A stretch of 64,000 nt of DNA from Apostichopus japonicus (lineage: Eukaryota > Echinodermata > Holothuroidea > Aspidochirotida > Stichopodidae), in NCBI RefSeq assembly GCF_037975245.1, contig NC_092573.1, positions 22,163,265-22,227,264 of the forward strand. The letters run 5' to 3'. Shown one piece after another: positions 1-64,000 of the stretch. The position numbers and the translations under genes were made by a program. Position 1 is the stretch's first letter. Every line of letters starts with the position of its first letter. The notes beneath the pieces were generated by a model, which saw only the letters and a program-made list of their open reading frames with translations, had not been told where the DNA came from and did no database searches.

Positions 1-840
1 TACAACAACTTACTCTTTTGGCAGTATACTAAAAGCACATGTTATAATAACTTCAGACTATCAAGCTTTCCTGAGAAAAAACGGTTAATACTTCTTACAG
101 TAAACAAGTCGACCGTGAAGGAATGTACGCAATTGTTTCATGAGCGTGACCGGAAATTAAATACTAAAAAATGATAAATGAAAAGGTTAAATAGAACTGA
201 AGCGTGCATCCTGACTGCTCGCAACATATAATACCGTTGACTAGCCAACATAATTTGTTCAGCCTACTGTGACTGTACGTTTGAAGGTCTAGCCTTGCTT
301 ATTCAATATCACAAAGCCTACCCATTTAGATTCACATGGGATATTACAGGAAATCTTTACCAAATGAGTGTAGACTTCAAATAAACTATTGAGACTTATA
401 GTTCCAGCATTTGTTTGGGAATAAATTAGAAGATTATGTGCCACTGTTCAGTCTAGCCCAATACACACATAACACATTTTTAATTGGTGTTTAGAATGCA
501 CGCTTTAGTGTTGAGAATGCACTGCAGTACCCAGTAGAAGCCTATAGGCTACTCACTGTCATTGCACTTGTGTATTGCGAAAAGCCAGCGTGACAACGGT
601 AGCGTTACACTAACCATAATACATGAGTACTAGTGCCAGTGGCCTAACAATTAACTTTAATTTTACCTTCAAGTTAAAGGAATAACAGGTAGGCCGATGA
701 TGGCAGTTAATACCTCCATTCTTCTAAAGACCTTCTTGGGTGATTTACGGTTGAAAGTTGCTTAGAGTGATCGTATGAAACTATGCCAAGTCCAGCAAGC
801 TGCCGTTGCCTCTCGGTTTCCAAATTGAAGTGAATCGAAT
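1..840. other. AT-rich non-coding sequence, nothing assigned
   Basis: No long reading frame, no recognisable protein, RNA gene or transposon end is visible. It may be intron or flank of the possible gene whose 3' exons are at 2000-3285. Confidence 0.5.
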
Positions 841-1095
841 TGGGTTAAAATACATTAGTCCGTCGACCGACCGACTAAGCTACGATTATGGCGTAAATCG
901 GGTGTCCGTATCGTTCTTAGTCCATGGGTTAAAATACCTTAGTCCGTCGCCATCGACTAAGCTGCGATTATATTTTCCTTAGTCAGTGTAAACTGACTAA
1001 GAAGCAGCGATGAAACGAAGATTTTTGCTAGTTCGTGTGCATTGACTAACGTTACAAACTAATTTAACGTTAGTCCGTGGCAATATTGACTAGTT
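841..1095. repeat. Cluster of TTAGTC/GACTAA mini-hairpins
   Basis: Short inverted repeats with TTAGTC on the left and GACTAA on the right occur at 855-878, 939-960, 979-1000 (a 10-bp perfect stem, CTTAGTCAGT/ACTGACTAAG, with a 4-base loop) and, degenerate, at 1027-1050 and 1068-1095. The first two sit in a direct repeat of about 84 bp: TGGGTTAAAATAC begins at 841 and again at 925, and both copies continue into ACTAAGCT(A/G)CGATTAT. It looks like a decayed tandem foldback repeat. No function can be assigned. Confidence 0.6.
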
Positions 1096-1099
1096 TATT

Positions 1100-1999
1100 T
1101 TTTCAGTGTGGTGCGGCCGTTCCACAGAATAATTTCATTTTTTTAGGTGCTTTACAGTGCTTCTGATATTTTCAAATTATCTACTTTACTTAAGAAAATG
1201 ACTTTTCATCTAAAAATATTGATGTTTTATATCAACCATTTGGTGTTTTTCCTTAAAACCTTAAAGCTTTACGGGGAATCCACCAATTTCTATGTTAACG
1301 TTAGGGCGCTTTTTCGTCTAAGTTGGATTTTCACTTATGGTAATGATGTTTTATAGAAAAAAACGAAATGTTTAATTCGGAATTGTTCACTCAAAACTCA
1401 AAACTTTTATCTCCAAAATATGATATTTTTCTATAAAATGGCGAAGTTTTAACTGTAAAGTTTTGTCGTATTTCTCTTAAAATTTTGAAGTTGTATTTTA
1501 GATGTTTCTACATTTTATCTCAAAAATTTACATGTTTATTAGTGACATGATGCAACTTGAAATTTCTATGAATTATGAGAATTAAATGGACTAGTGAATT
1601 GTTCATTGTATGATAGTGGAGTATCAACGTCCATTTCGATCGAGCTGAAATTATGTGTTATGGGATATTCGAGACTTGTTGAAGCGGCAATCAGAAATAT
1701 TTTGTCAAAAAAAAATTGCCAGAACCCCCCTCCTAATCAACCCCTCTCCTCCTCCATCCGGCCAGTCTTTGATCCTTAGTGACGCCCTTACAGTGAAGGA
1801 TTGAGTGTTCACAATTATAAGTAACTGACGGTATAGTGTTTCCTCCTAACTTATAGCTTATGTTAGCATGAAAACCTGTCTTTGAGTAATTCTGACATCT
1901 CAATTACACTCGTGAGATTAGACGTATTTGCTATAACCTTTATCTTTGTGTCACATCATTGATATTTCAGATCTGGTCTTTACATTGTCTGTTTTTCAG
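1100..1999. other. AT-rich non-coding sequence
   Basis: The short open frames here (about 60-70 codons) have low-complexity, AT-driven composition and no family resemblance. A pyrimidine-rich stretch ending in TTTTTCAG at 1992-1999 is a plausible splice acceptor for the exon that follows. Confidence 0.5.
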
Positions 2000-3285
2000 A
2001 TACTTTTCCGGTCCAGTGTACTGAGGATAATGATATCCAGGGTGTCCGTCATGATAGGAGTCTACTTGGTCATCAGATCCATCCTCCCGTGGTTCAATCA
2101 GTTCCTTCAGAGTTTGGTATGATGTCATGTTTGTTAAATGTTCATCTTCTGGGAGGATATCTAAATCATTAAAAGTTTATTCTTACCAGAATTGTAGCAC
2201 ATTAATTGGTATATCGTAATCCAAGAAATTAGAAATTTCACTACAGGGATAGTGTTATAATTCCTCCTTTCTTTGCCAAGATATTGGCTTCAATAAAGTA
2301 AGATTACAAGAAATATTAAGCTGCTAAAGCAAACTTACTGAGTAGAATCGCGTAAGGATGAAGAACCATGGCATATTTTACGTACTGCTCGAAAAAAGTA
2401 CCAGGAACCGTCGCTATAGTTACTACGCACTATTATCATGCACATTCATACTGAACACTGAGCCAGTTGGTATAGGTTTCCAATGCTTGACCAGATCTAT
2501 TGTCCTATATATATTGAACAGTATTTGAACTTATGAAATACAAGCGAGGTGGTCAGAGCTCTCACACCGTCCATGCGATTGCTTTGAAGCGGGATATGAA
2601 AGTACATTAATACCAAATATTGTCCCAGCTGAGTGGTATTGAATGCTGATGTAGTCTTAATAAATACATCACTTCTCTCATACTCTGTAGAGAAGTTATC
2701 TGTAAACAGACAACTGGTCGCCTTTCCTTCTCTATTTGATACATTTAAGAGGTAGATAGTTATTTTTACTACAACAAGAATGGAAGGTCACCTGGCATAT
2801 TTGGTCTCTTCGTGATAATTTCTGTTTTAAATCCATATCTGGTTCGAAGTTCAGGTCGTAAAGATTTGGTCTCAATTGATATTCAGAACTTCCCATGGTC
2901 AGAACTGTGTCGGCAGCTCCTACATGTAACAGTTGTAATAGAGATTAAGCGTAATCGTGGCAACAGTGCTGTAGTCGAGCACTTGTAAGTATTCCGGGTA
3001 CTTCCGGTTTCGAGTACCAAGTGCTAGTTCGAGTACTGCTTTAAGAATCCGAGTACCGAAATCGAGTACTTTTTGCATCCGGGTACTTTTTCGAGTTCCA
3101 TATACAAAGGCCGTTATGTTCATGTTCAAAGATCGTTATTGTAAGCTAAACGAATATTAATAACCCGACATCGTTGTCTTTGATTTGTTACAGATGAGTT
3201 AAGTCCACCAATTTCTACTGACCGTTGTTCATCTGAAAATGGACGCTTGGTCACCCATCCCACCGACAACCATTGCATCAATTAA
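2000..3285 (+). CDS. Possible 3' end of an unrecognised gene (two exons, partial)
   Basis: Two exons fit together by splice sites and phase. Exon A, 2000-2116, follows GTTTTTCAG and ends at a GTATGA donor, leaving one base. Exon B, 3194-3285, follows TTTGTTACAG, takes two bases and runs to TAA at 3283-3285. The joined frame gives 38 + 1 + 29 residues, a hydrophilic tail with VQCTEDNDIQGVRHDRSLL in exon A and STDRCSSENGRL in exon B. I do not recognise the protein; there is no domain or membrane segment. Upstream exons would lie left of the window or are unseen in 1-1999. It could be chance: both pieces are short and rest on acceptor consensus and phase agreement only. Confidence 0.35.
2995..3100. 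repeat. Irregular CGAGTAC/CGGGTAC repeat
   Basis: The heptamer CGAGTAC recurs at 3011, 3030, 3050 and 3063, and CGGGTAC at 2995 and 3080, spaced 13-20 bases. This is a diverged short-period tandem repeat inside the intron between the two possible exons at 2000-3285. Confidence 0.6.
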
Positions 3286-3461
3286 AGTGGATTTTGGATT
3301 TTCTGAAATTTACTAAAAAGGAATGAACCAGATGGAGGGGAACATAAAGCCTACAACATGTTGCAGTTTTTTCTTTTATTTTTGTGATACTGTTCATGAG
3401 GGTGACGTCATCTTGCCTCGTTTCCGTTATAGTATTTTAATGTATTGTTGTAAAAGTGCGC

Positions 3462-3577
3462 GTATGTATGTATTAGATCCTCCTGCAAGCAGGAACTTGC
3501 GAAGAAGCCTCATTGGCTTAGCCGCAAGCTGGCCGAAGTCAGTCTCTTAGATTCATATTTAACGTCCATGATTTTGA
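3462..3577 (-). repeat. Dispersed repeat, copy 1 (retroposon 3' tail)
   Basis: About 115 bp closely match 30488-30617 in the same orientation, sharing GATCCTC(C/T)TGCAAGCAGG, GAAGAAGCCTCATTGGCTTA and ATTCATATTTAACGTCCATG. In both copies the left side is a TATG-type microsatellite, as expected for the 3' tail of a non-LTR element inserted on the minus strand. The family was not identified by search. Confidence 0.65.
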
Positions 3578-3977
3578 ATTGTCAATTGTCAACAACTCTG
3601 TAACTGGACGACATACATTAATCTCGGAGTGACGGTCGATCCATCGCATACGTTTTGTCATACATCAAATTGTAACAAACGAGAAGAAAATAAGAATATT
3701 TTGTTACGTCACTGACAGAAGACTGGTCAAATGATTGGAAGACTTTAAAAGCGGGATATGCTTATAATTCTTTTTATTTTCTTTCTTAAAATACGATTTT
3801 AAGATATATCACATTGTAAATAGGAAAGTACATTTCTTTCGCATGCTCTTTTAAGGCAATTTGAGGATGAAGTCAGCATTCCTATACTACACTGAATACG
3901 GTAGGTCGATACCCTCCCTTAATCGAAATCGGCAAAACTGTACAATAAAATCAGATGATTTGCAGATTGTTATTATA

Positions 3978-4136
3978 CAAATAATGAATGGTTTCCATTC
4001 GTGCAATAGTGCAAATATTTGAAAGATGTAATTTAATCCATTGAACTCGGCTACGCCTCGTTGAATGGAATAAATTACATCTTTCAACGAATGAAATATC
4101 TGCACTATTGCACGAATGGAAACCATTCATTATTTG
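3978..4136. repeat. Foldback element (near-perfect inverted repeat, 159 bp)
   Basis: The left arm starts CAAATAATGAATGGTTTCCA at 3978 and the right arm ends with its reverse complement at 4136. The arms are about 65 bp with few mismatches (stretches around GTGCAATAGTGCA and AAAGATGTAATTTA pair), with a short loop near 4045-4068. There is no coding potential. It is best read as a foldback/MITE-type insertion. A transcript through it would form a long hairpin. Confidence 0.8.
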
Positions 4137-6261
4137 TTTTATACAGCACCTTCAAAATTGGATATAATTGGATGTAAAATGCACTCATGCAACAGATTGT
4201 TTTGAACAGACAGGATTCTCTGCTCTCTTACCATTGAAAAAAGTGCTATCAAAAAAGTATAACCCATGGTTCTATTTCATAGAGTGGAATAGATCGGATT
4301 TTGCATGCAATCGACGAGCAATTGACCAATCAAATGACCGGAATACAATTAGGTGTTGTTTAAACACTAATTGTGGAAACATGCGAAAGGAATGAAGGTG
4401 TCTTTAGTTTTCTCCTTTGTTTTGTATCAATCCGAGAGCCAAGTTGTCATGCATCGTCAAAAGTATAAACTGTGATATTCGAAGTCTTCTACAATTAAAC
4501 ACTTATACATTATTAATCGATTGTTATGACATAACAACAACCAGGGAATTATTCATTATAAAATTTAAATTTCGCTGGCATTTTCGTGGAGTAGTTTTCT
4601 TGGAAGAGGAGGCTGGGAGACAAGTATACGTAAGGCATATATTCCAAAATTATTACTACTAAAATAGCAGTACATAAGAAAACATCGGTAAAAACATGAG
4701 GAATTTTGACCACGCGGCGAGAAACGTACTATCGTTTGTTTCTACCGTATAGGTAGGCTACCGCACCACAATTAAAGTAGTGTTCATCCGCTCGAAAGGT
4801 TAACTATTGTCAAAGAAAAGAGGTTAAAGTACCTAATGTAAAACTTGTTTAATCCTGTAATCAGCTATTGTCATCGTTTGTTCTGCCTTTATATGAAAGA
4901 GCATAATTTAAAGTACAGATGTTGTGAAAATATGGAGGATCGAAGGTGATATAAACCGTTTTAGAAATTCTTTGGTTAAATGTTGATATTACTCCGGGCG
5001 AGCAGATGGAAGGGTGGGGGTTCAGTATGCTAAAACTTGCTCCTCTTTTAGCTCAAAATCGAAACGGTCATGATATATAAGTTTGCAAGTGCCACGATAG
5101 GACAAGATCTCAGCTATCATGTGGTGGGTAGGATATCCCTGTTGAAAACTTCAATCTATCCTTTGGCAGGTCTTGAAAGTGATGAGTTTAGTGTGTGAGT
5201 CAATGGAACAATTAATTGTGGTGCGAGACCTATACCTTGGTATTAGCGAAATTATAATTTCAGGCCAGCTAGTCAGTTAGTGCTGACTTAAGTATGTCAT
5301 CTTGGAGGATGAGAGGGGGCACCCTCATGATCAGGGTTCCCATACATCCTCCAGGTCCCTCGCTGGATCATCCTAAGAATGCTAAGTGATTAGTGGAGTT
5401 ATTAGGGTGGACACTTTAACCACTGCACCACACATTCACGAAAACCAATGACTGGCTATTGTAGTGAAACCATTTTAAATGGCACTTGTCAAATGTGATA
5501 AATCAGTCAATTTGTAGTACAAAAATGCACTTTTACGACAACATCCGATACTTAATTTTCCACGCCTTGGCATTTCTCCTTTCATCCGATATAATTCATT
5601 GCATGTTTTCTTTCAATTACATCTAAGATCTTCTTTGAGAGAAATACTAAGGAAATAAGGTCAACTTCATATATTTTATTGGTCCTGAAAAAAATAGCAT
5701 TATAGTCAGATACTTAACATTCATTACACGGTTTTCTTCGAATTTTTCAATTATGTTCCAACATTTTCTACATCAAATCTTCTTTTCTGATACAGCCAAT
5801 ATTTGTTTCGATCTTAATATTTTCTACCTTTTAATCACATCAATATTGCAAGTTAAAAAATGAATAGGAATAATGCGAAAATTACTAAAAGCAATTATTA
5901 CTGTATACCCTCTGTAATCAATACTCGTAGTTATCATTTAATTATTTATTGATTACTTATTATAACAAAACTTTATAATAAAGACAACAACACCAGATTT
6001 GTCAGACCATGTGACAATTTTCTCTTGGCTATCTGTCGACATATTTCACAGAGCATTGAAGAGAATTTTTCTCTATCGTTAAGAATCATCTGATTCTCAG
6101 GATTTTCGGCCTTTTTTCCTGACCATTTTAAAAATTTTTAAAAATTATTGTTCATATTACATGTAGCACTACCACTGGTACTGCTTATAAAAATAACACC
6201 ATTGTATTCGTTCAGTGGGAGCGGGGGGGGGGGGAAGGGGGAAGGAGGGGGGAGAAATATC
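4137..6261. other. Gene-free AT-rich interval downstream of TAF1C
   Basis: No convincing exon. A tract near 5270-5450, read on the minus strand, contains TGGTGCAGTGGTTAAAG, resembling a tRNA A box, so it may be an eroded tRNA-derived SINE, but no clear B box is seen. TTTATT at 5945-5950 is AATAAA on the minus strand, about 310 bp past the TAF1C stop, and is a candidate poly(A) signal for that gene. A poly-G run lies at about 6225-6240. Confidence 0.4.
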
Positions 6262-6554
6262 TCAGAAGCCAATCGTTGGAGGTAAACCCGATCTCTTCCT
6301 CCTTGCATTTACTTTTTGCTTCTTGCTCTCCAGAAGCTTTGAGAAGGAAGACTCTAACACTTCCTTGTCTTCGACATTGTTTTGAAGGAATGAACTTTCC
6401 AGAGAGCTCTGCTGGCTTAATGGAATCTCGGCAACTTCCTCCGTCATGATCAGAGAGGAATTGTAATAGTCTGATTGTATTTCAATGCCACTCATCTGAA
6501 ATAGAAACATGATATGGTTGAGCTCAATATAGTCTTGTATCGGTTAGTCTTGTT

Positions 6555-6603
<49 letters not shown>

Positions 6604-9600
6604 CGATATAAGGTTTGTTGTCAATATTGTTTGCCAAAATCAGCCTCGAGGTATTATGTCGGATGATCACAAACATAAAACAAGAAACTTTACACGTAAT
6701 GTGATTTTTTTCCAAATTTTTTTAATGAAGTTTTCTTTTTTCTATTTCCTGAAGATTAGTTCCATTGTGGTTGTCACGAGTAAGAAACTTACAAATAGCA
6801 GTCGAAAAGTCAACACCAGGGAAATAATTTTGTTCTTACATTTTTGGTATCGTAACACTTTGGAGTTGCACTCATTTTCTTATTATCATAAGATACTAGA
6901 AATGCTAAAAGCTTTCCATTGTACAAAACCAGCTGAACGGCTTCACTTCGGTGTAGCGGTTTCATCGTTTTCGCATAATTTTGTCATTCGATGCCAGAAT
7001 CATTATAACATGCAGTACACCTCTCTGCCATGCCTAATAATTTTTACATTTCACATCTTGCTGCGAGAGCTTTATACTTGTTAAATTCTTACACAATGAT
7101 AACCACCGCCCCGCCCCCACCCAACGCCCCTCCCCAGCAACTCAAAAAGAAAAGAAAACTGTTACCTGACTTACGACTGCCCTAGGAGTGCTCATATGAT
7201 TGGTCGGAGGTTTCTGCTTGACCGGAGAACTGACTTCAGTCCTCACACTGTCTGCGGTCGGAGGTTCATCGAGAGAATCAAAATCAAAAACTTCTGCTCT
7301 GCTTTTGTAATGATATTTCCTTCTCTTCTGCTTCTTAAATGTCTCAGATATCTCTACGTCATCTTGCCAAGGCAGTTTTAGGGATTTCACGAAGCCGTTC
7401 CATTTGACGTTATTCCCGCCCGTCAAGGTGATGCTGCGGGCGTTGATGCCGGCGCAACTCTCACACATGAGCGGGGAGAAGAGTTTATGGAGTTCTTCTT
7501 GTCGACTCTGAATCAAATCTTCGTTTGCAGGCCTATTCTTGAGTCTAAGGACGGTTTCCTTCATTCCGTGGTTGCTCTTGGCACCCAGAATGCAGTCCTT
7601 ACTCTGACATCGTTCACAGGGTGGATGGTATTCTTCGGTGAGAAAAAGAAAAAAATCGGAAATATAAAAACCGCATTCCTTGTGTGTACTCGCAATTCCT
7701 TGTGTGTTCTCGCATGCCTTGAGTGTACTCATCTTGCTAGATTAGGACTGGTACTTGCAGTAGTTTGGGAATCCAGTATACAGAGTACATATTACTAAAT
7801 GTAAAAATTCAGGTCTTGTACTTTGAACTAGAGACTTTGAACTCTAATTTGTACTATAAATGCCAATGGGAATTGTACTTGTAGATGTAACCATGGTTGT
7901 TCTTGTTCGCCAAGTTTACCCTTCCTCCGAAACTATGACGTCACATCAACAAGCAGTAAAATTAATTTTAAAAAAAAGTAAAAAAAAGTAAAATTTAAAA
8001 AAAATTAAAAAAGGGAAGAAAAAATAAATGAGAGAAAAAAAAGAGGGATATTTAATAAAAAAAAATTTTGCAGTAATTCTTTGTGCTTTGCTCCTCGTTA
8101 CGACAGAAAGAAACCGTTTTCTAACAAGTTGTGAAAAACTGTTTAAAAGAAAAAAATTAAATGCTGTAGAGTAGTAATTGTGAGGCATTCCTCAGAAATG
8201 ATTAACTTACCTATTGATGTTCTTTTTCTGCACTGTTGAGGAGCTTGCACTTTGACATCTTGCTCATTACAGCATGATTTTATCCACAAGTCACATAGCT
8301 TTCTGGATAGTTCATCAACTGATTGCTGTTTGGGAATATGGTCATCCCCAGCAGGTGAATGAAAAGTCTGGCAGAACATATCCCCAGCACCTGAGATCTA
8401 AACAGACGAATTTCATTCTTACTGGCAAATGTCTCTGAAGAAAACATGATTACTGAGTACATGATTGTTAAGTTTGTCCTCACTCCACCAAACCTTACCC
8501 CCCTCCTCCCCCCACCGTTGAAACGGTTAACTACACGATAGCCAAACTGAACCGAGTATTGACTCGAAAAGAAAACACAGGGAATACGGGAATAATGGAG
8601 AAAGAGTGAACCCAGTAATTTTAAAATATTACCAAGGGCATGGAAGCAGTTATTTAAACCAAGAAAGAAAACAAAGGAATGTGGGGCAGTACCATACCAT
8701 GATGGAACAGCAAGCCTCTACCACTGTCTCCATGGCAACATGGAGAGCTGTCTCCATGGCAACATGGAGAGCTGTCTCCATGGCAACATGGAGAGCTGTC
8801 TCCATGGCAACATACTGAGCAGAACACCGGATTGTGTGTTCGATACTTTTCTGTACCGTTCCGCATAAGGCTCCTAAATCGACCGCTGACCGGTGCTTAA
8901 GAGTACCTAGAGCTTTATACTGGAATAAAATGTAAGTAAATGCTAAACTATTCGCTTACGTGAAGATAGATTGTTTTTACCTGTAACACATTCCAACTGT
9001 TGACATCATCACCTGCAGTCACAGGACACGCCGATAGTCCAAGTAACGGCTCTGATAATCTCTCCCAGAGTTTTGGATTGGCTGAAGGCTTCACTCCATC
9101 AACCACTTCTAACCATTCTCTATCAGAATCAAGAAAATGACCGTAAGATAACGACGCTGAAACAGATAGCGAGTAACAACGTATGGACCAGTACCCAAAT
9201 CAACTGGTCCATAAATTGGTTTTTAATAACATGCTACAGCACTTTGTCAGTTTCTTCTGCTGAAATACTAACATAAGTTATCTAGTAGACAATCTCTGTA
9301 TGCTATGCAATGATGACGTGTACAAATTTTAACTTGAAGAGGCATTAAATAGGAATATTCAAGATTTGTTCACTTATCCGAGGAGGAAATATGGCAATAG
9401 CGTGCACGTATCTCTTTGTAGTATTCCTTGATGAGCTCCGATACAAATCTAAAGTTTTATCTTACATTTTTTGTTTGTGTACAGCAGGGTTGTCCAACCT
9501 TTTGCAGAGGAGGGCCACATGGAATGATTATGATGAAGGAGGGGGCCGCAAGAACCCTACGCTCGATTTTTCGATTTTTTTGCCCGAAGCCCAAGGCAAC

Positions 9601-11731
9601 AAAATGTGAGCAATGCGCGCAGCGTACTGATCTATTTTCCTTCCTGATAAAACATATGAATTAAAGCCAGCCGCCCCCCCCCTTCCGCTGAGAGAGTGTC
9701 ACACAAACTGACCTGTATGCAGTTTTTTGGACCCAGAAGGTTCGAATGATTGATTATATAGCTTCAAATTGTTATCAATAAATCTGCTCACTAAAATTTT
9801 GCACCGTAGAGCATCTTTGGCGGGCCGGACGCAACCCTGCGGCGGGCCGGACTGTGGCCCGCGGGCCGTAGGTTGGACAACCCTGGTGTACAGCATTCAT
9901 TACATCTCTTTATTGTCAAGTGTCATAAAAAATTATGAAAGAACTTGTGCAAATTCTTTGGCCTCAGAACAAACAACGATTTTGTCTATTTCACCTTGCT
10001 AAAATCTTGAACGATTGATGAGACACTAGAGTTAATGTTAAAGAAATACGATTACATATCTTAACAACTTTTCAATCAGAAAGAAAGTCTTGACTTGATC
10101 CTTTTATCAATCCAGGAATCAGAAAATGAAATTTTTGGTATTTAAGGTACCGTGTATAAAACCAAAGTTTGATAGCTGATTTTCTATGAAGAAGCAACTA
10201 CTGAGGCAGTGAGTCTGATGTAGTTTGAAATATTACTGCCAAAAATTAGTTACGCTTGTAAACTTACTTTGAGAGAGAAAGAACAACAAAATACTTGCAA
10301 ATCATTGCACTTACTCAAAACGACCGACCTTCCATGGTAAGGAGAAAAGTCGAGGCACTGCCTTGCTTTCATCTGCATAACAATAAGAAAGGTCAGAGGT
10401 TACCCAATCAAGTATTCAAAAGACAGCATGAATGTTTGTGGGCACAAATTTTGCTGATTTTCCAGAAAAACAAACGATTTGTTCAGCCAGTGTTTAACCT
10501 TACAGCCATTCATTAAATGCAATCATAAAACAGTGCTTGGTCAGTGATGACTACAATGCTTTGATTTGGTATTAAATCTGAGGTTTGGTCAATTAGGTGG
10601 ATGACAAGTTAGGCAGTGGACACTTTACTCAGAAATGCTATAACAGCTACTTCAAGAGACCACTTCTGCACTCCCACCCCCCCTTCCCACCCCTTCCCAT
10701 CCCACTAAAGAAAGAGAATTTACCTTGGTGATTGCAAGAGAGCATGATATACCGTCTTTAAAGTTGTCCCTTCTGATAATACAATAAAACACTCATTCTT
10801 TTAATATCAATGATCATTTTTGTACCGTTTTCGAAGACTTGTTCTCTTTAAAACGCAGTTTATACTAAAGCTCTATATAAAGCCTCGATATCGTTGTAAA
10901 TACTTACTCTCTACGAAGAAACAGTGGACCTGCTTCGAGGCATGGTTACCGACCATCACTATATCCATGTTCTCTGCTTCTTTACAAGAGCTCACTTCCA
11001 AATAGGACGGCATTCCTCGTCCATTGTGACATGTTTGGAAAACCTAGTAAAGAAGGAACAAGCCTAAGTGTTAACTGCTCACTCACATAGCAGAGGAAGG
11101 AAGGTCATTTGACGAAAAAACATAAAAAATGCAGGGGGGTCAAATTTATCGCACTCACAGGTGACAACTATGTCCTGATCTCATGCTTTATTGTAGAGAT
11201 GTCAATAGTTAACGGTTTGGTAAATTTTTATGAAATGTATCTAACAATAAACAGAGTAAATGTCATCATCAATGCAAACTGAGTGAGAAATGATCTTCTT
11301 AGCTATGTACAGTGGACAACATAAAGTGTGATATATTTTATATACAATGTACAAATCAATCATCTAACGAGGAAGCTCATATTCTAACCAAGATAAAGAA
11401 TTCCATTTTGATCTAGCCTCGAATTTCAATGAAGTACATTAGAAAAGGAAATCAAGAACACAAATTAGAATTAAAGTTCCTGAAACAAAATGCAACTGAA
11501 TTGATGGTACTGATAGAGACAAAAGTTTTCATTATTGGTTAATATAAAACAAGGCATAAAACCTACTGTATGTTGTGGAAATCTTTGGTCTAAAAGCAGC
11601 AAGACATCTTGTGTGGCAATGTAATGGTAAAAATGGTTGGTTGGATGTTGCCGAGCAACGCAGAAAGCTTGACCGAAGGGTAGACAGAAAGATGGAAGTT
11701 CAAAAATAGAATTCTTTGTATGCTTGGGACT
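6262..11731 (-). CDS. TAF1C: TAF1C exons 10-16: C-terminal half, residues 357-817
   Basis: Exon 10 ends in LLLLDQRFP, matching the vertebrate propeller strand. Exons 11-13 splice to give the AVPRLFSLP and NPKLWERLSEPLLGL segments. The exon 13 acceptor is ATAG at 9121-9120, chosen by phase. Exon 14 starts ISGAGDMFCQ after TTTAG. The large exon 15 (residues 586-740) is basic and carries CERCQSKDC and CESC. Exon 16 ends with an RRKR cluster and IGF, like the basic terminus of the human protein. The exon 15 donor could be CAG|GTAACA at 7166 or GTC|GTAAGT at 7175; both keep phase and differ by three residues. Confidence 0.82.
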
Positions 11732-14700
11732 CTGCAGAGAAGGAAAATATGGCAAAGTAAAATATCAGGAATAAAAAATTAACAAATGACAACCGCTTGA
11801 GTTTACGGACAGAAACATTAAAATAATCATGAGAAATTTTTTATGATATTACACATTTTATCACTTTTGAAGGCCTCGCCTCTTAACTTGGATTAAAAGG
11901 GCCTTATACGGGCGTTCTACTTCGTTTTCTCGTTTTACTTTATTCGATCATAAACACGAAATAAATATGGCAGTTTTCAACAAATCCACCAGTTAATAAA
12001 TAAAAAAGCACACACAAATGCAAGGTTCGCCATTAAATGATGTCGGTTAGGTTATAGGATATACAGCACGGTAGATTTCACAGATACAATTAGATAAGAA
12101 GAAAATTAATGCCATGAGGGTTTTATAAGATTAACATCCCTGATAGAGACACTGACCCTAAAATCGTACAACAAGGCTTCATGGTGATCATGGATGAAGG
12201 CCTCTCGTGGATGAGCACCAAAGTGGCTAAATATGGGATTTATCTTTCTGTCGTCCTGAGGAAACTCAGCAGACCGTAGCAACCTATAGGAAGAGCAAAC
12301 AAGATTGGAAGGATGACCTGGGAATAATTTATCCTTTATGGCATCGCAAAAATGTTCATGGAAACCAAAGACAAAATTCAGAGTCTCCAAGCTGCTCAGG
12401 CGCGTAGCCAAGGGGGGGGGGCAAAGGGGGCGACGGCCCCCCCCTTGAGCATATTTTTTATGATATTGCTAGTAATTCCAAAATAAAAAATGCTTAGATA
12501 CAACTTACAAGGCCTGGGAAGTGCCATTTCTAGCGATCTGGGAGACCTTTTTGGCCAAATTTTCTTGAAACACTTCGCGCAAACTCATGGTGGCGCTACG
12601 CTTAGTTTGCCTACCAACTTCGTCCCTCCCTTGGCAAATTCCTGGCTACGCCCCTGAAACTGCTACACAAAATCTGAACACTAAGATAATTCCCTGACCT
12701 GTCCTAGTTTGCATAGAAAATCTTACTAAAACATTGGTATAAGGATCATATTGCTAAAGCTGGAAGAATGAGCTCGACTCGGCCTGTGTGGTTACAACGA
12801 CCCGACCCAGATGCTTGATGGAGACTACTACGTTGGGAAGTTATTTGCAAACTCAGGTTTGGTTGAAAATCTCCACACCTTAAATGCATTACAAATTAGA
12901 ACATCGCTCCAAAATGCCGATCAAAAGTGTAGCCAAGAAAGTTTACCCACACATGTACTAAATTTAAATATATTCTACTATTTATAAGACATCACTAACC
13001 AATTAAGCCGATCCCAAAGAATCCAGTCTCAAAATAGTTTTTCTCAAAAAATGTGTTGTTTTTATATTTGCAATCATTTGAAGTTTTTGATGAATTGCAA
13101 GCGGTTAATGTAAGTCTTGTCTGAGATGTAACATGTCCTACACAAACCATGAGGGGATGGGGGAGGTATTATAAACAGCAGAAGATGGTTTAAGCTAGGA
13201 GAACTATATCTCTGTGCTGAGCTTTAATACTTCCTCTTATTCAACAAGTCACATATAGCCATTAGTTGATAATGCATTGTACTCAGTCACCTAGTCCGAT
13301 TTGATTTTTTTTCTCCAGAAACTGAGCTTAAATTCTGCCAACCATCTGATGCCAGGCAACCAACATGACCCTAATTCTCTAATCTTATTAAGAGAAAATC
13401 CTACCTGCCACTGGACTCTGATAATATTACCTCCCCGCTGTCAAGAGCGCATATATGTTCAGTCGGGAGAAACGGGCTGAAGAAAACCATAGAAACAATG
13501 TTCATTATACTAACAGGAAATGCTGTATACTCCCTCCCCTTCACCTCCCCCCATGACTCATCTCCCCCTCCTAAACAACAACAATATAAACATTAATTCT
13601 GACACCTGTGGAAGTTATCACACTGATAAGCTCAAAAGTAGTTTTTATTCTTAGAATAGTCACAGCTCAAATACCCAATGCCACCTGAATGTTAGGAAAT
13701 GGTTTTTGCTTTAAAAATGTAAGGTGTGAGAATACATATTATTACAACCAGAGAGCAATTGATTCAATTTAGTCACTGTGCAACATTTCCTCTAAGGTCA
13801 TTATTTAATTCTGAATTTCTCCTTGTATTTTACCTCAGCATTCCAGTTTTATTATTCACTATGAAACTTAAAGATACACTTAATACAAAATGCTTTTTAA
13901 AATCAATGCTGCAAATGATAGTGGAATAATTGTGTGCTTTTGATCGTTACCAGCAATTAATTTGACAAAATGTTTCCAATATATGCTTTAATGATAAATA
14001 TGATCAATTTACCAAGGAGGAAATCTCACAAAACCTTTCATAATTTATGATTAATTTGTATGTATGATATTCTTGATGCAGATTCATGTACCTTACAGCT
14101 ACTGACGTAGGCCTGTGTTGAGTGTTGATGCTTTCAACGATTGTTACAGCAGTGACATCTCCATCCTCACAAAGATTGATTTTTACGAGGTGACACTGGT
14201 AATCCGTCCTGACTATACTGTATCCTCTACCTGAAGAAATAATCAGCCAAATTAGAAATAATCTACAAGAGCATTATCTTATCATTTCTCAAAGCCAGAA
14301 ATAATGTGAATATGTTGTTACGACGAGGAGAGAAGATATTGCAAAAACATGGAGACTCCAATGATAAGAATTGATGAGTTCTATACTTTCTACAGAAAAG
14401 TAAACACAAACCAAAAAATACTTACGACAGTCTGGGTAGGTCGTGCTCTCAATCTGTCGGATTACTCCCCCGAGTTTGACACGATGAGTCTCATTCTCTG
14501 GTTTGGCACTTAAGCGCACCCTTGAACCCTCAATGAAAGATGCAAGGGTTGTAACGGCTATTTAGGATAAGATCGATAAGGAAATATCCTCAAAAAACAA
14601 AACAAACAAACAAAAATATTCCCTGAAGAGGGTTTCTCAATAAGTAGTCTGTAGATCAAATCCAGCCTGTGAATAAACCCAGCCATCAATCTTACACTCA

Positions 14701-17700
14701 TTTGGGTATATAAGCCTTTCTTAAGGCCTTAGCTTTGAGCACTCTACAGTAACCTACCTTCCAAATGGCATAATCTAGGTATAGAGAGGTTTTTGTCTCT
14801 CTCTAGCAATTTTTCTCCAGCAAATGCTTCTTTCCAGCCCTCACTGAAAATAAACTTGAGAACCATTGGCCAAGAAGGAACAAGAAGTTCATGTTAAATC
14901 ATGTTGGTGTTCTAATATATGTAAGGATACTTAGAATGTCCATAGCTGCTCCACTTGGATAAAGCAGGATCCCAGCTACTTTGTCAGTGTTGGTCATGGC
15001 TGGCATGAAACTGAGGCAGCCTCCGTGGTACAAATGATTGGCATGCTGAAGATGATAAAGACAAATATTAATCATTATTAAAAATGTAAAGTTAAGTTGA
15101 AAATAATTGATTTCTCTCTTGCGAATCACTGAAAATATTCAAAGAGGGGAACCAGAAAGTGCTACATATGAATAGCACTTGAAACCATTAGTGTTTCACT
15201 AAGAGTTGAGATGACAGTTAAAGAGAAATGTAAAACATAAGAAATTAATTACACAGAAAATGAAGCAAAACAATCATCACAAAAATGCCCGAGAAAGAAC
15301 GGAAGTGAAGACATAGTGGGAATTGCTGTAGATGGAATGAGATTATAACTTTTACCGTATGAAGAGACTAAGCAGTTTTGACTGTCCAATAGAATCTTTT
15401 GCAAACAGAGCAAATGCAAATATTGTTTAGCAGGTGTTTACCATGATTTGTCTTGTGGTAAGCCATGAAAATCAAACTTTTGTTATATGTGAAGATACTG
15501 TTTTCAACGATAAGATTATGTTTGAGGCTGATAACACTGGATAAAGAAATGGGGAGAATATTCTTACAGTACTGGAATACGTAAAACTTTATTTTTTACC
15601 ACAAGGGATGAACATGTTTTTGTGGAAATTTTTCTTTGGCCTATTCTTTAGAATGCCTACAATAAATATTGTGAATCAAAGACTGTGCAGAAAAATGTTG
15701 CTTTTCAATTTCAACCAGTGCCTCACTTTGTCATGATACTGTAAAACAACATTCCCTCAATGCATTACAATCCATCTATTTAAGTATACACTTAACTTAA
15801 ACTAATTAACTTCTCAATACCCTTCCAAAACCATTTCTATTTGCAATTAAACACAGTATTCAAGTTAATACAATTAAAGTGTCATCCTTTTCTTTTTGGC
15901 AATTAAACTGCACCAACTCATGCTATCATTGTTGCTAAAGTTCACATCTGTTTCCTTGTTTCCACACATGTCATCTCAATTTCTTAAATCCTTGCTGCAA
16001 GTCCAACCCTTTTTGTTATTAACTCTGTTATCTACTCACCGTTTCCGTGCCCTTGTACTCCATCTCTTCGTGTAGTTCGTTCATGATGAGGTCTCTTGAG
16101 CATCCCAGATAGAGGACGTCATCATACTTCTTAAATACATCTGTGCTATCCTGTTCGAAAACAGAAACGCATGGAAAAAGAAGGAACCAGGTCAAGAAAA
16201 GGAGACATATAAATAATTTTGGATCGAAGGTGGGTGGGCCATGATGGAGAGGACAAAAATGAAAAAAAAAACAGGTGATATCCATCAGTAAATTAAACTC
16301 TCTCATCCTATGTATATTGAATGAATACGCTACTTAAATTAGGTGACCATACCTCACAATTGTCATCTTCCAGATATTCCAGTTTAAAAAATCTAGAATG
16401 ACATATAAAAGTTGAATCATCTACATATTTGCCACTTGGACTCGACGTTTATCTGTGACTGTCCCCGTAATGATCCGTCTTTGATAGTCGCAGAGTCAAA
16501 AAAAGAGCATATAGTTGACTAAAGAAGTTCATATTTGACGCTTGGACAGGACATGTATCGAAGACTGGCCCTGTAATGATCTGTCTTTGATAGTCGCAGA
16601 GTCAAACATAGAGTATATATTTGACTAGAGAGAGTTAGTCATGTTTAAATATTGCAATGACCTTGCACAGAGCTACTTACTCTTCTATAAGCATTCCAGT
16701 CGCCGAACAACGAGGTGTCAGCGATGGGTCCGAACACGAGCGATGGGTAGGACTTACATAGGTGCTCAAACTGTATGGAAAAAATAGATACTGAATCATT
16801 TTTAAGATGTAGAAAATAACATTCCTCCTGCATCAGGGCGGCATGAATGGTAGAAACACATTACAAATGTAAGGATATTTTTGTTGAGGGGGTGGGGGAG
16901 GAGGGGAAAGGATTTAAGTTGCCCTTTCGTCATAGAATAGAGAGATAGAACAGCCAGATACAGGTATAAACTGATCCATATTATTATGGCTTTCTTCAGC
17001 AGAGCTTAATACAATGCTTTTTTTATTATGATGTTATCCTCAGACCATTTTAACCAAAGTACTTTACTACCATTACATTTACTTCTACATTTAGTGCAAT
17101 ATTACATATCTAAAAGGCTCTAAATGTCCAACACAGAGGTCATTAAACTTGTGTAACACAGTTTCTCTGAAGATAAAATTATGCAGAGTGAAAGTATACA
17201 ACGTGCCTTGCAATTCTCTGAAGAACAAAATAACAGGCGGTGTGTCTGACTATACATTCAACAAAGAAAAGGAAGTTCAGATGAGCCAGGGCATGCGAAT
17301 CTTAAAAAGCCTTTTGTTACCCCAAGCAAAGTACTTCAAACTTTAATATAAATCTAGTGATAAGTGGGTGATGGAAATGGGGGGGGGGGGTTGGGATGAC
17401 ACCACAGCCATTTATTTTACTTTTTAGTTTAAACTATGAATGTTATTTGTTGAAGAAAAGATGCAGTCACCATGAACCACACAAAATAATACATAGAAAG
17501 AATATTACAAGTATCACGTATACATACATACATTATAAATCAAAACAACACATAGTGTAGCTTGTTTAAAGGCATTGAAGACTCGCCCCAAAGAGTGTGC
17601 CACCATCTTTAAAAAGTTAACTTTCCGTTGCTTGCAAGTGAAGTTTTTCTCTTGTCGCTACAAAATGCAGACAGTAATGAAACGTGATACCTTGTTATCT

Positions 17701-18785
17701 TTAGCTGGATCTGAGATATCCATCGCTGTATCGTTTGTACACTGTGCTGTGGGTATTGACCGCAGCTGTATGCACTGACTGTACACTAGTGTCTAATTAC
17801 TGAAGGTAGCAAGCTGTGTGTGTATTTTCTGGGATCGATGGTGGTGTCTAACACTTCTGTTACACCTCATTCGAAACTAGGTCAGATTACCGGCATTAGA
17901 CATTTCTTTTTTGCACGAGTCTTCACACCCTTTAATACATCCTACAGCTTCACTCCTATGGGTTTCTGCTAGTGTTACCCTCGTCAAGTTTCTTACCTGA
18001 TCTATGGTCCGTAGGTGAGCCCCTTTCTTGAATATATCCGGTAATGTCATCATATAACCAGGTCTGTAGGCTAAAAGACAAAATACTCCCTTTAAATTAA
18101 AAAAAAAAATTGTATTTGGAATAAAAACAGGATAGATATTAAAGGTATCCATATGGAATATCAGGACGCAACAGAATATAAAAAGATATGCTACATGTGC
18201 AGTATTTTCAATTGGTATAATTAACAACAGTAGAAATAAATTAATTGACGACAAGACTATTCATGTAGCAAGTATCAGGTCAGGTTTTTCTTTGAAACTT
18301 CTGCTCTTAATAAATTCTAGGGGAATGGGATGATAACGACTTCCATTACTGTGTGTTATGTTATATTACACAACACGTGGCCAAAAAAATAAATGGGTAA
18401 TAAAATGTTAAAGTCATTTTTAACTGACATGTAACACAGTATAGTATATGAGCAAGTAAACACAGCAATATCTACACCCTAGTTGATAGAGTATCTGAAA
18501 CCCTTCACAGAATTCACTAAAACAGAAATATTGAAATATTTAAGATCTGTCTGTTCTTTCTATAAGGAATAAAATACCTTCATTTGGTGGTAACAAAGGA
18601 ACAGAAGGTTCTGTGGCGATCAGAATTTTCTTGGGGTCATTCCTTGGGTTCTCAAACCTAAAACTGATATCCGTAGCAGTCTTCGTTATGTCGACCATTT
18701 TGTACATGCCTAAATCTCCCACAAAACATGCCTCGTTTTCAAACTGAGACAGATTTTCGGGAAAGTGGCACTTTGCATTCGCCAT
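6262..18785 (-). CDS. TAF1C: TATA box-binding protein-associated factor RNA polymerase I subunit C (TAF1C), complete, 16 coding exons
   Basis: In the family this is the large SL1/TIF-IB subunit that, with TBP, places RNA polymerase I on rDNA promoters in the nucleolus. Exons: 18785-18578, 18070-17997, 16770-16681, 16150-16040, 15045-14931, 14557-14426, 14230-14092, 13476-13405, 12283-12157, 11731-11567, 11043-10908, 10372-10315, 9119-8981, 8397-8211, 7632-7166, 6495-6262. They total 2454 bp (817 aa; human about 869), with every junction in phase. Signatures shared with vertebrate TAF1C include LLYPSGAAMD (exon 5), RTDYQCHLVK (exon 7), VSPFLP (7/8), NPKLWERL (13), and a basic tail ending in IGF. 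The start sits in a strong ACCACCATGG context. TTTCAG just upstream suggests a non-coding first exon. It is divergent from TIPIN. Confidence 0.9.
6558..6597. repeat. (TA)n microsatellite
   Basis: About 20 uninterrupted TA dinucleotides in TAF1C intron 15. The region is likely length-polymorphic. Confidence 0.95.
8724..8813. promoter_or_regulatory. Tandem array of four X-box-like (RFX) motifs, 24-bp period
   Basis: GTCTCCATGGCAAC occurs four times, at 8726, 8750, 8774 and 8798. Each fits the published X-box form GTHNYYATRRNAAC bound by RFX factors. Each 24-bp unit also holds the small palindrome CTCCATG/CATGGAG. The array lies in TAF1C intron 13. The motif match is seen in the sequence; RFX binding is inference, and it may simply be a minisatellite whose unit resembles an X-box. 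Confidence 0.55.
9485..9884. mobile_element. Non-autonomous hAT-type element, 400 bp
   Basis: Terminal inverted repeats CAGGGTTGTCCAACC (left) and GGTTGGACAACCCTG (right) are exact. They are flanked by a perfect 8-bp target-site duplication, GTGTACAG, at 9477-9484 and 9885-9892. An 8-bp duplication and CAGGG ends are hallmarks of hAT transposons. The interior has a GCGGGCCGG-rich right side and no transposase frame. It sits in TAF1C intron 12. Confidence 0.9.
12157..18785 (-). CDS. TAF1C: TAF1C exons 1-9: N-terminal half, residues 1-356
   Basis: Exon 1 encodes residues 1-69. Exons 2-5 (to about 199) cover the conserved region with FGPIADTSLFGDW, LGCSRDLIMNELHEEM and the GILLYPSGAAMD motif. 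Exons 6-9 begin the WD-like propeller strands (RLSAKPENETHRVKLGG, RTDYQCHLVK, HICALDSGEVILSE, FGAHPREAFIHDH), each aligning with the human repeat order as I remember it. Exon 7 ends at AG|GTACAT rather than the nearby GTAAGG, because only that choice keeps phase with exon 8. Intron 8 carries a 260-bp hAT-type MITE at 12397-12656, whose nearer end is 113 bp from the exon 9 acceptor. Confidence 0.85.
12397..12656. mobile_element. hAT-type MITE, 260 bp
   Basis: The left end CAGGCGCGTAGCCAAGG pairs with the right end TTCCTGGCTACGCCCCTG. Flanks AAGCTGCT (12389-12396) and AAACTGCT (12657-12664) form an 8-bp target duplication with one mismatch. The interior starts with a G run and opposed C run and has no transposase frame. 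It lies in TAF1C intron 8. Confidence 0.85.
16420..16634. repeat. Tandem duplication, about 106-bp period, in TAF1C intron 3
   Basis: Two diverged copies share GTAATGATC(C/T)GTCTTTGA and GATAGTCGCAGAGTCAAA, beginning at 16483 and 16589 for the latter. There is no coding potential in frame with flanking exons. The right edge is about 46 bp from exon 3. Confidence 0.75.
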
Positions 18786-18870
18786 GGTGGTCCTCTTAAC
18801 TCGAAATTTTTATATCCTGAAAGTAACAAGAGAGTAAAAACTTATGTTTTAGAAAAGTACAGGCTACTGC

Positions 18871-19305
18871 ATGAGAACAAAACTCAACATTGTAGGTCTT
18901 GATGCTCCCGAAGTCACTTTGGAAAAGTTTGAATGTACGCTCAAACACAAACAGCGGAGGTACAAGTTCTACGCTGATCAAAGAAGAAATGTAACGACGG
19001 CTAGGTTCCAAGAGGGGGACTGGGTGCAAATGAAAGACCCTAGGTTGATTCAAAAGGGTTCCAAAAGTTACATTAACCCAATCCAAATTACAAAGAAAAT
19101 GAGCGCTTATACTTTTCAAATGTCTGACAGGAGAAAGTGGAATGTATCTAACTTGGTTAAGTGTGACCCACTAGATCTGACTACAAGTTTTCATTTCAAA
19201 GTAAAAAGTGAAGAAAGCAGTGATGAGTTTGACCAATCAACTTTGGGTCTAGGTCAAAGGATAAAAGTATGTCCAAAATCGCATAAAGATTATGTAATGT
19301 ATTGA
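18871..19305 (+). mobile_element. Ty3/Gypsy-type retrotransposon pol remnant (integrase C-terminal tail)
   Basis: A 144-codon open frame resembles the end of Ty3/Gypsy pol downstream of the integrase core. It has a basic RRYKFYADQRR segment, then FQEGDWVQMKDP and an RKWNVSNLVKCDP block typical of the integrase C-terminal domain. The catalytic core, RT and gag are absent. The frame is intact through this tail to the stop, so the insertion may be relatively young, or only this part was captured. It is antisense to TAF1C and starts 85 bp upstream of its ATG, so it may lie in a 5' UTR intron or the promoter. Confidence 0.75.
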
Positions 19306-19561
19306 TTTTACTCAGAATATGTGATATCGTGATACTCATTTAATGCATGCAAATTGATGCAAATCAAGGACTCTAAGGTATGGATACATCAATTGTGTTT
19401 CTACTTTCTTATGTTATGGTGAACGTGTGTATAGCCTGCGAGCCTGTATAAAGAAATAAAGTCAGTTTGAGATGGCACGATAAACTATTCAGTTTGTCTC
19501 TACTTCACTGCTGGTCATCACAATTACCTCTTAAAGTCTCACATGCACAGGACAATCCACC
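19306..19561 (+). mobile_element. Probable 3' LTR or 3' end following the Gypsy-type remnant
   Basis: After the pol stop comes a segment with AATAAAG (about 19456), as in an LTR R region, ending near CTGGTCATCACA at about 19510-19525. Then come sequences reminiscent of LTR/primer-site borders. No partner LTR is visible, so boundaries are approximate. Confidence 0.35.
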
Positions 19562-21444
19562 CCATCTCCGACCCTAAAATGTGAAAGCAACTTGAACTTT
19601 AAAGTTTGATACAGGGGCCAACTTTAATAACAGGGTCTTAAAATACTTTTCTAACTGTCCCAATGGAAATTTAAAACAACTAACACTCGCTTACAACATA
19701 ATTCAATAAGTGTGACTACTCATTCATGGCCAAGTATATTGAAGACTGATCCACGGAAGTAATTGTACTTGGCATAGGCCTACATTGTATATGTACTTAT
19801 ACATACTTTTGTGGGTCTAACGTTCAAGCCCTGAAAGACAGTTCAATTAAGGCCTAGTGGAGGCCATCATATAGACCAGTTACTACAATACTTCTTATCA
19901 AATCTTATATTGACGAATATTACAAGTAAATGGTCCTGTCCAAGTAAGTACGGACAGCAGACAACGTTCTCTCTTTCCGACGTCTAAGTGCCAGTGGTTT
20001 GTGACTCCATACACCTGGTTATTATTAAAATGCTGGAATGGCGTGGCATGGCATGGCATGGCCTTCAACATGGTTGAACAAAGTTTGAGTGTTTAGAAAT
20101 AAACAAGATTCTTTAAATGTCTGTCCCACGTTGAAAAAAACATCATCTTGAACTCATTTTAAGAGCTATTTGGACCACAATGTTTTATCTACAATGTATC
20201 TTACTGTGTTAGAATTATAATGAATTTTGACTTGCTATTCTCAAATATGGTTGTTGACACCATCGCACGAAACCCATGAAATTTAACTTAAGAATTTTCA
20301 CGTTAGAGTATTGCGCAATCAACTGAAAGGTAGCACGAAAGCATTATTACTTGCTAAGAGAATATTAAAGTCTTTTTAAGACAAGAACACTTATTTTGCT
20401 GTGTGATATTTGTGTTATTAAGAGCATAAAATTTGCCTCCTGTGAATAACATGGGTTTTTTGTTAATATCATTTCTCCAATTGTGTCCAAACAGATCATA
20501 AACGAGGAGACATCCGAGAGTTATTTTGCCTTCAAGTTCCAGGACATATTTACTGCTTCAGTTGTCGAGTGACGTCATTTCACAGGGTTTTGATCATCTG
20601 GCGGGAATGCACATATTGTAGACTTCCTTGGCAGTATTACTCTTAGAAACTTAGTTTTGATAAGTGGAGAAGTGGTCGTTATTTAGGCACAACTGAGTTT
20701 CAGGACTACATTTTGACATAGGCATATGATACGTAAACCACAGTCCGGAATCAATTATAAGCATATCTTAGTTTTGGTAAGTATGGTTATGCTGATTGAC
20801 TTCATTACGTTCTCCCTTAAATATGTAGGCTTACTTGGCCTAGGCTGTATTACTATTGTTATAGTGTTATCATTGTTAAATAACATTGACAATGAGCTTC
20901 ATACATAGTAACACCTAGTTACCTAAGTAATAGTCATTTACTAAACGTAACCGTCTCTGCCGACTGGCTTACTGTAACTTACCACAAAGGCTACATAAAT
21001 CAGGACACGTCTCATTTGTCTGAGGATATAGGTAGATTAATATGCACACTATACATTTATTTGGGGTTTTGAGGGGGAATTAATAATGAGGGTTACTGTT
21101 ATAAACAGGAACATTGCCTAAGCCTAGCCTTGGTCAAAATGTGTGGGACAAGGAGCATGTCTTCTCTCTCACCTGCTGGGATGCCACTTTCCCTGCCACT
21201 TACAATTTTGTAGAAAGCTTGTAGGCAATGATATCTAGTACTTTGTGTTTTGAGACAACTTGACAATAAAAAATCCCAAAGTAAAAACATTCCAACCAAT
21301 CTCTCATCTAATCATGTAATTACTGGCAATCTGATGGGCAGGATTAATTTTTAAAATGTTAAGAGTTTTGTCAAAACCAAGTACTTTTTCTATAGAGTCA
21401 AATGGTTATTTCTTTGGCATCTCAATTATACATCCCTTAGAGCA
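19562..21444. other. TAF1C-TIPIN divergent intergenic / 5' UTR region
   Basis: No coding exon seen. CCCTTAG at 21434-21440 is an acceptor four bases before the TIPIN ATG, so at least one TIPIN leader exon should lie in this stretch. TAF1C likewise has TTTCAG about 32 bases upstream of its ATG. A GGCATGGCATGGCATGG mini-repeat lies near 20043-20062. A 60-codon hydrophobic frame at 20726-20908 looks like chance. Confidence 0.45.
20570..20607. promoter_or_regulatory. Candidate shared promoter: palindromic CRE and E2F-like site
   Basis: TGACGTCA (20570-20577) is a perfect cAMP-response/ATF palindrome. GGCGGGAA (20600-20607) matches the E2F core. Both lie between the divergent TAF1C and TIPIN starts. 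E2F control is typical of replication genes such as TIPIN. Sites are seen; use is inferred, with no transcript start visible. Confidence 0.35.
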
Positions 21445-24400
21445 ATGGCATCCATTAACCTTCAAGATGATGCCCTTATGGAGCAAGATTACTATGGTGA
21501 TGACTCTGATGAAGAAGTACCAGAGATGCCCCCAATGATTGAGCCTCTTTCTCCTCTCGCCAGGTACAATGAATCAGCTGGAAATGAGGCCAGTACAGGA
21601 GGTAAGCTTTTAACTGTCGGGTAAATTTCAGATCAAATCCAGCTCAATTTTGTCACCTGTTTTGAAGTTGACCAAGTGGATCTCAAAACTTTACGATTCA
21701 TAAAGCTGCTGGCTGGTTTGCTGTTTCTTTCTGAGATCAAAACAAGCTGTTATTACTTGGTAATCAGCCATGCCCTTTGCCTGTGGGTCAGAAAGAATTG
21801 TGCCAAAGAATACAAACTCTGAAGGAAAAATCCCTAAAATTGGCATATCATGTTAAGCTAAGTGATTAATTTGTATCTATGCCTTTCTTTGCTTCATTTT
21901 AAAATATTAGCAGAAAATGTGCCTTAAATATTAAATTGCGTATTAAAGCTGTATTAAACATCGGAGTCTATCTATTTGAGATGAAAAAAGGGAAGGTAAT
22001 ATACCTGAAAATGTTACTGTAGTCAACTATAACATCCAGTAATGATGGCCAAAAACTTAATATGTGTGAACATATGGTAGACTTTACATCCCAACATGTA
22101 ATGACTTGTGCATCACTATTCATATTGGCTCTAATTATTGTATGCACAAAACTTATATACATGGCTGGGCAAAGTGAACGGACATATAGCAATTTAATAT
22201 TCTTTGAGAGGGAGAGAAAAACGTGTAATTTGCGTACACATTGGTTACTGGTAATTTAATATTATTTTCTTTAGATATGCGTATATTCATCAGGCCTCAA
22301 AATGCAGGAATATATACTTGTTAAATGCCCATAGACTTGACTGTTAATTGGTAGACAAAAAACACTTGCATTTATCTGCCAGTAAACATTAACACATGGT
22401 AAATCAGTAAACAATCCTCAATCAATTAATACCATGATTTCCATATCTAACATTTAAGCCATATATTAAGTAGCTTTTTATTAGCAAGTATCACTGGACT
22501 GCTCTCAAAAATATTTTACAGTATAAACTGATACGCATTGTATGTTAGGAAAATACCAGTGGGTACTGCATACAGGTATTAGGCATAGCCATTCGATTTT
22601 TTAAGCACTGAAAGTTTAGTGCCTGTGCTCATAAACGTGCTCCCTGCTTTATTTTGCTTTTTGTAACTCCTTGCTACAGGTGCTCTGGATGGGTTGTTGG
22701 GAGAACCAGATACTGAGACAACTGGTGATGTGAAACCCAGGAGGTTGGTCAAACGGAAACCTCAACCAAAACTTGACGAACAGTTGTAAGTCACTACTCT
22801 TTGAGAGACTGCACTTGAAATATATAAGATACATCTTGCTGCTAGCTGGGTACATTCTACTAGCTTTAGTTTGACATATTTACATATCACATTTACTGTT
22901 AAAAGTTTTGCTGATATCAGCATATATATTCCATATGTAAGTCTAGAAAGAGTCATCTTTGGGAATTATTTGGTAAGTGGCAAAATGCATTTGAAAAGCA
23001 ATATTTGTTCAATTCAAATCATTTATGTTCTTTCAGAAGTACTCTATTGTTCAAATTTTGTTTTGATAGCTCTACAGTATTTGCTATTTGAACGCACTGC
23101 TTATCATTTTGCAATGCGATCTCCCAGAAAATGAATCTGTGTTTGTTTCGGAAGCATTGCAGTCATGTTCACAACACATTTGTAATTTTGTGGTCCCTGT
23201 AATATTTTAAAGTACAGTAGTATTGTTTCTAATTTTTTCCAGATTAACAGGGCCGAGAGGTCTGCCTAGTCTTGAGAAGCACTTTGAGAGAGTAAAGTTC
23301 AAAGGTAAATGCCATGAGGTTGGGGATCTGAATATCTTGATGGTAGAAATGGAACATTGGCTGAACAGACTATATCCAAAGTTAACAATGAGAGAAATGA
23401 TAACAAAGATGGAAAAAATGGGTAAAAAACAGAAAGTGAAGGTAAGACAATAAAACTTTTGTAATGAAGTTTTGTGATGAAGTGGATGTCAAAGTCTATT
23501 TCTAATGTTCAAATTTCACTTTCCATTGCTGTTGTGAAAGAGATCTTTGCATATTCATAAAATTTACTTCCACCAACCCCATGGAATCATAACGATGATT
23601 ACAGAATGTTTTCCCTGGCGATTTTAATCTTCCATAAAATTGTTTCCTCAGATACTTCAAAGATTTAGAAGGTAATCTCAAACTTGGTTTACACTCTGAT
23701 GTGTAATCAGCAAATGTTGTGTTTGTGTGTGCATCATTTGTACCTGCAAGTTCAGCTTGAACATCTTCACTCAGATTTTTGATTGGTTCCATTCAGGAAA
23801 AATGTCATGGTTCTAAATAGAACATTTGAGAGAATTGAAAAGTAAGGGGCCTTCAAAAATTACCATTTGTAATATTCTTGTTAATTGTCCTTGAAATGTA
23901 ATTCGTTTGAAATGTCTTCTTTAAGTTGTCTTTTTTCTTTTCATTTAGAAATATCATCTTTATTTTCTTGATAAGTGGAAAAATAATTTGTACAACAAAT
24001 TACGATAACAAAGTAAACCATTTTCAGCTCAGTTACCATGGTAACATCACTAACTTCTGCTGTTACCCAGATGTATTCATATAATGTCGTTCTAAAAATT
24101 GATCTCCACAATGCTTAATGCTCTTAGGATATGGTTTACACCTACACGTGCAGAAAATTTTTGAGCAAGTTTGGGTCAGTAATTTTTCACTTTTGCCACC
24201 GTAGCATACCGTTAAGGTCATACAATTTATTGGCCTTTCTTGATGAAAGTGCTGTAGACATTGGATACTAACATAGAGCTACTTCCATTGAAATTAAACT
24301 TTCCATTATCCTGGTTTAAACTTTTCTCACCAATAATTGTCATTATTCTTCTTTATATATCTTATAGACATGTGTATCAAAGATTAGATTGGACATGCCC

Positions 24401-26339
24401 ATACTGCCCGAAGACTTTGTTGGAGCTGAAGATATTGTTGGTAAGTTTTGTTCCATTGTTTTCTTTGATGCTCAATAATTCTAGTTTGGATTGTGATTCA
24501 AAGTTCTTAATTTTGCAAATGCATATTTTTGTAGTATGCGTTTATATGCATAAATTTTGTTGTATACGTTGAAATGCATATTATTTAGTTGGATGCATTT
24601 TAAAGCATATTTTCTTTGACATCTACAGATGATGTCTTGAGAGGAAATGACGAAGAAGATGAAGGAGATGATGAAGATGACGTGAGGAGGGGTGATGAAG
24701 AGGAGAGGACAGACACTGTAGAACAAGTCACCTCATCTCAGTCACAAACCAACGTGAGTCATACAATTTGTGTACAAAATGTAGGAAGTTAAAAAACCAA
24801 GATGTGCAGTAGGAAATTCTACATTTTTCCTCCCTATATGCAACATTAGATCAGTTCAGATCCAAGATTTGCATGCAATTTACTTCATATCCTTAATTTA
24901 AAGCAGCATTTTGCGTTGGGTCGCTTTTTTCCACCTTTTTAACATGTGCATCGATTTTTTTACATGTATCAATCATAAAACAGTAAACTAAGATACCATC
25001 CAAGTTTCACCCTGCCAAGAGCGTTAATTAGCGAGTAATTAACGATTTATATCGATAATGAGTAAAAGTGTCCTCGACAAAGTTTTCATATCTCCAAATC
25101 CACTAGTTTGAATTCCACCAATCAGTGAATAGTATGTTTATTCATGAGCATTTTGCGTTTGGTCGCCGTTTTCTACTTTTTTGACATGTCCATCGAGTTT
25201 TTTACATACATCAAATCACAAAACAGCAAATTAAGATATTAGCCAAGTTTTTCCCTGTCAAAATCGTTAATTGGCGAGTATTCCACATCCAAAATTAAAT
25301 CGCATTCAGTTCCCAAACCCACTAGTTTGAATTCAACCAATCAGAGATGCAGGTTTAGTTATGAGCCGTTGCTAAAAATAGATTCAAGACTTTGCGTTGG
25401 GAGTTGTTATGCAACTCCCTGGTACAACTGCCATATAGACTACACAAATCAAGCGTGGTGTTATATTACGTATCTGTCAATGACGTTCGTAGTGTTTAAA
25501 TATTCATATTATGGGCGAGGTTTATTGGGTTCCCAACGGAAAATATCTTGGAGAACAACAAAGTTGAAAGTTGCAATTTTTTCGACTTTTATGCCACCGT
25601 TTGAAGTAAAATATAAATAGATAAGCTAGTTATGTATGTCGTTATGGCATATTGGAGTCAGTGAGGTTGAGAAATATCATAGTCGAGGACGCAAAATGCT
25701 GCTTTAACCTATTACGTTTTTTTTTCTTTCTAGTTTAATGAGCAGGCTTGAAATTGGGGCCCAGGGTCAACTAGGAAAGTATGAGATGAAGGATTATGTA
25801 TTCTCGTGGTCATAACATACTTAGTAAAAAAAAAGAAGACCTCAAAACTGTGGCCTAGTTATGTAATCCTCCCTGGGGCCAGACATGGGGCCAGACATTG
25901 CATGCTGCTGTGTCTGAGAACTACTTTGCGGCGATTGCAAATTCCTTACTATTTGTCGAGCTGATTTTTCTCGTATTTATTTTTCTACATGTAACAGACA
26001 ACACTGACAGAGGAACAAAAGAAAAGAATTGAAGACAAGAAGAGAGAGGCGTTAGAACGTAAAGCAGCGAAAAGAGCCAGACCAGATGATGGTGGTGGAG
26101 ATATGAATGGATTATCTCAAGAAGAGGCAGACAGTGTCCTCCCAGACTTAACATTAGCACAAACAGAAGAGAAGATGATGCAAGAAATTGATGATATGGA
26201 ATCTAAACTATCAGGTGGAACTCAAAAGGATTTACATAATCACACACAGAAAATGGAGCCTAACACACAAAGTAATATGGTCGAGAGTAGCCTAACCAAT
26301 GAAGAGATGGATGAAATAGAGAGAGAGCTGATGGGTTGA
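21445..26339 (+). CDS. TIPIN: TIMELESS-interacting protein (TIPIN), complete, six coding exons
   Basis: In the family, TIPIN partners TIMELESS in the nuclear fork-protection complex. It stabilises paused replication forks and supports ATR-CHK1 signalling through RPA. Exons: 21445-21601, 22680-22785, 23243-23441, 24368-24440, 24629-24753, 25998-26339. They total 1002 bp, 333 aa (human 301), all in phase. Residues about 88-165 are the Swi3/TIPIN domain (GPRGLPSLEKHF, MEHWLNRLYPKL, RLDMPILPEDF). An acidic run (DEEDEGDDEDD) lies in exon 5. Exon 6 opens with LTEEQKKRIEDKKREALERK, which matches the RPA32-binding motif shared by TIPIN and SMARCAL1. CTTAG just before AGCAATGG implies an upstream non-coding exon. 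AATAAA at 27113 is a candidate poly(A) signal. It is tail to tail with DIS3L. Confidence 0.95.
24032..24045. promoter_or_regulatory. Perfect palindromic X-box in TIPIN intron 3
   Basis: GTTACCATGGTAAC is an exact palindrome matching the optimal RFX X-box consensus. It is a single copy in TIPIN intron 3. The site is seen; activity is inferred. Confidence 0.4.
24902..25703. mobile_element. TTAA-flanked MITE-like element with internal duplication, about 800 bp
   Basis: The ends AGCAGCATTTTGCG (24902) and CGCAAAATGCTGCT (to 25703) are inverted, each bordered by TTAA (24898-24901 and 25704-25707), as in piggyBac-type insertions. Inside, a segment of about 240 bp is repeated directly: GCATTTTGCGTT(G/T)GGTCGC starts near 24906 and again near 25149, followed by matching AAAACAG(T/C)AAA and GTTAATT(A/G)GCGAGTA. 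No transposase frame is seen. It sits in TIPIN intron 5. The superfamily is tentative because the terminal motif is not the usual piggyBac CCYT. Confidence 0.65.
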
Positions 26340-26545
26340 TAACTAAGAGCTCTGCAACTTTGAGAATTGTTTCTAGGATGTCCTCACAGAAAACGGAGCC
26401 TAACACACAAAGTACTATGGTTGAGAGTAGCCTAACCAATGATGAGATGGATGAAATAGAGAGAGAACTAATGGGATGATTACTAAGAGCTCTGTAACTT
26501 CTAATATTTCTAGAATTGTTGCTAGAATTGTTTCTAGGATGTTCT
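26244..26545 (+). repeat. Tandem duplication of TIPIN 3' coding end and start of 3' UTR
   Basis: Copy 1 (from about 26244, including the last 30 or so codons and stop) is repeated 140 bp downstream (from about 26384), entirely past the stop. The second copy still reads openly from ATG at 26378 to TGA at 26477-26479, with TNDEMDEIERELMG at its end. A few substitutions separate the copies and there is no indel in the coding part. Copy 2 is in another frame relative to copy 1 because 140 is not a multiple of 3. Confidence 0.85.
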
Positions 26546-28520
26546 CTGCTTAGTTTCGCAGCAGTTTGCGATCCATCCCTTAGTTGGGGGCTGACCATAT
26601 CAGTCTGTTGATTACATCTATGTGCTAGTCAGATTGCAACATTGATGAAATTCTGAGTACTCTCCACTATTGGATAGTTGAGACTATAAAAGTCATTTTA
26701 CCTAAAGGTAGAATGTGACTTTTAGATTAATGTTTAACAAAGCTTGTACTACCTGGAATTTTCTCTTGCTTCCTGGGCAAACTGCTATGCAAGATTCCTC
26801 TCAGAAAGTTGGTAAAGGTAAAGGATTTGATGATCATGTTGTTGAAAGTTGTAGTTTACTTACAAAAGTGATGAATGGTCAAAGAGGACATTTCTGCCTT
26901 TTGCTTTTGAGACGGGGACATCACCCCTCCCAATTATTTTCATATTAGCACAGACCTAACTATGGCTGCGTGTTGTGTGGGCTTAGTACTGGTTGGTTTC
27001 CACATTACATCTAGTCAAAAACCTTGAGTTACTTGGAATTTCAAAATGCTCATTTATTTTGTCATTCTGTAACTTTGTACATTTACAGAGAACAAAGTAA
27101 CAAAACATAGAAAATAAATTGTTTTCATCGAAAAAAGTACAATATTTTCATTCACTCTTTTCAATGTTCATTAAAATGTTTATTGACCAGCAATAACGAT
27201 ATAAAAAATTAAAATAGTTTACAGTAATTAAGTGATGAACATTGCATTCATCCCACTGTATGATAATTATCCGATGTTGCCCATTTAGTTTATCTCTTAA
27301 TATCTTTGACATCTGGTTGAATAAACTCTACCCAAAACTTCTCTATCCATGACGGCAAACCGAAAGTTGACAATGTGTCAGTCCATCGTATTGTTGTAGC
27401 CTGCTACCAACAGTTATGTAGAAATGGGAGGAGGGGGTCAAGTTTTTTTCTAGACAGCAAGATAAATACAGTCTATATATCATGGGTGTCTGTATAGAGC
27501 TATAAGTATAACCTCTGTTGACACCACACTACACACATGTACACAAAAGTACCAATCATTGTACTGATAACAACTATGTTTGAATACCCGTTCACTTTCT
27601 GCTCAAGTCCCTGTGGTAATGTCACACACTATCAAAAGGTTTCTTCTACACTTTGCACCAAAAATTGACATTCAAACTTAAAAAGAATGATAGATGGGCT
27701 CAAAGAGATTGAGTCCAGCCGAAACACAAATCCCAACGTATGGTGTTGTCTAGATGTGTCAGACAGCACTAGAAAACATGAGAATCAAAGAAACCATGGC
27801 GACAAGACTCCACCAAGAGATATTTGTCAGTCTTGAAGAACGCAGTTGGTAGAAGCAAAATGGCGCAAATGATCGTCCATGCTAGAGTGGAATTTTTTAG
27901 AAATGGAAATGTGTCCACTGTAAATGCCCCAACAACTCTAGAGAGAGTGTTGCCACAGCCACAATGTCCATCAGCTGCACTTTGCTTACACTACTTCAGA
28001 AAAGAAGACTAATCCTTCTTGCAGTACTGAACTTTGCATGTGGTCAACCAAATTTGAAATGACAGTTGCACCTGAAAATCACTGATTTGTTTAAAGATTA
28101 CAAAGGAGCGTCAATTCCTTGGGTTCACTTATACGACGTTGATCTTCGTCGTCACAGCTTTGACTGAAGCTGCGTATCTCCTTAGCCTCGTTCCATATGG
28201 ATTCCCTGATGTCCAATCAAACCATTGCTATAAACATTACAAGTTCAACCTGGTTAGCCCTCCCTTGGTTTATACCTGGAGAAAGCAGTGATTTTCTGGA
28301 TATCGTGTGATCTATGAAGTAACCAATGCTGTGTTCCTTATCTTATCTAATGAAGCAGCTGCAGCAGGAATAAACGTCCACAGAAGAGCAGGAGGAGTTA
28401 GACAGATTTGATTACTTCGTAGATCATGTGATTCCCAGAAAACCACCGTTTTTTTTGGAAGGGGGGGGGGGTATAAACCAAGCGAGGGCTAACCTGGTTG
28501 AAATCGTAATGAACCTAAGT
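26340..28520. other. TIPIN/DIS3L convergent 3' UTR interval
   Basis: This interval holds the 3' UTRs of both genes. AATAAA at 27113-27118 can end TIPIN transcripts. TTTATT at 27053-27058 is AATAAA on the minus strand and could end DIS3L transcripts; if both are used, the mRNAs overlap by about 60 bases. The open frame at 27824-28012 lacks any recognisable feature. A large inverted repeat occupies 28235-28511. Confidence 0.5.
28235..28511. repeat. Inverted repeat in DIS3L 3' UTR
   Basis: The left arm 28235-28323 (TTCAACCTGGTTAGCCCTC onward) and the right arm 28410-28511 (ending GAGGGCTAACCTGGTTGAAA) are complementary with scattered mismatches and a poly-G insertion in the right arm. The loop is about 86 bases. 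The right arm ends 10 bases from the DIS3L stop. In the mRNA this would make an imperfect hairpin of about 90 bp. Confidence 0.8.
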
Positions 28521-30783
28521 TCACCTATCATCAGAAAGGTTGAGTTCATGAAGATTTTGTAGGAATGTATAAAGACTGTCCTTTTCCTTGGTTTGGTGAT
28601 ATAATTTCTGGAGTTCGGAGACATCCTTGCCCATAACGACCACCTTCTCTCTCATCTCAGAACTGGATTTACTTTTGTCAGCCGTTGTCACTTCCTGCAA
28701 ATTGTTGAAAAATTTAAGAAAGAAAATGTATTTTAAACTCTTTTTTTGGACATTAAAACACTGGTATTAGTAAAATACATTAATACTTGGGGTTACTTGG
28801 TGGTGTGCCTTTTCAAATGAGAGTCGCATGCTACACGACCCCTTGAAGTTTGTGTATTCCTCCCCCGAACCTACCCACTTCCCCTCCAACCCCCGACCTC
28901 ACCCCCTCCCCCTAAGCAAACTGTCTTCTGACTCTGCAAACTTCAAGAACATATGCCACTAGTGTTTCACCATCTTAGGATAGATAAAACCACACACCCA
29001 TCTAGTTACTCTTTGGAATACAAACTATCATGGAACCAGCCATAAACTAGTCCAGCTACTTGAAGACACAGATTATAAGGATGAACATTACCATGACGAC
29101 AACCTGACATGACAAAACCAGCAGTGTTCATGCATACCTTGATTATATCTGTTCTAAGGCCCTGTCCACTGCTCTGAAACTTTCCTTCCAAATCTGCTTT
29201 GAACGGAGATTTCTTCACGATGCTGAATTTCAAAGTTTCAGAGTGTACCCTCGATGGCTGGACAGTTATTCGTACCTAATGAAAAGAAATAAGGAATGAT
29301 AACAAGAAAAAAATTGTGTTGATCAAGCAGTTTTATTTTGAATATGCATGCAAAGGAGCACCAAATATATACAACTGTTCTTTCTTACATTTATTTGTGA
29401 TCAAACAAATGTTTAAAACATAAGTAAAATGTAGCTTTTCTTAGGGAACATTAACCCTTAACCCAGGTCTAACTAAAAGGCTTCAGAGCAGCAGTTCAAA
29501 ACCTATCCTACTTTGAATACAAGACTCCGGTGGATGTTACAACAGTAATTATATGGCATTTATTTATTTATGGCATTTACTATTTATGGTGATTGTATGG
29601 CATTTATACAATCTCATTCTACTATTCTTCACAGCATTCCCACCCTACTCCCCCTTCTCCAAATACAACATTAGAAATCAAACTAAACAGCTGCTTTATA
29701 AGCGTCAGTTACATGTAAATGTCTCCACCGCATTACATAATCAAGTAAACAAATTTCTGGTGGATTTTGTTGTAAATGTGACATGAGTGTACGAAGTAGC
29801 CGCCATTTTGGTGGCTCAATTTCTGCTGATACATTATTTCCATCTTCGATAAGTGACCCTCTTACCGTGATGTGTTCAAACAATCGATACGTCCATTCAG
29901 AAGAGGCAGTCTTCACAGTCACTGCATATTCTGATCTTTCAATGGAACCTTTCGTGTTTAGAAAGAGAAGAAGTGAAGGTTTTGTGAGGAAGATGGAAGC
30001 TAGTATATAATTAACTAAGATAAGTGAGTAACCCTTTAGGAGAAGCAAATCCAACCATTGTCTCAACTGATGAAGATAAAGATCATGCTAATGATGAACG
30101 ACTTGACAGAGAGCAAAGACAGAATAATTGTGACATGGATTAAGTGTAGCCAACATGTGGACTGTTTCAGGTGAATTTTTACACTCTGAAACAATCTAAT
30201 CCACCTAATATGAAATAATACTCCCAGAAACATGGAATAAATGTCATTGACAAATTAGTTAAAATACTAGACTGAACATAGAATTACACAAAGAACAACT
30301 TACTTAAAAAGATGGAAAATTTAGAAGAAAAAAAGAAAGAAGCTATTTCAGAAGGGTAAACTTACCAGGAACCCATTCAGCATGATCATCGTCAACGAAC
30401 GTTAGAACAAGACCACTTTTATCCTGCAGGAACGCTGCACCATTTATTCCATACCTGTGTCAGAGACAAATATGTATGTATATATGCATGTATGTATGTA
30501 TGTATTTTAGATCCTCTTGCAAGCAGGAACTCGCGAAGAAGCCTCATTGGCTTATCAAAGCCGCAAGCTGACCGAAGTCATTCTCTTAGATTCATATTTA
30601 ACGTCCATGATTATGATTAAAAAATCACACCTCTCACCTTGGAATGAACACCAGGACACCGTTAGTACGGAGACCACGCACCACAGCATCCACAGTGCAG
30701 CTTTGGTCCTCTTCAGGATCTTTGTTACGAAAGAAGAGAGCCTGAAATAGTTCCTGGCTGTCTTTCTGTGCATTTTGAGCTGA
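28521..30783 (-). CDS. DIS3L: DIS3L exons 22-26: S1 domain and C-terminus, residues 832-1040
   Basis: Exon 22 starts the S1 RNA-binding fold ([11 protein letters not shown]), continued in exon 23 ([16 protein letters not shown]) and exon 24. Exon 25 has [20 protein letters not shown]. Exon 26 ends with a [16 protein letters not shown] segment matching the conserved QTKGRSLYTLL-like terminus of vertebrate DIS3L. Intron 22 is only 183 bp, of which about 130 bp is a dispersed repeat. Confidence 0.93.
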
Positions 30784-33700
30784 CTAAAATAGAAAAAGTA
30801 AACAGCCTCTGTGGTCATGAATGTCATAATTATTTTTGTCATACATTTTGTTCATGTTTGTTTGTAGTTGTATACAGCTAAGCTGTCCTCCTATTAATGT
30901 TTAAATCATTACCAGATCATGTTTTAGCTTCCTTTCAAAAAAAAATTCTGATTATTAGGGAGACTGCTATACATCTAAACAACCAACACAATGAGGATTT
31001 TTATGATATTGCAGTATAATAACATTCAATTAATATATTTATTTCTGTGACAAAAAGCTAAAGCCAAAGCTAACTGTAAAATGACAACATACTTACGTTG
31101 ATACTATTAATGATAATACATTCAAGGAAAGGTAAAATAGCTAGTAATTATTATTGAATATCTTTCCAATATTCATGCATCACCCCAGGCACTTTTTCAC
31201 ATCAGTATTAACCACAGGCTAAAAAGGCAAGCTGAAATTTTTTCAAACATTTTCAGGTTATTTGAACTGCAACTTGACTATTAACCATTCTAAGTAACTG
31301 CATTGCTAATGGAATGTCAGTAATAAGTCGTATCAATAATTTGACCAAAATCAACACAGGAAAGCTGCGTTGAAGTATGTTTTTTTGCATAATCTGTATT
31401 TAATGATTGACTGCTTTGAAACAACATTACAACCCCAAGCTGGGCTTTGTAGTTTTATTTGAAGAATAAAGTAAGTTTCTGTCAATATTACTGTATCATT
31501 TTTTATAAAGGGATGTAATGATAAGTAATCTGATTAACCTACCCTGTGTCTGCTATTAATGTGTGTACAGAGCTGCTTTAGCTCAATATTTCCCAAGAGA
31601 TCTTCATCAGGTTCATCAGAAATGGCTGCCATTAATAACCTGTGAACCTGGAACAAAAAAACAGTTCATATATTTATAACAAAGCTGGTAGGTGAGTTTG
31701 TCCAGGACACTTGACACCAAAGCCTCTGATTAGTTCTGTTAAAGACATTTTGTTCATCAAAGTGAGTTTTAGCATTGTCAAATGTCTGATCTGTTGAAAT
31801 ACACCATAAAGTCTATCAAGATTGGATGTTCATGTCCTCAGAAAGGATGGTAATGTCCTCGGGATAAATGTTCATGTCCTCAGAATGGATGTTCAAGTCC
31901 TCATGATGGAAGTTCATGTCCTCAGATTGGATGTTCATGTCCTCAGAAAGGATGGTAATGTCCTCGGGATAAATGTTCATGTCCTCAGAATGGATGTTCA
32001 AGTCCTCAGGATGGAAGTTCATGTCCTCAGAATGGATGTTCATGTCCTCAGAATGGATGGTAATGTCCTCGGGATGAATGTTCAAGTCCTCAGAATGGAT
32101 GTTCATGTCCTTTGTAGAGTTGGCAAGAGCCAGGCCAGGCCACAGAGACAATCATATTCTTCGTAAATTCATGGTACATCCGTGGGCGTAAGAAGAATTA
32201 ATGTCTATTGGGCAGAACTTCATATCTGATTCATCCATACCCATACCCTGGTACCCTAATTATCCCTGATCTCAGGGATGTAGCCCTGCCCCCTGACCTC
32301 ACTGTGAGGTATGACCAGGCCTCTCTGCCTCTGTACAATTATAGAGAGCACAGCAACAAAGTGATGAATATATCCATCTATGGTGCTAACCTCTGTACAG
32401 GTGTGTTTTTGTGGTGGTTCAATGGTCCTTATTTATGGATTAACTGGTTTACTTGGTAAGTCAAAGGTATACCTGTCAGTTCACTGATTAAATAGACAGA
32501 TCAGTGGTGTCCTTGGCAGGTTAATGGTCCACTTTGGAAGGTCAAGATTTACTAGGTGGATCCTGTGGTTTTCAGTTGATGGGTTAGAGATGTTTAAGAT
32601 GAGTCATGTACTTACAATGATATCAGCATATCTTCTGATCGGAGATGTGAAATGGGTGTAGAGATCAAGACCGAGCCCTGGAAGAAAGATGATAAGGTTG
32701 TTGATTCTTAAAACTCTGTACCAAGAATGCTCTACATTACAGAACATTTATCTCAATTGTTACACTGTCCTACAGAAAGAAACTGACCATGTGCTTCCAT
32801 GGATAACCTATAAGATTAATTCCAACTACCAGATTAATACCAGATACCATGCTACCAGATACTCTGAATGCCTTCTTACACAAAACTCAAACATCCACGC
32901 TCACAATACTTGGCAAGCTGATTACCTGCACCCAAGACAATGTCACAACAATTTCTCTAAAAATAACTTACATCATCGGGGCCATCGCACTTTGGAATCC
33001 CCTACCTTTCAATTTAAAGGCGACGCCTTCTTTAGTTGCTTTTAGAAAAAGCTTACAAAAGCCCTTCATCAATATTTACTAGAACTGCGAATTGAAACTG
33101 GGGTGGGGGGAGGGGGTGAGGGAAGGGAGAGGAACTGGTTTTGGTTCTATATTTCTAATTGTAAAGTTCTGTATTTTTTTCAGGGAGTGTCACTACCCGA
33201 CAAGCCCTATAGGGTTTTTTAGTTCACTTCCTTTCAAAAGTTTTGTTTCTTATCTCCTTCTTTGTCATATGTCATACTTATGTTGTGAAAGAACAAAAAT
33301 AAATAAATGAAAATGCATACCCTTTAAAATAATAAACTCTACATTCAAATCAGAAATAGCTTCATACAAAGTCAGGTGAAGTATGAGCATGAGAGACCAC
33401 TTTCTCATTGTTTTTAGTGATACCGATGATCGTTAAGTGACACTTACATCTTTCCCCTTTTGTTTTAATATAATATACTACACGTAACTCCAAAGTGTCA
33501 ATAAGACAGTTGCTCACCATAATGAAAATAATGGTCTTCTGAAAGACTGCCAGTTGAGAAGTAGAGGGCGTTAGACATTGCTTTGGTTGCTAGGGACCTG
33601 AGTATTTTGTTATAAACTGGATCCTGTTGGTCAATGCACTGATCTAATGATTCAGCCAATGCCTTGTTAGAACTGGCAAAGAAAAGAGAGAAGAACAGAT

Positions 33701-36700
33701 GTAAGAACAGACTTTAGCTTGCGTTTATAAATCGATAGAGGGGATGGGAGGAGAGGGAGTTATACCCTCTTATAACATCTGAATTTGCACTGGTTGCTTA
33801 TATTCCATTCTGTTGTATAGTAATAAAATATTTCACCAGAGACCTTTTTTGGTTTTCTTTGGAAAGAGTCAACAGCTTAAACAGGATCGAATTAACGGAC
33901 AGCATGAACACATGACCCTTGACCACTGAATACACTATCCAGGCCTTAGTTGATGGCATAATCATCATCAAAGGCAGCATAGTTAAGCTTTCTAGAGCCC
34001 AGGAAAGAGCAAACATAGGATAAGAGCTATAAGGGACCACATGAATACAAGTCCTGTGCTCAACCTAATAAGCAATCCGTAAATCAGTTTACGTTGATAT
34101 CTAATAGCTACTGATCATTGGTTAGTTTAGCTTTGCAGGCCCCAGGAAAGAGCAAACATAGTATAAGAGTCCTGCGCTAATTTCCCACTCGAGTTTCTGC
34201 TCATGATTGACTTCTTACATCAAAGGGAAACAACAGAACATCTGTCAAGTGTGCTAAACATGTTTGTAAGGGTAAGTTGGGAGGATATTTCTGAATAAAC
34301 AAAAACTTACCTAGTATCTATTTCAAAATTCTTTGCCCTAGCACTCATCACCAGATCTGCAAATTGTTCCTGACGAGGGAGAGGGTGGTGACGTAACTGT
34401 TGATAAAATATCACAAATTTATGAATTACAATTTTTACCAAATAATTTGACTTATCGTCACCAGTCTTTGCCACATCACTGAATATGGGAATTAAATTTG
34501 ATTGAGTCGGCCGAGAGTCGGGGAGACACAACAGTCGACCAAAGTAACATGACTGTGTAGTATGATGTAGTATGGCATTACATAGGCCATTTAACACACA
34601 CTGCATCTTGAAAGAAAATTCCTAATGTTTTAAAATTCCAAAAATCCTACAAATTCAATTTCATATAATTACAGTTTTGCAGTAGGAGGATTGTTTGCCA
34701 CTTATCTGACTAGTCACAGCTGATAAGATAAGTTAAGGATTTTTTCTCACTGCTGCTATGTATTTGTTCCTTTGTTAAGGGTATATTGAAATCTCTTGAT
34801 TCAAGAATAGGATAACAATATGAGAGAATTATTAACATAAATATACAAAAACAATCATGACATTCTCCAGAAAGTTTAACAAAGTACCCTTATGAAACTT
34901 TGGGTTTATACATTTCTGAAACAGGTTTAGTACTTTTCAATGTAGAGTAGTAATGTTAACTTATTTTGATACTGCATAGAACACACAGGTGTACAAATAT
35001 CAGCATGGCGTAACTGTGATACAAACCCATTAATTTTTTAACTGATTCTGTATGTCTTTCTCCTTCCCCTTCCCATCCAACACTGACCTGCGTGACAATG
35101 AAGTACCCACAGTAATACCTACCAATGCACAACTAGGAAAGACTTCAGAAATCTTTCTGGCCACCCAGTGATTGGCAAAAATCATGCACTCCGCTATCGT
35201 TTCATGAATTTCCAGTGTCTGATGGAGAAGAAAGAGGCAAAGCTTGAGAAAGCAAAACTTTGGTATCTTTTTATCTCTTAACCACCTGCAGATTACAAAT
35301 GTTAAAGAACAGAATAATAAAATCTCCTTCTGATAAATATTGATTATGTGACATAATTAAAAATAGGAAAGTCAAAATATTTTGTGAAAATGTTATATAC
35401 GCTGATGAATGAATGAATAAATAGTTTCTGCTCATTGATGTCGCCCATTGTCACTTAACGGCCAATAATCGCGACATTCATTTAATGTTTACAGAAACGG
35501 AAGTCATTTCAAAGAACTTTTGTCACAAGAGAAAACCTACCAGTGAGCTCATCATCTTAGTCCATGGAAAATTATGAAGTTTATAATTCAATTAATCGAG
35601 TTTGCATGCATTTAGGTTTGTCACTGGGGGAAGGGAGATGGAAAAGAATATTGGTGTAAAAAAAGAGATCATTCCCCCAAAAAGGATTACCTGCAAATCA
35701 AATGCCTAAAATTGTTCTATTAGGGACTTTCAGTTAGCCAAAATTGCTCATGTTATGGACATGTAAGGTTTTTTACTGATATTTTAAGGAGAGGAAATGG
35801 GTGAAGAGAAAATGGAAGGGGGTGGGGAGGGGAAGAGGGAGGGACACAACCATCCTAGTGTACAGACTGAGTAGTTTTTCTTCTTTCCGTGTAGCAGCAA
35901 TGCTATGTGCTTTATAATCCTAATTTTTTATCCATATCAGTAATGATTTCTTTATTGATATTAATTATGTATATAACGACTTGCCTGCTTTGGTACCAAA
36001 TTTTCAATCTCTTGTTGTTCATTTAGTTCAACTTTGACCTCAACTCCCTCCAGTTGAACTGCACCTTCATGTACCCTTCTAGCCTTCAGATGACTGGCTA
36101 TATCTATCAACTTATCCACGCTCCATTTCAGATCTGCAAGCCTTACAGTAGAAAGAAAGAAACCCCAACAATAACAACATTAGGAATACCACAAAAGTAC
36201 AAAACAAAGAAAGCAAGCAAGCTGCAACTCCAGAAAAAGAGTACAAACGTTCTGTCCGATAGAATAAAATGTTTTCAGTTGATTTGAGAATCACTATTTA
36301 TCAGTTGTGCACGTCAATATTGAGGGCAAACTCTTACTAACTACATAACTGTTACATCTATTGTTTTTATATTGCTTTAACTTGTTTTCCTTACCTCACT
36401 TATCTTTCTGAACAAGTTAACTTTGATTCAGTGATTGATTCGTCAAAGTTCCACATTATTTATCGGCATGAGACTTGTCTTTAATCTCAGTTCAGGACAC
36501 TATAATATACAAATATGAGATACCTGCCTATACCTACTGTACTTATATGTATTTGTAAATGGTTCATATCATTAATACACACAGGGCCATAGACAACGGG
36601 GTATGTGCCTCCTCCGCTCAAATTTTGTAACCCCCCATCCAGCCTAACATTCAAAATCCTTACAGAGGGTATAGAGCCTATACAGATTCAAGAAAATCAT

Positions 36701-39700
36701 ATCAATACAAGTGTTCTTTAAACCTTAATTCTCTGACTCTTAAACTCAAGACAGATATTTGGCTTGTCCCCCTCATACCACGATGGCCTGCCATTAAACT
36801 GTGTCCTTGTCCCTTTCCTATGAAATACTGCATAATATGTGTTTTTATGAAAGTAAACATCTATGAAGGAAACATCTTATATTTAGGCTACAGTAATTTA
36901 GTTCTCTACCTCTTTCCTTTCTCCTCTTCACTAAACCCAGTCAGCTCTGGTATCTCCTCCTCCCCAACCTCTCCATCATCATGTATCATCTGAGCAGCCT
37001 ATAAGGAAACAAAAACACAATTGACTTTTCTCTCAAGAAGTGCCCTAATAATCTGAGATCCAAAGCAAGTATTAGATTGAGGGGTGGATGGGGGAGGGTG
37101 AGCAGGGTTGTTACCCATTTCTGCTATTTTAATTTATCTATCATTACTTTAAAATACCGGTGCTGTGGCCGGGTGGATTAAGGCGGTGGCATTTGAAGCA
37201 ATGAGGCTGAGCAATCGGGAGGTTCTGGGTTTGATACCCGGCTGGGTCATAGTAAGGTGGGTTTTTCATCCAAGAGCAATCTACGGTTTTCCCATCTGAA
37301 ATGATTTCTTAATTGAAAAGAAGTAGTTAAAATGTTGAATTGGAAGCAACCCGACATGTGAGTTGTAATCCATAAGCCCTTGCAGGCCTTTTCCACATTT
37401 GTGGTCGCTTAAGTGTCGCTAATATAACTGTTGATTATTATTATTATTATTATAAATTATAATTTATTATTATTATTATAAATACACAATTTTTAGTTAT
37501 GTAACTACAGCATCACGGTTATTCTGATTTCCAAACTCACATTATCACTTCTCGACATTAAAGATGACCGAGTATACAGTTTTCAATGGGCTTACCTCAT
37601 AGAACATCTTGTAAGCGGATGAAATGATTGTCCTGCCATACCAGACCTTCTCGACCTCGTAGGTCTCTGGCTTCAACTTCCAAATCACGCTGACAGCGTA
37701 GCGATCCACTCCGCCGATCAAGGAACAAAGATCGGAGCTTAAAATAGCGGGTAGCATATCAAATCTTCTGTCGGCTAGATAGACGGTAGTCGATCTGTTG
37801 ATGGGAAAATAAGACAGGAGTGAATACGTAATTGGCCAGTTAATGATGAGTGATAATAGTAAAAAAGGTACGGACTGATTCTGTGACTGGTTAAACGTAA
37901 ATCTATTCAAATCAAGTTTGTATGTTTAAAGTGGCATAACCACCACGTCAAATGATGTCTTCTACCTTGTTCCTCTGTTTTGCTTGTTTTGAGAGGTGGG
38001 GTGGGACTTTCATAATAATAATAGTAATTGAGATATATAATGCGTACATATTCACCCAGAAAGGGTGCTCAAAGCGAGGGAGAGAAAGAGAGAAAAGAAA
38101 AGCCAAAAAACGAATGAAAAAAACGAATTACTGGTTTTCATTTGTTTAATACTATCTTGAAAAAACATCCATCAGAAAATGAAAGAAGGATTAATGATGG
38201 TATCAGATGTGTGACTACCATCGCCTGTGCATTAATACTAATACTACAAATAAACCATCCGATATAACAATCTATCTTTCCAAAGACATATTAACAGTGC
38301 TGTTCTTTTACATTAAATTGGCAATTGTTTCTATATTTAACTTTTAACTAGAAACATTAGGTCACTGAGATATTGAGACATCATGTAATAGTACTATGTT
38401 TATGCAATGACCCTATGAAGACATTTAATATGAAATACAGAATATCCTAGGAAGGTTCAATTAACCAGCTTGTACCTTGATCTTGCTTCCAAATCTGTCA
38501 ACGATTTGGTCTTGACGAAATGAGAAACATCGGCGATGTGCACTCCCAGCTCGATGTAGCCTTTCTTCAGTTGCCTGCAAGAGAAATGCTAAACTTTCAT
38601 GAATTGCATTTATACTTTGCTGCATTTATGCAAGCTTTTCAGGTTCACTGTTTCTCCACAAAATAAAATATAAAAGAATGTAATTGTTGTTAATATGTGT
38701 TGCTCTTGTCCCCTGCACTTCTGTCAGAGATTATATGGCTTCATACATGACTTCATAAGACTAGCTAAGAATATACATAGTTCTAAAGATCACCCACTTC
38801 ACTCCCAGTTGATCTCTCAGTGCAATAGAACAAACAAGTAAAATCTACGAAATCCTACTATCTTGCCAACTTTTAGAATTATGCTTTTTAAGAACTCATT
38901 TATCTACAGAGCAGCCATTTATATTCAAAATGGGTTCTTAGAATCTCTGTTATAATCCTTTTAATCTTTCAACCTTCTAATCCTCCATCTTATTTCTTAT
39001 TTGTTCATGCTTTCATAATTGTTCATTTTACATGTTTTTGTGTATCATTTTTATGTGTCCTATTTATAAATTTTGTAATTTATACTGGAAATAAAGAAAT
39101 TGAAATTGAAAAAAAAATGGAATTGCAGGATTTCAAATTGTTAACTACCTGACTGAGAGAGTATCATCTACATCCTCACATCCCTTAGGGTCGATGCTGA
39201 AGACCAGGTGGGTCTCTCTGAGGTCCCGCCTCTTACCCACCTCTGCATCATCCATCCTCCAAGGATTGTCATCTGTATTGACTGGCATCTCTTGCAGCTG
39301 GAGAGAAAGGAGACAAAAGATTTCACAAAGTACTGAGATTTTTTGGTCCATTGTGTGATCAGGAAATATAATTTCATAGTTTTTTGACTGGATTTCGAGG
39401 GGTACCCCCAATGAAGAATTCATACACTTGACCTCTCATTTCTCATAACTCTATATTATACATGTAGAGAGATGTGGACACTGGCCATAATTGCTATGGG
39501 CTCATTTGAATATGACAGTGCTTGCAAATAATTATGAAAAAGTACATTCTACAGATTAAGCATGGTTAAGTATTCAGTTTCTTTTAGTATTTTCTAAAAA
39601 CGCACTGAACTGGCTCAGAAAAAACTTGATGGCCAGCCTTGATGGCCAGCCTTGACAGCCTGCTTTGTTGGCCAGCCTTGATGGCCAGCCTTTAGGGCCG

Positions 39701-42700
39701 CCTAAAGTTCCACACAATGCATGGCCACATATCGCAAAGATCAAACTCACTGAGCTGTTGTAATGGAATAAACTGTTTTACAATCTTATTTTGAAAAAGT
39801 TATTGCCTTACCGATGCTATAGAATGGAAACAGATTTGTGATCTAATTTGAGTTAAACTAACCTGGCGTTCGGAGAAATTTCCGACAGAAATGGTATTTT
39901 CTACCAAGAGACATTGTAGTTCTGTTTCTAGAGTACCGATAGGCCCAAGAGTCTTCACAAAGTGTCCGTTTGGATATTGTGAGTCCAGAGGCCAAGAGTC
40001 AATCCGGATTATCACCCTGACAGGATTAGAAGAGGGAAAGCAGGGTAGACATAGATGGACTTAAAAGCAGTGATTTTAGCATATTTGAAAAAATAAAATC
40101 ATTACCAAGTTGTCGGTCGGTGATTTATGAATATGATGGATTAAATGTTTCCAGCCTTTTATCTTTGTACCTTTCCTGAACCATAGTTTTACAGTGTTTA
40201 TTGTGTCAGTATAAATAAGTGTTGTGACAAGAAATATGATTCCAAAACGATTTCAAGTTGAACATTGAACGAGGTGAGACTTGTCCAACGTTGAGATAAT
40301 ACAGAGGACAATCTCAGTGTCACTGGTGTGTATCAGAGTGTATTAAAGTGGTAAACATTTGGTCTCTTTTCGTACCTAGGCTCTACCTTGGCATTTTTAA
40401 AAACAAAATACATTAAATGACTACAATAGAACAAATTCGATAAAATAAGTTATATCCAATAGAGCTATACACAATACTGAGCAACTTGATGGGACCTTTC
40501 TTTCAAGAACGATAGGAAAGGCAACAAAGACAAACTACATCATAGAGCCATTCAGATTAAAAGCAATTAAACAGCTACAGTATTCAATTAAACTCTTTCT
40601 CATATTCTCTAGTTCCAAAGTATCTAAGGAAAAAAAGCTTACTGAACAACAGATATGACCAGCTGAACAATTTCCAGTTGTTAAAAAATACATAAATACA
40701 TACATATATATATTTATATATCTAATTTTATCTATATATATATATAAAATCAATATATATAGATAAATATAATTTTTTTTTATATTGAAAGATAAATGGA
40801 GAGAGATAATAATTCTTTCCACAAGTCCACAATTTGCATAATTTACAGTCCATATGTTTATTCTAGTACTTCTGAGGTATACTAATTATATTTCTTATAA
40901 ACACTGAATGTATGTAGGCTCTTTATAGCCTACAAAACCGCCATTGGTCTTCTCCTATTAGCAGCAATTTTTCAATTTTACCTAACAATATATTAGATAT
41001 GCAGATACTGTTAACATCCGCTGTACATACCTGTGGTCTTTCAAGGCTTGCGCCTGACGAGTTCCAACTCGTATCTTTGGAATCCGGTAGTCCCACGGAA
41101 CCATCAAGACCTTCCCGCCTCTCATTGCTAACTGTATCATCTGATTGTTTATAAATATAAAATGTTATCGTGCAGGAGTCTGATGACATGCAGGTAGTTG
41201 CTCAAGAGCTTTTAAACCAAAGTCTTTAAAGTTTCAAAACAAAGTTTTAAACTAAATCTCCAAAAAGATCGTAATTCATTAATCTGACCGATCGTCAAAA
41301 TTGAACTCAAATACGACAGAGAACGTCAAAAGGTTTAATATTTCTTTACTTGCTTTTAAAAACTATGTGAATAATAGTGTGGTCAACAAAATATCACATT
41401 TTGAATCATTCATTTAGTACTTACTATTGAACAATATGTAATTCAATTATAGAGGGATGCCTTTAATAGCTTGCTTGTTTGCAATCTACTTTGGATTTGA
41501 TCAATCTGCCAGAAAATTGGCACAGAGAAGAAAAGAAACGGAATAAAATCGAAAACGGACGCTTTACCCTTCTATTCTGTTCGATATTTTAATGCATAGC
41601 TCCTTACCACTGATATATGAAGTTATATTTTCGTACCACTTCCTATCACTCAAAAAATTGGATATTTGTCATCGTTTTAAGGAGAAGTCACAGGAAGTTT
41701 GAGTGTATTTCCAGTGATGTACATATGGTACATTTGTGTGACATAGCTAGCTATTGTTTGCAACATTGTACTTATGTTTCCAAATCATCCATTTAACTTT
41801 TTTAAGTTTTAGTTTTAAATATGACACAGATATGATTTTTGTTTTCTAAGGTCAATTCAATGTCATTTATCCAGCCATGGGGTTGTTTTTTAGTATCAAA
41901 GTGAAGAGATTTTCACATCGACTGACCTCCTGATCTTCGGGAAAGCTTGCGACGTAATCTCTCCAACCCCTCTGTACGATCCCTACGACCCTACCGCTGG
42001 GCATCTGGGAGCTGGACTTGCTACTGTCACCATCCTCCTCAGAGCCACCTGAAAAAAATATATAAAATGTGAAACATTTACAACCTTATCATAATTCATA
42101 TGTCACACATGGATATGTTTTCTTTCCTCTATCTCATAAACCTCTTTTCTAAGGTTTAAGCTTCCATATAGAAGCATGTACCAGTTCAAATTTAAACCCC
42201 GACTTTTTTACTTCAAAATGACTTTTTTCTTCTTACTTTGATGTTTCAAGTTCGTTATTCTCCCCTTCCATTGGTTTTGTGGCAACAGCTGAACGACAAC
42301 TACATCACCATGAATGGCTCGATTCCTGAAAATATTTAAGAAGAAAAATTAAAGACATAAATAAATACATAAACTTATTCAAAAAAGAGGTGTAGACCTG
42401 TCCAATGCAAGCACCACCTTCAAAACATCTTCCTTCTCCACCTAGCCTCTTTCAAAGGTAATACCTGTATTTATCAATGTTTACTAATACATAAATGAAT
42501 GTACAAAGTGATCCGATGATTATTAACAGTGTAGCATTTTACACAGTGTCCTATCACGATTGAACTTCTTTCAAACTTCTACACATTTAGCAAAGTCAAA
42601 TAACATAACGTATAATGGTTATCCGACCACACAGTTGTGTCAGATAACCGGGCACACACGTAGAGAAGGATAACCCAAATTCCTGAAACCAGGAAAGTTA

Positions 42701-45700
42701 TTCTGTCCATGTAAAATACACATCTCATTGCAATCTAAATAGTCACTTAAACCACATAGGCTAGGTGCATGGCTAAGATTGATTCAAAGCCAACTCAAAC
42801 AGTTTTCCGGTATTATGCTTTGGGTTTTGCAGAGTGTCATCAGTATTTCACTTTGAAGAATGTTTGGTCATTGTAACCTAGCATATGATTCTGTGTGCTT
42901 TCATACTTTCCTCCAAGTTGATACTTCCCAGCATGTCTTCTGGACAATGAGTCCAGTCCTGATTCCCACTGTGCCATCAGATTTATAGACTCACCTGTCT
43001 TTCATTCCTGATACCAAGACATCCGAGTCATGGGCGTTGTCCTTTGAATCCAAGCTGTGCGAACGGGTGAAGAAAAATATCCATTGATAGTTATTATTCC
43101 AACCATGTCAAGAACCAGAGATTTCGTTTTGAAAGTTTAGAAGAAATATCTAGAAAGCATGGCATTCGCTAGTATTTTGTATTTTCACTGCAGTTTTGCA
43201 CCTTTGCGTTTGGCATTTTCAACACCCTGTTGGGTCATTTTTTTTGCTTCTATACTGTAGTGTTATGTCCCGCTTCAGAGCACTTGTATTGTCAGTACAA
43301 GCAGTATGAATATCATGTTACTACAGATCAAGGTTAGGAACTGTTTGTACTGACAATACCAGTGGTTTGAGAGCATGATATTGGAGTACAGTTTAGAGAG
43401 GTAATTAGCATTAGGAAATGGTCCCAACTGGCCGTTGTCCATGTTAGGTATGAATATTTATGATTTAATTTGCATAGTATTTTCTTCAATATGAGCAGCA
43501 CTCACATAATTTCAGTTGCTTATTTAGTTGATATGATATCTGTTTTGTAACAACCCTACTTGTTCTACACCTTCTAAACTATGTGTCAAAGTAAGTTGGC
43601 CTGACGATTCGCGATCCTAGCAAATCTTCTTCAGAGGCGTATTCAGCCTCTGAAGAAGATCCTGCTAGGATCGATAGTCCGGCCCACTAAATACTTTTAC
43701 ACATGCTCCTACGCAGGCTCTTTAGTGGATAAGCAGTTTGTTAAAATTTTTTAGTTTATTTTATTTATATCTAGTTTGACCTTCTAAACTAAACAATACA
43801 ATAATAATCATAATAATACATAATTTTTATATAGCGCCAAACAAACTATGAAATAATTCTTGTAGCGCTTAACAAAACAATAGCAATTATAACATATATG
43901 CTATAACAAACTAAAGTAGCTGAACTGACTAATACAAATTCCTGAAAGGTTCCAATGTGTTCTCCATTCTCTAAGACTGACTTCCAAAAAAAACAGAATA
44001 TTTAATAATCTGACTATTAAACAATGCCATGTCGTTGAACTACATACCCTTTCCTTTGCACGAATGCCTCTTCCCGGGCGTGATACTTGTTGACTCTGAG
44101 TGAGCCCTCTATGTATATCCCAGACTTTATTCCTGCTTGAAGGATATCGCTGGACAGGTGGTCTGTGTAATCTTTACTATTAGCTGTAAGGTTACAAGAT
44201 GGAAATATAAAAACCCTCACTCATTATGCTTCCATTCAATTTTTTTCCCCCGTTCAACACATTGATACAATAAAACTTGAAAATTTTGGTGGTTCTCAAG
44301 ATTAGCTGAATTCACAGGGTGTCCCCAATTGTTTAAAACTTAGAAGAACAATAGACCAAAGTTAACATTTAACAATTTCTGTCTGACGCATTTAAAGGGC
44401 ATCAATACTCCCCCCCCCCCATCAAAAATATGTTAGAATGTCAAACAATTTGTCATTTAATGTTCACACTACCAAATATATTACAAGCACCCTCAAAGTA
44501 GTGTCCTTCTCCTCGGCATCTAATTCTTTAACGTTCCACATCTCATTGTATTAATGAAAATAAATTCCTGGAAAATACTGGAGAGTTTCATGCACCTTTA
44601 AGCAGCTTTAACTTTGGGTGTTATACTGTTAACCTTCAATGAACCATAGAATGAGGTATAGAATGCACAGATATAAAAGTAGCTCTCAAATTCACATCAA
44701 AAATTTTATCAGGCTTACTTCTCAACTTCTATCAAGAGAATTGAAACAAAATTTGCAAAAATGAAAAAAAAAATTAGATAAAATTTTCAATATTGCTGGC
44801 AGGAGATAAAGTTAGATGGTCGCCTCTCTTATTCCCACAGAGATGGGCAAGGTTATTTATAACTTGATTTCATGGAGATATGGGTATGTTTTGCAACTGT
44901 GAATTGAGTTTAGGCCAACAAGGATGCCATCGATGAAATAAATATCACAAGCAACCATGTTGTCAGCTTTTTAACAAGTTTGAAGATACCTAGCAAAACA
45001 GACGATAATTTTAATAAGTTGTGACCACTCACCAGACCCGTGCTGAGTCTCGCTTTCAAGGGCAACCACAAGAGATTCATAAATGTCTTGCGCCTGCCTC
45101 AGCTCTGGCCAGAACCTCTCTAGATAGTCTTTCATTAATAGGACAAAGACATTCTTGGTTTTCTCTTTGTACTCTTCAAAGTGCTTTAAGAGAAAGGATA
45201 TAAATGAATAGTCCTGTTGTTTTGGCAAAAGATTGATAACAATCATAATTTTTGTGTATTTCAATTTTCCTTCATGACAAATTCATTCCATCAATAATGC
45301 AATCCACTGTGTTTTATGTTTGGCTGTTATTGTGTTTATAACTCTAGTTTTTAGATTGTTAATAATAATAAAATAGGGGGAAATTGAGACAGTAAATACA
45401 CATCATCTCATAAAAAGTGTTCTTCCTCCAAATAATACAGGAAGGAGATGATATCATATATATTTTTGCAGAATGTATCTTTCTCTAGTTTTAAAGCAAA
45501 TGAACAGGGATTGAAACAAACAACCCTTGATTGAACTGTTTGCAAACAAAATTAACATTCTGTAACAGTCATCAGCAATGGCCCAAATGTTAGCATGCTA
45601 AAAATTAAATTAAATTAAAGCACTCTGATCCTCAAAATTATTCCTGGCCATTGATTACTAAAATATACAATTAAATGTCTTGGTGCCTATAAACAGCTTT

Positions 45701-48700
45701 TAGAGTGACAGTAAAAATGCTTGTTGAAAACTTGAGTGACCATTAGTGACCATTATCTAGGTTTTAGCATATTTTTGGGCAATATTATTGACCATTAATA
45801 AGCTTATTAATAACCATGATTAAACAACACCAATGCTGATTTGAATATTTTCTTTAAACTGGATTTCTTGTATAAATTTCTATCAGACCTCCACAAATGC
45901 ATTACACTACTACATTTCATCAGATAATTTGGTCTGTGGAACCTACTTAAGAAATATTATTATTCTGTATAGAGTGAAGACAATTCTCATTACTGCTTTA
46001 ATGTGTTTTCTTGGCTTCAGTACTCTGTTAATAAGTTTGTAACTCTAATACCAGACGATACATCGAAGAGTGAGAGATTGTCGTTTGGATAAATAGTTAT
46101 TGTCTTAATAATACAAAAGAATCTTGTATACCTCATTGTTTTCTGTAAGAATTATGACAGCTTTCTGTTGTTCCAGGTGATTCACATACCACTCCGCACT
46201 CCTATGCACCATGCTAAGTTAGACAAATCAAAGAATTTCTGTAAGCATCTCTTGCAATCATCAAATCATCTCTGTTTTTTAAGACGAGCACAATATTAAA
46301 TAAAACATACATACATATATTATATAAAAATGCAATCATAACCTTTCAAGTAATTTTTATTTTTATTAATTTACCAATTAGATTTATGAAGACAAGACAT
46401 ATCAACCAATGATGGTGCTCAAGGCACATAACAATATTACCCTGGTCAACGATAACCTGTCAAACACAGAGACACCCCCCCCCCCACATACAAACATGGC
46501 AGCAGCTAAGCAGTGCCCAACTGACAATTTATCCCACAGGTCCCCATTTATACACCTGGTTGAAGAGTGGCAATGGAGATAAAGTGCCTTGCCCAAGGAC
46601 AAGACGTAATGATCTGGCCAGGACTCGACCCTGCAATCCTTAGATCACAAGTCCACTGCCTTCACCACAACGCTCTCAAACCAAAGTAAATAAGAGACCA
46701 ACTAAAAACATAGCTGGACAAGAGTGCTTATGTTATGAGGTGATAGGTTAGCTGGGAAGCAAAGTAAATGAAGGCTGTGAGGCATCTCTAGAGGTTAACA
46801 AAGACTTACCGAAACTGCCAGTCTGAAAGTTTCTCTCCTGCCTCTGGGAGATCGTATATATCTCGACAGAATTCATTCGCTACGACTGCACAGCCGCTTT
46901 TCCCATCATGCACCTTGGCTAAAAGTCGGTTATAGATCCTCCTATTTCCTTCATGTAGTGCCTTTGTGTAAATAATGAGGAAAACAAGTGACAAATGCCC
47001 AGGAAAATATCCAAAAATCATATCACCATTGATATCTGGGGAACGATTTCAGCTTGAGAACTTTGTAATATAATGGAATTTACATTTAGTTCAAAAACTT
47101 GAATGTGACCCTCTTTGCAACACTGTCTAACATACAAAGTTTGTTTGTCATCTCATGATGTGCTTGATGCAGTACAACACTTGAGAAGCAAAGTTTCCAA
47201 TGTATCTTCAATCTGAATTTAGCTTGTTACCACGACAGCAGCAGCTTGTAACCATGACATTAGTAGCTTGTAACCATGACAGTAGTAGCTTGTAACCATG
47301 ACAGTAGCATCCTTCACAATGCTCATTTGAAATTGCTTTAATAAATCAAATAAGTCCAGTAATCATCATATGTAAGTACCTCCTTTCACTTTGTTTTCCA
47401 TTAATTCCTAATTAAATGATAGTAATTTAGGTATTGGAGTGCAACTTTTTCTATGAACATTACTCTGTAAGGTGGCATATGGCCTTTTTATTTTTACCAT
47501 AATGTTGGCTGCTTTAAGCTTGCCTTTTTACATGGTTGTGTCAAAGTACCATGAACGTTTTTTTGAAGACCACCTTCACTTTACAAATCTTTATTATTGT
47601 CTTTGTTTTATGACGTACTCTGAAAAACTTAAAAGCAGTCTCTTTTCTCTTTACACATTTCATTAAGCTAGATAACGCTGAAATTCGCAAGGTCACCAGA
47701 GGGAATTATTACCAATAGCAAACAAATTTTAAATTTTAAATCATGCCCACAGGTGCTGGGCTGCTCCAACAGCAATCAAAGTTATAATGTTAGTCATGCC
47801 CACAGTTGTCAAGCTGCTTCACAAGCTTTTTGGAGGCTTGCTACATGAAATAAATTATAGTTAACATACCATCTGAGAACAAATTCTTTCACAGTAGCAT
47901 CAAGTGTTGGGCCATGCTTTTTTCATTTCTCTCACTAAAGAAAAAAATCTGAAGACTAATTTGTACTGTACTCACAGAGTGAAGAGCTGTCTGTAGGAAT
48001 AATATTCCCCTAAACTCTGGTAACTCAAAGATTTCAGCAAATGTCCTGGTGACGAAACAGTCCGGAAGCAAAATATGACTGACATTAGCTGGGATGCAGC
48101 CAGGACCTATAGTAGCAAAGTACAGGAAATGAGGTACAGTTAGTGGTTTATAAACATCATTTTAACATTTGAAAATTGCTAAGTGTTTCAATAGTTATTA
48201 CATACTTTCCTAATGGTACTCTACTCTAAACTGCCCCAGATATTATCTGCGTTCAATTGTCGATCATGGGGTAAATCAGCCTTGTCCATTGTAGAAGCAA
48301 CAGAGATGACTTCACAATTTAAGAGTTTATAGTAAAATCTGAAGGTTGCTTGGGTTTTACAATTGCCCAGAAGTGTGTTTATGAGGCATTATATAGTGCA
48401 GAACTTTATTCTATGTGTAACTACTACAGGTACTGTATGTTCCTTCTGAAAACCTAATATTTACTAGTTTTCTTTCCAACATAATATTTTACTCAGATCT
48501 GAAATTCATTGTATCATTATACGTTTAGATACTTTCTATCGTGTTTTCACTTTTCAAACCATCAGCAAATATTTTGTGATTAGGGACCTTCAGTACCAAT
48601 TATGTATGAGGTTGGCTGGGCAAGAATGATGAATATACTGCTAAGTCCAATATGCACTGTTTCTAGTCATTCATAATCGATGTTTAATGCTACCCTGTGA

Positions 48701-48923
48701 GCTTAAACCTTTTAGCCTCTCATTTTACATATAATTTTACATATAGGTTAAATTAGAGCTCCCTTAACATCTTCTCCACCAATGACCACTTACCATTTGA
48801 GCATGTCTGTGGACAAAGTTTGTTGTGACAGGGAATGTCATCTCTAAGGTAATGCTCCCGGACTACCCTGACAACTGTGCCGTGCTTCGTTTTAAGGTTT
48901 AAGAACTTGTCGAGCTTTTGCAT
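28521..48923 (-). CDS. DIS3L: DIS3-like exonuclease 1 (DIS3L), complete, 26 coding exons
   Basis: In the family this is the cytoplasmic RNA-exosome-associated 3'-5' exoribonuclease of the RNase II/RNB type. Exons: 48923-48794, 48106-47976, 46961-46810, 46201-46132, 45183-45033, 44183-44048, 43054-42995, 42325-42237, 42048-41927, 41131-41031, 40016-39863, 39297-39149, 38574-38476, 37794-37596, 36998-36910, 36141-35985, 35218-35123, 34396-34311, 33672-33518, 32677-32616, 31647-31543, 30783-30638, 30454-30366, 29948-29866, 29275-29138, 28694-28521. They total 3123 bp, 1040 aa (human 1054), with every junction in phase. All introns are GT-AG except intron 16, which has a GC donor. Domain order is CR3/PIN, two cold-shock domains, RNB, S1. 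It is head to head with the MYORG-like gene and tail to tail with TIPIN. Confidence 0.96.
30488..30617 (-). repeat. Dispersed repeat, copy 2, filling DIS3L intron 22
   Basis: This is the same repeat as 3462-3577, with the (TATG)n tract on its left. It spans most of the 183-bp intron between exons 22 and 23, leaving about 20 bp before exon 22's donor side and 34 bp before exon 23's acceptor. Confidence 0.7.
31543..39297 (-). CDS. DIS3L: DIS3L exons 12-21: RNB catalytic domain, residues 433-831
   Basis: Exon 12 holds the metal-binding motif [14 protein letters not shown] with the four acidic positions Asp468, Asp474, Asp476 and Asp477 intact, so exonuclease activity is expected. Exon 13 has [11 protein letters not shown], exon 14 [11 protein letters not shown] and [11 protein letters not shown], exon 19 [11 protein letters not shown], and exon 20 the RNase II signature [13 protein letters not shown]. 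The exon 16 donor is CAG|GCAAGT, required by phase. Confidence 0.96.
31826..32114. repeat. 21-bp minisatellite, about 13 units, with 105-bp higher-order period
   Basis: Units of the form GTCCTCAGAATGGATGTTCAT repeat every 21 bp. Variants recur in a fixed order (GGATGGTAAT, then GGGATAAATGTTCAT) about every five units. Because 21 is divisible by 3, frames stay open on both strands. It lies in DIS3L intron 20, and the heptapeptide frames are not protein genes. Confidence 0.92.
32840..33312 (+). mobile_element. Non-LTR retrotransposon (LINE) 3' end, truncated
   Basis: A frame to a stop at 33080-33082 ends in [20 protein letters not shown], the C-terminal signature of many LINE reverse transcriptases (W-N-x-LP ... 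FK/RxxL). It is followed by about 230 bp of 3' UTR and an AAATAAATAAATG tail near 33298-33310. The 5' part is missing. It is antisense to DIS3L in intron 19. The left boundary is approximate; the clade is probably CR1/L2-like but was not checked. Confidence 0.75.
37160..37480 (+). mobile_element. tRNA-derived SINE
   Basis: The head is tRNA-like: A box TGGCCGGGTGG (37166-37176) and B box GGTTTGATACC (37228-37238) within the T-arm-like GGGTTTGATACCC. A unique body follows, then a (TTA)n tail from about 37433. The gene-like cloverleaf is degenerate and continues into the SINE body, so it is not a working tRNA gene. It is antisense to DIS3L in intron 14. Confidence 0.82.
38850..39115 (+). mobile_element. 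5'-truncated LINE tail with poly(A)
   Basis: A short frame containing [20 protein letters not shown] resembles the last residues of Jockey/CR1-type reverse transcriptases. About 150 bp of U-rich 3' UTR, AATAAAG and a terminal A-run near 39107-39116 follow. It is in DIS3L intron 12, opposite to the gene. The left end is approximate. Confidence 0.6.
39628..39702. repeat. Short GATGGCCAGCCTT tandem repeat
   Basis: Four to five imperfect units of about 13 bp (GATGGCCAGCCTT) in DIS3L intron 11. Confidence 0.7.
39863..44183 (-). CDS. DIS3L: DIS3L exons 6-11: cold-shock domains, residues 212-432
   Basis: Exon 6 has [18 protein letters not shown] and exon 8 [11 protein letters not shown], the CSD1 core that feeds RNA to the RNB channel. 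Exon 9 has [15 protein letters not shown], exon 10 [17 protein letters not shown] and exon 11 [17 protein letters not shown] (CSD2). All are near-identical to the vertebrate pattern. Exon 9 encodes a serine-rich acidic linker ([11 protein letters not shown]) before CSD2. Confidence 0.95.
43226..43431 (-). mobile_element. MITE copy A (same family as 63494-63700, opposite orientation)
   Basis: Reverse complement of the element at 63494-63700 with high identity over about 200 bp. The right end TGGTCCCAACTGG is preserved; the left end CCCTGTTGGGTC is eroded. Internally it is a foldback: CACTTGTATTGTCAGTAC pairs with GTACTGACAATACCAGTGG. It lies in DIS3L intron 6. Confidence 0.85.
43598..43684. 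repeat. Foldback hairpin repeat
   Basis: GATCCTAGCAAATCTTCTTC ... GAAGAAGATCCTGCTAGGATC forms a nearly perfect hairpin of about 35 bp with a short GTATTCA-type loop and GGCC outer ends. It is probably a fragment of a foldback transposon, in DIS3L intron 6. Confidence 0.75.
45033..48923 (-). CDS. DIS3L: DIS3L exons 1-5: CR3 motif and PIN-like domain, residues 1-211
   Basis: Exon 1 carries the conserved [11 protein letters not shown] segment and the three-cysteine CR3 motif (Cys32, Cys37, Cys41), typical of DIS3 and DIS3L. Exons 2-5 give [22 protein letters not shown] and ERFWPEL, matching the vertebrate DIS3L PIN region. In vertebrates this PIN domain is known to lack the acidic residues needed for endonuclease activity, and the same is expected here. 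Intron 3 carries a SINE-like element and intron 2 a 22-bp minisatellite. Confidence 0.93.
46395..46690 (-). mobile_element. tRNA-derived SINE-like element, minus strand
   Basis: Read on the minus strand, GGTGAAGGCAGTGG resembles an A box and GGGTCGAGTCC a B box. These are followed by a body with CCTTGGGCAAGGCACTTTA and a 3' part with GTGCCTTGAGCACC, a combination common in metazoan tRNA-SINEs with LINE-derived tails. A poly-C run interrupts it. It lies in DIS3L intron 3, in the sense of the gene. Confidence 0.65.
47221..47309. repeat. 22-bp minisatellite, four units
   Basis: AGCTTGTAACCATGACAGTAGT repeats at 47221, 47243, 47265 and 47287 with few changes. It lies in DIS3L intron 2. Confidence 0.85.
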
Positions 48924-50929
48924 CCTGATGTCCTTATGATGGCTTCATGTTGCTATGTTCTTCAAGAAAATAATTCTGGATTGAAAGACAACGATGTTAC
49001 TCACAGGGCAGCTAGATCAATAACAGTAAAAGTCCAGCAAGTAAGATATGCACCATGTAATTCACTCCGCACCCAGACAGGAAAACGAATAGTGCCTTAT
49101 GTCTTAAATATTCACCCAGTAGCAATGATGGAATCCCATGCTACAGCCACATACTCTAGGTATGTAGGTAATATAATTGCAGTATTACAGCTGTAAGTGT
49201 TTCTCCAGCTATCTGTATACATGTGCAAAGTAAGGAATGGTTGGGAGAGGTGTGAAAGTAAAGAAGTTTAATCTATCAATAGGAGAGTTGATTCTCAGTA
49301 ACATACTGTTGGATATCATGTATTCTGCTTAATTTTGAATCTTCTCCAACATGCCAAGGATTTTTTGGAGAGAACATATGGAATTGTGGATTTCTTTGAA
49401 GGAACACTAGCCAATATGCTTAGTTTACATAGATATATATTCCCACAACATGTAATTCAAATTTCGAACACGTACAACCTTTATTTTTGCTTGGTCTTTT
49501 CTTATCATAATGTTATTGTGTAAAATTCCCTTACTAACATTAACTTATTAATCAAGATCAGTAAGGGATATGAGGTGTCCTCCTCAAAATAATCTCAGTC
49601 AAACCAAACAACACTGTTGCTATAGGCTAGTGTAAAAATCCCCAAAAATGAAAGAATCCAACACTAGACCTGTGTGATATGGGATATGATGCCAGCCTGG
49701 ATTTAAAAAATAATATACAAGTAACAGTTTAAATGTCTGAAGGAGATTACATGGCTATTTCCCGCTGTTTTCAACCAATTGTAACTATTGGAACTGATCA
49801 ACCGTCCAAGCACTGCACGAAGATTGACTAGTAATCATGATCAAAGCACAATAATTCTAGTTTCGCAGAACTAGGCCCTAGTCTACCTAACACCAACAGA
49901 CAAATTCAACCAGTGCTTTGTTAAATGAAGAGATGTTTCTGAAAACCCTGGTAAACTTATTTGATAAAATAACTCCGCTTGTACAACATATATATATATG
50001 TTTCCTTCTTGAAACTACAAGGTCACAAACGCAAAATGTACCTGAAAACACCTGCCAGAAATGAATCACAGCGTTGACTTTTCTCTAGTTCTCGACTTGA
50101 GGTGACATCAGCCTTTTAATGATAACACAACGTTTGTGTTGGTACTAGTGAAATAATTGAATTTGAAGATTTCTATAGGCTCTGGTCCAAAATCACTCCG
50201 AGAAGCTTGGGTAACGCGACAGTCTCATTTCACAGTAGTGCCAAACATACTTTTTTATCCTAGTTTCTTAAAACTAATTATTTCCGTGGCTATAGAAATA
50301 GTGTTTAAGTTTGTTCTCGACACTATCGGTGATACCAGTATAATTGTAAGTATTAAATATTATTTATTGGTGTAGGTTATGATGCTGTCAACATTTGCCA
50401 ACATACAGTTAGGCTACGTGTGTGTAACGTAAGTCCCTGGGAATGATTGATTCATTCACAATAAATTAGTTCAAGACCTGTAGATTACGTTAATTAGACG
50501 GACTAAGCCCTAGACTAAGTAATACTAACATATTGTAACACCCGACCACTGTTCATTTCTAAAATCCATACTAACGAAATAAAGACTTGCAATAGGTAAT
50601 ATGGTAGCAAAGTGCCTTGTTTTTGCAGAGGTCTTTCGAAGTTTCAGCAAGATTTTGTTGTAGTGAGGTCACCATACTTTTTTTCCCTCCAGAAATTCAG
50701 ATCTGGTTGTCAGATGGCCAACCAGAAAAATCCTTAAAACCTTGCCCTGCAGTGCAACACTAACTTCAGCACACTGAAGATTGTTATGATTACTACTCAG
50801 ATTAATAAAGTAAGTTGTGGTAGGGCCTAGGCCTAAAATGCTTGCCTGTTCCCAATTCGACTTTGTATTTTAACTAGATTGTAACTATTTTCTGTAACGT
50901 TTTTGTACTCAGTACATTAGGTTGCCGTC
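48924..50929. other. DIS3L-MYORG head-to-head intergenic region
   Basis: The region between the divergent starts must contain both promoters and leader exons. I see no TATA box, CpG-rich block or coding exon. Open frames here (for example 48918-49196) overlap the DIS3L start on the other strand or are AT-driven. A short TATATATATA tract lies at about 49988-49997. Confidence 0.45.
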
Positions 50930-53900
50930 ATGATCAGGAGGAAGATGGCCAAGACATTACTCATTTTGTCTGCTGCTGTTGCTGTTTTATCCACCATCTT
51001 TTGGAATGACTTGATGACATTTCTTGGTGGTTCAGCTACTAAAGGTAAGTTTGCACTATAGGTTATATCAAGCTTGAAAAAGGAAATGCAGGCTGATATA
51101 AAGAACTGTACTGTAAGGTTAACAGTTTAGAAAATTGTTTTATATGGCACAATATGAACAAGAATTTCCACAATAGATATGGCAAGATCTTTGTAGCCAT
51201 TTCCTTTTATTTTTTTCTCAGAGTTGACCCTTATGCTGAAGCTATAATACACCCTTACTGGGACAAATCAAATGCCACTCTTATCTTATCCCGGTGGAGT
51301 TGACATTCTTGTGTACATCTTATCAAATCCTTAACATAATTTTAACAATAATTATTGTACATTAACATTTTATGTTAAATGCATCTGACTTCCCAATCAA
51401 AAGGATCTGATGTATTCATTCACAGCAACTTGAATAGTTTCATATAACATTTGTGAAATTCACAAACAAAGAGATTTAGTAGGGTATGTGGTTATGTGAT
51501 TCTGTTGATTGTCAGTGAGCAAAATAGTATAAACATTCTCTGCCATCTAAAGATACATGTAAACCATATCACTTCCAAAGAAGATTCAGTCCATTATTTT
51601 GAAGCTCAGTGCTCCTTATTGCTATTTTCCTCTATATTGGTCCATCACATTTCACTTTTACACATATATACATCATTAGATCAACAGAATGATGGCCCTA
51701 AAAGCCCTACTGGTCTTACATATTTTCTACCCCTCTCTTACCTGTTTTGACTCTACTATTTTGCCTTCCCATTTACCTAGCCTTACAACAGGTCGCATTT
51801 TAGCACAGTGCCCTTTTGACCCTCGTCCTGGTCATCGTCAATACCCCTTTTCCTTCAAATTTACCACTCATAGAGCCTGTTCTGGTGATAATTTTTCTTT
51901 CGATTGAATTCACGTACTGTATTCTAACCGTGTTTTTGACTTCGTTCATCATCTAAATTTTCTCGACATATCATGCAGTTTAGTAAATTATACTTGACGA
52001 TATCATCAACCTCGATGGGAATCATAAATTTTATTGCCAGGGAGTCCAGGATTTTCCAAGGCATTTGATTAGTTTATATCTGTACAGATGAACCATTGAT
52101 CAGGGTAATGGAATATTGGGAATAGACTAGTCTTTCACATATATATATTATGTTTGAGGCTTGTAACATGATAATTTCTTCAAGGGAAATTCCAGTGTGA
52201 AGCCCCATTTCACTCAATTTATGATATGTGAACATAACCTATTTTGATGAGCTAAACACCTTCAATTACCTACAAAGTGGATGATAGTATGTGGCCTGGG
52301 ATGTCATCAGGATGCATGTTTTTCAAAAGGTTTACTAAGGCTACTATTATAACCTTGTTTGTTAATTTATTCTTGAAATCTGATATATTGGAACATTTGC
52401 ACAGCTGTTAATGTCCTCTGTATTTAGAATTGCATTAGAATAATACAACTTTTGGTAGAAATAGTATATTCTTCGGTGACTAAATTATTGAAAATAATAA
52501 GAAAACATTTTTTGTTGAACATTGCTAAATTGCCCTTTAGGATGCCATCATTCAATCTGCTGTTGCCAGATATGCAATTTACCAAATATCACCAAATTGA
52601 AGAAATTCATATCTTTGCAACAAAAATACTACACAGATGTGGTTATGGCCTAAGTTGTCGACCAATTTCAGCAATTTTGCTAAAGCAGTCAACTGCAGCC
52701 GTCAGAAGATGTTTTAAAATCCTCAGTTATTGAGTTTGTCACTTGTTTTTTTGTTTTTTGTAGTGTACCAAAGGCCATTTAAATCCACAGGTAATGAGTT
52801 TGTCACTTGCTTTTTTTTTGTAGTGTACCAAAGGTCTTTTAAATCCACAGTTAATGAATTTGTCACTTGTTTTTTTTTAGTGTACCAAAGGTCTTTTAAA
52901 TCCAAATTTATTAATGTTTGTCACTTGATTTTCTTAAAATTGCAGTATACCAAAGGGAAGGTTTAGTTATCACTCAGTCGAGTGCGGTCTCTTTTGCATG
53001 GCATGGTAAGGAGGTTCTTACAGGTCATTTGGGTACAGTTCTTTGGAACCACCCACAAGTGTGTCCTGATTCCCAGTTCTGTCTTGAATGGGAAGGCAAT
53101 GCTAAGTTGAAGGTAATTTGAAATTTTGTGGAATTCTCCCTTACTGTAGCTTATCGGGTGGGTTAGCTTTTAGTGGAGCATTGTATGTGAAGCTTCGACC
53201 CGAACCTTTGTCTGTTCTGAAGCAGATTGCTATCAAACTTATGTACTCTGCAGATCATTTTGTCTTTGTAAGTCTTGTCAAACTTGCAATTGTACTGTCC
53301 ATGAATATTGGTGTTTTCATCTGTGTTGTGGTGGCACCTGCTGTATGCAAAACAAGGAGCACTTTCAGTTCATTTTTTTTTTATAAAAGTGTGATGGGGG
53401 GGGGGGGGTAGGGCACATCTCCTGCACTGTTTGAGGTAAATTATAGTTTGACATATTTTCAAGGTTCAAGTTTATTTGTTCCATCATCATTAATTTATAT
53501 TTTATTACATGATTATTATTTAATTAATATACTTATATATAATAAATGATATGCAATAATCAGTATATATACATATGATGGGTAGAGGAGTCAGAATAAG
53601 CAAAGCTTTTCGAGTCTGACCCCTTACAATAAAGAAAGGAAAAGAAATAAAGAAAATAATTAGCAATGTGCTAATTACAAAAGAATAACAGCAACATTTA
53701 AGATTGGTCTAAATATGCATATAATTATATGTAATATGAAGTCGACATCAATTTTTTCTCAACCTATTTATAAAAGTATATAAGGTAATATTCAATTCAG
53801 TGAGATTAGATGAGAGTGAATTCCAGAGAGTCACACCACTTGAACGAATCTGGACTGTCTAAGTCTAGTTCTTGAATATGGAATGTAGTAGAGAATACAT

Positions 53901-55782
53901 CGATCTAGTGTTGTAATGATGCAGATTATATCTATACTGAAAATATGAGTTGTAAATAGGAGGAAGATTTCCATTATTAAACTTAAATATAAAAATACCA
54001 CAAAATATTTACTTGACTGCTAATTTATTTTCCTTTGCGTCAAAACTTTTCACTCTGTTAAGTATATATGATATCCCTATCATACTATTCCAGGTGGACT
54101 TTCAAGAATCAGGAGATATAGTCTGTCACCACATTCACTGGAAGGCAGCGAAGGACATCACATTACTGGAAGACTGTTACGACATGAAGTCTGCTCACTG
54201 GTACGGTGGTGGTGAAGTCTTTGAGCAACAATGGCCGCTTGAAGAATGGCAACTGCCGATGACACCTTACGTATCAGGAGACTTTCTGATCAACGAGGAT
54301 GCGAAATACAGTTACGGATCCATGCTTGAGCCATATTGGCTATCATCCAACGGGGTAGCTATACATGTCGATTCCTCCACTCCGCTTCACGTCGGCATCT
54401 CAAAGGAGAAACTTTGTCTGCGGAGCACTTACGAAAACTCTAAGTATCAGAACCATGGAAAGTCCCCACCTTCGATGGACTACAAGCTTTGTATCGGACG
54501 AAACGTGAAAGAAGTGCACGACTACATGAGGGCAAACTTCTTCTTCTTTCCTTCCAGTTGGCCCGACGAGAGGATGTTTAGAAGCCCGGTGTGGTCCACG
54601 TGGGCCCAGTATAAGACGGGCATCGACGAATCATCTATCATAGAGTTTGCCAAGGCTATCCGGGAGAACAACTTCAAGGACAGCCAGCTAGAAATCGACG
54701 ACGGGTTCCAAGTCGCCCATGGTGACTTTGTATTCGACGAGAAAAAATTCCCAAATCCTTCAAAGACGGTGCAGGAACTCCATGATATGGGCTTCAGAGT
54801 TACAGCTTGGGTAACCCCATTTGCAAATCTGGACTCTGAGGCATACAGAGAAGGTGCTAAGCTGGGATATTGGGTGAAGAATGCACATGGGGAGCCCGGG
54901 ATCATCAAGTGGTGGAATGGTCATGGAGCCGCGCTAGATTTCACCAACCCCGACGCTGCAAAGTGGTATGTTGATCGGCTGAAAAGATTTCAGGAGGAAA
55001 CGGGCATCGACTCTTTCAAATTCGATGCCGGTGAAGGATGCTATCTGATCGATAACTTTCAAACACATGCAGAGTTGAGCAACCCATGCGAATACACCGC
55101 ACATTATGCAAATACCGTAGCAACTCTCGGCAACCAGATCGAGATGAGGGCTGGGTGCAGAAACCAGGGCTTGCCAATTTTTTTCCGGATGATGGACAAG
55201 CATTCATCGTGGGGATGGGACGACGGTCTGAAAACGATGCTAACTACAGCAGTGACGTTTAGCATCATGGGTTATCCTTTTATTCTCCCTGATATGATCG
55301 GAGGAAATGCATATGACGGTCTTAATGTCCAAAAGACTGTGTTACCAGATAGGGAGCTCTTCATTCGATGGCTAGAACTGACTGCCTTTCTCCTGTCCAT
55401 GCAGTATTCCGTTCAACCGTGGGTCTTTGACGAAGAGGTGGTGAGAATCGCCCACAGGTGGACGACGTTTCACGGGGAAGTGATAACGCCAATGATTTTA
55501 GAAATTGTGCAAAAAGAAACAGTAGTCGATGGCAGTCCCATCATAAGACCTCTGTGGTGGATAGCCCCAACGGACAAGTATGCGACTAGGATAGACTGTG
55601 AATTCCTCGTAGGTAACGATATGCTTGTAGCACCTGTTGTTGATAAGGGCAGGAGGGCTAGGGATGTGTACCTACCAGAGGGGAATTGGATGGACCCAAG
55701 TGGCCAGGTGCTCTCCGGTGGGCGATGGTATGGTCGTATGAGAGCCCCTCTGGATGAAATTTTATATTTTGTTAAGCAGTAA
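50930..55782 (+). CDS. MYORG: Myogenesis-regulating glycosidase-like protein (GH31), complete, three coding exons
   Basis: A glycoside hydrolase family 31 protein of the MYORG/KIAA1161 type. The human protein is an ER/Golgi type II membrane alpha-galactosidase. Exons: 50930-51044, 52946-53112, 54094-55782. They total 1971 bp, 656 aa (human 714), in phase. Residues 8-26 are a signal anchor (LLILSAAVAVLSTIFW). The catalytic (beta/alpha)8 region lies in exon 3: the nucleophile motif SFKFDAGEG (Asp405) and the acid/base region SSWGWDDGL (Asp470 or Asp471), then LPDMIGGNAYDG. All look intact. MYORG-like proteins can be multi-copy in invertebrates, so direct orthology is not certain. Intron 1 ends in an unusual tandem repeat of its own acceptor. 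AATAAA at 56182-56187 is a candidate poly(A) signal. Confidence 0.93.
52735..52945 (+). repeat. Tandem copies of the exon 2 splice-acceptor region, with candidate 27-nt microexon
   Basis: Three units of about 60 bp precede the true exon 2 of the GH31 gene. Each has GTCACTTG, a T-rich tract, TAG and TGTACCAAAGG, which is the start of exon 2 (TATACCAAAGG at 52946) with one change. The first copy is bounded by a good acceptor (TTTTTTGTAG) and a donor (CACAG|GTAATG), defining a 27-nt exon, 52764-52790, that would insert nine residues in frame (about VYQRPFKST). In copies 2 (52824) and 3 (52881) the donor is lost. The repeat is clear; splicing is unproven. Confidence 0.6.
53455..53990 (-). mobile_element. 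LINE 3' end remnant, minus strand
   Basis: The reverse strand reads RTRLRQSRF then GVTLWNSLSSNLTELN and FINRLRKN before a stop near 53750, the typical last block of a non-LTR reverse transcriptase with one frameshift or stop visible. A long AT-rich 3' UTR with CTTTATTGTAAGGGGTCAGA follows. It lies in intron 2 of the GH31 gene, antisense to it. Confidence 0.6.
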
Positions 55783-56993
55783 TCTGTGCAATTTACAGTT
55801 AAGGCATAATTCACACCTACGCATGTATAGATTGAACAATGATGATGATGATGATCATCATCGCTGTTTTGATGGTAACAGTAATTCTACAACAAACAGA
55901 CCAGTCAGTGGCAATAGTGAAATATATAAATAGCTGGTGTAATTTAGTTTGAATGTTTTTAATTTTGCTGGTTTATTAACTTGAAATTACCCTGATCAAG
56001 AAGTGTTCAGACAAGTGAAATAATATTTTTATGTACACTGACTTTGTAATATAAAAATATCGAAGACACGTTTTGATACAAAATTTTTGATAAAAATGCA
56101 ATCATTAATGATTTTGCCATGTTTTGTTGTAAGTTGAAACAAAACCATTTTTGGTAAAAAATGGTAGAATACCAATTAATTAATAAATTACCCTACATAA
56201 TTAACTTGCTTCTGCTATACTGAAAGTAGCATGCTTCTTCTGTTCCTGTTCAGTGCTATTTTCATTTTTATGCAGAATATTTGCATTTTATAGATAAGCA
56301 GTACAAAATGTGTGCTAGCCGATTATGGTGCGTTTGTATAATAAGAGAATGAAGAGATACTATAAAGATACAATATTATTGAATGATTTTATTCAAATTT
56401 TGTATGTCAATGTTTTTATTAGCTAAAAGCTATCTTTCCCAATGGAATGTTTTCTTGCTTGTATACTAAGTTTAAATTGTTAGGGGAGGTATCTAATTGT
56501 ATCACATGTTTCATCAAAATTGTAAGAGGAATTACTAAATTAATATTCAAATGATCGCAACTGAAAAATATAAACAAAAAAAATCATATTAAATGTTTGG
56601 GATACAAAAGGTTCTGTATTGATCTGAATGATATTATATAGCTTGGTATATTGAGGACCATCTAAAGTGGATTAAACCTCATAGATTTCTCATAACTGCT
56701 GAGGCGCATTGAATTGCACAATGCACAAAAAAATGCACAATGAGTATGTATATCTTGGTCATAAATGTTATGCAACAAAATTCTAGTTAAGACACATGAC
56801 AATTGCTTTTGGTCAGTTTCAACCTATTTTTTATCTATTCATTCATTTGATTGTAATAAATGCAATATTTATTTGTTTGTTTTTTGTTTTTATTCCTTGC
56901 CAGATGCAAGAGGAACCTGTGAGATGGTGGTGGTGGGTGTGTGTGACGCCTTGGCTGGTAATAATATAATGGTAGTAATAAAGTGATATATGG
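55783..56993. other. GH31 gene 3' UTR and downstream AT-rich DNA
   Basis: AATAAA at 56182 gives a 3' UTR of about 400 bp; other AATAAA-like sites occur further on. A short GATGATGATGATGATCATCATC palindromic run lies near 55840-55862. Nothing else is recognised. Confidence 0.5.
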
Positions 56994-57390
56994 TGGGTAA
57001 ACTTCATACTTAGTATGTGGATGTACCTTCGTTTCCTGCTGAGTTCAAAGGTCATTTGAGGTCAACAGAGGTCAAAGTATGAAAACATTTTAATCGAGTT
57101 AACTCATAAAGTTGAGATTGGATGAACTCCATACGTAGTACATGAATGTACCTTATTGAGGAAAAGTACCCTATTGATTTCTGTGGAGGTCAATGGTCAT
57201 TTGAGGTAAACAGGTCAAATTCTGGAAACCTTGTAAACTGGATCACTCAACAACATTTTGGTGGATGAACTTAATATTAGTATGTATATGCACTATATTG
57301 AGTAGAAGAAACTCAATGTTTTCTGTGAAGGTCGAAGATCACTTGAGGCCAACAGATGTCATAGTCTGAAAACAATGTAAGCTCTCAAAC
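56994..57390. repeat. Diverged tandem repeat (about 130-bp unit) rich in AGGTCA half-sites
   Basis: Three units begin near 56994, 57117 and 57252. Each has a (A/G)TGAACT(T/C) start, an AGTATGT-type segment, TGTACCTT-like sequence and GGTCA(T/C)TTGAGG. In unit 1, AGGTCA occurs at 57049, 57059 and 57069 with four-base spacers, two overlapping DR4 arrangements of nuclear-receptor half-sites. Units 2 and 3 keep degraded versions. It is likely a repeat family unit rather than a designed enhancer. Confidence 0.65.
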
Positions 57391-60300
57391 TGGAACCATT
57401 TCTTAGAAAAATGGCTTTTCTATGTCACAGGATTTGACCTTTGCTCTTTTAGTGGCTGAGATGTTTTTTTGCTTCCACTAATGACTCTAATCTGTCATCA
57501 ACTTTCAGAAGGGTAGTACCTTTGCAATATGGTAATTTACTGAGAAACACATCTCATAGCTGAAAGCATCATTATATATTTGAAGATGTATGCAAATATA
57601 TAATATTACCAGTCACGTCCGCAAAGGGGTAATTAGGGCAGTGATGATGAAGTGGATTAAAAATTAGACACTGCTACAGGTGCAAACTCACCTTTAAACG
57701 ACACACACAAAGTCGGGAGTATTCAGTAGCACAACCTTGTGGTCAGAGCTAATTATAGACCTACTTTATACATTAAAGGTAGTCATTATAGGCCCTAAAT
57801 TATTTTATAACACGATATAATCGCTAGAAGTATTCAAAAAGTACTTTCCTGGAGGTCTTTACTCTCCAAATTGTTCTCAGACATCATTTTTAAGGAACAC
57901 ACAAGATGACTGAATATCCCAGTGAGGAAAATTTCCTCGAAGGTTGTAATAAAAACAGTTTGAGAATTATGATCAAAGTTGACCAAATTTGAATATCTAG
58001 CATATTTGGGGCAAACACTGCATATCCCTAAAATGGTCGGAGATTAGAATCCCCCTCTTCCCCCACCTCTGAAATCCTGTGCACTCCACTGCATGCATAT
58101 TACTTATCCCTGCCAAGTTCGTTAATATGTAAACCAGATGTTTGTTTTGTGGGGTGACTTTTAACTCCCCCCCCCCCCCCTTGTGTGCTCTCCGGGAACA
58201 TCACACCACTGAAAGTGAATGACGCATGTATGATACATGAGAGGGAACCATGACTGCTCTGGATGCTGAGTGTGCTGGATCGCTTCACTCTGGTATTGCG
58301 CAAGTCAGAAATTGGTACACGACAGCTGCTGTGACTGGTGACAAACGTAGTCAACGACGTGACAGCTTCAAAAAACAGGCTGAAAACATTTTCTGATTCT
58401 GGTATTAAACATAGCCTTCATTTTTTGATTATTCTAGGACCGCGACGTTTTCTAGGTCTAACTTGGAGGTTTAAGCGTTACAAACCTTCCGTATAAACCT
58501 TCCGTACTATAGTGCTAGCCTAGTACTAGTAGTAACAGTCAGGTACGTAAGGGGGATCGGTTTTGCGAGTTCTGTAACTTACACTCGATGTGTGTTCGGA
58601 CGAAAATCCTTTCCTGCACCTATACGATGGTGTTAGGTTAAAACTGCTTATGATAATTCCTGCGTATCCCCTCAAGTCTCATATCAGAAAAGCACAAAAA
58701 GGCAGGTGTGTAAATATGAATCTTAGCCTAACAAATGTAGCCTAGGCTAGTACTAATTGTTGGGGCTGTTCGCCAGGCATCGAAGGAATAACAATGTAGG
58801 CCAATACCCACTATTCGTCGTCGGGCATTTAATTAACCAATCAGAGCTCACAGCTTAGAAGATGCAGATTAACACAATTTGCACACATGCAATTGCAGGC
58901 TGCAAGACAATCCACATTTTAATCGGCTATCGTAATTTAGATGCTATTTCAACTAGCTCATGTATTCGGCACATGCATATAACAGTAACAGGTTAAAAAC
59001 TATGATCAGAACTGTTCGCACTTAACTATAGATAAAAAATGTGTGACTTTCAACATGCAATTCCATCTTTGTCCAGTTCCCAGCTGAATAGTACATGCGT
59101 CAGTCCTTATTTATCCAGCATGCTTGGGGAATATGATGATGCCTTGATTGCCTTCCCTTATTTACCTGGCAAAAACCAGATGATTATAGTGAGGGCACTA
59201 CACAATCGTCTAGCTGCCGGGCAAATAACATAATGCGCAAATACTGTAGGCTTGACCAATGCTAATAGCCACTCCTTGGTTAGGCTAAGTGGCCTGTGGT
59301 AGCATATTAGATTTTGTGATTTTATTTAACACAGAGGCCCGAAGGAAAGAAAATATGACCAGGATGCATTTGTCAATCAGAAATGTTTCTGTAGTTGGCT
59401 GCAATTCCACATACTTGCTGACATTTGACATGAATGTTAATCTTGCTGGTGGCTTTGCCTGGGATATTTTGTATTGAAACTTTCAATGGTCTAGTAAATT
59501 AGTCATATCAAACTATCATTTTTCTAGCCACAAATGTATTTAATTAAGTAATTTATGACAAGGAAAACACATGCCTAGTATAAAAACTGGCCATACTAAA
59601 AAATTCACTTCAGCCAAAGAAGAGTGAAAAGTGACTAAAATTAAGGAGTCAACTTTCAAATGCATCCTCACAAAGTTCACATAATGATAACTACTGTAAA
59701 GTTTTGGGTCAAAGTCAAACTTTTCCAAGCTAAAGTGCTGTAAAGTAAAACAAATTTAATGTGATCTTTGTAGAATTGAGAGCTTTATTTTCTTTCTCAA
59801 AGTTATTGAGGTTTGGGATGATTATTTATATTCCATACTGCATCTCTAACCAGCACAAGCAATGCACAGGACTTTAAATTTGAAGCTTTTGATATTTAAC
59901 ATTTTTGTGTAACGTTGAGAAAATGTACTACAAAGTGTCTACATGATAACTTATCAGATTGAAAGTTTGAGCTATTAGTGCATTACCTCATGATTAACAA
60001 CCCAGAAAGGACATAAGGTGATCACATTAATCACTACTAATAAATAATAAAACAAAAATTAATGGAAACATTATTTAATTATTGATGCACAGTCCCAAAT
60101 ATTCCCTAATTTTCAGATTTCTGTTTCACTGAAAATGAAGTTTGTCCATCTTTAATTCAAGTAGACTCATAAAGGCATTCTCTCCCTTTGAAAGCTAGTC
60201 GACAGTTGCAGCTACGAATAAAGTTGTAGGCAAAAGTCAGTTAAGCAATGAATCTCACTCATGTCTCCTACGGAAATATCCTATTGGGAACAGCTAATCT

Positions 60301-60479
60301 TTCAGCCTAATACTGTTGCCTTGGAGAGTGTTTTAAGTTCTTTTCCTTATTGGCACACAATGAGATAAGCACTTGTCATCAAAGGAGTGTTAAAAGTAAC
60401 TTTTCAAGTACCCTGAGACTTTGACATGTTTCTATCCTTTCCTCAGATCAAAGGAAAAAAGTAAACAAAGTTTGGCAAT
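57391..60479. other. Gene-free interval upstream of USE1
   Basis: No convincing exon. ATTAACCAATCAG at about 58832-58844 contains a CCAAT box. CCTCAG at about 60441-60446, 34 bp before the USE1 ATG, resembles an acceptor, so the USE1 leader exon may lie around 58.5-60 kb. A poly-C run is at 58168-58181. Confidence 0.4.
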
Positions 60480-63400
60480 ATGCCATCGAGTAGACTGGAG
60501 ATAAACTTTCAAAGACTCCTTACGAGATGTGAAACAATGGCCGGAGAAACAACCAAGGGAGGTTGGCGACTTGACAAAGTAAGTAACAATTGCAATGGAA
60601 GTAAGTTTATGAAATTACCTTGAAACGGCATTCCGTAGGTGGCATAAAGTGCAAAAGACTTGTATTGTGATGCATGTTACAGTAGGCCTACTGCCAGTAA
60701 TGGTGGACAGTGATGTTCTCCTTAATTACCTACAATAACAAAAAATAAATAAATAAAATTACCATTGTAGAAAATGGTATGCCTGATTGATTTATTTATT
60801 CAAAGAAAAAACATAAACTGCCTATCTACTTTAAAAAAAACCTGTGTAGATGACTATATAAACATTAGAGGGGCTGATGATTTGACCCTAGCTGGGATGT
60901 CCTTCAAAGGCTGAACAGAAAATGGACTAACAATATATTTAATATAGATAGATCCATGGAAAGACAAATATGTTTCACCATTTTGGTCGATGTGACGATG
61001 TCGCACTTTAATTTTGTCTCTGAAGATGATCCTGCTTAGATCACAACGTCAGACCCTCTATAAAACATTTACATTGAACGATTTGTAATACAAAACAACC
61101 GATCTGTATGAACATTATGTACATGATTCTGGTGTAGTGTTTAATATAAACCATCCTGCACACTTTAACATTAGCTACTGTGCTGACTTGAAAAGGAAGG
61201 CACCAGTACAAAACTAAACCATGAGGTCCATTTTTGGGGAAACATAGCAAGCTTCTTCAATATTTAAGTGTTATTAATATCATGAATGACTATTGGATGT
61301 AAACTTAAGCTTTAGCTTCTCTCACTTAGTTTCTTATCTGAAGAAATGCTGTGTCTATTTTACTTTAGCTCAATATATCACAGATTTTGTCAAATATGGT
61401 TAATTTTTGCTATATCTTTTACTTTCGGCAGTATGTGTGTGCTCTTCAGGGCATGCTGGATGATTTGAAAAAGGCCCCAAGGTAAGAAAAATCCGCCTTT
61501 TATTAATAAGCCAATTGCCACTTACTTTGCTTCACCGAAATGAGCAGTGAAGATGTCCAACTATATATGACATCCATCTTGCCTTGTGAACATTTTCCAG
61601 TTTATTACTCCCTAACCCTGTTCCCCTGGGACTCTTAATTGTGGGTTTCATTCAGCTTGAAGAACCATTGTGAAAAATGGTCCAAACTCCTATGCCCCGC
61701 CCCCTTCTGCAGAAGAATGAAAGAATCAAGAAGAGAAAAATACAATGAACTGGTTTGGCTAAAGTATTAGTTTTTCCCATAAATGGATGATAATTAGCTA
61801 TAAGATATTAAATAATTCCATTCAATTTCAATTTTTTTTTTACAGAACTAGTCATAATCTCATGCAAATGGCAAGGAAATTATCCTTATTTCTGATTTTG
61901 TCCGCTTTCTTGGAATGAAACTCGACTAGTTCTGCTGTAAATGAAATGTTTTGTAAGAGGTTTTGGTGTTGAGTAGTATCTATGAATATTGACCATAAAT
62001 CAACCCAAACATTTGCTCTAAAACAATCACATCAGAGCTTCTGATCACATTCTGAAGTTATTAAATACAGGGATCTTTGGCTGCCACAAGTGATAAAGAT
62101 TATTCCATTTATTTTGCAGTAAACCTGGATTGGAAGCCATGCAGAAATATGAAAAGAAGGTTGCATATTTAAAGAACTTCATCCAAACTGAGAAACTGGT
62201 GAGGACATTTACAGTTATGACTGCTAAGTTTAGTGGATTGCTTAACTTTTGTCATTATTAGTATTTGCCTGGTGCATTGTGGGAGATGAGATTGGGTTAA
62301 TGGAGGGGGAGGGGAGCGGTTGATAGTGGTACCTAACTTTGCCGAATCTAACGTAAAGATCTAGTCTAAGCATATCATCCAATCACAGAGATATGCAGCC
62401 TACCCTAATTTGCATATTAGAATTGAGACAGAGGCTTTTAGTGTCGGTAACAAAGATTACTACTGCTACCTACCAGCTAATCCGATGATTAGCAGAGAAT
62501 TATAATACCTCAAAAAGTCTGTTAATCTGTGGAGAGGTGAATATAGCAACCAGCTTCTGTGTATCAATGAGGTATGATTTATCACTACGTTCCTTCCACA
62601 GGAAGAATCTTTTCTTCAAATCTAGTGTCTGGTGAACTGCCCTACATTTTGGCAGTGCTATCTTCTTACAGTTCATAATTCATAAATCATCTCAAAGAGT
62701 ATCATTACACTTCCTTGTCCAATTAAGCCCTACACCCCCCCTCCCCCCCCCCCCAAAAAAAAAACCTTTATAAAAGCAGGAATGGTATCATAAATTATGA
62801 CAAGCCACCTCAATGGTTTATAATGTTTTTAAAATATCTAGGGAAGTCTGTTGCTGTACTAGTTGTCATAAATTTCATTTTTGACAGAAACAGATTTTTT
62901 TCCCTCATCACATCAATTCAAACTATTTCTTTGAAGACATGAAGTCAGACTAAATTTGTGACAAATGTAATTTGTATCCACAGCATAACTTTATTTAAAT
63001 GTGCTTCAGGCTGAAATAGTTGCAGAATTTCTTGCTTTGATCGGTTTATGCAAAATGTTATATTCCAAACTTGAAATTATAAGCTGTAATCTTTGACAGA
63101 AAATGGCTTTTTTGCTAGAACTAGGAATGAGGGTTTTGATTTGCTTTTTTATTGTATTTACATGAAATTAGTTTGTTCTTCTTTTCTATTTCTTTTTTTT
63201 AGAAAAGAGACACCATATTATTGAGAAAATCTGGAAAATTGACTTAATTTCTTGTCAGTCAGTCAGCTTTATACAAATTAAAAATATTGTAAAAATGCTG
63301 TAATGTCCTAGCTAACATTTTCTTTCAATTTGTCACCTATTTTTAACAAAGTCTCTAATATTGGAATGCAGCCCTGTCGGATACAACCATTGCTGTGTAT

Positions 63401-63950
63401 AACTCTTAATGAAATTCGAGAGTCGAGGGGCTAAACGAAAAGCAACGCCTGATGTACAATTATAAGGTGTAGACTTATATTTCGATCCTAGCACAGCCAG
63501 TTGGGACAATTTCCTAATGCTAATACCTCTCTAAACTGTACTCCAATATCATGCTCTCAAACCACTGGTATTGTCAGTACAAACAGTTCCTAACCTTGAT
63601 CTGATGGTAACATGATATTCATACTGCTCGTACTGACAATACAAGTGCTCTGAAGTGGGACATAACACTACAGTATAGATTAAATTGTCCCAACTGGGTG
63701 CCTAGCAGTATGTTTGTCTAAGGGGAATCCTTTGTTTAAATGTCATCATCTTCCTCAACGACATCATCTTTTCTTCTCGCTAAAGCCGAGTACCACAGAG
63801 AGAGCCCTGCAGCATCAGATAAATGCTCCGGCCAGATCCATCAGTCTTCCTGGCTCAAAGGGAACTGGTCCCCTAAACTCAAGCCAGCAGCTACATAGAA
63901 TTACCATGGCACATTACAACAAAGATATGAGGAATGAGCTTCTAGGAGAG
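60480..63950 (+). CDS. USE1: Vesicle transport protein USE1, 5' part (four coding exons, runs off window)
   Basis: In the family, USE1 (p31) is an ER-resident SNARE that acts with syntaxin-18, BNIP1 and SEC22B and the NRZ tether in Golgi-to-ER retrograde fusion. Exons: 60480-60578, 61432-61481, 62120-62198, 63786-63950 (131 residues, all in phase, GT-AG). The N-terminus SRLEINFQRLLTRCETMA, then GWRLDKYVCALQGML, KVAYLKNFIQTEKL and MAHYNKDMRNELLGE, follows the human protein residue pattern in order. The SNARE helix and C-terminal anchor are beyond 64000. The ATG is the first in frame after a likely leader-exon acceptor (CCTCAG). Confidence 0.93.
63203..63247 (+). other. Candidate alternative terminal exon of USE1
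   Basis: TTTCTATTTCTTTTTTTTAG (63183-63202) is a very strong acceptor. It opens in phase with exon 3 for 14 codons (KRDTILLRKSGKLT) and then TAA. If used, it gives a short USE1 of about 90 residues without the SNARE domain. No obvious poly(A) signal follows, so it may be a cryptic site. Confidence 0.25.
63494..63700 (+). mobile_element. MITE copy B, 207 bp, with target duplication
   Basis: Terminal inverted repeats CAGCCAGTTGGGACAATTT (left) and AAATTGTCCCAACTGGGTG (right) match at 18 of 19 positions. The flanks CCTAGCA (63487-63493 and 63701-63707) form a 7-bp direct repeat, or 8 bp with one mismatch. The interior is a foldback around GGTATTGTCAGTAC and GTACTGACAATAC. It is an inverted copy of 43226-43431. 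The ends suggest a hAT-like MITE. It lies in USE1 intron 3, about 85 bp before exon 4. Confidence 0.88.
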
Positions 63951-64000
63951 GTGAGTCGTAATCCTAGAAAGTATTCTGAGGAACTTATGATTCCACAGTT
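63951..64000 (+). other. Start of USE1 intron 4
   Basis: A GTGAGT donor at 63951 follows the exon 4 end at 63950; the window stops within this intron. Confidence 0.85.

Follow-up and report, generated by a model that had tools for sequence, protein, structure and literature searches.

A MYORG-like GH31 gene

The window analysed here, meaning the whole stretch of 64,000 bases, contains a MYORG-like GH31 gene that reads as one frame of 656 residues when three exons are joined (a slash marks the splice junction here and below):

Exon 1, 50930-51044, + strand: inferred coding exon for the cytosolic tail and signal anchor, assigned from its open frame, phase and a hydrophobic 19-mer; donor AAG/GTAAGT
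Exon 2, 52946-53112, + strand: inferred coding exon of 167 nt (residues 39-94, with Cys78 and Cys84), assigned from phase and open frame; donor AAG/GTAATT
Exon 3, 54094-55782, + strand: GH31 catalytic region through the stop codon, assigned from the match to PDB 7qqf and from Pfam

In a phmmer search against solved structures, human MYORG (PDB 7qqf) matched residues 102-653 (E 1.7e-147) and was the closest structure, the next different protein being a bacterial GH31 alpha-galactosidase (8j50, E 7.2e-65). Pfam detected both the GH31 barrel (PF01055) and the C-terminal domain (PF21365). Residues D405 and D462, numbered by counting along the alignment, align with D463 and D520, which are described as the catalytic nucleophile and acid of human MYORG (PMC9491548). 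The 19-mer at residues 6-24 is the most hydrophobic (mean Kyte-Doolittle 1.98) and the only such stretch near the N terminus, a candidate type II membrane anchor. The protein resembles MYORG, a GH31 alpha-galactosidase, as described for 7qqf (PMC9491548) in its GH31 barrel, its single putative N-terminal hydrophobic anchor and the position of its domain end; it differs in that the part of the N-terminal domain encoded by exon 2 has no phmmer alignment.

Two disulphides are described for the N-terminal domain of human MYORG, C125-C134 and C158-C284 (PMC9491548). Residues C105 and C227 align with the second pair, and C78 and C84, both in the exon 2 stretch without phmmer alignment, have a spacing similar to that of C125-C134 (6 compared with 9). 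When residues 1-158 were used as the phmmer query, human MYORG aligned from residue 102 onward only, and residues 21-133 returned from the solved structures only a polyhedrin (E 0.89), which we take as chance. Because these homology searches gave no credible alignment of exon 2, its assignment relies on phase, an open frame, flanking splice sites and the distance between the two cysteines. The introns on either side of it are 1,901 and 981 nt long. A search of genome contigs for relatives of the protein returned one, a Bacteroidales GH31 protein with 32% identity, which is of no help for the intron; the protein search of viral contigs gave one pattern match and no relatives, and neither Rfam at its gathering threshold nor a tRNA search produced a match.

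A tandem array spans the intron 1-exon 2 boundary

The end of intron 1 and the start of exon 2 lie within an array of four head-to-tail units (52713-52956), each of which closes with a 3' splice site followed by the opening 11 nt of exon 2, exact or nearly so:

Unit 1, 52713-52774, + strand: 62 bp, with acceptor A1 (exon-like sequence from 52764) followed by TGTACCAAAGG; donor-homologous site CAGTTATTG
Unit 2, 52775-52834, + strand: 60 bp, with the sole donor, CAG/GTAATG (GT at 52791-52792); ends in acceptor A2 (52824)
Unit 3, 52835-52891, + strand: 57 bp, with the donor-homologous site CAGTTAATG; ends in acceptor A3 (52881)
Unit 4, 52892-52956, + strand: 65 bp, with the inferred working acceptor A4 (CAG/, exon from 52946), followed by the opening 11 nt of exon 2

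At A1, A2 and A3 the repeated element is TAG followed by TGTACCAAAGG, and at A4 it is CAG followed by TATACCAAAGG, with spacings of 60, 57 and 65 bp between successive first exon-like bases. Over aligned columns, units 1-3 are 88-91% identical to one another and unit 4 is 77-84% identical to them. The unit boundaries are clean, the left edge lying inside the intron and the right edge 11 nt into exon 2. Across the 64-kb window, TRF reported a single array at this place (52713-52932, period 60, 3.6 copies, score 279), and in a control that scored the best array of period at least 10 in each of 300 dinucleotide shuffles, the 279 obtained for 51045-53005 compared with a shuffle mean of 12.4 and a maximum of 55. 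The 11-mer TRTACCAAAGG occurs four times in the window with at most one mismatch, always inside the array; at least four occurrences were also found in 31 of 100 shuffles, a count that is not unusual, so that the evidence for the array is its in-register repetition and not the 11-mer. The array is far beyond chance expectation and constitutes a head-to-tail minisatellite spanning an exon-intron boundary. A 36-letter pattern of the array had no matches in viral contigs.

These results bear out the preliminary description in its two main structural claims, namely that the acceptor and exon start recur upstream at a spacing of about 60 bp, and that this arose by local duplication of the acceptor plus the first exon bases, which the unit alignment and the shuffle test both support. 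Its account of the extent needs amending: there are indeed three upstream acceptor copies, but the full units number four and start at 52713, because a homologous half-unit sits upstream of the first acceptor.

Conflicting signals at the four acceptors

Splice-site strength was scored under simple, vertebrate-type assumptions, and the scores below are to be read as such. The pyrimidine fraction from -20 to -4 is 0.82 at each of A1, A2 and A3, a value reached by 1.55% of 7,590 AGs, and 0.59 at A4, which is reached by 31%. The longest pyrimidine runs at A1-A4 are 7, 10, 9 and 7 nt, so that only A2 and A3 exceed A4 and A1 equals it, and the AG context is CAG at A4 and TAG at the other three. Within 60 nt upstream, no match to the branch-point consensus yUnAy was found at A1 or A2; A3 has one at 27 nt (TTAAT), and A4 has matches at 18, 32 and 36 nt. 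The signals at these sites are therefore in conflict, pyrimidine content pointing to the upstream sites, whereas the branch-point motif and adjacency to exon 2 point to A3 and A4.

General rules of splice-site choice can be argued in both directions. Under exon definition, the splice sites nearest to each other across an exon tend to be chosen, as described for a minigene test on 5' sites (PMC9225289), and with flanking introns of the lengths given above exon 2 falls in the exon-definition range, which would favour A4. The stronger site is also reported to have won 86% of the 5' site competitions in that work, and given the richer pyrimidine tracts of A1-A3, the upstream sites may see more use than assumed.

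A donor site most simply gained in unit 2

The acceptor of unit 1 and the GT of unit 2 together delimit one candidate exon:

Candidate pseudo-exon (microexon), 52764-52790, + strand: 27 nt, running across the junction of units 1 and 2, and followed by GTAATG

The preliminary description had proposed that the first copy carries a donor making a 27-nt, in-frame acceptor-donor pair beside the membrane anchor, and this holds: the frame is kept, giving 665 residues compared with 656, with no new stop. Its further statement that the other two copies had lost the donor does not find support, since GT occurs in one of the four homologous sites. These sites (alignment columns 14-22) read CAGTTATTG, CAGGTAATG, CAGTTAATG and AATTTATTA in units 1-4, and columns 17-18 are TT, GT, TT and TT, so that GT is confined to unit 2. 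Units 2 and 3 are tied together by column 20 (T, A, A and T in units 1-4) and by a common 4-nt gap. With GT in one site of four, a single gain in unit 2 is the simplest history on any four-unit tree, and a history of loss would cost at least two changes, unit 2's nearest relative and both remaining units being without GT; this polarity rests on four rows, and the alignment of unit 4 is uncertain around the donor site. The donor was thus most simply gained, not lost, to judge from the aligned units.

Predicted pairing with U1 is -10.6 kcal/mol for the exon 1 donor, -8.1 for the microexon donor and -6.6 for the exon 2 donor, and falls to -1.4 and -1.1 kcal/mol at the homologous sites of units 3 and 1, respectively. 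Across both strands of the window, 110 of 7,103 GTs reach -8.1 kcal/mol or better. In a scan of single substitutions, unit 3 offered just one change that attains that value, and units 1 and 4 offered none. An origin in two steps (TTATT to TTAAT, then T to G) was considered as a requirement and set aside, because G alone on a unit 1-type site already gives -7.2 kcal/mol and so beats the donor of exon 2.

The candidate microexon and its predicted products

If joined to A4, the microexon is predicted to lengthen the protein by nine residues, placed behind K38 and immediately on the luminal side of the membrane anchor. The remaining combinations would disrupt the frame. Direct use of A1, A2 or A3 adds 182, 122 or 65 nt, respectively, and shifts the frame in each case, with stops after 105, 85 and 66 residues, and the microexon joined to A2 or A3 also shifts it, with stops after 94 and 75 residues. 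The intron downstream of the microexon would be 155 nt long with A4, 90 nt with A3 and 33 nt with A2, the last of these probably being too short to splice. The possibility that A3 is the true acceptor and the frame had been misread was rejected, the A3 reading stopping after 66 residues. A frame also stays open from A1 across the array (52764-52965), the A1-A2 and A2-A3 distances of 60 and 57 nt both being multiples of three, with a stop just inside exon 2, and we read this as chance.

Neural microexons of the eMIC/SRRM type are about 27 nt long or less, and in length and frame the candidate fits this class (27 nt, frame kept). The cues described for eMIC-type exons in fly and mammal are a UGC near the acceptor, a long AG exclusion zone and a strong branch point (PMC8797185). 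At A1, inspection by eye found no TGC in 52724-52763, no yUnAy match lies within 60 nt, and the AG exclusion zone is 29 nt.

Pairs of this quality are not rare in the window. When the thresholds are set at the values of the candidate itself and exons may be 20-200 nt long, the 64 kb contain 36 acceptor-donor pairs that score at least as well, the candidate counted among them. Of these, 17 lie on the + strand, 6 with a length that is a multiple of three, and 19 on the - strand, 5 with such a length, which makes 11 in all. In two others of the 17, the acceptor is A2 or A3 and the donor-like site lies inside exon 2. One donor-like site within exon 2, at 53006, has U1 pairing of -8.1 kcal/mol or better, at least equal to that of the exon's own donor (53113), and by the count of lengths its use would shift the frame.

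Tandem arrays of period at least 10 span 1,807 of the 64,000 bases, and those of period at least 30 span 1,089, coverage from which some overlaps with splice sites are to be expected somewhere in such a genome. With random placement, about 2 of 100 acceptors should fall inside an array; selection probably lowers this figure, but overlaps of this kind are unlikely to be rare across the genome. Two other tandem duplications with long units lie at 16424-16636 (106 bp, 2.0 copies) and 26245-26500 (140 bp, 1.8 copies), which suggests that local tandem duplication is common in the region.

Origin and consequences of the array

Judged on sequence features, the locus is probably an ordinary minisatellite whose expansion ran across a splice acceptor, with a pseudo-exon that in all likelihood sees little use. 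As seen in the sequence, a boundary stretch of 57-65 bp, made up of roughly 50 intronic nt (polypyrimidine tract and AG included) and the 11 nt that open exon 2, underwent tandem duplication to four units. The rightmost unit keeps the exon and most likely still supplies the main acceptor, and the three upstream units would be passengers, acceptor-like sites with no exon behind them. A change in unit 2 that produced CAG/GTAATG, in a direction suggested by the four units, would then have combined with the acceptor of unit 1 to complete the 27-nt in-frame pseudo-exon, which, if active at all, most likely contributes a low level of splicing noise. If A1-A3 were used directly, or the microexon were joined to A2 or A3, the frame would shift and nonsense-mediated decay would be expected; joining of the microexon to A4 would yield a protein with nine extra stalk residues. 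Little use is favoured because chance often produces comparable pairs, one unit of the four has the donor, and A1 and A2 are without yUnAy; the points against it are that A1-A3 are richer in pyrimidines than A4 and that the microexon donor, at -8.1 kcal/mol, beats that of exon 2, at -6.6. On balance, we take the structure to be real and its origin to lie in an ordinary mechanism, and a function appears unlikely.

We consider it unlikely that the microexon is spliced in frame in some tissue, lengthening the MYORG stalk by nine residues. Such an exon birth would be a minority reading with its direction reversed, the acceptor coming first, from duplication, and the donor later, from a substitution. 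Beyond the kept, open frame and a donor with better U1 pairing than that of exon 2, it draws some plausibility from human disease pseudo-exons, for which donor gain is reported as the commonest route (210 of 359 mutations; PMC8819188), and from human MYORG, which is described as disordered between the membrane helix and the N-terminal domain (PMC9491548), so that an insert there would likely be tolerated. However, A1 has no yUnAy match within 60 nt and is without the cues of eMIC-type exons as described in fly and mammal (PMC8797185), and frame keeping by chance has a probability of 1 in 3. Moreover, A3 lies 90 nt past the donor and ahead of A4, with a long T run and the branch-point match TTAAT, and shifts the frame, so the in-frame outcome requires that A3 be skipped.

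A further reading, in which the array would serve as an exon nursery, is quite unlikely. A self-multiplying acceptor would hand out ready acceptors that carry the sequence of an exon start, and a substitution in the spacer would both make a donor and erase the TTAAT of the next acceptor (turning it into GTAAT), leaving a 27-nt exon that could be joined in frame and lengthen the luminal stalk of MYORG.

Very unlikely, in our estimate, is a role as decoys, in which the upstream acceptors, with or without the microexon donor, would occupy the spliceosome or steer it towards RNAs with a shifted frame, and in this way control how much productive mRNA is made. Three pyrimidine-rich AGs do stand ahead of a poorer true acceptor, their extensions of 182, 122 and 65 nt all shift the frame with early stops (after 105, 85 and 66 residues), and decoy exons that promote intron retention are described for OGT and others (PMC12017769). 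Known decoys nonetheless depend on exons that are recognised within retained introns, and drift accounts for this sequence as well. Least probable is that misassembly inserted the repeat copies: tandem repeats are often mis-sized in assemblies, and the copy number of the array could still be off, but the sequences of the units diverge by 9-23%, with changes private to single units, which argues that they are not assembler-made copies.

To return to the expanded minisatellite with its probably little-used pseudo-exon, the locus would be informative either way. Should the microexon be used, it would offer a clean, datable example of how an exon starts, with a duplicated acceptor first and a point-mutation donor second, and with the intermediate units still standing alongside the new exon. 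Should it be unused, the locus would indicate that tandem duplication readily places acceptors of strong appearance ahead of the one in use, with no evident harm, and would provide a useful natural test of how the spliceosome chooses among near-identical acceptors.

Relation to known systems

The component parts of this arrangement are already known. 'Modern' introns derived from tandem arrays form one related theme in the literature. De Grassi and Ciccarelli (2009; PMC2812944) described internal tandem repeats at exon-intron boundaries in human segmental duplications, with 27 intron modifications. The present array is like these repeats in having a minisatellite-type unit that lies over an exon-intron boundary and offers extra splice sites; as described there, however, those repeats vary between paralogues, have RNA support and create novel introns within exons, whereas here a single locus is known from DNA, the repeats are on the intron side and the candidate is a cassette exon.

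Donor-gain pseudo-exons (PMC8819188) offer a second parallel, an existing acceptor plus a single-base donor gain giving an intronic acceptor-donor pair, and of the features named in the definition there, the acceptor on the 5' side and the donor on the 3' side are both present in the candidate. Under the definition set out in that paper, inclusion must also have been measured, and sequence duplicated from a canonical exon does not count; here, by contrast, the acceptor is a duplicate of the neighbouring exon's own and brings with it 11 nt of exon, 10 of which agree with the opening bases of exon 2. Intron gain by tandem genomic duplication (PMC4974935, PMC3443670) likewise copies splice signals by duplication, as described in those reports, but in the present case an existing acceptor was multiplied and no new intron arose inside coding sequence. 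In the literature searched we found no report of the locus, nor any case in which multiplication of an exon's own acceptor had led to a candidate in-frame microexon, which is not proof of absence.

Other features of the window

Elsewhere in the window, a perfect tandem array at 8724-8813 consists of 3.8 copies of a 24-bp unit (100% matches), and this unit, CTGTCTCCATGGCAACATGGAGAG, is by eye partly self-complementary. At 31819-32111, 21-bp units are organised in a 105-bp higher-order repeat in which about 110 codons are open on both strands, and the weak Pfam matches there (SMN_Tudor, E 2.8e-06, with no stretch passing alone) look like repeat artefacts. On the - strand at 37545-37925, an open frame matches DIS3-like exonuclease 1 (PDB 9g8n, E 1.2e-30) over its residues 42-112 and Pfam RNB (E 4.8e-18), identifying it as an exon of a DIS3L gene.
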